DNA from: a virus
IMG/VR virus record: IMGVR_UViG_3300021962_000219
Span: 1 to 42,433 of that record
Reading direction: 5' to 3' (one strand)
Length of the DNA: 42,433 nucleotides
Shown here: positions 1 through 42,433 of the stretch, in pieces
Numbering within the stretch: position 1 is the stretch's first letter
Layout of the letters: each line of letters opens with the position of its first letter
Made by a program: the position numbers and the translations under genes
The notes under the pieces: generated by a model
Databases searched by the model: none
Seen by the model: the letters and a program-made list of their open reading frames with translations, nothing else
Told to the model about the DNA's origin: nothing

Positions 1-25
1 GGGTTTGTTCGCTTGCTGTTCTCAT
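1..25 (-). CDS. 5' end of a small gene cut by the window edge
   Basis: An ATG at 25 reads leftward off the window and encodes MRTASEQT before the edge. It is preceded by AAAGGA at a normal distance and by a good promoter at 57-84, so the start is credible. Only eight codons are visible and no function can be given. Confidence 0.55.
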
Positions 26-56
26 TTCAATGTCCTTTATCAACTCAACAGAATTA

Positions 57-84
57 ATTATACACGGTTCGGAGGGTAAGTCAA
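57..84 (-). promoter_or_regulatory. Sigma70-type early promoter P1
   Basis: Minus strand -35 TTGACT (79-84), 16-bp spacer, -10 TATAAT (57-62). The start-site region carries the box TTCTGTTGAG that is also found after P2 and P3. It drives the gene entering the window edge. A weak inverted repeat (AACAAC at 83-88, GTTGTT at 102-107) overlaps the -35. Confidence 0.8.
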
Positions 85-105
85 CAACTATTTTCGTTAG
101 TGTTG

Positions 106-285
106 TTATTCTGCAACAGCAAACATCTTGCGACCATCAACCATGAACCGTTCAAAGGCTTCCATCACTCGCTCAGAGTAAACCATCTTACCTTCACTTT
201 GAATATCTTGCAACAACTCCAAGAAACCCAAACCCAAAAATTCACGTTCTTTATTCAGAATACCAATTGCTGTTTCGATTTTCAT
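106..285 (-). CDS. Small early protein, 59 aa, unknown
   Basis: Encodes MKIETAIGILNKE... ending FAVAE. The ribosome site AAGGAAAT lies just before the ATG at 285. The protein is mainly helical and charged, with no signal peptide, membrane segment or cysteine pair. It is last in the minus-strand run 722-991, 476-712, 295-474, 106-285, whose shared promoter is P2. The position behind a host-type promoter, the small size and the lack of recognisable domains fit an early host-takeover gene, but that is inference from context. Confidence 0.7.
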   Translation of the reverse strand: MKIETAIGILNKEREFLGLGFLELLQDIQSEGKMVYSERVMEAFERFMVDGRKMFAVAE

Positions 286-294
286 TTTATTTCC

Positions 295-474
295 TTAATC
301 AAAAAAGTTGCCAGACTGATACGAAAATGCATTCTGACCAGCATCAGCCCAAGCCATAGGATGCAAATCCAACTTATCAATCACTTGACGATTACACATT
401 TCCATCGCATTCAGTTTAGACTCTGCGGTGAATTCATAAACATCTTTACCAACATAAAATTTGTATGTAATCAT
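295..474 (-). CDS. Small early protein, 59 aa, unknown
   Basis: The chosen start is MITYKFYVGKD at 474, because this ATG follows the stop of the upstream gene by one base (TAATATG). A longer reading from 570 would run through the upstream gene. The product has a short beta-like N-terminus with the text VYEFTAESKLNAMEMC, as in small phage proteins that fold as a beta hairpin plus a helix. No function is recognised. It belongs to the P2 transcript. Confidence 0.7.
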   Translation of the reverse strand: MITYKFYVGKDVYEFTAESKLNAMEMCNRQVIDKLDLHPMAWADAGQNAFSYQSGNFFD

Positions 475-475
475 A

Positions 476-712
476 TTAAGCACCATAAAAGTCAGAAGTA
501 AAACCACATGCACTATAAACACATTCACGGACTGTGGTGTCCATTGCTTCGCCAAATTTACTGTAATCATTTTTGGCTAACATGTTAAGGCACTTGTAAG
601 TTTCTGGCCATGTCAGGTTCATTGTAATTGCAGTAACAACAACACCATGAACGGCTAAGTTACCAACTTCGCTAAACATTCCGTAAGAGATATCTGTAGT
701 CAATGTAGTCAT
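476..712 (-). CDS. Small early protein, 78 aa, unknown
   Basis: Starts MTTLTTDISYGMFSE with the ribosome site GAGGAAAT upstream. The middle is hydrophobic (VGNLAVHGVVVTAITMNL), so a single weak membrane segment or a buried core helix is possible. The C-terminus contains two cysteines (VYSACGF and an upstream REC). It has tight spacing to both neighbours in the P2 operon. No family is recognised. Confidence 0.7.
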   Translation of the reverse strand: MTTLTTDISYGMFSEVGNLAVHGVVVTAITMNLTWPETYKCLNMLAKNDYSKFGEAMDTTVRECVYSACGFTSDFYGA

Positions 713-721
713 TTTATTTCC

Positions 722-991
722 TCAAATCAAATCAACTTGAACTTGCGTACCAACTTGCGAGGTATTGTAACTTGTCATACCAACACCAGTGGGAACTAAC
801 GCACCATCTTTTTGCGCCATGTAACGCATGTAAGACAAACGCAACAGAGCATCATTGGCCGCTTGTGAATGGGTGTATGTAGCAAACACACTAGACACAC
901 CAGCAACGGTAGTGTAGACACCAAATCCGTCAAACATCACACGGATTTTTTGTGAATTCTTGAAGCCCTGAATGTAAGTCTTAGTACGCAT
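722..991 (-). CDS. Small early protein, 89 aa, unknown
   Basis: First gene after promoter P2. Starts MRTKTYIQGFKNSQK at 991 after GGAAATTTGAT. No signal peptide or membrane helix is present. The text RVMFDGFGVYTTVAG suggests a beta-rich fold, followed by a helix rich in Arg and Met. The partial gene at the left edge also starts MRT after an identical style of leader. Function unknown. Confidence 0.72.
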   Translation of the reverse strand: MRTKTYIQGFKNSQKIRVMFDGFGVYTTVAGVSSVFATYTHSQAANDALLRLSYMRYMAQKDGALVPTGVGMTSYNTSQVGTQVQVDLI

Positions 992-1028
992 ATCAAATTT
1001 CCTTTTCTTTTCTCACTCAACAGAATCT

Positions 1029-1056
1029 ATTCTACTCTCTTCGGTAAAAAAGTCAA
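1029..1056 (-). promoter_or_regulatory. Sigma70-type early promoter P2
   Basis: -35 TTGACT (1051-1056), 16-bp spacer, -10 TAGAAT (1029-1034), then the start-site box ATTCTGTTGAGTGAG shared with P1 and P3. It drives the 722-991 gene group. The -35 and the T-rich spacer coincide with the 3' arm and T-tract of the terminator-like hairpin at 1043-1077. Confidence 0.78.
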
Positions 1057-1077
1057 CAACTATTTTTGAAGTTGTTG
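1043..1077 (-). terminator. AU-rich terminator overlapping promoter P2
   Basis: Minus strand reads CAACAACT, an 8-base loop, AGTTGTTG, then ACTTTTTT. The 8-bp stem with a T-tract lies 16 bp after the stop of the 1093-1434 gene. It would end that transcript where the next promoter begins. Confidence 0.5.
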
Positions 1078-1092
1078 CTTTTTTGCAACACA

Positions 1093-1434
1093 TTACAAGT
1101 AGAGAGGACCTGTCCAGCGGATTGTATATCCACCGTCTAAAATGTTACCACGTGCGGCATTACGTGCAGGAGCCGCCCAACCAGCCGCTTTCAGAATGTC
1201 GCCCTTACGGAATTTCTTGTCAGTATCTGTTTTGACAATGAAACCCCAAACGGAAGAACCAGCAACCACTTTGATGTATTTGCTACCTTCGTCAATGCGA
1301 ATGCCGTTAATGAAATCGTCAAGCATACGGGCTTGAATCTCGGTGCGAGGTTTACCGCTTAGTGTCTGCCAACCTTCGTAGTCAGCAACAATATTATTCT
1401 TTAGGGTTTCGAGGGCTTCGTACATCATTTTCAT
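1093..1434 (-). CDS. Unknown early protein, 113 aa
   Basis: Start taken at the ATG of MKMMYEALETLKNN. The longer frame begins with TTG directly at the previous stop and lacks a ribosome site. AAAGGA sits before the chosen ATG, and the Met two codons later is equally possible. The C-terminal part has the text KFRKGDILKAAGWAAPARNAARGN, like a small phage domain built of beta strands with a polar Ala/Gly/Arg loop. It is downstream of a 26-aa membrane peptide in the P3 transcript. No function is recognised. Confidence 0.7.
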   Translation of the reverse strand: MKMMYEALETLKNNIVADYEGWQTLSGKPRTEIQARMLDDFINGIRIDEGSKYIKVVAGSSVWGFIVKTDTDKKFRKGDILKAAGWAAPARNAARGNILDGGYTIRWTGPLYL

Positions 1435-1446
1435 TTCCTTTATCAA

Positions 1447-1527
1447 TTAACCGAGGGTTGTAACAGAACCGCCAACAACAACACCAACTAGAATCATTAC
1501 TGCAAAAATTGTCAAAACCGTAATCAT
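1447..1527 (-). CDS. 26-aa single-helix membrane peptide
   Basis: Reads MITVLTIFAVMILVGVVVG and ends in a short polar tail. Nearly the whole peptide is one hydrophobic helix. GGAG lies 6-7 bases before the ATG, and promoter P3 is directly upstream. The stop abuts the next gene's leader. A peptide this small could be spurious, but promoter, ribosome site and coding hydrophobicity agree. It might act on a host inner-membrane protein; this is inference only. Confidence 0.55.
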   Translation of the reverse strand: MITVLTIFAVMILVGVVVGGSVTTLG

Positions 1528-1563
1528 TTAAATCTCCAATCAATCTCACTCACTACAGAATCT

Positions 1564-1591
1564 ATTATACAGGTACTGGTAGGCAAGTCAA
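1564..1591 (-). promoter_or_regulatory. Sigma70-type early promoter P3
   Basis: -35 TTGACT (1586-1591), 16-bp spacer, -10 TATAAT (1564-1569), followed by AGATTCTGTAGTGAGTGAG, a close copy of the box after P1 and P2. It drives the 26-aa peptide and the 113-aa protein. Confidence 0.82.
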
Positions 1592-1644
1592 CGGATATTT
1601 GCTGTTTTGTGCAAAAAAACAACACTTTTTGTGAAAAAAACAAC

Positions 1645-1667
1645 AAAAAAGCCGTCTAGGACGGCTT
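1645..1667 (-). terminator. Rho-independent terminator
   Basis: Minus strand AAGCCGTC, loop CTA, GACGGCTT, then a T-run (stem 1649-1656 with 1660-1667). It sits 27 bp after the stop of the 199-aa gene, between that gene and promoter P3. It is the strongest GC-stem terminator in the window. Confidence 0.85.
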
Positions 1668-1693
1668 GGAAATGAGTATTAGTACCTTGGTAT

Positions 1694-2293
1694 TCAATCT
1701 TCGGACTCTAGTTCCTCGTTTTGAGGCAAGTCTTCTCCACGTTCTAATCGGTGGGTGTCGCACAATGTTGAAATCCATCCGTAGTTATTTGAACGACCAG
1801 GAGTACCACACACTTCACATGTACGATATGACATTGCCTCTGCCATGCGAATCATTCCACTAACCTCGTCAGTATAACCATTTGTGTAGAATCGCAATCC
1901 ACCAAACTTTTCTTTTACTTGGCTTGCTGTGATGTATGGCATAGGTGGTGGAACTTCATTGAACTCTGCTTTTACAATTGCTATGTTAGCAGATTCAATC
2001 GCCCACTCGTCTGGTTCTCCTTTACCACCAAACGTAAAATACATTTGAAGTGGTCGTGTATCTCCAGCCAATGCACGTTTCAATGCACGATTAAATTTTA
2101 ACGCTCTTGCACGGTGCTTACGTTTAAAGTCAACATGGCTTTGAATGTTTCCGCATAATGCATCGATGATGTTGTACCAACCATCACCGCATTCGAAACC
2201 CCAACACATAGCAGTATGCGTCATTGGTGCATGACGATACTTAAAAATCTTTGGGTACTTTGCTACCAATGCTTCATCCAATTCTTTTTTCAT
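1694..2293 (-). CDS. Conserved phage protein with C-terminal zinc-finger-like CxxC, 199 aa
   Basis: Contains the text VKEKFGGLRFYTNGY around residues 125-140, which recurs in many phage and prophage hypothetical proteins. It is followed by CEVCG and a second Cys/His group (CDTH), giving a probable zinc-binding site near residues 158-180. The N-terminal half is basic and Trp-rich. No enzyme motif is seen. A role in nucleic-acid binding is possible but unproven. The ATG at 2293 has a weak leader, and the gene lies 17 bp after its upstream neighbour. It ends at a strong terminator. Confidence 0.8.
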   Translation of the reverse strand: MKKELDEALVAKYPKIFKYRHAPMTHTAMCWGFECGDGWYNIIDALCGNIQSHVDFKRKHRARALKFNRALKRALAGDTRPLQMYFTFGGKGEPDEWAIESANIAIVKAEFNEVPPPMPYITASQVKEKFGGLRFYTNGYTDEVSGMIRMAEAMSYRTCEVCGTPGRSNNYGWISTLCDTHRLERGEDLPQNEELESED

Positions 2294-2310
2294 AATATAT
2301 TCTCAAAGTG

Positions 2311-2499
2311 TTATTTTACTTTATCAAATTCTTCAAAGTCATCCCAATCATCATCCTTGATATTTCTAGGATCGATTAGCTTAGTCTGATGCTTGAACTT
2401 GTCTTTCTGTTTCTTAGACTCATTCAATTTCGGTTTTCCTTTGCGACCTTCGTCTTCATAGAAGTCACGGAAACTAGAATATTTTTTAGTCTTAGCCAT
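2311..2499 (-). CDS. Small highly charged protein, 62 aa
   Basis: Start taken at MAKTKKYSSFRDFYEDE (2499), overlapping the upstream stop by 8 bp. An upstream ATG in frame would run deep into the neighbour. The middle is very lysine-rich and the C-terminus is acidic (KDDDWDDFEEFDKVK). Such bipolar small proteins are common next to RNase H in T4-like genomes, but no function is known. Confidence 0.7.
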   Translation of the reverse strand: MAKTKKYSSFRDFYEDEGRKGKPKLNESKKQKDKFKHQTKLIDPRNIKDDDWDDFEEFDKVK

Positions 2500-2947
2500 T
2501 TTTCTGCTTAATATCTCCGTCAAAAATTTGTGGCAATGCATCTTCAACTAATTTTCGGGTGATGCCTTTGTAAGTAAGTTTCTTTTCTTTCACCATCAAA
2601 AGCAATTCTGCTTCATCTGGCGATACTGTCTCCAACATCTCGATGAATATCGCTTCACGTTTAATCTGTGGAACGTTACTTGTAGGAATCAGGTATTGAA
2701 ACTTTCTCATTTCTCCAGGGATACGATTGTGTCCCCAATTACCGGGAGTCTCCATAGGTTTGTATGGAGGCTTTCCAGATGGAAGAGCCAAAGTAAAATC
2801 ACTTCTGTATGTGTATTTCAACAATGTAACCAACTCAGGCGTTAAATTTGCAATTTGCTTCAATGCATTTGTGCGTTTCAATGTAGGCAATTCACCAATA
2901 TGCTTGAATAACTCAGGCAAACTCATCTTACTAATATCAATAGCCAT
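2492..2947 (-). CDS. DUF6433-like conserved T4-group protein, 151 aa
   Basis: The N-terminus (MSLPELFKHIGELPTLKRTN) and the RKLVEDALPQIF text near the C-terminus match, from memory, a family kept in T4-like phages and labelled DUF6433. The protein is soluble, mostly helical, and has no catalytic motif. It is one base from RNase H upstream and overlaps the next gene, so it is translated with the replication gene. Function unknown. Confidence 0.72.
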   Translation of the reverse strand: MAIDISKMSLPELFKHIGELPTLKRTNALKQIANLTPELVTLLKYTYRSDFTLALPSGKPPYKPMETPGNWGHNRIPGEMRKFQYLIPTSNVPQIKREAIFIEMLETVSPDEAELLLMVKEKKLTYKGITRKLVEDALPQIFDGDIKQKNG

Positions 2948-2948
2948 T

Positions 2949-3815
2949 TTAAAATTCCCGTATATGTTCCATCAGCAATTTCATACGATGCTGAATAAAG
3001 TAGTTAAACAATTTATCTCTGCCGTTATCAGGGGCAGTTTCATAAGCATTCAAGATTTTTTCTCGATACTCAGCCGGAATCTTAGACAAGTCGATTAGCA
3101 ATTCATTACGCTTGTAGTTTCTAAGCATAGTTTCATTGCAGAACTCTTCAGGTTCTTGATCCAGCCATATATTTAGTTTTTTCTCAGTTACAGGCTTTTG
3201 ACGGGCTTCTGTGACAAAAGTATCGTCTGAAGACAAGAAATTTGGAATGCCATCACTTCTGTCGCCTTTGCAGATATGTTCTTTTAGAAACTTATCTGGA
3301 TCACTACACTTTAGGAACTTCTTACCCATTGGGCTGTATTGATGCACATTTACGAACTTTTGCAATTGCATGAAGTCTTTGTCGCTTGATAGAATCAGAA
3401 TCTTCTCTGTAGAATCATTCTTAAATGTGACGCCAAACTTGTGGCACAATGTTGCAATTACATCATCGGCTTCAGTCTTGTCAACTTGAATAACTTTATA
3501 CGGAAATGTTTCTTTAATCTCATCACGCACTTTGTTCAGCGTTTCGAAAATTAGATTCCAATCGAATGGGGATGCTTCTCTGTCTTTCTTACGACCAGCT
3601 TTGTAGTACGGAAAGAAATCTCTGCGCCAATACTTTTTGTCATCGCAACAAATAACAATGTCGCCATATTCATCTTTGAATTTGACATTGTACATTCGAA
3701 TGCTGTTCAACACCATGTGGCGAACCATGCTCTCATCAATTGCGTTTGCCGCATTTGAATTCACTTGCATCATCAAGTTTGAAATCATCACCTGATTCAA
3801 ATCAATTAAAATCAT
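2949..3815 (-). CDS. rnh: T4-type RNase H (5'-3' exonuclease, FEN family)
   Basis: Encodes 288 aa against about 305 in T4. Family knowledge: the T4 enzyme removes RNA primers and flaps from lagging-strand fragments. Acidic residues that bind metal are visible: D5 in MILIDLNQ, the DIVICCDDK strand (about 52-60), the KTEADDVIATL motif (about 111-121), and the SSDKDFMQLQ motif (about 143-152). This is the normal order for the family. It is transcribed from a promoter inside the 3' end of the upstream gene as well as by read-through. It works with the primase and helicase encoded later in the window. Confidence 0.92.
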   Translation of the reverse strand: MILIDLNQVMISNLMMQVNSNAANAIDESMVRHMVLNSIRMYNVKFKDEYGDIVICCDDKKYWRRDFFPYYKAGRKKDREASPFDWNLIFETLNKVRDEIKETFPYKVIQVDKTEADDVIATLCHKFGVTFKNDSTEKILILSSDKDFMQLQKFVNVHQYSPMGKKFLKCSDPDKFLKEHICKGDRSDGIPNFLSSDDTFVTEARQKPVTEKKLNIWLDQEPEEFCNETMLRNYKRNELLIDLSKIPAEYREKILNAYETAPDNGRDKLFNYFIQHRMKLLMEHIREF

Positions 3816-3821
3816 TTTAAG

Positions 3822-4949
3822 TTATCCAGTTATTACTCTAACAATAATTGTATCAGAGTTAATGCGTCCTGTCAATACGGAAGGTTTAGTAGTCAATCCA
3901 TCTAGCAGTTTCTTTAGCACAATCTTGCCACCAATCAATACTTCTTTCAACGCAACTTCGGGCTTACGCAAACGTTTGCCGCTAGAAGACTGCTCATTGT
4001 AGTTTTGAATTGTTGTGCCTTTGATTGTCAAACCTTTTGCGTTATCAGAATTGTACATGCCTAGAAGTTTAGTCTTGGTATTGTACAGCCACACTTGATT
4101 AGCACCAATGATCTTTTCAGGCAAAACACTTTTCAATTGCAAATCGGCAAACTCTTTCATGTACTGAACTTTAGCGGCAAGAACACTTGCTGGCTTTTCT
4201 TTAACTTTGCGTTTCTTACGTGTGGGTTTATTGACTTCAGCAACACGGTTTGTTTCTGCGACAAGAGAATCGTAAATTTCTTTTACTTTACGTAATTGAA
4301 CTTTACTGAAATTAGAATAGCCTTCTTTGATATCAGCATCTTTAGATTTCATCACCTCTTCAAATTCTTTAGACCTACGAATAAAGAATTCACACATGCG
4401 TTTCAACACAACGGAAGATAAGTTTTTAGATTTGAAGTATGATTGAAAATCAATATTGGTTTTGCATCCACTCTCAATAAACTCATCGACAAGTCCTTCA
4501 ATGTCGCCAATTTCTTCACACGCTTTTTCACGAATCCTATCTTGAATAGAAGGACCTACGTATGCGACTTCAGCAACATCTGCAACCTTAACTCGTTTTT
4601 GTTTTTTGGATGAATCTAAAATCAGTTTGAATTCACGCACAAAAAAGGATTTGAAATTCTCTGAGGGTTGATATCCCATACACATCATTCTAGCGATCCA
4701 GCCAAGTTGTACTGGAATGCTTTTGTCGCTAGATGAAACCATTGCAATTTCATCTTTGGTGCGACCAACACTCGCCATGTACTCAAGCAAAAATGTTTTA
4801 GCTTGTTTACTATCGCAAATATAATTGTACCAATTCAACGCACCAATTTCTGCGACTTTGAGGTTTTGAATCTCCTCTTGATTTGTCCAAGAAGGCTCTG
4901 GTCCCATATACTTGGACTCAGCGCCAGGATTAATCTTGGAAAATTTCAT
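3822..4949 (-). CDS. Conserved T4-group protein of unknown function, 375 aa
   Basis: Starts MKFSKINPGAESKYMGPEP. The N-terminal two thirds are helical with a conserved-looking core (ALNWYNYICDSKQAKTFL). A lysine-rich stretch with RKKRKVKEK lies near residue 245, and the C-terminal domain is beta-rich. Proteins of this layout sit near RNase H in marine T4-like phages, from memory. The basic linker suggests nucleic-acid contact. No catalytic motif is seen. Its 3' end also holds the RNase H promoter. Confidence 0.75.
   Translation of the reverse strand: MKFSKINPGAESKYMGPEPSWTNQEEIQNLKVAEIGALNWYNYICDSKQAKTFLLEYMASVGRTKDEIAMVSSSDKSIPVQLGWIARMMCMGYQPSENFKSFFVREFKLILDSSKKQKRVKVADVAEVAYVGPSIQDRIREKACEEIGDIEGLVDEFIESGCKTNIDFQSYFKSKNLSSVVLKRMCEFFIRRSKEFEEVMKSKDADIKEGYSNFSKVQLRKVKEIYDSLVAETNRVAEVNKPTRKKRKVKEKPASVLAAKVQYMKEFADLQLKSVLPEKIIGANQVWLYNTKTKLLGMYNSDNAKGLTIKGTTIQNYNEQSSSGKRLRKPEVALKEVLIGGKIVLKKLLDGLTTKPSVLTGRINSDTIIVRVITG
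3847..3875 (-). promoter_or_regulatory. Sigma70-type promoter for RNase H group
   Basis: -35 TTGACA (3870-3875), 17-bp spacer, -10 TACAAT (3847-3852), lying inside the last codons of the 375-aa gene and about 32 bp from the RNase H start. It is a near-consensus host-type promoter. Confidence 0.78.
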
Positions 4950-4952
4950 AAT

Positions 4953-5252
4953 TTATTCACCTAGTGTAAATGATACAGATTTGATAGAATCGTAACGGAA
5001 TGAACGCCATTCGTTTTTCTCCAAGTCAACTACAGAGATAGACTCGTCAGTTGAAGTGGTGCGAACTCGCTCTGTCTTTTTTTCATATGTCGGAACTGCA
5101 CTCTCTTGCAATGTGCATTTCATGGTACGCATTGTGCCGTCTTTCTTAAGAAAGTCTACAGTTACAGGTCCATATTTCAAATGACTAATCAGCCAATCAC
5201 GAAATACTTTCTGTTCTTTTGCGTCACTTGTTGCATAGTTAAAAGTTGTCAT
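4953..5252 (-). CDS. WYL_2 (former DUF2693) SH3-like protein, 99 aa
   Basis: Start chosen at MTTFNYATSD because GGAG precedes it by 9 bases; an in-frame ATG at 5267 is possible. The text VTVDFLKKDGTMRTMKCTL is typical of the small Sm/SH3-like beta-barrel family named WYL_2, seen in T4-like phages. The C-terminus (VVDLEKNEWRSFRYDSIKS) fits the last strands. Barrels of this type often bind nucleic acid or regulate, but its partner is unknown. Promoter 5297-5325 lies upstream. Confidence 0.78.
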   Translation of the reverse strand: MTTFNYATSDAKEQKVFRDWLISHLKYGPVTVDFLKKDGTMRTMKCTLQESAVPTYEKKTERVRTTSTDESISVVDLEKNEWRSFRYDSIKSVSFTLGE

Positions 5253-5268
5253 ATCAAAGTTCTCCATG

Positions 5269-5721
5269 TTAAAAATATCTTTCGTTCAATGTCTCTAGTA
5301 TACTCATAACTTGCTCAACTGTCAAGTCGGTGTCTTCTACTCGTTCTTCCAATGGCAAAATATCCCAAGTGTCGTTTTCTACATCATACCACGCATAGAT
5401 GCAGACTTCTTCTTTCGGTCGGTGAATCAAACACCATGGTGTCAATTCATGTTCTGGAAATACAAAATCTTCTTGTGCAGAATCTTTATGGATGAAGATT
5501 GCATATGATTCTAAGTTTTTATTACCACCCTCAGTATATTGATATTCATCAACACCATTATCAATTTCCAAATCACCATAGCCGTCAAAGATAATTTTGA
5601 TTTCGGAGATATCAGAAATGTCTCTTCCAATTTCCAAATCTTCTGAGTCTCGCCATGATGTAGTCAATAGACTAGTAATGATATCATCAAATCGCTTGTA
5701 ATCATATTCATAATCAGACAT
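5269..5721 (-). CDS. Acidic protein of unknown function, 150 aa
   Basis: Starts MSDYEYDYKRFDDIIT; strongly acidic throughout, with a Trp/Tyr-rich centre (CIYAWYDVENDTWDILP). It has no membrane segment, signal or zinc motif. Its 3' end contains a promoter for the next gene. The acidity could point to DNA mimicry, but many phage proteins are acidic and nothing else supports it. Confidence 0.72.
   Translation of the reverse strand: MSDYEYDYKRFDDIITSLLTTSWRDSEDLEIGRDISDISEIKIIFDGYGDLEIDNGVDEYQYTEGGNKNLESYAIFIHKDSAQEDFVFPEHELTPWCLIHRPKEEVCIYAWYDVENDTWDILPLEERVEDTDLTVEQVMSILETLNERYF
5297..5325 (-). promoter_or_regulatory. Sigma70-type promoter inside the 150-aa gene
   Basis: -35 TTGACA (5320-5325), 17-bp spacer, -10 TATACT (5297-5302). 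The start point falls about 40 bp before the WYL_2 gene. Confidence 0.78.
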
Positions 5722-5724
5722 AAT

Positions 5725-5991
5725 TTAATCCTTGTTTTCGTTTTGAACCTGCTTTTCCATTTTCACTTCAGCGTACAAATAGTCGTACAATTCTTTGATA
5801 CCTCCAATGTATTTTGCATTGTGGTATATGTGAGGAACAAAATCAGTATCAGGAACTAATATGTTCAATTGTTCTCTCGTGTAGTCTTTACCCAATATGA
5901 ATAGTTTATATTGACGATTGCATATTGACAGAAGCATTTCAACTTTATTTGTTGTTCTGCTTTCCTCTGCGCCGTAAACAAAATACGTCAT
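5725..5991 (-). CDS. Glutaredoxin/thioredoxin-fold protein lacking the CxxC site, 88 aa
   Basis: The length and end of the protein match T4 NrdC/glutaredoxins: the cis-proline strand DTDFVPHIYHNAKYIGG (about 48-64), then the closing helix ELYDYLYAEV. Where the redox CxxC should stand after the first strand (MTYFVYG), the sequence is AEESRTTNK. The only cysteine (C24) is in the first helix. It probably keeps the fold without thiol-disulfide activity, so it may be a binding or scaffold protein. A separate thioredoxin with CQPC is encoded at 22858-23100, beside nrdA. Overlaps the upstream gene by ATGA. Confidence 0.75.
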   Translation of the reverse strand: MTYFVYGAEESRTTNKVEMLLSICNRQYKLFILGKDYTREQLNILVPDTDFVPHIYHNAKYIGGIKELYDYLYAEVKMEKQVQNENKD

Positions 5992-6389
5992 GGTGCATTG
6001 TACACCTGCACGAATTCACTTGGTTCATAATTTATTTTTCCGTACTTGATTGTACCCTTATATTCATAAGTAATTTGATAGCCTTTTATTACATTATGAA
6101 ATTCTTGTGTAATAACGTCTTTGCAAATCGGATGTGGTTTCGCTGGAACTCTAGCAACAATAGGCGTGTTTCTGTCGGAGCCAGAATAATGTATCGTTCC
6201 GTAATGCTTTTCGCAATACTGTTTTGTAATCATGTATGGCACTTTCTCAATTATAGGTTGTTTCGAAAGAACTCTCGCCATATAAACTTTTTCGTTTGAC
6301 GAAGAATCCTCCACAAGAACAACTCTTGCTTGCACATTGGTGCAAAAAAGAATTGCTACAATACTATGTAGTGCATACAAACTTTTCAT
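5988..6389 (-). CDS. Exported protein, paralogue of the 6394-6777 product
   Basis: The first 22 residues form a signal peptide (SLYALHSIVAILFCTNVQA). The mature part aligns with its upstream neighbour: MARVLSKQPI against LARVVRVQPI, then two spaced cysteines, then GYQITYEYKGTIKYGKINYE against YDVMFEYRGQLRTTRFNHD. The pattern recalls the domains that flank the membrane zipper in bacterial glycine-zipper 2TM (17-kDa antigen-like) proteins, but the zipper itself is absent. Probably a periplasmic disulfide-linked protein. Function unknown. Confidence 0.78.
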   Translation of the reverse strand: MKSLYALHSIVAILFCTNVQARVVLVEDSSSNEKVYMARVLSKQPIIEKVPYMITKQYCEKHYGTIHYSGSDRNTPIVARVPAKPHPICKDVITQEFHNVIKGYQITYEYKGTIKYGKINYEPSEFVQVYNAP

Positions 6390-6393
6390 AGGA

Positions 6394-6777
6394 CTATTCT
6401 ACAGCATATATTCTAGTGACAACTTTAACTCGCACACTATTGCCAGGATCGTGATTGAATCGTGTGGTACGTAATTGTCCACGATATTCAAACATTACAT
6501 CATATGCGATAATGTCAGTTTTGAATTCTCTGTCGGAATACGTCATACATCTTTCAGATAAATTCTTTTGCGGATTCTCAATGACTTGCCCATTAACTGG
6601 TTGTGTCGCTGGTGCAACTTGTTCAACAACGGTGCATGTTTGGCGAGGCACGGTGTATGCACGTGTACTCGTAATTGGTTGCACACGGACAACTCTCGCC
6701 AACTCATGCGTAACAATTTCCTGTGCAATTGCGGTAGATGCAAATGCACATAGTGCTACAATCAATCCACGTTTCAT
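6394..6777 (-). CDS. Exported protein resembling glycine-zipper protein flanks, 127 aa
   Basis: Start set at MKRGLIVALCAFASTAIAQ (6777), a clean signal peptide cleaved after AIA; the frame is open further upstream without a ribosome site. The mature text includes ELARVVRVQPITSTRAYTV, PRQTC, ERCMTY, and a C-terminal YDVMFEYRGQLRTT plus NHDPGNSVRVKVV. That last part is the hallmark end of host glycine-zipper 2TM envelope proteins (family knowledge from memory). The glycine-rich membrane part is replaced by a short Pro/Gln/Asn linker. Overlaps its upstream neighbour by ATGA. Confidence 0.8.
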   Translation of the reverse strand: MKRGLIVALCAFASTAIAQEIVTHELARVVRVQPITSTRAYTVPRQTCTVVEQVAPATQPVNGQVIENPQKNLSERCMTYSDREFKTDIIAYDVMFEYRGQLRTTRFNHDPGNSVRVKVVTRIYAVE

Positions 6778-6974
6778 TTTGCAAAACCTTTCATTGCGGA
6801 TGCAAGCATAATATACAACCAAGTGGCTGATGCAATATTCTCAACTGAAAGTGCGAATGTTGTTCCAAACAAAGTATTGACGGACAACAACGTAAAAATA
6901 GAACAAATTGCGCCGACAGTAATGACGCCCAAAAATGCGCCAATTGCAAAACTAGGTTTTAGTTTAAATTCCAT
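6774..6974 (-). CDS. Two-helix membrane protein, 66 aa
   Basis: Starts MEFKLKPSFAIGAFLG; hydrophobic helices at about 8-32 and 42-62 joined by a short loop. First gene after promoter 7001-7029 and translationally coupled to the exported pair below it. This fits a membrane or envelope function for the operon. Holin activity is possible on size alone but not supported by position. Confidence 0.72.
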   Translation of the reverse strand: MEFKLKPSFAIGAFLGVITVGAICSIFTLLSVNTLFGTTFALSVENIASATWLYIMLASAMKGFAK

Positions 6975-7000
6975 AAAGACTCCTATTTGATATCTTATAC

Positions 7001-7029
7001 AGTATAACAGATCATATGTGGTATGTCAA
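7001..7029 (-). promoter_or_regulatory. Sigma70-type promoter for the exported-pair operon
   Basis: -35 TTGACA (7024-7029), 17-bp spacer, -10 TATACT (7001-7006). The -35 shares bases with the stop codon of the GIY-YIG gene. It is among the best host-type promoters here. Confidence 0.82.
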
Positions 7030-7343
7030 AATGTATTTAACGATGGTTCAAATTCGGCAATCAATTCACGTTCACGCTGGTGTGCGGGTTTACGTCCACG
7101 AATCACTTCAAGGACTTCATATTGCCATACTGCGCCAGCTAACTCACGCAAAGCATTGCACATTGCCCAATTTTTGTTTTCACACTTGGCACGGCTCACA
7201 TGCTTTTGCCAACGAATTTTGACCGAACGAACGTAGGCCTGTCCCTGTGCTACAGTCAAGCCAACATATGAATCGCCAGTATCAACGCACGTAACTCGAT
7301 ATAGCACGTGGTTTCTGTCAGAACGTTTTTTTCTCAATGTCAT
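7026..7343 (-). CDS. GIY-YIG nuclease-domain protein, 105 aa
   Basis: A compact GIY-YIG domain: Y15 in VLYRVTC stands for the GIY strand and YVG (26-28) for YIG. The following conserved residues are R44, H48, the helix with ERE (about 91-93), and N103 near the C-terminus (EPSLNTF). No separate DNA-binding domain is fused, so it may be a free-standing homing-type nuclease or a repair/resolvase-like domain. Its promoter leaves almost no leader: the -10 ends 6 bases before the ATG, so the mRNA could be leaderless. Confidence 0.82.
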   Translation of the reverse strand: MTLRKKRSDRNHVLYRVTCVDTGDSYVGLTVAQGQAYVRSVKIRWQKHVSRAKCENKNWAMCNALRELAGAVWQYEVLEVIRGRKPAHQRERELIAEFEPSLNTF

Positions 7344-7349
7344 GTTACT

Positions 7350-7377
7350 AGTATACCATACTGGGACAACAAATCAA
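7350..7377 (-). promoter_or_regulatory. Promoter of the GIY-YIG gene, probably leaderless
   Basis: -35 TTGATT (7372-7377), 16-bp spacer, -10 TATACT (7350-7355). The expected start point is at or next to the A of the ATG at 7343. No Shine-Dalgarno sequence lies between. Confidence 0.6.
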
Positions 7378-7448
7378 GGGTTATTTTGATTTTGTTGCTC
7401 AAAAACAACAGAATCCCCCTCTGAAACTTGCCCTAAAACTTGGTTTAC

Positions 7449-7456
7449 CATAAATA
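7449..7456 (+). promoter_or_regulatory. Candidate T4-type late promoter for the plus-strand block
   Basis: CATAAATA, 7 of 8 matches to TATAAATA. The expected start near 7462 leaves a 29-base leader with the ribosome site AGGAG. A small inverted repeat, AATGAT and ATCATT, lies in the leader. It faces away from the minus-strand GIY-YIG promoter. Confidence 0.45.
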
Positions 7457-7490
7457 ATGATGAATTAATCATTTTGTTTTAGGAGTAAAC

Positions 7491-8042
7491 ATGGCGGAAG
7501 AAATTAAAAAACCATTGTCACGTAGCGAACGTGAAGCGCAAATTAAAGACAAAGCTGGATGGCTAATCACCGTTCTAGCCGCTTTGCTCGCAATCAATAC
7601 TTACATTTCAAGTGGCAATAGTAGTAAAGTGCTGAACAATACAATCAAAGCAAATGATACTTGGGCATTCTTTCAAGCAAAATCAATTAAACAAACTTTA
7701 GCTGAGATGGCTAGAGATGATGCAGTCGATAGAAAACAATTTGACAAAGCAGACAAGTTAACTGCAAAAATCAATAGATATGAATCTGACCCCGCAACTG
7801 GTGAGGGTAAAAAAGAACTAATGGCTAAAGCACGTGCATTGGAAGCGGAACGTGACGAAATTCGCAAGTCTGGTCCTTGGATGACATTTGCTGGTTCTGC
7901 ATTTCAGATTTCAATTGTGCTATTGTCTGCAAGTATCTTAGCAGTTAGTATGAATCTGTATTGGGCAAGTATTGTGGTTGGTGCGTTAGCCGCATTATTG
8001 ATGAGTCAAGGTCTATGGCTTTGGCTACCAATCGTTCTATAA
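7491..8042 (+). CDS. DUF4337-like membrane protein, 183 aa
   Basis: Membrane helices near residues 24-42, 128-150 and 153-181 surround a charged helical middle. The text KANDTWAFFQAKSIKQTLAEM matches, from memory, the conserved centre of the bacterial DUF4337 family. It was probably acquired from a bacterial host. It opens the plus-strand block after TTTAGGAGTAAAC. Function unknown; it may sit in the host inner membrane. Confidence 0.82.
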   Translation: MAEEIKKPLSRSEREAQIKDKAGWLITVLAALLAINTYISSGNSSKVLNNTIKANDTWAFFQAKSIKQTLAEMARDDAVDRKQFDKADKLTAKINRYESDPATGEGKKELMAKARALEAERDEIRKSGPWMTFAGSAFQISIVLLSASILAVSMNLYWASIVVGALAALLMSQGLWLWLPIVL

Positions 8043-8233
8043 AATTAATAGTTCTTATAATATGTTTGATGATATTAACTGTAAGTGCAGAAAAGACTAA
8101 AAAAGACGAAACGTTGAAGTGTGTTCGTTGGCGATGGATTGGTGATGTTTATGAACGAAAAGTATACTGCATAGAGTGGGCAAAAAAAGATTGTTCACAA
8201 CGACTACACAAAGAAATTTGTAAACGGGAATAA
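8015..8233 (+). CDS. Small exported basic Cys-containing protein, 72 aa
   Basis: Start taken at MALATNRSIKLIVLIICLM (8015), which gives a proper signal peptide ending TVSA. The longer frame from 7961 puts polar residues before it. The mature 45 residues are Lys/Arg-rich with four cysteines (LKCVRWRW, VYCIEW, DCSQ, EICKRE), suggesting two disulfides in the periplasm. It overlaps the DUF4337-like gene by 28 bp. No family is known. Confidence 0.65.
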   Translation: MALATNRSIKLIVLIICLMILTVSAEKTKKDETLKCVRWRWIGDVYERKVYCIEWAKKDCSQRLHKEICKRE

Positions 8234-8238
8234 CAAAA

Positions 8239-8736
8239 ATGATTGATCCAATCACAGCACTAGCCGGCATTACGTCTGCAATCAGTATGGTCAAAAAGGC
8301 AGCCAAGGTTGCTAATGACCTAGGCTCTCTTGCGCCAATGATTGGCAAAATGTTTGACGCCAAAAGCACCGCAACAAAAGCATTGATTGAAGCTAAGAAG
8401 TCTAAGAAAGGTTCCAACATGGGAACCGCTCTTCAGATTGAGATGGCATTAGAACAAGCTAGGGCATTCGAAGAAGAGTTGAAATTGCTGTTTATGCAAA
8501 CAGGCAAAATTGACGTATGGAATAAAATCAAGGCTCGTCAAGCTGAAATGGATGCAGATGATGCTAATGATATAAGACTTCATAACGCACAAGAACGTAA
8601 GCGCAAACAAAAAGAAGAAGAGTTAAATGAATGGGCAATGATTATCGGTGCAGTTGCATTTATCGTATTCATATTTGCTATCGGTAGTTATGAACTGATA
8701 CAATGGTGCCAAACAAGTGCTAGGTGTGGAAGATGA
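8239..8736 (+). CDS. Membrane-anchored helical protein, 165 aa
   Basis: The N-terminus MIDPITALAGITSAISMVKK is amphipathic and glycine/alanine-rich. Residues 55-130 are charged helix. One strong membrane segment (AMIIGAVAFIVFIFAIGSY) lies near the C-terminus. Proteins starting MIDPITA with this layout occur in many marine T4-like phages, from memory, with no assigned role. It might deform or attach to membrane; holin function is only a guess. Confidence 0.75.
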   Translation: MIDPITALAGITSAISMVKKAAKVANDLGSLAPMIGKMFDAKSTATKALIEAKKSKKGSNMGTALQIEMALEQARAFEEELKLLFMQTGKIDVWNKIKARQAEMDADDANDIRLHNAQERKRKQKEEELNEWAMIIGAVAFIVFIFAIGSYELIQWCQTSARCGR

Positions 8737-8882
8737 ACGAATATCAAAAGACATTTGACATGTGCTTAAAGATATTTGTTTATGGTAGTGTAGCGTTATA
8801 CTTTTTAGGCTTTCTTAAATTTCTGCCTGATGATTTGTCAGACAGAATTGTCAACGGGTTAATAGGTAGATTTATATCATAA
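8733..8882 (+). CDS. 49-aa single-helix membrane peptide
   Basis: Starts with an ATGA overlap on the previous stop; reads MNEYQKTFDMCLKIFVYGSV and continues with one hydrophobic helix and a charged tail ending GRFIS. The translational coupling supports it. It sits between a membrane-anchored and an exported protein, so it is likely part of the same envelope set. Confidence 0.65.
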   Translation: MNEYQKTFDMCLKIFVYGSVALYFLGFLKFLPDDLSDRIVNGLIGRFIS

Positions 8883-8946
8883 CACAAGCATGATTGTTGC
8901 TTATACTATGAGGGTGTCAATAAAACAATAAAAGGAAAATAGAAAA

Positions 8947-10170
8947 ATGAAAAACCTACGCAAGAAGAGCCTTGTAGTTGCTCTTTTTGTTATGATGTTT
9001 GGTGCAGTATCAGCACAAACAACTGGAACTTCCAGCACAACTGGCGGAACAACAACAGGGACCACAAGTCTCATCAATCAAGGTACATACGATAGCAAAA
9101 CATTAGTGGACACAAATAGTACCTCTAATAGCGTCAGCACAGTTAATAGCAACAGTACTGCAACAAGTACTTCCAATGCTACAAGCAATTCAACTGTCAA
9201 CAGTACTAGCACAAATACGAACAACAATAACAACGTAAGCACTAGCACATCAACAAACGTTAATACGAACAATAACGTGAATAGTGGCACTCAGACGTTT
9301 AACAATAACAACGTCAACTCTGGTACACTAACATACAATAATAACAACGTTAATACCGGAACAATGACGAACAATAACAATAACGTCAATACAACAACCA
9401 GCAACAACGTTAATAGAAATGAAAACGTTAATAGTGGAACTCAGACGTTCAACAACAATAACAATAGCGTTAGCACATCTACCAATATCAATAAGAATGA
9501 AAATACTGGTACAATGACGTATAACAATAACAACGTTTCAACAAGTGATAACAAAAATACGAACGTCAATACTACGACTAGCAACAACGTGAATAAGAAT
9601 GAAAATACTGGCACAATGACGAACAATAACAATAACGTCAATGCTTCAACTAGCACTAGCACAAACGTCAATCAAAATGCTAACGTTAATCAGAACATCA
9701 ACTCTGGTGATATGACTAACCGCAACATCAATGAAACTACAATTACTCAGCGTGTGATTCAACCTCCACCAACTGCTGTAGCACCTGCAATGATGAGTGG
9801 TGGTAATAATGATTTGTGTTCTACAGGTTCATCTGGTTCTGTTCAGACTCAAATCTTTGGTGTTTCTTCTGGTGGCACAATCAGAGACTTGAATTGCGAA
9901 CGTTTGAAGTTATCTAAAACTCTTTTTGATATGGGTATGAAAGTTGCCGCTGTTGCTACTATGTGTCAAGATAGAAGAGTATTTGATGCTATGATGGCAG
10001 CCGGCACACCTTGCCCATACGAAGGTAAGATTGGCGAACAAGCTAAAGTGGCATGGGAAGAAAACAAAGATAAAATCCCACAACTTGAAAAAGAGAACAA
10101 ACATGAAACTGCTAAAAACATTGGGCTTGGCTCTTTGCTTGGCGTTCTCGTTCACGCCGCTTTTAAGTAA
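8947..10170 (+). CDS. Exported Asn/Ser/Thr-repeat protein with Cys-containing C-terminal domain, 407 aa
   Basis: Signal peptide at residues 1-23 (ends AVSA). Residues about 50-265 are almost only N, S, T, V and G, with six irregular copies of GT(Q/L/M)T(F/Y/N)NNNN at about 114, 127, 138, 164, 188 and 222. This composition suits a stacked beta or adhesin/curli-like fibre. A Pro linker leads to a compact domain with C291, C317, C340 and C356, including the texts LNCERLKLSKTLFDMGMK and AAGTPCPYEGKIG; I recall similar domains in other aquatic phages. A hydrophobic stretch (392-405) ends the protein. It overlaps the next exported gene by 68 bp. Function unknown. Confidence 0.8.
   Translation: MKNLRKKSLVVALFVMMFGAVSAQTTGTSSTTGGTTTGTTSLINQGTYDSKTLVDTNSTSNSVSTVNSNSTATSTSNATSNSTVNSTSTNTNNNNNVSTSTSTNVNTNNNVNSGTQTFNNNNVNSGTLTYNNNNVNTGTMTNNNNNVNTTTSNNVNRNENVNSGTQTFNNNNNSVSTSTNINKNENTGTMTYNNNNVSTSDNKNTNVNTTTSNNVNKNENTGTMTNNNNNVNASTSTSTNVNQNANVNQNINSGDMTNRNINETTITQRVIQPPPTAVAPAMMSGGNNDLCSTGSSGSVQTQIFGVSSGGTIRDLNCERLKLSKTLFDMGMKVAAVATMCQDRRVFDAMMAAGTPCPYEGKIGEQAKVAWEENKDKIPQLEKENKHETAKNIGLGSLLGVLVHAAFK
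9217..9741 (+). repeat. Degenerate Asn/Thr/Ser coding repeats
   Basis: Imperfect repeats of AACAATAACAACGT-type DNA encode the NNNNV blocks. The units vary in spacing (11 to 34 residues), so this is not a clean tandem repeat. The region could expand or contract by slippage or recombination. Confidence 0.7.
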
Positions 10171-11947
10171 AGCGCAAACACTAGACCCAACGCAAGTCTA
10201 TACTACGGGGAATATTGTTCAGAATACTCCTCAGGGTGGACCTACGCCTTGGGTTGGAGGCGTGTATCAAGACAATCTAACTTGTTGGGCTTGGGGTGAT
10301 CCTGGTTACTGTGGACCAAATGCAATTGTTCGACCTGGCGGCAACATTAACTTTTCATATGGTATGACCAATCTATATCAGATACAATCAATTGCCAATA
10401 TTCTTCCGAATACAGGGACAGGACTTAGAATAGACGGGTACAATTTTGGATTTACTGCTAAGAACGGAAATGGGTGGGATGATGGAAGAATGGACTATCT
10501 TACTGCATATGTCAGCTTCTATGATCCAAAAGGTTCTGCGGTATTCAATAAAAATTATGATTTAAATTCTAGATTTAATTGGACTACATTTAATTATTCT
10601 GAAACATTCAATAGTCCTTTTGCATCTAAAGATTTAGGTAGTGTTCAATACGGGTTTGTAGGAAGAGACAATAACTTTTGGGCTGGTCCCTACGGTCCTG
10701 AAATTTATAATGTGAATTTCAGTTTAAAGTATTCTGTGGATCCATGTGCAACAAATATTTTGAGTAGTCCAACTTGTCCTGGCTATTTTGATGCACTTGC
10801 CAAATTGACTCCGAAAACATCAACAACTACAACAGTTACGGAACCAACACCAACAGGAGTTCAAACTACGATTGATGGAGTTACAATTACGACAACTGGA
10901 ATTGCACCGCCGCCTGGCAGCCCGCCAGCGCCACCTCCAGGAAGTCCTCCTCCACCTGAGGGTTCACAACCCCCACCACCGCCATCAGGTCCTGCACCTA
11001 TGGGAGCACCAGCACCAGGTCCTGCATCGCAAGTTGCATCTACACAACCAGCACCAAGTGGCCAACAAACTAAAGCTGGCGAGGTTTCTGATTCTTCAGG
11101 CGGTTCTAAATCAACAGTATCGCTATCGTCAGTTCTTAATATGATTGGGTCTAATCAAGAAAAGACTGCGGCATTAGAAAAATCTGTAGTGCAGGCTGCC
11201 GATGCACAAGCATTCTCTGCTGGCGAGACTGCAAAACAAAATGCCGAAAAACTTGCTGGTGATGTACAATCTCAAAGCATTGCAAATAGTGGTGGTTCAT
11301 CACAAACAGGAACATCATTATCATCAACAACACAATCGTTTACACAATCGCAAGGATCATCTATATCAATGCAAGGAAATCAACAAGGAAACTCTGCATC
11401 AAACTCTGCGAGACTGCAACAGTCTATCAATAGTGGTAGCATGGGTATGCAATCTGATACAATCACTTCTAGCGTAACACCTCAGCAACAACAATATAAC
11501 ATTCAAAACACTACAAGACAAGAGTTTAATGTAGCAATGGTAACACCACAAGTATCGTACAGTTTAGTTGCACCAACAAGATATGCACCAGTTCAAATTG
11601 AATTGCCATCGACAGAAGGAATCAAATTTGGATATAAAAGTCCAGTTGATAATGCTATGGAATCTAAACCATTCTTACCACAAATGAACACTGGCTCTGA
11701 ACAGAATGCTTCAGTTAAAAAGAACGTGCAAAACAATGAAGCCGCAGGTAATGTTACAATAGAATCGATTGCAAAGCAACCTGCAAATTATGCACAATAC
11801 TTTACTGTGATTCCAGATGTTGCATTTTATGCACCAAAAGAAATTTATAAGAATCAAAAGACAGTAGACAACGCTAGAACATTGAGAGGTCTACAGGGTG
11901 GTAGCGATAAGCTACATCAGGAAATGATTAATCAACAATACAAATGA
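10103..11947 (+). CDS. Large exported protein with proline-rich linker, 614 aa
   Basis: Start set at MKLLKTLGLALCLAFSFTP (10103), giving a signal peptide ending SKAQ; an upstream in-frame ATG lies inside the previous gene. Residues about 23-215 form an aromatic- and Gly-rich beta domain (CWAWGDPGYCGP; GYNFGFTAKNGNGWDDGRMD). Next come a Thr-rich stretch, a long Pro/Gly/Ala linker (about 270-325), a Ser/Gln-rich low-complexity region, and a C-terminal domain with YAQYFTVIPDVAFYAPKEIY. Relatives of the first domain occur in aquatic phages, from memory. It probably acts with the overlapping Asn-rich protein at the cell envelope. No function is known. Confidence 0.8.
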   Translation: MKLLKTLGLALCLAFSFTPLLSKAQTLDPTQVYTTGNIVQNTPQGGPTPWVGGVYQDNLTCWAWGDPGYCGPNAIVRPGGNINFSYGMTNLYQIQSIANILPNTGTGLRIDGYNFGFTAKNGNGWDDGRMDYLTAYVSFYDPKGSAVFNKNYDLNSRFNWTTFNYSETFNSPFASKDLGSVQYGFVGRDNNFWAGPYGPEIYNVNFSLKYSVDPCATNILSSPTCPGYFDALAKLTPKTSTTTTVTEPTPTGVQTTIDGVTITTTGIAPPPGSPPAPPPGSPPPPEGSQPPPPPSGPAPMGAPAPGPASQVASTQPAPSGQQTKAGEVSDSSGGSKSTVSLSSVLNMIGSNQEKTAALEKSVVQAADAQAFSAGETAKQNAEKLAGDVQSQSIANSGGSSQTGTSLSSTTQSFTQSQGSSISMQGNQQGNSASNSARLQQSINSGSMGMQSDTITSSVTPQQQQYNIQNTTRQEFNVAMVTPQVSYSLVAPTRYAPVQIELPSTEGIKFGYKSPVDNAMESKPFLPQMNTGSEQNASVKKNVQNNEAAGNVTIESIAKQPANYAQYFTVIPDVAFYAPKEIYKNQKTVDNARTLRGLQGGSDKLHQEMINQQYK

Positions 11948-11948
11948 T

Positions 11949-12041
11949 ATGGATAAAGAAGAATATATCTATCAATTAGTGTGTGGTATTTTACTAGTTG
12001 TATCTCTGATTGGCATTGCATGTTATCTAATTTTAAAATAA
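11949..12041 (+). CDS. 30-aa single-helix membrane peptide
   Basis: ATG one base after the upstream TGA; reads MDKEEYIYQLVCGILLVVSL and ends ILK. Acidic N-terminus, one membrane helix. The close coupling to the exported gene supports it, but there is no clear ribosome site. Confidence 0.5.
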   Translation: MDKEEYIYQLVCGILLVVSLIGIACYLILK

Positions 12042-12062
12042 CAATATAAATAAGGAAGTAAA

Positions 12063-12659
12063 ATGACAGAAGAAATTAAAAACGTAAACGCTAAGATTGA
12101 CGAAGCGGAAGCGGCAGTTAAGAAGTACGCAAGTAAAGATACAGTTATCAGCATTGGTGGATACGAATTCACACCAGCTAAATTAATGGTAGCATTCACA
12201 TTAGCATCATCATTACTTGGTGGATTGTATGGCGCATTTGAAGTCTACAAAGACTATCAAGGCATGAAAGATAAAATTGCTAAGTATGTGTCTCCAGACT
12301 TAACAGAGATATATAAGAAGATTGAAGTGCTAGATGCCAATACCAGTAAAATGGTTGAATATACTGACACTATTAAAATAGATTTAAAAGGTGATGTTCG
12401 TAGATTAGAAGGTGTTGTTGAAAACATCGAACGTTCTAGTAAGACAGACCAACGTTTAACTGACTCTAGCATGAAAGAAATTAAACGTGATGTTGACGGC
12501 ACAGTAAAAGAAATTAAACGTGACGTTGATGCTACGTTGAAAGATATCAACAGAGAGTTAGTAAAGAATCAAAAAGAAACTCAAGCTGAAGTTAGAGCAT
12601 TGAGAATTGAAGTAGATAACAAAATCAAAAAAGCATTGGATAATCCATTAGCTAATTAA
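12063..12659 (+). CDS. Membrane-anchored coiled-coil protein, 198 aa
   Basis: One hydrophobic segment at about 38-60 (LMVAFTLASSLLGGLYGAF), then a long charged coiled coil. The coil has three copies of a KEIKRDVD-type heptad unit near residues 138-165. Ribosome site AAGGAAG precedes the ATG. It is an anchored rod reaching into the periplasm or cytoplasm. It is similar in layout to, but not clearly related to, the 142-aa protein at 26658-27086. Function unknown. Confidence 0.75.
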   Translation: MTEEIKNVNAKIDEAEAAVKKYASKDTVISIGGYEFTPAKLMVAFTLASSLLGGLYGAFEVYKDYQGMKDKIAKYVSPDLTEIYKKIEVLDANTSKMVEYTDTIKIDLKGDVRRLEGVVENIERSSKTDQRLTDSSMKEIKRDVDGTVKEIKRDVDATLKDINRELVKNQKETQAEVRALRIEVDNKIKKALDNPLAN

Positions 12660-12672
12660 TTAAGGAATAATT

Positions 12673-13491
12673 ATGGCGGCATCAGAAGGCGTAGATTTAG
12701 AATGGGCAATCGTTGAGAAGATTCAAATCAAAAATAATAAGATTAAGAAATACTCACGCCCATTTTCAGCGAACATCTTAGACCAAGCAGATAAGTGTGT
12801 CGAACACATTTATAAGTTTGCTGGTAGTAAGAAAGTAGAAGCATGGCATTCGGATGATTCATCTAATCCTTTTGGTGTCGCAATCTCAGCAAAACCGGAA
12901 CCAAAGACTGACGTAGTACTGAAGATAGGAACTAAAGTATATTCAGTCTCAGTTAAAATGGCTGGTGGTGTTCAACTTGCATCTGGACAAGGTTCATCTA
13001 CCGCAGAACTATTTGAGGCTGCCGCAAAGCAAGTCCCTGGTGCATCAAAGAGTAAAGTCTTAACATCTATCATCAAAGAGTTAAAGACAATGCCCACACG
13101 ACTTTTATCCGAGTCTAACAAGAAACGAATTCTTGATGAGGCTTCAGAGAAAGTTATCAATGAGTTTATCAAAGGTGGGAAGATTATCAAAGACAAGAGT
13201 TATGAATACTGGATGAAAGAGAACAAAGAACTTCTAATGGAGTCCTTGTTAAAGTATATTAACTCTGATAAAGATTATGCAACTGCATTACTGTATGAAG
13301 CAATGACCGGCGAACTTTCTTTAGCCCAATACAAAGGGGCTGTTGCAGATAGCATTATCAGCCCCAAAGGTTTTCACATCATCGACAAAAAATATGTTGA
13401 GAGTGTGAAGAGTAAAGTTAAGTTTGACGTTCGTGGTAAGTCCAGAAGTGGTATTACTGGACTTGCATTCCGAATCGACTTAAGACCTTAA
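12673..13491 (+). CDS. Soluble protein, possible PD-(D/E)XK nuclease fold, 272 aa
   Basis: Residues about 66-100 show ISAKPEPKTDVVL, then KVYSVSVKMAGGVQLASGQ. An acidic residue at the end of one strand and a xVK at the end of the next is the PD-(D/E)XK layout, although the second motif has S where D/E is usual. An upstream Glu (VEAWHS region) could complete it. Similar proteins occur in T4-like phages without a tested role. Last gene of the plus-strand block; its stop abuts the stop of the minus-strand neighbour. Confidence 0.72.
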   Translation: MAASEGVDLEWAIVEKIQIKNNKIKKYSRPFSANILDQADKCVEHIYKFAGSKKVEAWHSDDSSNPFGVAISAKPEPKTDVVLKIGTKVYSVSVKMAGGVQLASGQGSSTAELFEAAAKQVPGASKSKVLTSIIKELKTMPTRLLSESNKKRILDEASEKVINEFIKGGKIIKDKSYEYWMKENKELLMESLLKYINSDKDYATALLYEAMTGELSLAQYKGAVADSIISPKGFHIIDKKYVESVKSKVKFDVRGKSRSGITGLAFRIDLRP

Positions 13492-13812
13492 TTACTTAGC
13501 CGCTGGCTTTTTCTTCTTAGGCGCAGTAGTCGCTTTAGTAGATTGCTGTCTAGGCTTATTTGTTTTAGCAATAGGTGCTGGTTGCTTTTCAATCCAAGGT
13601 GTTTCTTTCACTTCAGGTTTTGATTCTGCAACTGGTGTTGCTTCAACTTTAGCGATAACGGCTTCTGTTGTTTCTTTGATGTTCTTTTCTGCAACATCCG
13701 CAACAGAATTCGGCTGAACCAAATCAACAGGTTTACTTGGCTTTCGATTTGCATTTACATACCATGCGTATGCAAGTACACCAAAAATAGCTAATGCAAT
13801 AATAATTTCCAT
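13492..13812 (-). CDS. Membrane-anchored Pro/Lys-rich protein, 106 aa
   Basis: Residues 1-20 form one membrane helix (MEIIIALAIFGVLAYAWYV). The rest is disordered, rich in Ala, Glu, Pro and Lys, and ends KKKKPAAK. It lies directly downstream of the endolysin and is likely co-transcribed with it. A helix plus a long periplasmic tail could suit a lysis accessory role, by position only. Confidence 0.72.
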   Translation of the reverse strand: MEIIIALAIFGVLAYAWYVNANRKPSKPVDLVQPNSVADVAEKNIKETTEAVIAKVEATPVAESKPEVKETPWIEKQPAPIAKTNKPRQQSTKATTAPKKKKPAAK

Positions 13813-13821
13813 GATTTCTCC

Positions 13822-14445
13822 TTAATGTCCTAAAATGTGAACAGCATGTTCATAATGTTTAATGCGATCTTCAAGCCCAATGTATCCGCCATTAATGCGT
13901 TTTGTCATCGTCTTCAAATCACGAATATCGGCTAACTCGTTTAACCTTGTAGCAGACCAGAACCAGCAAGCAGAGTGAATAGCATATTCAACATCTATAA
14001 GCCAATCCGGATTTTCGATTAGTGTATTGTTCTCAAACAACTGTTGAGTACATTTCGTATAATTATTCTTTCCTGTAATTTGAATAATTCCACGACCACG
14101 ATATCTCCAACCATCTCCAGACTCTTCAGGTCCATTTCCCATACGATTTGCATAGATACGATTCGCAATCATTTCTGGCTTGCGTTCATATTGTAATGCT
14201 AATGCGTCTGTAGGAAAGTATTTAGCAAACAGACTACGCAATCCTTTAGCGCCATAGTTTAAATTTTCTTGCATTGCGGTAAACCCAGCAGATTCATGTC
14301 CACATTGTGCCATAAATGCCGCAACTCTTTCTGGCGTATCTATATCGTATTCAGGTAGAATTTCAGAAAGGTTTTTGTACCACTCGTCAAAGTTTTTTAC
14401 TCTAGGTATTAATTGTCGTACCGCATCTTCGGTGAAAAAGTCCAT
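13822..14445 (-). CDS. Endolysin, glycoside hydrolase family 19
   Basis: Encodes 207 aa with a complete GH19 (chitinase/lysozyme-like) domain: AQCGHESAGF with the catalytic Glu at 51, QENLNYGAKGL with Glu60, and RYRGRGIIQITGKNNY (about 114-129), which shapes the cleft. Family knowledge: phage GH19 enzymes cut the glycan strands of peptidoglycan. No signal peptide is seen, so a holin or pore is needed for export. The ribosome site lies in the 3' arm of a perfect hairpin (14452-14472) with a late-promoter-like box beside it. This predicts translation only from late transcripts, as for T4 lysozyme. Confidence 0.92.
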   Translation of the reverse strand: MDFFTEDAVRQLIPRVKNFDEWYKNLSEILPEYDIDTPERVAAFMAQCGHESAGFTAMQENLNYGAKGLRSLFAKYFPTDALALQYERKPEMIANRIYANRMGNGPEESGDGWRYRGRGIIQITGKNNYTKCTQQLFENNTLIENPDWLIDVEYAIHSACWFWSATRLNELADIRDLKTMTKRINGGYIGLEDRIKHYEHAVHILGH

Positions 14446-14451
14446 CGCTAT

Positions 14452-14472
14452 CTCCTATGATTGTCATAGGAG
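14452..14472 (-). promoter_or_regulatory. Hairpin sequestering the endolysin ribosome site
   Basis: The minus strand reads CTCCTATGA, CAA, TCATAGGAG: a perfect 9-bp stem with a 3-base loop. The Shine-Dalgarno AGGAG is the end of the 3' arm, 6 bases before the ATG at 14445. Read-through RNA from upstream genes would carry the whole stem and hide the site. Confidence 0.75.
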
Positions 14473-14480
14473 TATTTAGC
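14473..14480 (-). promoter_or_regulatory. Candidate late promoter inside the endolysin control element
   Basis: GCTAAATA, 6 of 8 matches to the T4 late box TATAAATA, directly upstream of the hairpin. A start about 6 bases after the box would begin inside the 5' arm, so the stem could not form. Confidence 0.5.
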
Positions 14481-14486
14481 ATTGAA

Positions 14487-15212
14487 TTAATCCCAAAGTG
14501 CTTGGTAATATTTGCCGAATAGACGAAATCCGTTTTGAATTCTTTTCTCGACAACTTTCATGCCCTCATAGTCACACTTGTATGTGTCATTAGGACCATG
14601 TTCCATTCGAAACAACTTAGCATCTTTCTTGGGAACTTCATTGCCATCTTTATCGACAGGCTTCCAAATTAATTCGTGTTCACCAGAACGAAACGCTTCT
14701 TCCCATGAGTCATCAAGTTTACAATTGAATGCAAAAATCATTTCATCAAGTACCCAATCCCAACGTTTAAAATGATTTCCGTCAGTATCGTATTCATTCT
14801 CTTTTGCTGGCGCTGAAGTTGACTTCAATTCTTCTGGCACATCTTCATCATCAACATTAGGAGCACCATGCTTTGTCGCTTGCAATTGTTTCAACATAGG
14901 CAACACAAGCATTGCAAGTGTATGATCCATCGACCATGTATCATACTTGTCAATCTTGATGTAAGACACACGATTACGCTTAGATTCGATCCATTGACAC
15001 AGTTTCAATAGCCAAGTTTCTGGTGCGTTCTTTGATTCTACAATCTCTTCTTTTGTAGTGCCATGAGAAAGCCAAGTACCAAAGTCATGCACCCATTTAG
15101 GTTTGCTTTTGTACCCATATTCATCCTCGACTTCTTTTGCCCAAAAGCAAAGTGCTTCAGCAATTTGATATGGTCCGACCCAATTTTTATAAGGTCCGAT
15201 GTAAACTTTCAT
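14487..15212 (-). CDS. Conserved phage protein of unknown function, 241 aa
   Basis: Starts MKVYIGPYKNWVGPYQIAEA, a beginning shared, from memory, with proteins in many unrelated large phages. Other marked parts are DTWSMDHTLAMLVLPMLKQL (about 90-110) and WDWVLDEMIFAF (about 151-163). Soluble and acidic; it carries no signal or known catalytic motif. Its start overlaps the stop of the gene upstream. Confidence 0.78.
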   Translation of the reverse strand: MKVYIGPYKNWVGPYQIAEALCFWAKEVEDEYGYKSKPKWVHDFGTWLSHGTTKEEIVESKNAPETWLLKLCQWIESKRNRVSYIKIDKYDTWSMDHTLAMLVLPMLKQLQATKHGAPNVDDEDVPEELKSTSAPAKENEYDTDGNHFKRWDWVLDEMIFAFNCKLDDSWEEAFRSGEHELIWKPVDKDGNEVPKKDAKLFRMEHGPNDTYKCDYEGMKVVEKRIQNGFRLFGKYYQALWD

Positions 15213-15520
15213 ATAATTGTTTTCTTTCGTGTGTACTGATACACATGTGGATTTGGTTTACTGCGTGTCGATTCGCCAGATACAAATGGATCATCATCAA
15301 TCAATTCGCCGAATTCTTTTTCCATGTAGTATGTGCCTATTGCTTTAACGCATTGATCCATCAAACTGTTGTTTCCTGAAGAATCGTCTTCTGCCCAAAA
15401 ACAAATTGCAGACCTACCCCAAGTGCGATATCTCAAAACATCGTGAAAAATCTTTCGGTGTTTTTTGTTGCTAGGGTCAAACGTTTCAAACGGTCTGCCG
15501 AATTGTTGAATCTTGCTCAT
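15209..15520 (-). CDS. Unknown protein, 103 aa
   Basis: Starts MSKIQQFGRPFETFDPSNKK. It has a Trp/Arg-rich middle (LRYRTWGRSAICFWAED) and a basic C-terminus. It overlaps the 57-aa gene upstream by 35 bp and the 241-aa gene downstream by four bases. No domain is recognised. Confidence 0.68.
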   Translation of the reverse strand: MSKIQQFGRPFETFDPSNKKHRKIFHDVLRYRTWGRSAICFWAEDDSSGNNSLMDQCVKAIGTYYMEKEFGELIDDDPFVSGESTRSKPNPHVYQYTRKKTII

Positions 15521-15659
15521 TATTACTATTGCTTTCTATCATAATTAAAAGTTGATGCGCTTCTCTACGCACCTCATCTGTTACTGCCCATGCGAAACCT
15601 TCTGGATGAAGTAACTCTTTCAAAAAATAAACAACTTTTTCTTCAGCTTGGTTCTTCAT
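15486..15659 (-). CDS. Small charged protein, 57 aa
   Basis: Starts MKNQAEEKVVYFLKELLHPE and ends IRQTV. The overlap with both neighbours (17 and 35 bp) fills an otherwise empty stretch. A GAGA lies 8 bases before the ATG. It is helical and soluble. The tail may be read only because the frame stays open into the next gene. Function unknown. Confidence 0.55.
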   Translation of the reverse strand: MKNQAEEKVVYFLKELLHPEGFAWAVTDEVRREAHQLLIMIESNSNNEQDSTIRQTV

Positions 15660-15876
15660 CTGATAATCTCACAAATAAACTGTTGACGGCAAAATCTTCA
15701 GGCAACTTCTCCACAATCTTTGTGAAGTGATATGAATCTGGATAGTGTCGCAAAACATTCAATGCACGTTGACGAATGTATTTAGGTACTTTGGGTGTTA
15801 TTTTAGGGTTCAACAAATCTAAAAGCATTTGGTGCCCACAACGCAATGCACGATATCTTTCATCAGGTAGCGTCAT
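15643..15876 (-). CDS. BPSL0761-like small protein, 77 aa
   Basis: MTLPDERYRALRCGHQMLLD and the centre RQRALNVLRHYPDSYHF match, from memory, the small BPSL0761 family. That family is common in betaproteobacteria and their prophages and has no known function. It overlaps the upstream AbrB-like gene by 14 bp. It is a weak pointer to a betaproteobacterial host. Confidence 0.75.
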   Translation of the reverse strand: MTLPDERYRALRCGHQMLLDLLNPKITPKVPKYIRQRALNVLRHYPDSYHFTKIVEKLPEDFAVNSLFVRLSDEEPS

Positions 15877-16348
15877 AGTTATTCTCCCGAATGTGTTCTT
15901 CTATCTTAGTGAAGAATGTATTCATTTTGATTTCATCGCTCCAATTCTTTGCATAGTCATTGTCTTTATCACACAAGACCAATGCATCATCTTTGCTAAT
16001 CACACGATGCGACACGATTGTTTCACCAAGATGTTCTTGGCTAAACTCTTTTGCTTCATTTAACGCAACTGTATCAAGTGCCCAATCTGTTTTATCTTTA
16101 CCATACTTATCAACACCAACAGGTACTTCTACCATGTAACGTTCACGGAATGTAGAGATTGCTTCGACAAGCACCCATTGGGTTTCAATCTTTTTCATAG
16201 TCCAGCTTCCATCTTTATTGTCAGTCCAATCAATAGCATCACCAGGTTTCCAACCAGTTTCTGCTAGTATATCATCATTCAATGGAAGAATCAACTCACC
16301 AGTTTCGGGATCTTCTTCCAATGATATTGTCCAAGTTTTATTTGCCAT
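15863..16348 (-). CDS. AbrB/MazE-type domain protein, 161 aa
   Basis: Residues about 8-53 read as a swapped-hairpin AbrB domain: GELILPLNDDILAETGWKPG, then GDAIDWTDNKDGSWTMKKI. The remaining 100 residues are an acidic helical domain of unknown use. Such proteins are frequent in T4-like cyanophages and may bind DNA as dimers. First gene of a promoter-led run towards the endolysin. Confidence 0.78.
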   Translation of the reverse strand: MANKTWTISLEEDPETGELILPLNDDILAETGWKPGDAIDWTDNKDGSWTMKKIETQWVLVEAISTFRERYMVEVPVGVDKYGKDKTDWALDTVALNEAKEFSQEHLGETIVSHRVISKDDALVLCDKDNDYAKNWSDEIKMNTFFTKIEEHIRENNYDAT

Positions 16349-16373
16349 GATTGCTCCTCAAGTTCATATCACT

Positions 16374-16402
16374 ATTGTAACTCAAGTATGTTGGAAAGTC
16401 AA
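16374..16402 (-). promoter_or_regulatory. Sigma70-type promoter for the AbrB-like gene
   Basis: -35 TTGACT (16397-16402), 17-bp spacer, -10 TACAAT (16374-16379), 26 bp before the ATG. The leader has TTGAGGAG as ribosome site. Confidence 0.8.
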
Positions 16403-16692
16403 GCGGCAAGCATACGAATCAATCCTACCGAATCGATTGTTGTTAGCAATATGTAATTAGCAAGCATCCCAAATGATTTCCGAGTATAACTAGCCCAAGC
16501 ATAGAGACTACAGCCGATAATCCATATAGGGTATAGAGTAAGTAGGGGTGGGTTAGGCACAGTAAAAGCCATGGCAATCGAACAGCCAATAGAAATACCC
16601 CAAGCAAGCAACTCAATGCAAAAACGAAAGTGATTAGAATTCCAGTCATCTTTAATCCATTCTATAGTAGGTCGAAACAAATCAATAAACAT
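16399..16692 (-). CDS. Three-helix membrane protein, 97 aa
   Basis: Starts MFIDLFRPTIEWIKDDWN. Three hydrophobic helices fall at about 24-44, 50-68 and 75-95, with an Asn/Pro turn after the first (VPNPPLL). The size and topology resemble small SWEET/PnuC-fragment-like membrane proteins in cyanophages, but the similarity is not strong enough to name it. Close behind the glycosyltransferase-like pair. Confidence 0.68.
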   Translation of the reverse strand: MFIDLFRPTIEWIKDDWNSNHFRFCIELLAWGISIGCSIAMAFTVPNPPLLTLYPIWIIGCSLYAWASYTRKSFGMLANYILLTTIDSVGLIRMLAA

Positions 16693-16696
16693 AATA

Positions 16697-17518
16697 CTAA
16701 TCCAAGTTAAATAGTTCTGGATGTGTCTTTGCGAAATATAGTCTCAATGTGTTCCAGTGATGAAACAACTCAGAAGAATCTTGTGTCATTGTCATTTTCT
16801 TCAATTCATATAACGATTCAATAACTTTAGAAAAGTCTTTGATTTGATCGTAATAAACTGAATAGTCATTTGGTCTGCTGTAGACTTTGTATTTTTTGTT
16901 CATGTGTAGAAACGTAGAGAAGAGGCGTTCTACAATAAATGGAAAGAGATTTAGATTTGGATCTCTTCCGTAGTTTGCACTACCATGATATAACTCTGCT
17001 TGTCGTCCAGTCAAGCCTTCAAGTTTTTCTTTGATATCTTTAACGAATGCAATATAGTCTAGCCAGAATGATTTCTTTGCGACAAAGTAACTGCAAAAAC
17101 AAGTTGAATCTGTCATAACATATTCTAACGAATTCTTATCATACCCACCAGCATCAAAGGCTGCCGATACAACTTCACGAATGCCACGATGAAAGTATTC
17201 GCCCTGTTCCCATACGTTGTATGTCAATGCACTTTGAATTCTAGCGTGATTGAATACCCAAACATCGGCATTAGGATTTTCAGTAACTGCATCAATGATA
17301 ACTTTTGATGGGTGACGCATTTTCTCTTGCCAACGTGGACCGAATACACCCCATGCATCTAAGTCATCTGCAAAGCCTTCATCAATGATACGATTGAAAG
17401 AATGAAACTCTCTCAACTCGGGTCGTTCATTCTTTGTATTATCAAATGGTGTAAGCAAAGAGTCTACCTGCGACAATTGACTTTCTTCAAAGCAAATCTG
17501 AAATACTTTAAAATTCAT
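16697..17518 (-). CDS. Glycosyltransferase-like protein A, 273 aa
   Basis: The beginning FKVFQICFEESQLSQVDSL, followed by PFDN and PELREFHSFNRII, resembles the nucleotide-binding edge of small GT-A glycosyltransferases that start with a beta strand and a polar loop. Aromatic, catalytic-like text in the middle includes YVMTDSTCFCSYFVAKKSFW. No clean DxD is visible. It overlaps the second such gene by ATGA, so they are made together. It could alter host glycans or a virion glycan; low certainty. Confidence 0.65.
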   Translation of the reverse strand: MNFKVFQICFEESQLSQVDSLLTPFDNTKNERPELREFHSFNRIIDEGFADDLDAWGVFGPRWQEKMRHPSKVIIDAVTENPNADVWVFNHARIQSALTYNVWEQGEYFHRGIREVVSAAFDAGGYDKNSLEYVMTDSTCFCSYFVAKKSFWLDYIAFVKDIKEKLEGLTGRQAELYHGSANYGRDPNLNLFPFIVERLFSTFLHMNKKYKVYSRPNDYSVYYDQIKDFSKVIESLYELKKMTMTQDSSELFHHWNTLRLYFAKTHPELFNLD

Positions 17519-18246
17519 TCTGATACTCCAGCACCACTTGGTGCAATATTGCCTTCAATGCCAATCTTTTTAATTCGTTGAATATGATCGGCATTTAAAT
17601 GTGCGAATAATAAATGTTCAATGTCAATGTAACCGCCTTGACTTAGAACTGAATTGATATCAGCAAACATGTTTCTGTAGCATTGTGTGATGTATGGAAG
17701 CATATTCGCATCAAAACTCCACAGTCTACTCATGTACTGAAAAATGACACCACCAGTTACTGCGGAAGTAAATTGACTAGTGAATGGTCCACGAATGATG
17801 ATTTTGTTTTTAGCATTCAAGTGTGTCTGATAATCAAACCCATCATTCAAAACATATCGCCCACTCATCTTGAAAATACGTTTGTATTTTTCGTAGTCTT
17901 TGTTTGTTTCCATCTCTTGAAATATCGTACCGAATATGATTATCTCAGCCATATTCTTTACAATGTCTTGATTTGGTACTGCAAGAACTTGCATGACGCT
18001 TGGTGCGTCAGAGAAACTAACAATCGCTCTAGCGTACTTTGTTAGTTGTGCTTGTTCGTCTTCTGTTGGAATAACATCACCGCCGTCTAGAATAACAATA
18101 TCAGCATCGCATCTATCTTTAATAGATTTGAGAGTTTCGATTGTTTGTTCTAAACGTTGCTGTGGAGAATAGACTCCATGCTTAGTGTGTATTGCAGATG
18201 ATACTAGAAATAGACTTTCACTTTGTTGCTCTAGGGTTTTTAACAT
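17515..18246 (-). CDS. Glycosyltransferase-like protein B, 243 aa
   Basis: The N-terminus shows LFLVSSAIHTKHGVYSPQQR, then ETLKSIKDRCDADIVILDGG: a beta-alpha-beta layout with a terminal Asp/Gly as in GT-A folds (WavE-like, from memory). Later texts RIFKMSGRYVLNDGF and ITGG-like loops fit an acceptor region. Overlaps its partner below and the ClpP-like gene above. Substrate unknown. Confidence 0.65.
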   Translation of the reverse strand: MLKTLEQQSESLFLVSSAIHTKHGVYSPQQRLEQTIETLKSIKDRCDADIVILDGGDVIPTEDEQAQLTKYARAIVSFSDAPSVMQVLAVPNQDIVKNMAEIIIFGTIFQEMETNKDYEKYKRIFKMSGRYVLNDGFDYQTHLNAKNKIIIRGPFTSQFTSAVTGGVIFQYMSRLWSFDANMLPYITQCYRNMFADINSVLSQGGYIDIEHLLFAHLNADHIQRIKKIGIEGNIAPSGAGVSE

Positions 18247-18871
18247 TTTGTTTTCTCACAGGTTTAGCTGGAACGGGTTTAGCTGTAGGCTTTCTGCGTT
18301 TTGGCTTTTCATCGGGTGCGCCACGTTTATTCAGTCTTCTAAAGACTTCTTCTGGCTCCATCCAAATATCCTTATTCTCAAGCATAGATTTAATTTCTAA
18401 GTCGGTTAAGAACCCGTCATATACACTACGCATGAATTTATCTGACCACTTGCGTTCATACATGATATTATCGTACATCTCACCACCCTTGCCAATTGTT
18501 CCACCAGAGTAGTTGTGAAACATGAACATAGAATTTTCTGAGATTTCAAAACCATCTGCGGCTAGGAATACCATTGTAGCGGCAGACATACATGCGCCTT
18601 CTACTGATGCTATAATTTTTGCGCTAGATTCTGCCATGACACGCATTAGCTGTACTGCGGTGAATAGATTGCCGCCTGGCGAATTGATGTGAATTTTGAT
18701 GATATCAGTCTCGGATGCATTCCTGATAGTCTCAAACCAGTCAACGTAATCGTCAGGCGTAGTTATCTCTCCACACAAGTAGAACGTGTATAAATGTCCT
18801 AGGGGTTTTGGTTGTCTAGGCTTCTTAGAGTCATCTAAGCCAAGCAAAGAACTGATTTTTTCTTCTTCCAT
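18218..18871 (-). CDS. ClpP-like serine protease (S14 family)
   Basis: 217 aa with the ClpP core: KIHINSPGGNLFTAVQLM (about 59-76), EGACMSAATM with the nucleophile Ser96, MFMFHNYSGG with His119, and an acidic residue near NKDIWM (about 167-172). The C-terminal 30 residues are a Lys/Arg/Pro tail, absent from bacterial ClpP. Family knowledge: phage ClpP-like proteases can act on the host Clp machinery or in head maturation, and the context does not decide which. A strong promoter with a palindrome precedes it. Confidence 0.88.
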   Translation of the reverse strand: MEEEKISSLLGLDDSKKPRQPKPLGHLYTFYLCGEITTPDDYVDWFETIRNASETDIIKIHINSPGGNLFTAVQLMRVMAESSAKIIASVEGACMSAATMVFLAADGFEISENSMFMFHNYSGGTIGKGGEMYDNIMYERKWSDKFMRSVYDGFLTDLEIKSMLENKDIWMEPEEVFRRLNKRGAPDEKPKRRKPTAKPVPAKPVRKQNVKNPRATK

Positions 18872-18898
18872 TATTACTCACTTTCTACATTATTATAG

Positions 18899-18927
18899 AG
18901 TATACTCTATTTTGTTTCTGTTGTCAA
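18899..18927 (-). promoter_or_regulatory. Strong promoter with palindromic -10 for the ClpP-like gene
   Basis: -35 TTGACA (18922-18927), 17-bp spacer, -10 TATACT (18899-18904). A perfect 16-bp palindrome, ATAGAGTATACTCTAT (18895-18910), covers the -10 box, which suits an operator. The promoter lies within the end of the resolvase gene. Confidence 0.8.
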
Positions 18928-19476
18928 CTTATCAACTCCATATTTGCATATCCAATATGCATCTATCAAGTCGGAAGAAGGGTTCCATTGTTTCTCTGTC
19001 ATATGTAGTTCTTCTTTTAATCGAATATCATGCACTTCTTCAAAAACTTCTTGCATTCTTTCTTTATTCGCATTACCTTTACCTGTAGCGTATTTTTTAA
19101 TTACGGTAGGTGGAACTTCTGTGCATTCTACAGCAAATAACCACAATCTATATTTTAGAATGCCTGCGTTTTCCGCAATGTTAAAAACTCTGCCTTTAGA
19201 CCCCATAGAGTATCCTTCTAAGAATACATGTGCGTCTTTGTCTCGTTCTAACAATCTGTCTATGAAGAAATTTGATATGCCATCGTATCTGAGTACATCA
19301 CTTAAACCTTCATGTTCGAAATACTTACCTGTTATGTTTTTAAACTGAACATCATATTTTCTCAATTGAGTTAGAAAATAAAAATGACATTTATCAAAAG
19401 TAAATTCTCCATCATCAGTATCAAATATGCACATTGCAGGTGAAGTTAATGAGTAGTCCAGTCCAGCTACAATCAT
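18907..19476 (-). CDS. RuvC-like Holliday junction resolvase
   Basis: 189 aa in an RNase H-type fold. Acidic catalytic residues appear in the order expected for RuvC: D7 in VAGLDYSLTSPA, E87 in HVFLEGYSMGSKG, and D169/D172 in SSDLIDAYWICKY. The text PPTVIKKYATGKGNANKERM fits the conserved Lys-rich DNA-contact helix. In T4 the resolvase is gp49; several marine T4-like phages carry a RuvC-like one instead. It resolves branched DNA before packaging. Four-base overlap with the zinc-ribbon gene upstream. Confidence 0.87.
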   Translation of the reverse strand: MIVAGLDYSLTSPAMCIFDTDDGEFTFDKCHFYFLTQLRKYDVQFKNITGKYFEHEGLSDVLRYDGISNFFIDRLLERDKDAHVFLEGYSMGSKGRVFNIAENAGILKYRLWLFAVECTEVPPTVIKKYATGKGNANKERMQEVFEEVHDIRLKEELHMTEKQWNPSSDLIDAYWICKYGVDKLTTETK

Positions 19477-19694
19477 TTATCGTCTTCTTCTAATTTCCAA
19501 TCATCAATATCTTCTTCAAGTAACTTTTCCCATTCTTCATCGATATCGTCTTCTTCGTGCGTACCAACATTTTCATCTGTTAGTTCTGATCCGCAATAAG
19601 AACAATGAACTGGCTCGTTATGTGTATCTCCTGCAACTGGTGTGACAGTATACTCTGCTTCGCATGAGTCACAAAATATCTTATACTTTGACAT
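19473..19694 (-). CDS. Zinc-ribbon acidic protein, 73 aa
   Basis: CDSCEAEY (C8, C11) and CSYCGSEL (C31, C34) form a four-cysteine zinc ribbon. The tail is almost only Asp and Glu (DDIDEEWEKLLEEDIDDW). Small zinc ribbons of this kind occur in T4-like phages next to recombination genes. An acidic tail could bind a basic partner. Not otherwise identifiable. Confidence 0.78.
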   Translation of the reverse strand: MSKYKIFCDSCEAEYTVTPVAGDTHNEPVHCSYCGSELTDENVGTHEEDDIDEEWEKLLEEDIDDWKLEEDDK

Positions 19695-19702
19695 AAATCT
19701 CC

Positions 19703-20335
19703 TTATTCGTACATTACTGTATCAGCATCACCAATTGCCCATTTTGGATTTTGCTCTACAATATATTTTTTAGTGCAGACTTTAAAGTCTGGAAATAATA
19801 GTTGTTTAGGGTTGCTTGCCGCATCGTTAAATATACAGCGATTGTTTGGCTGTGCCGCATACTGACCATTGTCGAGTTCTAAGAAATTGTATGATTTATG
19901 GTCTTCTGGATTTTCGCTATCGCCCATATCTAGATATTCATCTGACGCACAATTGTCAACAGTAAACATGTAGTTTCCTGGATACCATTGTTTATCTTTA
20001 GCGTAAAATTTGCCACTCAGATTCATTAGAAATGATTTTTGTATCACGGCAATGTCATACGATAAACAGTCCCATATTTGCAAATGATCTAGAGGTAAAA
20101 ATTTATCTCTATCTAAATTGTGATTTCTGCTCACATACGCTTCTAATGGAAGTTTATCGTACAATGCTCCATACTCAGGCAAATAAGATTCAATGAAGAA
20201 TGCTCTACGGCTCATTGATTTGATTGATACCCAAATGCAAGGTACGTATTCACCAAATCCTTTTTCGAAATTATAAAGAAATTCTTTTCTTATATAACAT
20301 CTAACTCTTGGGATGTTTGCTACTAAAAAACTCAT
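19703..20335 (-). CDS. Conserved T4-group protein of unknown function, 210 aa
   Basis: Starts MSFLVANIPRVRCYIRKEFL. The aromatic-rich core includes EYVPCIWVSIKSMSRRAFF and a later GKFYAKDKQWYPGNYMFTVD. The end (KYIVEQNPKWAIGDADTV) looks like a conserved family signature. Soluble, no catalytic motif. I recall similar proteins in marine T4-like phages as hypotheticals. Confidence 0.72.
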   Translation of the reverse strand: MSFLVANIPRVRCYIRKEFLYNFEKGFGEYVPCIWVSIKSMSRRAFFIESYLPEYGALYDKLPLEAYVSRNHNLDRDKFLPLDHLQIWDCLSYDIAVIQKSFLMNLSGKFYAKDKQWYPGNYMFTVDNCASDEYLDMGDSENPEDHKSYNFLELDNGQYAAQPNNRCIFNDAASNPKQLLFPDFKVCTKKYIVEQNPKWAIGDADTVMYE

Positions 20336-20341
20336 ATCTTT

Positions 20342-20491
20342 TTACCAATGCCTTATAACGCCCGCTACAATAAATAGGTTCGTTATTATATAGCAAAGAA
20401 CAATAGCTGTTCTGATGATAGCAACTTTGTCCGACTCGTTGTCACAGGCACTAGCTTTTTCTCCTAGTGCCTTTGCCCATAATCTCCACAT
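20342..20491 (-). CDS. Conserved 49-aa membrane protein of T4-like phages
   Basis: Reads MWRLWAKALGEKASACDNES, then a hydrophobic helix ending VAGVIRHW. This beginning and end match, from memory, a very conserved small protein of T4-like cyanophages. ATG two bases after the upstream stop. Function unknown, inner-membrane location likely. Confidence 0.78.
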   Translation of the reverse strand: MWRLWAKALGEKASACDNESDKVAIIRTAIVLCYIITNLFIVAGVIRHW

Positions 20492-20493
20492 AC

Positions 20494-20793
20494 TTACTGA
20501 GTACAAGTTCTTTCACGATAGATTTTACCATCGGAATTTTGAATTTCTTTCCACTCTGTACACACTTGATGTGACTGTTGAATGATAACAGGCTGTTGCT
20601 GTACAACTACTGGAGGTGGGGTTTGATTCTTTACAATCTCATATGTGACAACTCCACCAATGATTGTTGGAATCACCCAACCATAATTTGGGTGCCAACT
20701 ATGGTGTCTAAAATGATGATTGTGTCTATGGTGATGTTGTGCAAATGCAGGCACACTCAGAGCAAATAGTACAATTGCTAAAAGTTTTTTCAT
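20494..20793 (-). CDS. Exported His-rich protein, 99 aa
   Basis: Signal peptide MKKLLAIVLFALSVPAFA. The mature N-terminus has 13 His in about 22 residues (HHHRHNHHFRHH...), followed by one short hydrophobic Gly-containing helix (WVIPTIIGGVVTYEIV). Then comes a Pro/Val/Gln linker and a C-terminal module VCTEWKEIQ ... ERTCTQ with two Cys. The end resembles the C-terminus of bacterial envelope proteins with a glycine zipper. It might bind metal in the periplasm. Four bases after the exported nuclease. Confidence 0.78.
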   Translation of the reverse strand: MKKLLAIVLFALSVPAFAQHHHRHNHHFRHHSWHPNYGWVIPTIIGGVVTYEIVKNQTPPPVVVQQQPVIIQQSHQVCTEWKEIQNSDGKIYRERTCTQ

Positions 20794-20796
20794 ATA

Positions 20797-21261
20797 TTAA
20801 TTGCACCAAGATTGTTTTGCTTCACCATAGTACTCTCTAGCATATCCTTTAGAGATTAACATACCACGCAAACTTTGTCCGTTGAGAATAACATCACCAA
20901 GAACACGCCCACCATATTTGTCCCAGTCCATTAAAATGACTTGACGTTTCTGACTTGCGAGAACAGCTTCTTTGGTGAATTTTGTTGCGGCTTGTCCCCT
21001 AGCATCTTCACTTGGACATTGCGCTCTGTGTCCCTTCTCTGGTGTGTCAACACCAAAGACACGAATGCTCAATTCTTTTTTGAGTGGGTCTGGGAGCCAA
21101 GCCGCTTCAAACGCAACAGTATCCCCATCGATAACCCTAGTAATATTAGCGTCATATATAACTCCCTGTTTTTGCTTTCCTTGTGCATGTGCGTTCCATG
21201 CAGGAAATGCAAGTCCAATCACAACGCATAACGACCAAATTTTAATATTAGAGAATTTCAT
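20797..21261 (-). CDS. Exported staphylococcal-nuclease-type endonuclease
   Basis: 154 aa with a signal peptide (to about A26). TNase motifs: RVIDGDTV (D45, D47), SIRVFGVDTPE with R67, D72, T73 and E75, and YGGRVLGDV with R119. The spacing R-8-E-44-R equals that of staphylococcal nuclease Arg35/Glu43/Arg87, so it should be active with calcium. A periplasmic nuclease could digest incoming rival DNA or scavenge DNA; this role is inferred. Its start overlaps the 98-aa gene. Confidence 0.9.
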   Translation of the reverse strand: MKFSNIKIWSLCVVIGLAFPAWNAHAQGKQKQGVIYDANITRVIDGDTVAFEAAWLPDPLKKELSIRVFGVDTPEKGHRAQCPSEDARGQAATKFTKEAVLASQKRQVILMDWDKYGGRVLGDVILNGQSLRGMLISKGYAREYYGEAKQSWCN

Positions 21262-21544
21262 GGTCTACTGTAATTCCATTACTGCTATTGTATTGCGTTC
21301 TTGCATACAATGGTGATGCAGTATTTGCTAAGTCTGCAACAAACGCATCCAATTCTGTTCTATTGATGAATTCTTTAATTGAAACTTTTTGTAAATCTGT
21401 TTGTGTATTAGAAATTTCAACAATTTTTCCAGTATCAATATACGTTTCATTGTAGTAAGTTGCGGCCGCATTATCCGAGTCTTCGGTTCTCCATTCTACT
21501 CCAGTATTTGGACGAATTCTTGTTGTTTTTAATCTGATAGCCAT
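21248..21544 (-). CDS. Likely late protein of unknown function, 98 aa
   Basis: Starts MAIRLKTTRIRPNTGVEWRT; soluble, beta-prone, with many Asn and Thr, as in virion proteins. A late-promoter-like box lies at 21577-21584, just over 30 bp upstream. This separates its expression from the early nucleotide-synthesis genes. No family is recognised. Confidence 0.7.
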   Translation of the reverse strand: MAIRLKTTRIRPNTGVEWRTEDSDNAAATYYNETYIDTGKIVEISNTQTDLQKVSIKEFINRTELDAFVADLANTASPLYARTQYNSSNGITVDHEIL

Positions 21545-21576
21545 TTAGTCTCTCCTATTGGTTTGTATGACAATAC

Positions 21577-21584
21577 TATTTATT
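21577..21584 (-). promoter_or_regulatory. Candidate T4-type late promoter
   Basis: AATAAATA (7 of 8 to TATAAATA) continuing AGTATTG, close to the sequence after the exact box at 30684-30691. It overlaps the nrdB stop and points to the 98-aa gene. Confidence 0.5.
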
Positions 21585-22569
21585 ATGCGGCTTTGCCCCA
21601 AACATCAGCCCAATCACCTTTTGTTGCACCTTTTGCATAGTCTGTAGCACGATTCTCAAAGAAATTAGTGTGTGTTGGTGCATTAATCATTTCTTCGACC
21701 CATGGCAATGGATTTCGTTTGACTTTAAAGATGCCTTTCAGTCCAAGACTAATCAAACGTCTATCCGCAATATATCTAATGTATTTCTTAACTTCTTCAG
21801 AAGTCAGTCCTTCCATAGAACCCATAGAAAACGCCAAGTCAATAAACTTGTCTTCTAGTTCTACCATCTTCTCTGCAATTGTATAGATTTTAGATTTCAA
21901 TTCATCATTCCAAATCTCAGGATTTTCTTGAACGTATGTTCTAAACAATTTAATCATACCTTCGCAATGTTGTGTCTCATCAACAATTGACCAAGTAACA
22001 ATCTGTCCCATGCCTTTCATCTTTCCGTGTCGTGGAAAGTTCAAAAGCATAATGAATGAAGAGAACAATTGCATACCTTCTGTGAATGCTGAGAATACTG
22101 CAATGTGTGTAGCAGTAGATGCAATATCACCATTCTTACTAGAAATATCCAACACATAATCGTGTTTGTCTTTCATTTCTTGATATGCTAAGAATTCGTT
22201 ATATGTTGTATCGGGCAAGCCTAACGTTTCAATCAAATGTGAGTATGCGGCTACGTGTAATGCTTCACGTGCGGCAAACCCCAATAACATCATACGTACT
22301 TCTGGTTGTTGAAAGTATGGAAGATAATTCTTAACATAGCCACCGGCAACATCAATGTCGCCTTGCGTGAAGAATCTAAAAATGTTTGTGAGAAAATGTT
22401 TTTCTTCGTCAGTTAATTTTTTCTTCCAATCTTTCACGTCCTCTGCCATTGGAACTTCAGTATGAAGCCAATGACTCTGTTCGTGTTTTAACCATGCGTC
22501 ATATGCCCATGGATAGTTGAATGGCTTAAATGAATCTCTGCTAGTGGTTAGGTTTGTTTTTGTTTTCAT
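21583..22569 (-). CDS. nrdB: Ribonucleotide reductase class I beta subunit
   Basis: 328 aa. Metal ligands and the radical site are visible: FAAREALHVAAYSHL with the Glu-x-x-His ligand pair and the Tyr that fits the radical position, then EGMQLF, and DETQHCEGM for the second ligand set. The C-terminal tail is short and Trp-rich (GDWADVWG). With NrdA it reduces ribonucleotides to deoxyribonucleotides in the cytoplasm. Last gene of the primase-thyX-nrdA-trx-nrdB operon; overlaps its upstream neighbour by four bases. Confidence 0.95.
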   Translation of the reverse strand: MKTKTNLTTSRDSFKPFNYPWAYDAWLKHEQSHWLHTEVPMAEDVKDWKKKLTDEEKHFLTNIFRFFTQGDIDVAGGYVKNYLPYFQQPEVRMMLLGFAAREALHVAAYSHLIETLGLPDTTYNEFLAYQEMKDKHDYVLDISSKNGDIASTATHIAVFSAFTEGMQLFSSFIMLLNFPRHGKMKGMGQIVTWSIVDETQHCEGMIKLFRTYVQENPEIWNDELKSKIYTIAEKMVELEDKFIDLAFSMGSMEGLTSEEVKKYIRYIADRRLISLGLKGIFKVKRNPLPWVEEMINAPTHTNFFENRATDYAKGATKGDWADVWGKAA

Positions 22570-22856
22570 TTTTCTTTTACGTCAAATCTCATGCTTGTGT
22601 TTGGATACTTATGTATGAATAACTCAATGATATCTTCAACAGATTTGCCTTGTGCTATAAAAGAGTTGTCTCTGATATCCCAAACATAAATCTGATTGTC
22701 GATACATTCGCTACGACACACAACTACTTCTGTTCTTTCTTGTTCGATTTTTTTCTCTACAATTTTATCCACTTCACCTCTGTAGCGGTTAATCGTATTG
22801 ACAACTATGATCCACAGAAAGAAAACTAATAAAAAAATTTCTAAAGTACCGAACAT
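22566..22856 (-). CDS. Single-helix membrane protein between nrdB and thioredoxin, 96 aa
   Basis: N-terminal membrane helix (FGTLEIFLLVFFLWIIVV), then a charged linker and a soluble end (VWDIRDNSFIAQGKSVEDII). That end resembles a small beta-alpha domain of the kind seen in HicB-like or DUF proteins. Its position inside the nucleotide operon suggests tethering of the synthesis enzymes near the membrane, which is speculative. Confidence 0.7.
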   Translation of the reverse strand: MFGTLEIFLLVFFLWIIVVNTINRYRGEVDKIVEKKIEQERTEVVVCRSECIDNQIYVWDIRDNSFIAQGKSVEDIIELFIHKYPNTSMRFDVKEK

Positions 22857-22857
22857 A

Positions 22858-23100
22858 TTATACTTTTAGCCAATCACTCAATTCATTTTTCATTTTCATA
22901 CCAGAAAATCTTTTAACTTCAATGTCACCATCTAACATCACTAAAGTTGGAACACCACGAATGCCATAGTGCATTGCGAGTTGTTGATTCTCATCAATGT
23001 CGATAACCTCAATTGGAATTTGAGTTTCAACGTCTTCTAATGTTTTTGCTAACATCTTACATGGCTGACACCATGATGCTGTAAATCTAAGTACTTTCAT
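22858..23100 (-). CDS. Thioredoxin
   Basis: 80 aa, a compact thioredoxin with FTASWCQPCKM (C11, C14), the Asp/Glu-rich second strand (EVIDIDENQQ), and the cis-proline GIRGVPTLVML. It is shorter than E. coli thioredoxin (108 aa), which is usual for phages. As it lies between nrdA and nrdB, it most likely reduces the C-terminal cysteines of NrdA. Confidence 0.93.
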   Translation of the reverse strand: MKVLRFTASWCQPCKMLAKTLEDVETQIPIEVIDIDENQQLAMHYGIRGVPTLVMLDGDIEVKRFSGMKMKNELSDWLKV

Positions 23101-23103
23101 TTT

Positions 23104-24885
23104 TTATCCTTCACATGCGAGACATGCATCACCATCAATAAGTGCTTTCATGTCGAGTTCTTTAATTACTTCACGTTCAATACGTTTAGATACTTTATCT
23201 GCTTTGCCAATCTTTTCTGAACGACAGTAGTACAATGTTTTGAGGCCTTGCTTCCATGCTTGAAAGTGTACTGCATGTAGATACATAATGTTCACATCAG
23301 GGCGGAAGAATAGATTCAATGATTGTGCTTGGTCGATATACTCTTGTCTATCTGCGGCATGATTGACTAACCAACGTTGGTCAATCTCCATAGAAGTCTT
23401 GAATACATCTTTAGTCCAATCATCAAGAATATCTAAGTGCTGTACACTACCATCATTTGCGATAATGCTAGACCAAACTGTCTGATATTCATCATCTGAT
23501 TTTACTACACTTTTGATGATCCTGTCAAGCCATTTATTTTTGGCTAATGATGAGCCCGATAGAGTGTCCTGACGATAAGCATTAGCACGATAAGGTTCGA
23601 TACTAGGGCTAGTATTTCCCATGATGATAGACGAAGAAGCATTTGGAGCAATAGCCATAAGATGACTAAAACGTTGACCAGTGCCAACAGCATCAAGAGC
23701 CTCACCTCGCTCTTTACCCAACTTAAGATTCGCATCATTGAGTTGTTCCCTTACGTGTTTAAAGATTTGTTTGTTTCTTCCGACTGCAAGTGCCGATTCG
23801 AATGGGACGTTATTTCGTTGTAGATAAGCATGAAACCCAAGAGAGCCGATGCCAATACTGCGCTCACGTATGGCAGAGAACCTTGCACGTTCAACGGCGG
23901 AAGGAGCATTATCGATAAAATACTGAAGAACATTATCAAGCATTTCTGCAATATCAGAAAGAAATAAAATATCCGTTTTCCACTCATCATAATACTCCAA
24001 ATTAACTGAAGACAAACAACATACTGCTGTTCTATCTTTATCTGTAGGTAAAATAATTTCAGAACACAAGTTTGACTGCTTAATGCTTAGACCCAACTTC
24101 TTCTGAAACTCTGGCATAGCACGATTGCTTGCGTCAATAAAGTGTAGATATGGTTCACCAGTCTGCATACGAATATCAAGTATACGTTGCCATAAGTCTT
24201 TAGCAGAAACAACTTCACGCACTTCATTACTGTGTGGGTCTTTTAATTCCCAAGAATCATCCGCATCTTTGTCTTGCATACATCGTTCGATGATTTGCAT
24301 AAACGAATCTGGAATGTTAATGCCGTGATGTAGATTAAGTGTTCGTAGATTTGGATCGCCCGTAGGCTTTCTCATTTCTAAAAATAAAAGAATATCGGGA
24401 TGAGATATATCAAGATAAGTAGCATAAGACCCCCGCCTTGTCCGCCCTTGTCTGTATGCCAAACTACTAGCGTCATAAGTCCTAAGATGAGGCATAACCC
24501 CAACGCTCTTGTCATCTGAACTACGTATTCCAATTCCAATTCCAACTCCTCCGCCCAACATACTGAGCCAGTTTACTTCTGCAAGACAATCGACAAGCCC
24601 CTCTGCGCTATCATGTAGATAAGGCAAGAAACATGATATAGGCAAACCACGCTTAGAACGACCAAAAGAAAGAATGGGAGTAGAATAAGACAACCAATGC
24701 TTACTGCTATATTCATATAATCGCTGTGCATGTTTTGAATTGGAGCCAAACGCTTTTGATACATAAGCAAATCTTTCTTGTGGAGAAGTTTCATCCTCTC
24801 GCATATAACTTTCTTTTAATCGTTTAATGCCTAACTCATCAAATAGTGAGTCTCTACTATAGTCGATTACAATATCAGTTGTCAT
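23104..24885 (-). CDS. nrdA: Ribonucleotide reductase class I alpha subunit, no ATP cone
   Basis: 593 aa, far shorter than E. coli NrdA (about 760): it starts almost directly in the catalytic barrel and has no N-terminal ATP-cone, so overall activity is probably not switched off by dATP. Redox Cys85 (LPISCFLP), the active-site thiyl Cys (KQSNLCSEI), its partner (AVCCLSSVNL) and the C-terminal CLAC pair are present. Other marks are GGGVGIGIGIRSS and SPSIEPYRANAYRQ. This compact form is also found in marine T4-like phages. Adjacent to thyX with no gap. Confidence 0.95.
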   Translation of the reverse strand: MTTDIVIDYSRDSLFDELGIKRLKESYMREDETSPQERFAYVSKAFGSNSKHAQRLYEYSSKHWLSYSTPILSFGRSKRGLPISCFLPYLHDSAEGLVDCLAEVNWLSMLGGGVGIGIGIRSSDDKSVGVMPHLRTYDASSLAYRQGRTRRGSYATYLDISHPDILLFLEMRKPTGDPNLRTLNLHHGINIPDSFMQIIERCMQDKDADDSWELKDPHSNEVREVVSAKDLWQRILDIRMQTGEPYLHFIDASNRAMPEFQKKLGLSIKQSNLCSEIILPTDKDRTAVCCLSSVNLEYYDEWKTDILFLSDIAEMLDNVLQYFIDNAPSAVERARFSAIRERSIGIGSLGFHAYLQRNNVPFESALAVGRNKQIFKHVREQLNDANLKLGKERGEALDAVGTGQRFSHLMAIAPNASSSIIMGNTSPSIEPYRANAYRQDTLSGSSLAKNKWLDRIIKSVVKSDDEYQTVWSSIIANDGSVQHLDILDDWTKDVFKTSMEIDQRWLVNHAADRQEYIDQAQSLNLFFRPDVNIMYLHAVHFQAWKQGLKTLYYCRSEKIGKADKVSKRIEREVIKELDMKALIDGDACLACEG

Positions 24886-25572
24886 TCAGGTTCCTTCTCG
24901 TATACTTTTAATTATTGGAAATACTTTTGCAATTACATTCGCACATGCTCTTGCAATCTCTGCGTGTTCTTCTTGTGTTCCATTACCATCTCTCAAATCA
25001 ATATAATGAATCCACGATCTAAGTGTGCCATTCACATAAAGTCTTGATACTGTATTACCTTCTGGCAATACTGCTCTTGCTTGTTCTTTTGCAATACCAT
25101 TATTAATAGCCCATTCATAAACATACTTTGCTTCATCAATTACTCTTTGTTGCATCAAGCCCCAACGGGTTTGCAATTCAACATCTTCTGTCTTAATACT
25201 ATTCTGTCTATTTTTATTATCTTGTAAACGGGCTTCTCTAATTACAAAATCTAATTCTTTTGTTGGGTCTGCATATCGCTGACTAAATTCTTGAAAAGAA
25301 AAACTTCTATGTCGTAATAGCTGTCTTGCAATGTCTCTTGTCGTTTCAACTTCAATACACGCCGATACCATTTCAAGTGGAGACCAGTGTTTATGTTTGA
25401 TTAAATATTTAATTAATTTTTCTGATGTTTCGCTATTAGATTGATTCGATGGATTTGAAACTCTTGCACAGTATGCTACAAGGTCTTGTAGATTGGGTAA
25501 ATCGAGTTCAAACGCATCTTGTTGTGTGGGATCAATTGCTTGCTGTGAATAACTTATTAATTTTACGTTCAT
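24886..25572 (-). CDS. thyX: Flavin-dependent thymidylate synthase
   Basis: 228 aa from the ATG of MNVKLISYS. That start follows GGAG by 6 bases and overlaps the primase stop (ATGA); an in-frame TTG four codons upstream is rejected. The ThyX signature RHRSFSFQEFSQRY is intact, and the C-terminal LPEGNTVSRLYVNGTLRSW and EEHAEIARAC complete the flavin/dUMP pocket. Makes dTMP from dUMP using methylene-tetrahydrofolate and FAD/NADPH, so no host ThyA is needed. Confidence 0.95.
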   Translation of the reverse strand: MNVKLISYSQQAIDPTQQDAFELDLPNLQDLVAYCARVSNPSNQSNSETSEKLIKYLIKHKHWSPLEMVSACIEVETTRDIARQLLRHRSFSFQEFSQRYADPTKELDFVIREARLQDNKNRQNSIKTEDVELQTRWGLMQQRVIDEAKYVYEWAINNGIAKEQARAVLPEGNTVSRLYVNGTLRSWIHYIDLRDGNGTQEEHAEIARACANVIAKVFPIIKSIREGT

Positions 25573-26591
25573 CTCATTCTCCAAATGTTATATTCAAGTA
25601 GTGCCTTAGGACCACGAAAAGTATTTTTATTTATTGTATTGAGTATTTCATCCTGTGTTTTTCCAGCTAGTATCATATCGTTGATATCTTTTTCTTGATA
25701 TGATTTAGGCCAGATCACAACATTTGCATTTGCGTTAATTGCATCGCCAATCTCTCTCACAATTTCTTTGTTTCTAGGTTCATTATCGTAAATTAGTACT
25801 AACTTGTCTTTCGGCAAATAGTCTAATGCATATTTTAAATTCGAATTGCCTACAGCGACTGCATTAGGCAAAAACAAACTATCGATTGGACCTTCAGTAA
25901 CAAAAATAGTCTGTGATGTATCTATCCCGTTCATGTTGTAAATCATGGGCGAATCTTCTTTTATTTTCATAACAAGATATCTTAACTTCTCTCCACGAAT
26001 TGCACGTGCAGTTAATCCCACAAGTTCATCGTCTTTATCTTGAAATGGCAATACGATTCTAGGTTCATTCGTCACAATCTTCTCTTCATATTCTGGAGAA
26101 AAGACTTTTAACTTCTGAACATCTTCAACATAATATAGTGTCTTTAATTTATCATTTGGCACTTTTCTAGAACGTGCGTAAACGACAGCTTCATGTTTTT
26201 CATCAAGTTTAATTAGTGGTGTCAATACACCTTTGAAGTTATCTGTCTTATTGCTACCAAAAAGCACAGGCTTAAAAACAAATCCATGTGACTTATGACC
26301 ACGATTTCCTGTATCACCTTCTTTGTATCGCTCTAAGCAATACTCTTTGTACAGATTGGGATCAACAGCTTTAATTAGATTGCCCAGCGAAATGCTAACG
26401 GAACAGTTGTGGCACTTGTAGAATAGCCCACCTTTTTTCGCAAAGATGTATCCACGTGCTTTAGTTCTATTTGTTTGGGAGTCACCACAGATGGGGCATC
26501 TGAAGTTATAGGTGTAATCGCCCTTGCGAACGAATTTGTCCAGACGGACAGAGAGTGTACCAATGTACTTTTGGTCAATCCAAATGCTCAT
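25569..26591 (-). CDS. 61: DNA primase, T4 gp61 type
   Basis: 340 aa, against about 342 in T4. N-terminal zinc finger CPICGDSQ and CHNC (C32, C35, C60, C63) for template recognition. The Toprim part has IFVTEGPIDSLFLPNAVAVG (Glu of motif 1) and LVLIYDNEPRNKE (the acidic pair replaced by DNE). It synthesises RNA primers together with the gp41-type helicase encoded at 40182-41588. First gene of the nucleotide operon, driven by the promoter at 26629-26657. Confidence 0.93.
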   Translation of the reverse strand: MSIWIDQKYIGTLSVRLDKFVRKGDYTYNFRCPICGDSQTNRTKARGYIFAKKGGLFYKCHNCSVSISLGNLIKAVDPNLYKEYCLERYKEGDTGNRGHKSHGFVFKPVLFGSNKTDNFKGVLTPLIKLDEKHEAVVYARSRKVPNDKLKTLYYVEDVQKLKVFSPEYEEKIVTNEPRIVLPFQDKDDELVGLTARAIRGEKLRYLVMKIKEDSPMIYNMNGIDTSQTIFVTEGPIDSLFLPNAVAVGNSNLKYALDYLPKDKLVLIYDNEPRNKEIVREIGDAINANANVVIWPKSYQEKDINDMILAGKTQDEILNTINKNTFRGPKALLEYNIWRMR

Positions 26592-26614
26592 ATTTTCTCA
26601 TTATATACAAAAAG

Positions 26615-26657
26615 CCTATCGAATGTACATTATAGCGTACATCCTATAGGAAGTCAA
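26615..26657 (-). promoter_or_regulatory. Promoter of the primase-nrd operon set in an inverted repeat
   Basis: -35 TTGACT (26652-26657), 17-bp spacer, -10 TATAAT (26629-26634). The arms CCTAT..ATGTAC and GTACAT..ATAGG (26615-26628 with 26637-26650) form an imperfect 36-bp palindrome centred on the -10, followed on the minus strand by CTTTTTG. As RNA it could end transcripts from upstream; as DNA it could be an operator. Confidence 0.78.
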
Positions 26658-27086
26658 TCAGTTAAATAGCTTTGATAGTGCGTTTAGGTTAACGTTGGAG
26701 ATTACCCAAGCGAGAACGATAACTCCACCAGCTACCATCCATTTCCATTGAAGAATTTTCTTCAAGTCATCATCTTCTTTTTTATTATGTTCTGCGATAT
26801 CTTCTCTGAGAAATTTTATCTCTTCCATAATTCTACGTTCAGTCAACTCAACTTTATCCGCAACTTCTCTGCTGATAGTGGTAATTCTAGAATGCAATTC
26901 TTTGATATCAGCGTTTGTGTCTGCTTTTCTTTTTTCCATGTCGTTGTATATTTGGTTGACCATGCGGTCGTGGTTGTCCACCAGTTTCTCGATAACTGAG
27001 TCCATTTTACCACAAAGCTGTGTGATAGTCAATACTTGATTCTTAAGCACTTCCACATCAACTTTAATTTCTACCGCATCATCCAT
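26658..27086 (-). CDS. Coiled-coil protein with C-terminal membrane anchor, 142 aa
   Basis: Residues about 5-110 are a long coiled coil (EVLKNQVLTITQLCGKMDSV onward). One membrane helix follows (WMVAGGVIVLAWVISNV), then a short tail. The layout matches XhlA-like lysis helper proteins, which have a coiled coil plus a C-terminal helix. It lies next to the lipoproteins and the spanin, so a holin/lysis role is plausible but unproven. Confidence 0.72.
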   Translation of the reverse strand: MDDAVEIKVDVEVLKNQVLTITQLCGKMDSVIEKLVDNHDRMVNQIYNDMEKRKADTNADIKELHSRITTISREVADKVELTERRIMEEIKFLREDIAEHNKKEDDDLKKILQWKWMVAGGVIVLAWVISNVNLNALSKLFN

Positions 27087-27350
27087 TTAGAAACCCAGCC
27101 AATTCTTTTTAGGTGATTCTAATTTGATAGTGTCGCTCTTACATTTTTCCGCAAGCGCAATTGCACCAACCTTTGCAGATTGGTCACCGCCTTTTGCAAT
27201 TTCTGTAATTGCACTCCAACATGCAGTTTGTGCCATAGTGTTGTCTTTGCTGATAGACTTTGCAGTATCAACATAATTGTTGTAATCTTTAGGACCAAGA
27301 TATGCACAACCAGTCAGCACGAATGGAACTATCAATAACAGTTTTTTCAT
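27087..27350 (-). CDS. Small lipoprotein, 87 aa
   Basis: Start set at MKKLLLIVPFVLTGCAYLG (27350), giving a signal with lipobox LTGC and an ATGA overlap with the gene upstream. The mature part has two further cysteines (TACWSA, EKCKSD). Sorting residue Ala after the lipid Cys suggests the outer membrane. It is the third gene of the spanin cluster and may be a second outer-membrane subunit or an unrelated envelope protein. Confidence 0.75.
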   Translation of the reverse strand: MKKLLLIVPFVLTGCAYLGPKDYNNYVDTAKSISKDNTMAQTACWSAITEIAKGGDQSAKVGAIALAEKCKSDTIKLESPKKNWLGF

Positions 27351-27613
27351 TTGACATCCTCGAAAATTTTCTTTTGTTGTTGATACCATTCATTCCATCC
27401 ATCCACTTTAGCGGAACATTGATAGTACAAAGAATAGTTTTCAACAATCGTTTTTAACATATCGGTGATAGCAACTCTATCACCCTCTATCTTTCTTAAG
27501 TTTTCGCACTTTTCAGTTAATGCTGGAATAGCATCAGGAAACTTTTGTGTCACGGGAACGACAGTTGTGCATCCGACTAATAATACAAGCAATAAAGGTG
27601 CTAACGTTTTCAT
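27347..27613 (-). CDS. Outer-membrane spanin lipoprotein candidate (Rz1-like)
   Basis: 88 aa with signal and lipobox (LLLVLLVGCTTVVPV). The mature protein has a Pro near the N-terminus and two Cys (EKCENL, YYQCSAK). It overlaps the stop of the inner-membrane spanin gene by ATGA, the usual arrangement of separate spanin pairs. Family knowledge: the lipoprotein spans from the outer membrane to its partner and fuses the membranes in the last step of lysis. Confidence 0.78.
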   Translation of the reverse strand: MKTLAPLLLVLLVGCTTVVPVTQKFPDAIPALTEKCENLRKIEGDRVAITDMLKTIVENYSLYYQCSAKVDGWNEWYQQQKKIFEDVK

Positions 27614-28074
27614 TTTTTAGCCTCTGTCGCTTTATTTAAAGTGGCGGCAGCATTGTGAGCATCTATAATATCTTTAGGTACTGGGCAATTCTCTACGTAC
27701 TTGATAACTTCTTCTTTCTTCACTACTTCTCTGTCGATAAATTGTATAATGTCTTTCCCCTTTTCTTTAACTACTTTAGTTTGGGTAACGACCTTTTCTT
27801 GTATCTCGACATTCTTCTCTTTAGATTTTTCTTCTGCTATCTTAACTTTATCTTCTAACTCTCTTACCCTTGCTTCCCACTTAGCTTCGTTCACAATGCC
27901 GCCTTCCATCCAAACTCCAAATAGCAATAGCAATGCACCAAATACTTGAATAGGCAGTCTATATGGAATAAACTTAAACACGGATGCTACAATCAAAGCA
28001 AGCAATGAAAAAATAACGATCAGATGGTAAAACCAATCCGGCAATAAACTAAGCATCCACATAATCTGCCACAT
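27610..28074 (-). CDS. Inner-membrane spanin candidate (Rz-like)
   Basis: 154 aa: two hydrophobic helices (about 15-37 and 43-62), then a coiled coil rich in Lys and Glu. The C-terminal end has ENCPVPKDIIDAHNAAA. The CPVP...HN ending is typical of phage Rz-type proteins, from memory. Rz usually has one helix, so the extra N-terminal one is unusual and could give this protein a pore role too. Partner is the lipoprotein directly downstream. Confidence 0.8.
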   Translation of the reverse strand: MWQIMWMLSLLPDWFYHLIVIFSLLALIVASVFKFIPYRLPIQVFGALLLLFGVWMEGGIVNEAKWEARVRELEDKVKIAEEKSKEKNVEIQEKVVTQTKVVKEKGKDIIQFIDREVVKKEEVIKYVENCPVPKDIIDAHNAAATLNKATEAKK

Positions 28075-28079
28075 AATAA

Positions 28080-28199
28080 TTACTCTTTACTTGCGAATAG
28101 TGAACGCACTTTAGTTTCTAAAGCCTTAGCCCACTCTGGTTGAGGAAAGTGCCAACCAACAAATGCACCAACTAAAACCCAAAAAATTGTTTCTAACAT
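28080..28199 (-). CDS. 39-aa small membrane protein
   Basis: Reads MLETIFWVLVGAFVGWHFPQ and ends SLFASKE. One N-terminal hydrophobic helix with a Trp-rich face, then an amphipathic tail. AGGGAA precedes the ATG. Similar tiny proteins (MLE..WV..GAF.GW..PQP) occur beside lysis genes in marine phages, from memory. It may be a pinholin-like helper; not tested. Confidence 0.65.
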   Translation of the reverse strand: MLETIFWVLVGAFVGWHFPQPEWAKALETKVRSLFASKE

Positions 28200-28200
28200 A

Positions 28201-28875
28201 TCATTCCCTTTCGAATTGTTCTGTAAACATTCCACTACGTCCATGACGTAAGAAAATCATTGAGCCAGTCTTCTCATCTTGTAGAATGATTGGCTTCTTA
28301 GGATACTTTCTGCCGTATGAGCGAATCGCATCACCGACTTCATCATTACCAACATATTTTTCATATTTAACATATTTCTTTTTACCAACACGTGCTTTGT
28401 TGAATCTTTCAGTATCAACAACAAACACATCATTCTTTGCGAATCTACGCAAGAATGCTCTACTTGCTGGAGGGTTGCCATCTAAGCCTGCAACACCTGC
28501 TGTAGTATTTCCAATTTCTTCTTCTACTGCTTCATTCAACATAGATTTGTTATTGTAGAAATCTAGAAATTGTTCTTTTAATGTATCTTCTTTAATATTG
28601 TTTTCTTCTTTTAGCAAGAACAATGCGGCCGCATATGTTGCAAGTCTTGTCTTACCAAATGGAAGTTTCTCTAAAACTTTTCTAAGTTTCAGAATGAGCA
28701 AATCAAATTTTGTAAATGATTCTTGCTCTGCTGAAGTCTTTCTAGCATTCTCATCTTTTACAATATTACCTTCAGCATCAAGCACACCAGTCTTGTATGC
28801 TTCCCACTCTGTGTATGGAGTGGTTAACTTTCTCAAGATTCGGTACACTAGATATAAGTCTACTAAGTTTGCCAT
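28201..28875 (-). CDS. Conserved T4-group protein of unknown function, 224 aa
   Basis: Starts MANLVDLYLVYRILRKLTTP (28875), sharing one base with the upstream stop. The TTG one codon earlier is rejected. The central texts SFTKFDLLILKLRKVLEKLP and LATYAAALFLLKEE and the basic KVGKKKYVKYEKY region are family-like. It lies between lysis and virion genes and is translated with the 118-aa gene. Virion or assembly protein by context only. Confidence 0.75.
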   Translation of the reverse strand: MANLVDLYLVYRILRKLTTPYTEWEAYKTGVLDAEGNIVKDENARKTSAEQESFTKFDLLILKLRKVLEKLPFGKTRLATYAAALFLLKEENNIKEDTLKEQFLDFYNNKSMLNEAVEEEIGNTTAGVAGLDGNPPASRAFLRRFAKNDVFVVDTERFNKARVGKKKYVKYEKYVGNDEVGDAIRSYGRKYPKKPIILQDEKTGSMIFLRHGRSGMFTEQFERE

Positions 28876-29231
28876 CAAATACTCTTCTTTAAATGTGTAT
28901 AAAGTTGTAAATCTAAAACTTCCAATTCTTCTGCTCTAACGTATTCAAGATGAAGAAAGAATGCATTCAAAATATGATGATGCTTCTTCTCTATCTTAAA
29001 ACGCAACATATTGACACATGCTTCAACACCAAAAACATTTGAAAGAGAGATTACATGATTTAAAATTAATCTCTCTTTCAACTCTTGCTTATCTGCATAC
29101 TTGTTGACGAGTCTCTTGATGTATTTAATGATTTTCAAATCATCAAGAAATTCTAAAACCGATATGCAATTTGGGTTAATGTAATTGCTTACAGCATATT
29201 CATCAAAGTTATCATTATTCAAAGTAGACAT
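28875..29231 (-). CDS. Conserved T4-group helical protein, 118 aa
   Basis: Starts MSTLNNDNFDEYAVSNYINP; all-helical and charged, with IKYIKRLVNKYADKQELKER at the middle. No motif for catalysis, zinc or membrane. It is coupled to both neighbours in a run of virion-type genes. From memory, similar proteins are next to the 224-aa family in T4-like marine phages. Confidence 0.72.
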   Translation of the reverse strand: MSTLNNDNFDEYAVSNYINPNCISVLEFLDDLKIIKYIKRLVNKYADKQELKERLILNHVISLSNVFGVEACVNMLRFKIEKKHHHILNAFFLHLEYVRAEELEVLDLQLYTHLKKSI

Positions 29232-29233
29232 TA

Positions 29234-29770
29234 TTAGAACGTATTCAGCGTGGCTCTCTTAATTGTGTTTGCGTCAACAGCAATATAGATGTAGCTTGAA
29301 TCCCAAGCAATAGTGCCAACACCCCAACTTAATGCGGTATTGTTAGAACTTGCTGGAGTCTTTGCAGTACGAACACGAACTGCGTTTGAATTAACATCAA
29401 GTGCTTCAGTTGGATCGTTATTCAGAATACCAACTCTGTCAGTAGATGCGTCAATAAAAACTGCATTAGCAGAATTATCAGACTTGATAACAGTATCGCT
29501 ATCCGCACCATCGCTATTGATTGTAATACCACGTGTGAACGTTGTGTTTGTTGTCGCATCAAATACAAAATTGTTTGCGGCTAAGGTTGTGTTGCCTGTT
29601 GTTACTAAGTTGATTGTGGTGAAAGTTGTCTGCGCTGTCGAGCCAAACAAGTCTTCAATCGTAATCTTCTTACTAACTGGCGATCCTGCTGGATCATCGA
29701 TAACTAAAAGCAAATCTGTGTTTGCTGGTGCAGTCAATGCTGTTAACTGCGTGACTTTTTTATCTGCCAT
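29234..29770 (-). CDS. Virion/tail-fibre-like structural protein, 178 aa
   Basis: The N-terminus KKVTQLTALTAPANTDLLLV with VSKKITIEDLFG is a common attachment module at the beginning of phage fibre and neck proteins. The rest is Asn/Thr/Ala-rich and beta-prone (TFTRGITINSDGADSDTV; AVRVRTAKTPASSNNTALSW), as in fibre shafts. It is much shorter than a full fibre, so it may be a connector or minor fibre. Served by read-through from the Ig-like gene. Confidence 0.8.
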   Translation of the reverse strand: MADKKVTQLTALTAPANTDLLLVIDDPAGSPVSKKITIEDLFGSTAQTTFTTINLVTTGNTTLAANNFVFDATTNTTFTRGITINSDGADSDTVIKSDNSANAVFIDASTDRVGILNNDPTEALDVNSNAVRVRTAKTPASSNNTALSWGVGTIAWDSSYIYIAVDANTIKRATLNTF

Positions 29771-29833
29771 TTTTTTTCCTTATTAATGTAAACCCAACTG
29801 AATGGGAATGCTACTTCCGGGACTCGGACCAAA

Positions 29834-29853
29834 ATGGGGACCTAAGTCCCCAT
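29834..29853 (-). terminator. Probable terminator after the Ig-like virion gene
   Basis: Minus strand ATGGGGAC, TTAG, GTCCCCAT, then TTT. A strong 8-bp stem with a short T-run, so termination may be partial and let some transcription reach the fibre-like gene. Confidence 0.65.
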
Positions 29854-29856
29854 GTA

Positions 29857-30627
29857 TTAAGCAATTGTCAAGATTGCGTTTGCTGTTACTGTGTTTGCTG
29901 ACTGACCAGTGCTAGACATTTGAACACGATAGATAGAACCGCTTACTGCAACTGAAGAGTTTGCAATATTCAATGTTGCTGTCGATGTGTTTGTGTATGT
30001 ACCAGTGTTTGTCAAATCGCTGAATGCTACGTTAGCATTAGCGGCACGTTGCCAACGATAGTTGATAGTACCACCTGTTGGTAATGTTGTTGCGGCAACT
30101 GTAAATGTTGTGGCAGTTGCGGCCGCTACTGATGTGCTAGATGGCTGTGTGCCAATAACAATCTTAACGTCTGGATATACCGTATCTTCATCATCAGTAG
30201 AAATAGAGCCGATTGCGGCTAATACTTCAGTCTTTCTACGAATGTTTCCGTGCATGTCGGTATACACGTTTGTGTAGACCCATCCAGGAATCTCATTGTT
30301 TGCTGTAGCTTCGCTAGTGTCAACGCCATAAATGTTAGAAACGTTTTGTACTGTTGCGTCTGAACCAGCCGCCAAGAATTTTGGTGACTGCTTAAGCGTT
30401 GCGCTAATACCGGTTGTATTTGCGATTGCCCATGCTGGACTAATCGTCAATGCGGTATTGCTAGTGATTCCAATAACTTTTGCAGTAGTGCTGTTAACTC
30501 TAATAACATCACCAACTTGTACTTCGCCTAAAAATAACGTGCTACTACCAGTAACAGTAGATGATCCGTTTGTTGTTGCTACTGTGCCTGTTAAAGCAAG
30601 TGCGTCTTTATTTCCCCATAGTGCCAT
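29857..30627 (-). CDS. Virion surface protein with C-terminal Ig-like domain, 256 aa
   Basis: The start MALWGNKDALALTGTV and the first domain (to about 155), with FLGEVQVGDVIRVNS and MHGNIRRKTEVLAAIG, are typical of abundant virion proteins of marine T4-like phages, from memory. Residues about 160-256 are a Thr/Ala/Ser-rich Ig-like domain with a NYRWQRAANANVAFSDL core. Such domains usually sit on capsids or tails and bind weakly to glycans. It has an exact late promoter upstream and a terminator downstream, so it is probably made in large amounts. Confidence 0.83.
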   Translation of the reverse strand: MALWGNKDALALTGTVATTNGSSTVTGSSTLFLGEVQVGDVIRVNSTTAKVIGITSNTALTISPAWAIANTTGISATLKQSPKFLAAGSDATVQNVSNIYGVDTSEATANNEIPGWVYTNVYTDMHGNIRRKTEVLAAIGSISTDDEDTVYPDVKIVIGTQPSSTSVAAATATTFTVAATTLPTGGTINYRWQRAANANVAFSDLTNTGTYTNTSTATLNIANSSVAVSGSIYRVQMSSTGQSANTVTANAILTIA

Positions 30628-30642
30628 GGTATTCTCCTTTGA

Positions 30643-31134
30643 TTAATATCCTAGTTTTCGTAACTGTGAAATAGTGTTCATACTATTTATATGTCGCACC
30701 CCAATTCCACCCTTTGCAACCCACTCTTTGATGTTTTTTTCGTAGTCATCAATTAAAAGATTTGGTGTTCCGTCTGCATTTACTGCAAATTTCTGCTTTT
30801 CTTCTCTTGCAACAAGATAAACATGCTCTACATTACCCAAATGCTTTCGAACCCACTCAATCTTTTCCGGCTTACAAGTAGCCATACGCTTGGAAGGCGT
30901 GGACAAAATATATGGTTGATGCGGCTTTATGAACCTCCATAGTAGCATTGCATCAGGCATAGGCTCTAAGTTAGCCCAAAACTTTGGTACTTTACTTAGT
31001 GCTTCCCATTTGACATCCTTTTCGGTATGCTGAAAAGGTTCTAAACCTTGTGAAGTCAATACTTTATTTGCTCCGCCCATAAAGTTGACTAACACTTGAT
31101 CCATGTCACAATAAATTTGTGGCAATTCGTTCAT
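30643..31134 (-). CDS. 5'(3')-deoxyribonucleotidase-like HAD phosphatase
   Basis: 163 aa; the DxDxV nucleophile motif is visible (IYCDMDQVLVNFM, D10 and D12). Motif II is the Ser/Thr in PYILSTPS, and the C-terminal Asp pair is NLLIDDYEKNI. This is the cytosolic deoxyribonucleotidase pattern (5'(3')-nucleotidase). It would dephosphorylate deoxynucleoside monophosphates and so tune the dNTP pool. The position among virion genes is odd; its 3' end holds the late promoter of the next gene. Confidence 0.85.
   Translation of the reverse strand: MNELPQIYCDMDQVLVNFMGGANKVLTSQGLEPFQHTEKDVKWEALSKVPKFWANLEPMPDAMLLWRFIKPHQPYILSTPSKRMATCKPEKIEWVRKHLGNVEHVYLVAREEKQKFAVNADGTPNLLIDDYEKNIKEWVAKGGIGVRHINSMNTISQLRKLGY
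30684..30691 (-). promoter_or_regulatory. T4-type late promoter (exact TATAAATA)
   Basis: TATAAATAGTATG within the end of the nucleotidase gene, 57 bp before the Ig-like virion gene. AAATAGT and ACTATTT flank the box as a small 7-bp hairpin, too far from the ribosome site to hide it. Confidence 0.75.
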
Positions 31135-31135
31135 T

Positions 31136-33094
31136 TTATTCTTTGTTTTCTTTCAATTCCGGATTAATTTCGATTGGCTCTTTCTTGCCAGTCAATTGAT
31201 CGCCCCTTTCAACAGCTTTTTTGCTAGGGGTTTCTTCTTTAATCTTCTTTTTCTTCATTACGTCTTTAAGTTTCTTTGGCTTTTTAGCTTCAACGATTTC
31301 TTCTTCGTTAACAGAAACATTGCCAACTGTTTTAATTTTAACGTTTGCATCAACGCCTAATGCTTTAAATGCTTTATTAAATTTCTTAGCTAATTCTGGA
31401 CCACCAGACTTGAACTCAGGAACTTTATCTTCTTCGGATACCGCAAGCCACTTTGAAATGCCACTCTTTTTCAATTCACCTTTAGTCACATGCTTTGCAA
31501 CAGCATTCAAATCTGGATTTGTACCTTCTTTGTTCAAAAGATTGTGATAGCGAACCGCTTTCTTTAAGTCTTTGCTTGCGTTTGCATTCTTTGGATCACC
31601 AGCTTTGTCAAAATGATCGTCTGCTTTAGCTTTAGCTTCAGCACCACGCTTCATAGCCCTAATCTTGTCCATCAAACCTTCAGCCATTTTCTTTCTAGCG
31701 GCTAGTGCGGCTAGCTTCGCACGTTTGGCGGCCGCTTCTTTATCATGCGGCTTGTCGCTTGGCTTAACGTCTTTGTCGTATGCGTCACTCTCTTCCATGT
31801 CCTTTGGCTTATTACCCGCCTTCTTCATTGCAATAGCAATAGCGGCTTGTTGTGCTGGACTACCTGCTTCATCGATTTGAACTTCTTCAATGTACATGTT
31901 CAATTCATACTTATGATTGTCCATGTTGTAAACTTGAAGGTGCAATTTCTTCTTAGATTCTTTGCCGTCTTTCTTTAGATTAACAGAGAATGAATTTGTT
32001 TTACCAGCAGAAGGTTTCTTAGGGCCAGTAGCAACTTTGTCGTGCCAATCATCCATGTCTACTTCAAAGCCACGCTTCTCTGCTTGCTTGATAGCTGTCT
32101 GTACTGCTGTAGAATAATCTTTGTGATAAATTTCATAGTCAGACTTCTCTTGTAAGTCTGTTTCTTCTTTACGCAACTTTGCTAAATCATCACCATCAAT
32201 TTTACCATTCTTGTTCTTATCAAGTGCTTTTTGTTTTGCTGACAACTCTTCACCACGCAACTTCGCTAAATCAGAACCATCGATCTTGCCGTTCTTGTTC
32301 TTGTCGATTGCTTTTTGCTTTGGAGACAATTCTTCATTTGTTTTCTTACCATACATGTCAACTAGTTGTTTAACATAGAAATTGTAATGACCACGGCGAT
32401 CATTGTATTCTCTATCTCCAAGTACAGTCTTTAGTGCTTGCACAGCATCTTTTAATTCTGAACCCTTCATTATTTTTAATGCGTCTGTGACAAGTGAATC
32501 AACTCTTTGTGAGGCTTCCGTCACATCTTCATTTGTTTTCTTATCGTCATTGTCAAACTGTTTTCTAGTAGCTTTCATAATGCCAGAGAAACGTTTGTTG
32601 CCTTTTTTAATGTCGCCTTCTTTGTCTGCCTTAGATGCGTCTTCGCCAGCTTTCTTTTTATAGTCTGCTAGTTTCTCGTTAGACAACTCATCAAGCTGTG
32701 TTTCTTCTTTCATGTTTTTTCTAGCAACACGATTCTGTGCCAGTTTAGAAACAAACTTGATTTCAGCGCCAGCAAGAGATTTCAAAGATTTCAAATCTAA
32801 TCTATCAAGCATGGCAATCAATTTCTTGTATGTGTCGCTAGATGGATCAACTGTATTAATTTTAGAGTACTCAGCTTTTAATGCGGCAATCTGAGATGGA
32901 CTAAAAGATTCTTCAACAGTCTCTTCTGTTCTCAATGATTTCTTTTGTTGCTGAATTGCTTTGCGTTCTTTCTCTTGCTTCAAACGCAACTGAATCGACT
33001 TCAATGTCAACTTAGCACGTTTCTCTGCTGATTGTGTGTCTTTAATTGAAGTGCCAGAACCAACTTCTGCTTCTTTAATGTTTTTGTCAGTCAT
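31136..33094 (-). CDS. Lys/Glu-rich virion-core-like protein with two EF-hand-type loops, 652 aa
   Basis: Very charged helical protein. Two nearly identical 28-residue units at residues 253-308 carry calcium-loop text DKNKNGKIDGSD and DKNKNGKIDGDD (positions 1, 3, 5, 9 and 12 acidic or Asn). This is the dockerin/EF-hand pattern. Ala/Lys-rich repeats (KAGNKPKDM; EAAAKRAKLAALAARKK) follow, with an acidic/Lys end. By position next to the 916-aa protein and by composition, it is probably a head-core or internal virion protein, possibly cleaved during maturation. No enzymatic domain is seen. Confidence 0.75.
   Translation of the reverse strand: MTDKNIKEAEVGSGTSIKDTQSAEKRAKLTLKSIQLRLKQEKERKAIQQQKKSLRTEETVEESFSPSQIAALKAEYSKINTVDPSSDTYKKLIAMLDRLDLKSLKSLAGAEIKFVSKLAQNRVARKNMKEETQLDELSNEKLADYKKKAGEDASKADKEGDIKKGNKRFSGIMKATRKQFDNDDKKTNEDVTEASQRVDSLVTDALKIMKGSELKDAVQALKTVLGDREYNDRRGHYNFYVKQLVDMYGKKTNEELSPKQKAIDKNKNGKIDGSDLAKLRGEELSAKQKALDKNKNGKIDGDDLAKLRKEETDLQEKSDYEIYHKDYSTAVQTAIKQAEKRGFEVDMDDWHDKVATGPKKPSAGKTNSFSVNLKKDGKESKKKLHLQVYNMDNHKYELNMYIEEVQIDEAGSPAQQAAIAIAMKKAGNKPKDMEESDAYDKDVKPSDKPHDKEAAAKRAKLAALAARKKMAEGLMDKIRAMKRGAEAKAKADDHFDKAGDPKNANASKDLKKAVRYHNLLNKEGTNPDLNAVAKHVTKGELKKSGISKWLAVSEEDKVPEFKSGGPELAKKFNKAFKALGVDANVKIKTVGNVSVNEEEIVEAKKPKKLKDVMKKKKIKEETPSKKAVERGDQLTGKKEPIEINPELKENKE
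32171..32338 (-). repeat. Two 84-bp tandem coding units (EF-hand-type)
   Basis: Two adjacent 28-codon units differ by only four amino acids, chiefly P/A and S/D changes. The near-identity indicates a recent duplication in the gene. Confidence 0.8.
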
Positions 33095-33106
33095 CTATAT
33101 CTCCTA

Positions 33107-35857
33107 TTAACTGTCTACTTTAGCGCCAGCACGCCATTGATAACACGACCAGTAATTTGCTTTCCATTTTGGTCCTGGATTATCACAACCATGTCTTGCT
33201 CTGAAACTTGCTCTACGTTCTGGATCGTCACGTTTGATTTCCATATTGGGATCACCGAAACGAACGATAACAACATTACCATTTGGTCCCATAGTGTATA
33301 CACCAAACTTCTTTGGACCATCAGGTGTTCTGAATGGATTATTAAGTGTAACTGTTTTGCCTTGATAGTCTGCTTCGACTAAAATGCTTTCCCAATCAAC
33401 TTCTTCTAAAATTTCAGTTTCTTCTGCGACACTATCTTTTGGCACACAATCAGGAACCATTTTGTTCCCTTTCTTTTTCATGCCAACTTGTTTATGTGTG
33501 TCCCAACATTTTTCTTCTAAGTCTTTGCAGTCATCGCAACATTCATCTTCTTCATCAAAGACTTTATACTTTCTTTGTGTAGCAGGTTCATTGACTGTAT
33601 TGCTTGCAGTCTCTTGTGAATACTTAGCTGTGACGATTTCTAGGCTTTGACCAGGAGTTTCTCTGGAGTACGCAATACGCATTGCATCTGTGCCCCACTC
33701 TAACGCTTCTGCAAATTTAGAGAACTCTTCGTTGCTTTTTACTTTAGATGCTAAGTCGCTATCCGCACCGCCCCATGTTCCTTTACCCTTTGTGATAAAA
33801 GAATTCACTCTAGCGAATGCCCATTGTTGTGGTGTTGTTCCAGGTCTATGTCCGCCTTGCCAAGCCGCCATACCACGATTGTAAACTTGTTTTAGAATGC
33901 CATAAGAAATGCCAGACTTCTCCGCTTTCTTTTTCAAGCCTTCAATCTCTTCTAAGATTGGTTTAAACTCTTCGTATGCGTCCCCGAAATCTTCTGGATC
34001 CATGCCCATCAATTCAGCTTCTAATTCATCATCATTGTCTTCTTCATCATCTTCTAATTCATCATCCGACATTTCTTCATCATCACCATTTTCAAATTCT
34101 AAGTAATCACGTACTGAAGAAATGTAGTCTGTCGCTTTTGTAATTTTAGAAAGAACCCATTGCTCTGGCTCTTCTTCCATGCTTTCCATCATATCTAAAA
34201 CATCTTCTGCGTCATCTACAAGACTAGCCAATTCAATTTGCGCCATAGAGATACCATCCATCTCTACAGAATCGTCATACTCTTCGCCCATCAACTTCAT
34301 GCCAGTTACATCTTGAATCAACTTCCAAGCGGCAGTCTGATTCTTATCAGCAATAAGTTTCTTGAGTTTTTCTTTTTGTTCTTTTGACGCAACTTCAAAG
34401 AACTTCATCATTTCCATCATACCGATGTTGCCTTTGTATGCGGCTTCTTGAATAGATTCTTTTTGTAGTTGTGTTTTTGTCATTCTGAACAATGCATCGC
34501 TAGACAATACCATGTCTAACAATGTTGACAACAAATTATTTGTTGCAGTTCTTTCTTGCGTTGAAAGTGTGTCGCCAGTCTCTAGTTTAGATACAGCACG
34601 TTTGATAACACCCAACAATGCTTTGTCTGCTAAACCCATACGAACAAGCATATCTAAACGTGACAATTCTTTCTTGTCAACTGCTTCACCATACATCTGT
34701 TTGAATTTTTTTGTATGCTTAGATTGTGGCATACCTTTTTCACGTGCTTCTTTATCACCAGGTGCGTCTTTGTATGCACTTGAATCAGAATCTGATTTTG
34801 GTCCAGTTGTTGCAAAGTGTGATGCACGTGCATCTTTAGTATCTTTGTCTAAACCAACATAATACTTCTTAGGTTGTGTTCCATCTTTACTATTAACATC
34901 TTTGTCTTGTGGTAGAGTTGGTTTTTCAACAATGAAATTTGCAAATGAGCTGTTTACATCTTCTTTAGTAGTAGACACATGTTGTTTTCTCAACAACTCA
35001 TTTTTTCGTGCAACTGGAATTAAACGTACTGCGAACTTACGAATTGCTGGCAATGTTTTTTGCAGTCTTGTATCAACTGCAATTTTCTCACCAGTACTCA
35101 AGTCCGCATAGTTCTTACCACCAGCAAGTCTTGCTCTGAAAAATTTATATGCCATCTTAACGGCACGTTGTTTCAATCTCTTAGGATCGGCAAAACGTTT
35201 TGCTTGCAATGATCTTGCTCTAACTAAACGCTTTTGAATTCTTTTGAATTGTTGCGCTCTTTGTCTACGTTGTGCAAATGACAAAACGTTTTCATCTAAT
35301 TCTAGTTCTTCAGACAATTTCATTCCTTTCTTAACCGCATTGAATAACGCTTTTGCGTCTGCGTCAGATAATTTTGATGGCACACCTTGTTTAAAACTAT
35401 TAAAATCATCCGATGATACAAAACTACGCATTTTGGAACCAGACATACCTGTAACGCCTTCTGCGTCAGGGTCACGTTCTCCTGCTGAAATGATTTCGAT
35501 TGATTTAAAGTCAAAGTCTTTGCCGTTGTACTTATTCAGCAAAGTCTTAAATTCTGGGATTCTGTCGCTACCTACCACGACAACTAGATTGTCGTATTTA
35601 CCTGTGAGTTCTTTTGCAACTTCAATAATTGTACGTGCAGGCGAATTCTGAACCATAGGTCCAAATGCCTTTTTGGCAAACTTAACTTTTGTATTGAAGT
35701 CTAGGGGGTCTTTTTTAGGATTTGTGCTGTGAGAAAGATACAGTTTTGCATCAGCGTTGCGCTTGATTGCTTCAGACTTGATTTTATCTGCTAATTTTTC
35801 GTGCCCATTTGTCATGGGATTCATTCTTCCGAATGATAAAACTACTGTACTTTTCAT
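33107..35857 (-). CDS. 916-aa multidomain virion-type protein with adenylyltransferase-like N-terminus
   Basis: Residues 1-150 form a nucleotidyltransferase fold: FGRMNPMTNGHEKL with T16-x-G18-H19, VVVVGSDRIPEF, and SGSKMR (139-144) as the second signature. Then a very basic Arg/Lys stretch (about 190-260), a linker, and an acidic region (about 560-625). A DUF5824-like domain follows (about 640-705; ILKQVYNRGMAAWQGGHRPG), then a Cys cluster ECCDDC (about 772). The C-terminal 83 residues (NNPFRTPDGPKKFGVY; RRASFRARHGCDNPGPK) are DUF6321-like, often fused to head proteins. It looks like a polyprotein cut in the head. An exact late promoter lies upstream. The role of the enzyme head is unknown. 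Confidence 0.82.
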   Translation of the reverse strand: MKSTVVLSFGRMNPMTNGHEKLADKIKSEAIKRNADAKLYLSHSTNPKKDPLDFNTKVKFAKKAFGPMVQNSPARTIIEVAKELTGKYDNLVVVVGSDRIPEFKTLLNKYNGKDFDFKSIEIISAGERDPDAEGVTGMSGSKMRSFVSSDDFNSFKQGVPSKLSDADAKALFNAVKKGMKLSEELELDENVLSFAQRRQRAQQFKRIQKRLVRARSLQAKRFADPKRLKQRAVKMAYKFFRARLAGGKNYADLSTGEKIAVDTRLQKTLPAIRKFAVRLIPVARKNELLRKQHVSTTKEDVNSSFANFIVEKPTLPQDKDVNSKDGTQPKKYYVGLDKDTKDARASHFATTGPKSDSDSSAYKDAPGDKEAREKGMPQSKHTKKFKQMYGEAVDKKELSRLDMLVRMGLADKALLGVIKRAVSKLETGDTLSTQERTATNNLLSTLLDMVLSSDALFRMTKTQLQKESIQEAAYKGNIGMMEMMKFFEVASKEQKEKLKKLIADKNQTAAWKLIQDVTGMKLMGEEYDDSVEMDGISMAQIELASLVDDAEDVLDMMESMEEEPEQWVLSKITKATDYISSVRDYLEFENGDDEEMSDDELEDDEEDNDDELEAELMGMDPEDFGDAYEEFKPILEEIEGLKKKAEKSGISYGILKQVYNRGMAAWQGGHRPGTTPQQWAFARVNSFITKGKGTWGGADSDLASKVKSNEEFSKFAEALEWGTDAMRIAYSRETPGQSLEIVTAKYSQETASNTVNEPATQRKYKVFDEEDECCDDCKDLEEKCWDTHKQVGMKKKGNKMVPDCVPKDSVAEETEILEEVDWESILVEADYQGKTVTLNNPFRTPDGPKKFGVYTMGPNGNVVIVRFGDPNMEIKRDDPERRASFRARHGCDNPGPKWKANYWSCYQWRAGAKVDS

Positions 35858-35915
35858 GGAGGTTTCCTTAGACTTATCCTTGCAGGTCTGCCGTAGCCTA
35901 ACTGCGCTTATGATT

Positions 35916-35923
35916 TATTTATA
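35916..35923 (-). promoter_or_regulatory. T4-type late promoter (exact TATAAATA)
   Basis: GGTAATTATAAATAAATC, 60 bp before the 916-aa gene. It shares the upstream GGTAAT with the box at 38563-38570. The 149-bp gap between 35857 and 36006 also has a weaker CTAAATA near 35932; no gene or clear terminator is seen in it. Confidence 0.75.
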
Positions 35924-36006
35924 ATTACCTGTATTTAGTGCATATGTACCAAGTATTTCTATATCCCGAGTTATACATAAAGGTGTCCGGTTTCAGATTA
36001 ACCTTA

Positions 36007-37311
36007 TTACCTAGAAACCTCTTCCCAATCCACAGAAGTCAAAGCACTAACAGTATTAACAGAAGCCGACATTGCAATTGTTAATGGTTCTGGTGTTGAA
36101 GTTAATGAGTTTCTTTGCAATTGAAACTTAAACAATGCTTCTTTCAAAATGTCAATCGTCTGTGAAGATTGATTTGTGATGCCGATGTATCCAGTTCCAA
36201 GAACTGTTCCTCCAGATATTCCCGTAGCACTCAAGTCATATTGAACTGAAGAATCCGTAATATCAGTCCATGATGGTGATGTTAATGTTCCACCCCTAAT
36301 TATTCGCCAAGCAACACTACATGGGTTTGAGTTGATACCCAATAATGATATTGCAGTAAGAATTACAATCGCATCAAGGTTTGCAGACTTTAATTGGAGA
36401 GACACTACCGGATAATATGTTCCTGCTGTAGTCAATGTTTTTGGTGTTTGAACTGGCGTACCGATAGATTTTTGATCGCCACGCAATTCGTATCCACCTT
36501 CAGAAATTGTAGAAGAACAAATTTGCTTAAATGTGCTTCCGCCAGATACGGTTCCGATATTTTTGATTTCATATCGTAATGGTAAAGACGCTGTAGTGAT
36601 ATATGTTGAACTCAATAGGTTTGCGTGATGAAACGAATGACAATGAATCAATTGTCCATTGATAACAAACCCACATCGAACAGAACCAACACCCAACCAT
36701 TCAATATCTGTCCAGAAAATTTGTGCTTGTGTCAAATCTAATGTCAATTGTGATGGACCTGTACCATCCAATGGGTCATAATTCCAGTCTGCTTGGAGTG
36801 CTGGCGTATCAACAACTGATCCACTTACCATAGACCTTTCAACAAAACTAATTGTGTTTCCAGATTGCTCTAAGAAGATTCCGTTGTTTGCACCAAAGTA
36901 TCCGACACGTTGTCTTAGATTTGTTTTCGGTGCATTCATCACCATAGTGTTCAAAACAAACAATGACTTACCTGGTTGATAAGACATAACTTTTGTTGTC
37001 TCACGAACAATCTCTGCATTTGCAGTTCCGTTTGTCAAATTCAGATTAATCAAACCCTCATTTGATGAAAATACGTATGTTGTATTTGCTGTGTTTGACG
37101 TAGCCCAAAGTCCGTTGTCTTTATATCTATGTGAAGAATCAAAGAGTGTCAATGGCGTTGACATTCTTGCTCTACCGAATGCATCAACCGCAACACCTGT
37201 TGGGTTTGCAGGACCAACACGATTGCCGTATTGATCGGCGAGCATGACAACTTCAAAGAGTGTTTTGTTGTCTTGTAAATATTGGTGGGTGTCTTTTCTA
37301 AACTGTGCCAT
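36007..37311 (-). CDS. Virion structural protein, beta-rich, 434 aa
   Basis: Start chosen at MAQFRKDTHQYLQD (37311), which shares an A with the upstream stop (TAATG). The ATG four codons earlier is also possible but is set too close to AAAGG. The text DAFGRARMSTPLTLFDSSHR, then GLWATSN, then LRQRVGYFGANNGIFL, occurs in cyanophage-type T4 relatives as a structural protein, from memory. Beta-sandwich rich in Thr, Ser and Gly; a tail or head decoration role is likely. Probably expressed late through read-through from the KxDG gene's promoter. Confidence 0.8.
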   Translation of the reverse strand: MAQFRKDTHQYLQDNKTLFEVVMLADQYGNRVGPANPTGVAVDAFGRARMSTPLTLFDSSHRYKDNGLWATSNTANTTYVFSSNEGLINLNLTNGTANAEIVRETTKVMSYQPGKSLFVLNTMVMNAPKTNLRQRVGYFGANNGIFLEQSGNTISFVERSMVSGSVVDTPALQADWNYDPLDGTGPSQLTLDLTQAQIFWTDIEWLGVGSVRCGFVINGQLIHCHSFHHANLLSSTYITTASLPLRYEIKNIGTVSGGSTFKQICSSTISEGGYELRGDQKSIGTPVQTPKTLTTAGTYYPVVSLQLKSANLDAIVILTAISLLGINSNPCSVAWRIIRGGTLTSPSWTDITDSSVQYDLSATGISGGTVLGTGYIGITNQSSQTIDILKEALFKFQLQRNSLTSTPEPLTIAMSASVNTVSALTSVDWEEVSR

Positions 37312-38537
37312 TATCGTTGCCATCCTTTGATTACATCAGGAGAGAAATTTGCATAACTGAATTGCATTCTGTCAACCAACTTGACAGCATTCCCCTTGAT
37401 CTTATCGATTGCTACGTAGCCTTCGACACCAGTTACCTCATATCCTTTCTTAGTCAATAAGAAAGTGTTTAAGGTTTTAACTTCATCCATCTTTTTAATC
37501 AGAATCAATTTCGCTTCTGCTAGTAGATTCATCATTGTAAAAATATCTTCTAAGTGTGCTTTGTTCTTTGGTGAGAAAAATTGCAGAACTTTGCTTTTCT
37601 TTAGCATCTGAGTAGCACGCCCACGTTCGCCTTTACCCTCTGCTTGTTTCTCGTAGTAGTCTTCAATGTATTGAATTAATTCTTTAACGTGAGTTTTGAC
37701 GTTTGTGATTTTCAATTGCTGGCGCACTTTTGAATTATTGAATGTCTTGATGCGTTCAATCAAATCATCATCCGTATTGATATAGTTTAGAGTAGCGGCA
37801 TCTAACTTTTGAAATATCTTTCCAGCGTCAGATAGAATTGCAGTCACATTGTCATTCTCTGCTTGCGTCAACGTAGCTTTACCAGACACATCGTGATAGA
37901 CTGCGCTTGTCATCCAAACGTTTGAATTCTTTGTGAGTGTGCTGAGAATGTCTTTACCAAAAACTGCTGACATTGTTTCGAATGTGTCGCCTTCGTATAT
38001 TGTATGCCAAACGATACCAATCTTTGCTCTTTGTATTTCTTTAGCAAGTTCACTTCCCGTAGGTACTGCATAGACAAGAGTGTTTGGATGAAACGTTACG
38101 TATGATTCGCCTTCAATTGTTTCTGTCTTCAAGTCTGATTGTGTGAATAACAAGTCGCCTTGAATCACGCCTTTGATGTTGATCTTAGGCAACCACATCA
38201 AACACGCTTTGAGTTTGTCTGCTAAATCGCCAGAAGTGTCTGCATCGATATCTGCTGGAGTTTTATATACTTTAGGATTTTTATTGAAGACACCCTTCTT
38301 CGCAACAAAGAACTTGCCGTCTGTTGGGTCTTGTCCTGCAAAAACTGCTGGTGCACCATCCCACTTGACTGAAATGTCAACTTTGCTTTTAGAATGTCCA
38401 GCAAGCATATCACGCACCGCTCTGAGTGCGTTTATGCTATCTCTAGTTCCTTCAACACCGCCATTTAGAACATCGTCTTCCGCATGTTCCATGTGAGTGT
38501 TTTTCTTCTCAATAAGATAATCTTTAAATTTAAACAT
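37311..38537 (-). CDS. KxDG nucleotidyltransferase-like protein (DUF6267-like), 408 aa
   Basis: Residues 52-66 read KVDISVKWDGAPAVF: K58-W-D60-G61 fits motif I (KxDG) of the ATP-dependent ligase/capping superfamily, where the Lys takes AMP. Further strands match the later motifs: VIQGDLLF (124-131) as motif III, FHPNTLVYAV (149-158), and IGIVWHT (173-179) as IIIa. The helical C-terminal half is not like DNA-binding domains of known ligases. From memory it is a DUF6267 protein of T4-like phages, probably packed or acting in assembly. Late promoter and a hairpin stand at its start. Confidence 0.72.
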   Translation of the reverse strand: MFKFKDYLIEKKNTHMEHAEDDVLNGGVEGTRDSINALRAVRDMLAGHSKSKVDISVKWDGAPAVFAGQDPTDGKFFVAKKGVFNKNPKVYKTPADIDADTSGDLADKLKACLMWLPKINIKGVIQGDLLFTQSDLKTETIEGESYVTFHPNTLVYAVPTGSELAKEIQRAKIGIVWHTIYEGDTFETMSAVFGKDILSTLTKNSNVWMTSAVYHDVSGKATLTQAENDNVTAILSDAGKIFQKLDAATLNYINTDDDLIERIKTFNNSKVRQQLKITNVKTHVKELIQYIEDYYEKQAEGKGERGRATQMLKKSKVLQFFSPKNKAHLEDIFTMMNLLAEAKLILIKKMDEVKTLNTFLLTKKGYEVTGVEGYVAIDKIKGNAVKLVDRMQFSYANFSPDVIKGWQR

Positions 38538-38541
38538 AATT

Positions 38542-38570
38542 GGTCTATCGTTGCAATAGACCTATTTATA
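38542..38570 (-). promoter_or_regulatory. Late promoter with start-site hairpin before the KxDG gene
   Basis: Exact TATAAATA (38563-38570), then GGTCTAT, 7-base loop, ATAGACC (38542-38562). The 3' arm ends 4 bases before the ATG and covers the only AGA-like ribosome site. A start near 38557 would drop most of the 5' arm, so the stem forms only on longer upstream transcripts. Confidence 0.65.
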
Positions 38571-38571
38571 A

Positions 38572-38910
38572 TTACCTTCGCATTGACGCTTGATCCTTAG
38601 CATCATCATCGGAGAAAATAGGTACTGCATTGCTTTTGTGTAGTGTGCCGATGCCAATCATTTTATCGCCAGTATAAACTTTGCCGTGAATTGGCTTAGT
38701 GCAATTGTCACCAAATGTAGCTAAACTGGGATAGTTGGGAGTTTCACGAATGTGTGACTTTGGAGGCTTGTATGCTTCTACTGTCTTAGGCTTTTTGATG
38801 CCTTTAGAGAATGAAGTAGTCGGCAAGTTATTAAGCCATTGTTGATACTCTACCACTTTCTTCGCAGGAGTTTTTTTCTTCTTTGATTTTTGATATGTGT
38901 AAATCAACAT
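38572..38910 (-). CDS. Conserved T4-group basic protein, 112 aa
   Basis: Starts MLIYTYQKSKKKKTPAKKVV. The C-terminal part has a marked signature, KVYTGDKMIGIGTLHKSNAV then PIFS.., a combination conserved, from memory, across T4-like cyano- and pelagiphages. Basic N-terminus, soluble. Possibly an accessory to DNA packaging or the head; function unknown. Its stop lies next to the late promoter of the KxDG gene. Confidence 0.8.
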   Translation of the reverse strand: MLIYTYQKSKKKKTPAKKVVEYQQWLNNLPTTSFSKGIKKPKTVEAYKPPKSHIRETPNYPSLATFGDNCTKPIHGKVYTGDKMIGIGTLHKSNAVPIFSDDDAKDQASMRR

Positions 38911-39101
38911 AATTTATCTACATTCTGTCCATTACGATTCATTCTACGATTCATTTCGATTCTAGCCATCTCAGAGGATTCACGCATTTGTTTAAGTCTA
39001 CGTTCTTCCAAACGCATATCGTCTTGTCGTTTATCAGCCCTATTAATTAGAAGCTGATTATAGACCTTGTCGTTATACTCTTTGATGCTATCGATTCTCA
39101 T
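38904..39101 (-). CDS. Small charged helical protein, 65 aa
   Basis: Starts MRIDSIKEYNDKVYNQLLIN and is nearly all one amphipathic helix rich in Arg, Glu and Met (DDMRLEERRLKQMRESSEMA). Coupled to both neighbours by overlaps of 7 and 4 bases. This kind of small helix-only protein is common next to the 112-aa family; no role is known. Confidence 0.72.
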   Translation of the reverse strand: MRIDSIKEYNDKVYNQLLINRADKRQDDMRLEERRLKQMRESSEMARIEMNRRMNRNGQNVDKLC

Positions 39102-39385
39102 TTTAGCACCAACATTGCAAGCATAACACTTTGCATAAAGAACCCGACACCATTGCTAATCATGTATAGTTTATCTTTCATTATAGCAGATCGAATGAAG
39201 AATAGCAACAAGCCAGACCAGATGAGTAATACCATACTCAAAGGTGGTAAGATTGTAGCTTCCCCTTGAATTGCAAGATACGTCACTGGTACTGTTGACC
39301 CGTGAATCATAATAAGTCCTACCCAACCACAGATTTCTCCGAATTGACGTACAACCCAATTGTACCATTCTGTTAGTTTAATCAT
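39098..39385 (-). CDS. Membrane protein, 95 aa
   Basis: Start at MIKLTEWYNWVVRQFGEICG (39385), one base after the upstream stop; a longer frame from 39493 lies inside the peptidase gene and is rejected. Three hydrophobic helices at about 14-32, 42-58 and 74-94. Short loops with Lys/Arg suggest an N-in topology. Unknown function. Confidence 0.68.
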   Translation of the reverse strand: MIKLTEWYNWVVRQFGEICGWVGLIMIHGSTVPVTYLAIQGEATILPPLSMVLLIWSGLLLFFIRSAIMKDKLYMISNGVGFFMQSVMLAMLVLK

Positions 39386-39386
39386 T

Positions 39387-39860
39387 TCAAATTTGTTTTT
39401 TAAGTAATTTAAAGGTTGGTTTAAATTTTTGATAGAGTCCGACTTCACGTCCATATGCTTCAATCTCCCATAATGATTCCCAATATTCATCACCTTGATA
39501 TTGTTCTCTTTGGAACGTTACCAAGTTCCCTCTTTCATGGAATTTTAATTCGCCTTTTGCGTATTGCTTAACATGAACCATTTCATGTGCAAGACATTGT
39601 AAAAGTTTCTTGCCAATTTTATTCCATTCAAGATTAATTACAAATTGCTTTTTGTTTTTCGAGTCATCTCCTTTAGGAAAGGCTTCACCCAAGATTTTAT
39701 TTTGTGCATAAAAATCTTTTATTACATTTAAATTGATTTCTAAGGAATTAGATAACCTGTCACTCATTAAACGACTTGCGTAAAAATGTGTAGCCATCTT
39801 TAATATTTTGCGCTCATTCTGAGTTAAAGTCACACCCTTTGTTCTGAGAATAAGTTTCAT
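39387..39860 (-). CDS. SprT/zincin-like metallopeptidase, 157 aa
   Basis: The zinc motif HEMVHVKQY (H92, E93, H96) is followed by a distal Glu in WEIEAYGREVG (E134), the third ligand pattern of small zincins. Basic N-terminus with KQFVINLEW as a beta edge. Size and layout recall SprT-like or phage M-type metallopeptidases used to trim virion or DNA-bound proteins. Substrate unknown. In a run with the membrane protein and two small helical genes. Confidence 0.82.
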   Translation of the reverse strand: MKLILRTKGVTLTQNERKILKMATHFYASRLMSDRLSNSLEINLNVIKDFYAQNKILGEAFPKGDDSKNKKQFVINLEWNKIGKKLLQCLAHEMVHVKQYAKGELKFHERGNLVTFQREQYQGDEYWESLWEIEAYGREVGLYQKFKPTFKLLKKQI

Positions 39861-39870
39861 ATTGTTTCCT

Positions 39871-40068
39871 TTAATGAATTCCTTCTGAAAATGTTTCTAA
39901 TTGGAGAAACTTGTCTTCAGGCATATAAACGTCATTATATAAATCATCCGGTGAGGGATTTTCTGCATAATAACGTTCTTTCAATTCAATTTCAAGGGCG
40001 GATAATAGTACTTCAATGTCACTCTGAGACATTTCTTTGACTAGTCTTTCAATTGCCACTTTATTCAT
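39871..40068 (-). CDS. Small acidic protein, 65 aa
   Basis: Starts MNKVAIERLVKEMSQSDIEV; two predicted helices, then an acidic Pro/Asp/Tyr tail (NPSPDDLYNDVYMPEDKFLQ). Near-consensus promoter directly upstream, ribosome site TAGGAG. It leads the 40.1 to 38.6 kb run. No known family. Confidence 0.7.
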   Translation of the reverse strand: MNKVAIERLVKEMSQSDIEVLLSALEIELKERYYAENPSPDDLYNDVYMPEDKFLQLETFSEGIH

Positions 40069-40094
40069 AATTTACTCCTATCAACGAATACTCT

Positions 40095-40123
40095 ATTGTA
40101 CCGCAAATATGAGGTTCTGTCAA
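40095..40123 (-). promoter_or_regulatory. Sigma70-type promoter before the 65-aa gene
   Basis: -35 TTGACA (40118-40123), 17-bp spacer, -10 TACAAT (40095-40100), 27 bp before the ATG. It starts a new unit just after the helicase terminator hairpin. Confidence 0.85.
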
Positions 40124-40156
40124 GTGGCAATTGTTGCGTATTTACAACGATATTTA

Positions 40157-40172
40157 GAATACCGAAGTATTC
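40157..40172 (-). terminator. C(UUCG)G tetraloop hairpin after the helicase gene
   Basis: GAATAC, TTCG, GTATTC on the minus strand: a 6-bp stem closed by C-G around UUCG. Such tetraloops are frequent between genes in T4. It is followed by TAAATATC rather than a long T-run, so it may protect the 3' end or only partly terminate. Confidence 0.6.
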
Positions 40173-40181
40173 AGAATCACT

Positions 40182-41588
40182 TTAAACCTTTAGTTTGCTA
40201 AAATCTCTGTCAGATTTCATACGTTTGCCAAAGTCCGACTTGTCAAAAATTGGCGCATCGTCTTCCTGCCCACTATCTGATATGTTAGTTTGCGCTGACT
40301 CTTCTGCATCATACAATCTCATTTTCGCTCTATCAACGCCAATCACAAAACGTTTGTTTGTTGTTGGGTCACTGTATCGATTCTTTAATTGCTTGACCAT
40401 GATCTGATTCAATTCTGCAAGTTCTTCGGTAGAAATCAAAGCAAACATCAAGTCGGCTGTAGCTGGCAGACCAAACGATTCTGAAGTATCTTCAAGTCCA
40501 ACATCGGAGTTGCTGTATCCACTACGTGTAGTTTGTGTAGCTGAAACAATTGGCACTTTATGTTCAACTGCAAGTCCACGCAACTCTTCTGCAATTGCTT
40601 TGATGTATGTGTATGAGTTAATAGATGCACCCATTTTCATACGTGCGGAAGAACAAATGTTCAAGTAGTCGATGTAGATGATATCAGGAATAAATTGACG
40701 CTTCAACTTCAACTCATTCAACAAGTGATTAAAGTGAGACACGTTTGCACTTGCGGTTGGATACTCTTTGATAATCAACTTGCCTTTCGTTTTTTCACGT
40801 AGACTAGAAACTTTCTTCAAGTATGTTTCTTTTGACATACCAATGAGTCTGTCAAGTTCGACATTCAACAAGTTTGCATCAATACGTTCTGCGATACGTT
40901 CTTCAGCCATCTCTAGTGTGATGTATAAAACGTTCTTGCCCATTGTTAAATTGGCTGCCGCACAATGACACATGAACAAAGACTTACCAACACCAGTACC
41001 AGCAAGCACAATGTTCAGGGATTTTTCTGCAAGCCCACCCTTAGTGATTCGATTCAAGTAATCAAGGTCGAATGGGATTCGCTTCTCAACTTTATGGTAG
41101 AAGTCATATCGTGTCTCTGCGTCATCAATAAAATCGTGACCAACGTGATTATCAAAAGAAACTGAAAGCGCATCTGCTAGAATTGTTGGGATTGAACCTT
41201 TATCCAATTTCTCGTTACCTGTTTTGCTATCGAGAATTTGAATGCTTTGCATGATGCCATTGTAGATTGCTTTTTCTTGACAAAAACTTTCTGTTGCATC
41301 AATCAACCACTTTGTGTCAGAAATTTCAATGTCAACTGTAATATCTTTAATGAGTGAAATTGTTTTTTTGTGTTGATCGTCTGTAAGATTTACTTTCTTA
41401 TCGACCTCAATTGTCAATGCCTCTTTAGTTGGCATTGCATTATACTTATTTACATAGTTTCGAATTTCTTCAAACAATAGTTTTTCAGAAGATTCTTGGA
41501 AATACTCGCTCTTAATAAAGGGTAAAGTCTTTCGTGTGTATTCCTCATCTACCAAAAGATGTTTTAGTATTTTCTGTTCCAAGTTCAT
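40182..41588 (-). CDS. 41: Replicative DNA helicase, T4 gp41 (DnaB) type
   Basis: 468 aa against about 475 in T4. N-terminal helical part, then the RecA-like motor: Walker A AGTGVGKSLFMCH (about 196-208), LYITLEMAEERIAERID (motif 1a), Walker B IIYIDYLNIC, and the sensor loop VPIVSATQTTRSGYSN. Unwinds DNA 5'-3' as a hexamer on the lagging strand, with the gp61-type primase as partner. AAAAGG before the ATG; overlaps the upstream 114-aa gene by 44 bp, so translation is coupled. Confidence 0.95.
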   Translation of the reverse strand: MNLEQKILKHLLVDEEYTRKTLPFIKSEYFQESSEKLLFEEIRNYVNKYNAMPTKEALTIEVDKKVNLTDDQHKKTISLIKDITVDIEISDTKWLIDATESFCQEKAIYNGIMQSIQILDSKTGNEKLDKGSIPTILADALSVSFDNHVGHDFIDDAETRYDFYHKVEKRIPFDLDYLNRITKGGLAEKSLNIVLAGTGVGKSLFMCHCAAANLTMGKNVLYITLEMAEERIAERIDANLLNVELDRLIGMSKETYLKKVSSLREKTKGKLIIKEYPTASANVSHFNHLLNELKLKRQFIPDIIYIDYLNICSSARMKMGASINSYTYIKAIAEELRGLAVEHKVPIVSATQTTRSGYSNSDVGLEDTSESFGLPATADLMFALISTEELAELNQIMVKQLKNRYSDPTTNKRFVIGVDRAKMRLYDAEESAQTNISDSGQEDDAPIFDKSDFGKRMKSDRDFSKLKV

Positions 41589-41889
41589 CTTTGTACCTTT
41601 TCTCTGCTTCTTCTAGTGCGTTTCTTAAGAGATCGTTTAAAATCTCACCGAGATATGATTCGAACGTTTTATTGCCTTTTAGACTCATATGTTCTTCACT
41701 CAGTATATCATAACTAAAGCCCATTGTATACGTTCCGTCAGGATTTTCATCATCGGCAAAATTAAGTTCACCAAAATGAAACTCTACTCCTTTATAATCT
41801 CCAGCATTGATTTTGATACTTGCAACAACATCTTTATCTCTATACTTGATATCACGCTCTGTCAGTTCGTAAGTTTCATTGATTTTCAT
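41545..41889 (-). CDS. Unknown protein upstream of the helicase, 114 aa
   Basis: Starts MKINETYELTERDIKYRDKD; beta-rich N-terminal half (VEFHFGELNFADDENPDGTY), then a charged helix to the end. The long 3' overlap with the helicase gene marks the two as a pair. From memory it is a hypothetical of marine T4-like phages. No function is assigned. Confidence 0.72.
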   Translation of the reverse strand: MKINETYELTERDIKYRDKDVVASIKINAGDYKGVEFHFGELNFADDENPDGTYTMGFSYDILSEEHMSLKGNKTFESYLGEILNDLLRNALEEAEKRYKDELGTENTKTSFGR

Positions 41890-42433
41890 ATATTTTTTCC
41901 ATATGTGTGATGTTAAAGTTTATAAGAATTCTGTATGGACTTTTTATTGGATTCATTCCCGCATGATATTTTTTACCTGAAAAAATTACAATTCTTCCCT
42001 GTTTAGATTCAATTTGTGTTTCTATCATCCAAGGCTTAGATGTATTCTTAAAAATTGTTGTTGGGGAATCTGTAGTATTCACAAAGTAAATCATCACCAA
42101 ATGATCCTGCGATTCATTGTCTACATGTGCAGGCAAATGTTGATTCGATGTGTTATTATTATTCAATAATAAGTTTGCCTTAACTCTTTTATAAAATAAT
42201 TTATATCCAAGTCTTCTTGATACTTCATGCGACAAAAAATCTAAGTTACATAATTGCCAATGTTTTGATATTGGCTCGTAATCCGCATACATCAACGATA
42301 CCAATTGTGGAGAGTCGTATGTATTTTCATCTGATACTAATTCGTTGGTTTTTTGAGTTACTGTTGACTGCATAAAATACCAAGGAAATTCTGTATTCAA
42401 AAACAGTTGATGTATTTTATTGCTGTCAACATT
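41876..42433 (-). CDS. 2-oxoglutarate/Fe(II) oxygenase, 5' part outside the window
   Basis: The frame is open to the right edge (…HQLFLNTEFPWYFMQSTV), so the true start lies beyond 42433. The Fe ligands are visible as H-x-D in LPAHVDNES and the distal His in GKKYHAGM, with the 2OG-binding Arg in SPYRILINF, in correct order and spacing. Small enzymes of this type are common in T4-like aquatic phages, and the substrate is seldom known (protein or nucleic acid hydroxylation or dealkylation). Overlaps the 114-aa gene by 14 bases. Confidence 0.85.
   Translation of the reverse strand, partial: NVDSNKIHQLFLNTEFPWYFMQSTVTQKTNELVSDENTYDSPQLVSLMYADYEPISKHWQLCNLDFLSHEVSRRLGYKLFYKRVKANLLLNNNNTSNQHLPAHVDNESQDHLVMIYFVNTTDSPTTIFKNTSKPWMIETQIESKQGRIVIFSGKKYHAGMNPIKSPYRILINFNITHMEKIYENQ

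Follow-up and report, generated by a model that had tools for sequence, protein, structure and literature searches.

The leader of the endolysin gene studied here raises the question of why the ribosome-binding site of a lysis gene should be enclosed in a perfect hairpin lying directly behind a late-type promoter box. An endolysin made too early kills the cell ahead of its progeny, so the timing of its synthesis matters. The gene is carried by an IMG/VR virus fragment of 42.4 kb from an uncultured relative of T4 (the whole stretch of 42,433 nucleotides analysed is hereafter referred to as the window). This fragment belongs to the T4 superfamily, and its gp41-type helicase shares 62% identity with the counterpart in Prochlorococcus phage P-SSM7. 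The initial annotation had proposed that the timing mechanism of T4 gene e is used here for a GH19 enzyme. This proposal is supported by the fold of the leader, covariation between its arms, the use of similar boxes at late genes and the presence of gp55 in relatives; the switch itself is one that we infer. We assign a probability of roughly 0.87 to the reading of this leader as a lock that acts in cis to time endolysin synthesis, working like the T4 gene e leader. RNA arriving from the upstream genes would carry the full hairpin, with the Shine-Dalgarno sequence buried and no translation of the endolysin. Once infection is at its late stage, RNA polymerase with gp55 would start at the GCTAAATA box, at about position 14467, yielding an RNA without half of the 5' arm, on which the ribosome site would be open and from which endolysin would be made.

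Read 5' to 3' on the minus strand, the leader consists of GCTAAATA, CTCCTATGA, CAA, TCATAGGAG, ATAGCG and the ATG (Table 1). The two arms, of 9 nt each, are 100% complementary across the 3-nt loop, and AGGAG lies 6 nt ahead of the endolysin ATG at 14445. The perfect 9-bp stem described in the initial annotation, with the endolysin AGGAG in its 3' arm, proved exact to the base, both in the sequence and in the repeat search, and the late-like box placed directly ahead of the 5' arm does indeed adjoin it, GCTAAATA at 14480-14473 abutting position 14472. The predicted fold of the long RNA extends further, with the UAGC of the spacer (14446-14451) able to pair with the GCTA of the variant box (14477-14480; GCUA in the RNA). 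This additional pairing is only partly kept in relatives, and may be the reason that GC stands in place of TA in the variant box.

Table 1. Features of the two leaders and adjoining genes in the window.
Feature	Position	Strand	Basis
GH19 endolysin, 207 aa	13822-14445	minus	Pfam, PHROGs, PDB sequence match, AlphaFold model
Spacer ATAGCG	14446-14451	minus	fold of long leader
3' arm TCATAGGAG, with Shine-Dalgarno AGGAG at 14456-14452	14452-14460	minus	sequence, repeat search, fold
Loop CAA	14461-14463	minus	sequence, repeat search
5' arm CTCCTATGA, anti-Shine-Dalgarno	14464-14472	minus	repeat search; covariation
Predicted late +1 (A), within 5' arm	14467	minus	inferred from T4 spacing (PMC1524935)
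T4-type late promoter box GCTAAATA, variant of TATAAATA	14473-14480	minus	sequence and orthologues
Upstream gene, phrog_11543, function not assigned	14487-15212	minus	PHROGs
DUF6267 protein, PF19782, E = 2e-106	37311-38537	minus	family match
Hairpin GGTCTAT-TGCAACG-ATAGACC, ending 4 nt before DUF6267 start codon	38542-38562	minus	
TATAAATA box ahead of DUF6267 gene	38563-38570	minus	box scan

The gene product matched PF00182 in Pfam (E = 7e-9), the endolysin family phrog_181 in PHROGs (E = 9e-77) and, by sequence, PDB entry 9eoi (E = 2e-42). The top Foldseek match of its AlphaFold model (pLDDT 90) was a Pseudomonas GH19 endolysin, and 9eoi was recovered with Foldseek as well as by sequence; the GH19 domain is recognizable both by sequence and by structure. 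This enzyme had been described as unrelated to T4 lysozyme, with a control element independent of the protein fold. This description is slightly overstated: BLASTP found no sequence similarity to the T4 gene e product, a GH24 enzyme (E = 4.7), and T4 lysozyme was not among the Foldseek matches of the model, but GH19 and GH24 are usually grouped together in one remote lysozyme-like superfamily, which makes independence of the fold too strong a term. There being no homology at the sequence level between this endolysin and T4 lysozyme, the control element is therefore not tied to the gene that it serves. Directly after the endolysin gene, 13492-13812 (minus strand) encodes a small protein rich in Lys, Pro and Ala, with a hydrophobic stretch at its N-terminus and no family match, which may be a lysis partner (a candidate holin or spanin). 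Elsewhere in the window, 33107-35857 (minus strand) encodes a 916-aa protein with a cytidyltransferase-like domain at its N-terminus, and its 652-aa neighbour (31136-33094, minus strand) has EF-hand/dockerin-like DKNKNGKIDG repeats.

In T4, the late box TATAAATA sits at positions -13 to -6, and the form found in Aeh1 is CTAAATA (PMC1524935). With the T4 spacing applied to the window, on the sequence only, +1 falls six bases past the box, at A14467, inside the 5' arm. This spacing is an assumption for the window and, outside Aeh1, GCTAAATA departs from the consensus box, two points that count against the timing lock. In the nearly full-length relatives G002 and G006, boxes of the TATAAATA/CATAAATA type lie ahead of gp13, gp18, gp19, gp20 and gp23, so that capsid, portal, tail tube, sheath and neck genes are covered. 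No such box precedes any replication or recombination gene tested in these two contigs (boxes at the contig-end genes of G004 and G009 were disregarded, as a negative-coordinate artefact). Both G002 and G006 also encode gp55, gp45 and RegA homologues, and these close relatives thus combine gp55 with the box at late genes. A search for gp55 gave no match in the window fragment, which is without that region.

The predicted cost of opening the ribosome site was calculated with ViennaRNA for the long leader and for RNA beginning at +1. With a start at 14467, only half the 5' arm is left, and opening the Shine-Dalgarno sequence costs 2.4 kcal/mol, down from 12.8 in the long leader; for T4 gene e it costs 2.8 kcal/mol, down from 14.3. 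The window leader is predicted to form a lock as strong as that of T4 e. The folding of the leader suggested in the initial annotation gave a consistent picture, the fold covering the ribosome site and a start at the T4 spacing opening it; a stem over the Shine-Dalgarno sequence, as in a T4-type lock, is thus found in the window leader by fold as well as by covariation. For the region from the Shine-Dalgarno sequence through the AUG, the cost falls from 19.9 to 3.0 kcal/mol, a difference of 16.9. On the same measure, the T4 late genes I-TevII, I-TevI, e, segB, 26 and 49 lie at 9.3-12.7. Gene 51, for which we know of no reported lock, lies at 9.0, most of the other T4 late genes tested at 4.5 or below, and soc (2.1) is not recovered. 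The first six are described as locked in PMC3014915 or PMC2988022. Among about 50 other box-bearing genes of the related contigs, from which G005 16561 was excluded as an endolysin with a wrong start, the value for the Shine-Dalgarno sequence alone averages about 0.9, with a maximum of 6.6. Some endolysin relatives have small predicted gains by this criterion (2.3-2.4 kcal/mol for L042 and L048, 2.5 for L045).

In a different explanation, the hairpin would shield the late mRNA at its 5' end or mark a processing site, with transcription starting immediately ahead of the 5' arm and the late RNA keeping the hairpin. The late 5' end of this RNA is a predicted one, and a start 1-2 nt past the box would keep the stem. 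However, the T4 spacing sets +1 six bases past the box (PMC1524935), a late mRNA with its ribosome site under a stem would be blocked, and a stem of this kind is absent from ordinary late genes here. We consider a protective or processing function very unlikely.

The comparison with related phages was based on 80 relatives fetched from IMG/VR. The box and the stem holding the Shine-Dalgarno sequence are present in the window and in all 48 of the nearest relatives (24 distinct leader sequences). Orthologues have GCTAAATA or TATAAATA at the same position, and divergent relatives have the T4 consensus box TATAAATA together with other arm sequences, such as CTCTCTGTA/TACAGGGAG in L036, CTCTTCGTA/TACGAGGAG in L044 and ATCCTTGTA/TACAAGGAA in L045. 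Whole-leader alignments produced with MAFFT placed the distant arms wrongly, and the arms were aligned instead in register, with artificial flanks and with the omission of L043, which has a one-base bulge in its 3' arm. Because an alignment of this kind is fitted to the structure, permutation and slide controls were used. Of the cells in the 13 distinct arm pairs, 91.5% were paired, and the paired changes that the initial annotation had proposed looking for in related phages, naming their lack as a refutation, were found, both arms changing together at five of the nine stem pairs (16 cells with two-sided changes). The covariation score was 0.487, versus 0.237 ± 0.034 after shuffling, a value as high being obtained in none of 500 shuffles, and pairing fell to 38-62% when the register was slid. 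In L008, L009 and L036, replacement of the sequence upstream extends as far as the box, yet the box and hairpin stay; the stem of L042 has two mismatches. The lock is absent from L062, L073, L140, L142 and L144, which have a late-like box and an open leader, from L050-L054, which are without the box, and from most of the more distant relatives.

The same comparison bears on the possibility that the hairpin is an operator for a repressing protein or small RNA (RegA-type), the late box being merely a normal promoter. Full-length relatives do encode regA, and T4 gene 43 has a hairpin operator near its ribosome site (PMC3014915). Nevertheless, the arms and loop diverge while pairing stays, contrary to what would be expected of an operator read by its sequence; an operator would also leave unexplained the stem always starting right at the box, and the other late genes of the same contigs have open leaders. 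An operator is, in our judgement, highly improbable.

The arrangement of box, stem and start codon is restricted in its distribution. The ten related contigs contain 129 late-like boxes (counted as TATAAATA, CATAAATA or GCTAAATA), 12 of which have an abutting stem and a start codon; the rate for control AT-rich motifs was 0.2-0.8%, several of these matches being the same loci in another register. All 12 loci are orthologues of only two genes, those encoding the GH19 endolysin and a DUF6267 protein. The DUF6267 gene carries what is, from its leader, a putative second lock of the same layout in the window: TATAAATA runs straight into the hairpin, a clear Shine-Dalgarno sequence being absent, and the predicted cost of opening the start region falls from 11.0 to 2.2 kcal/mol. 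Relatives have compensating arms (GTCCATC/GGTGGAC in L274 and GTCTATC/GATAGAC in L284), and a few, L237 and L279, are without the element. In L282 and L286, TATAAATA upstream of the DUF6267 gene gives way at once to a stem rich in GC and then a T-run, an arrangement resembling a terminator behind a late promoter, one that late RNA would skip.

The stop codon of the phrog_11543 gene lies 6 nt ahead of the endolysin box, so RNA reading through from this gene would enter the hairpin. The endolysin gene is near the end of a run of head-to-tail, tightly packed minus-strand genes extending from 18871 to 13492, in which the single terminator-like site found on the minus strand is weak and lies inside a gene. 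A sigma-70-like site (18927-18899, 11/12) precedes the run, in a scan that overall was at shuffle level (28 sites versus 24.2 in shuffles). From this gene arrangement, read-through RNA into the endolysin is plausible. The hairpin, lying as it does between the upstream gene and the endolysin, could alternatively be an intrinsic terminator that is weak or has decayed, in line with the stem and T-run of the DUF6267 relatives L282 and L286. Yet the stems of the window clade have no terminator-like T-run, T-rich spacers occurring only in L036 and L042-L045, and the Shine-Dalgarno sequence is always within the 3' arm; in the window leader, the stem is followed by ATAGCG and the scan calls no terminator. 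A terminator, weak or decayed, has scarcely any probability. Pairing of the Shine-Dalgarno sequence with nearby sequence by chance has in its favour that equal-sized repeats occur in the window at shuffle frequency (three perfect repeats of at least 9 bp with loops of 3-10, versus a mean of 2.55 in dinucleotide shuffles), the hairpin by itself not being significant in the window, but it is refuted, to a negligible residual probability, by conservation and covariation, with two-sided changes in divergent relatives, an element kept after upstream replacement and a restriction to two genes.

Leaders hiding the start site of a GH19 endolysin were found in at least four geometries: Shine-Dalgarno in the stem, start codon in the stem, box in an outer stem and a stem with a long loop. 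In the cultured Vibrio phages pv27 and SRILMA, the Shine-Dalgarno sequence of a GH19 endolysin is covered by pairing between TATAAATACTC and GAGTATTT, and its predicted opening cost falls from 8.7-11.4 to 2.0-2.1 kcal/mol. The same leader stretch is matched in phiTY18, phiKT1024, Va1 and TDDLMA (94.6-100% identity), and the Vibrio phages with this leader encode a remote gp55-like sigma. Unlike in the window, the 5' arm of these leaders includes the box itself, and their endolysin is only distantly related to that of the window; promoters or hairpins are not mentioned in the pv27 paper. In L065, L068, L070, L071 and L147, the start codon lies in a long stem, with the Shine-Dalgarno sequence in the loop and GGTAAATA at the 5' arm, and the predicted cost of opening the region from the Shine-Dalgarno sequence to the AUG falls, in the L065/L068 group, from 12.7 to 4.0 (L065) and from 11.4 to 2.4 kcal/mol. 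L209 has a long outer stem containing the box (9.2 to 1.6 kcal/mol) and L210 a stem with a long loop (4.3 to 1.6 kcal/mol). On a tree of 64 endolysins (a quick tree, with modest support), the locked state needs at least five changes, which makes its repeated origin on GH19 endolysins likely, with losses as the alternative. Further start-codon stems were observed in SRILMA (L234), at 12318-12291 (minus), 6576-6536 (minus) and 25588-25612 (plus); they belong to two homing endonuclease genes and the gene for endonuclease VII (the product of T4 gene 49), and TATAAATA lies in or beside the arm pairing with the start codons of these three genes.

The mechanism is already known; the gene family and the phage branch are new. 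The gene e lock was previously known from T4 and its close relatives, and a 2010 review places KVP40 and cyanophages among the phages without an apparent gene e (PMC3014915). No description of the recurrence of the lock across GH19 endolysins and DUF6267 genes was found in the literature searched. That the same logic, with strong covariation, serves another enzyme family in remote parts of the superfamily, cultured Vibrio phages included, suggests that this element arises repeatedly under selection on lysis timing. We lean towards the view that the T4 superfamily has evolved, more than once and as a general device, the nesting of a late promoter within the 5' arm of an inhibitory hairpin or against it. 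The resulting sequence rule (a late box that adjoins, or lies within, an arm concealing a start site) could be used to find genes kept silent early, and has already flagged the DUF6267 gene in the window.

The lock of T4 gene e has been demonstrated experimentally (PMC3014915), whereas that of the window is predicted from its sequence. In both, the late box overlaps or abuts the 5' arm, the Shine-Dalgarno sequence lies in the 3' arm and the product is an endolysin; gene e lies downstream of early genes, and the window endolysin, near the end of a minus-strand gene run, may do so too. They differ in that gene e encodes a GH24 enzyme and the window a GH19 protein without sequence similarity to it, in that T4 e has two late boxes and the window the one variant box GCTAAATA, and in the sequences of their arms. 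In the T4 late genes soc, 49 and 26, the ribosome site is likewise sequestered (PMC3014915, PMC2988022), and their products are unlike that of the window. I-TevI, I-TevII, segB and Aeh1 mobE are homing endonucleases, with arm sequences and stem details unlike those of the window, but their promoter is placed such that the late RNA is without the inhibitory stem (PMC2988022), as is predicted for the window, and I-TevI, I-TevII and segB of T4 are recovered by the same energy measure as the window leader.
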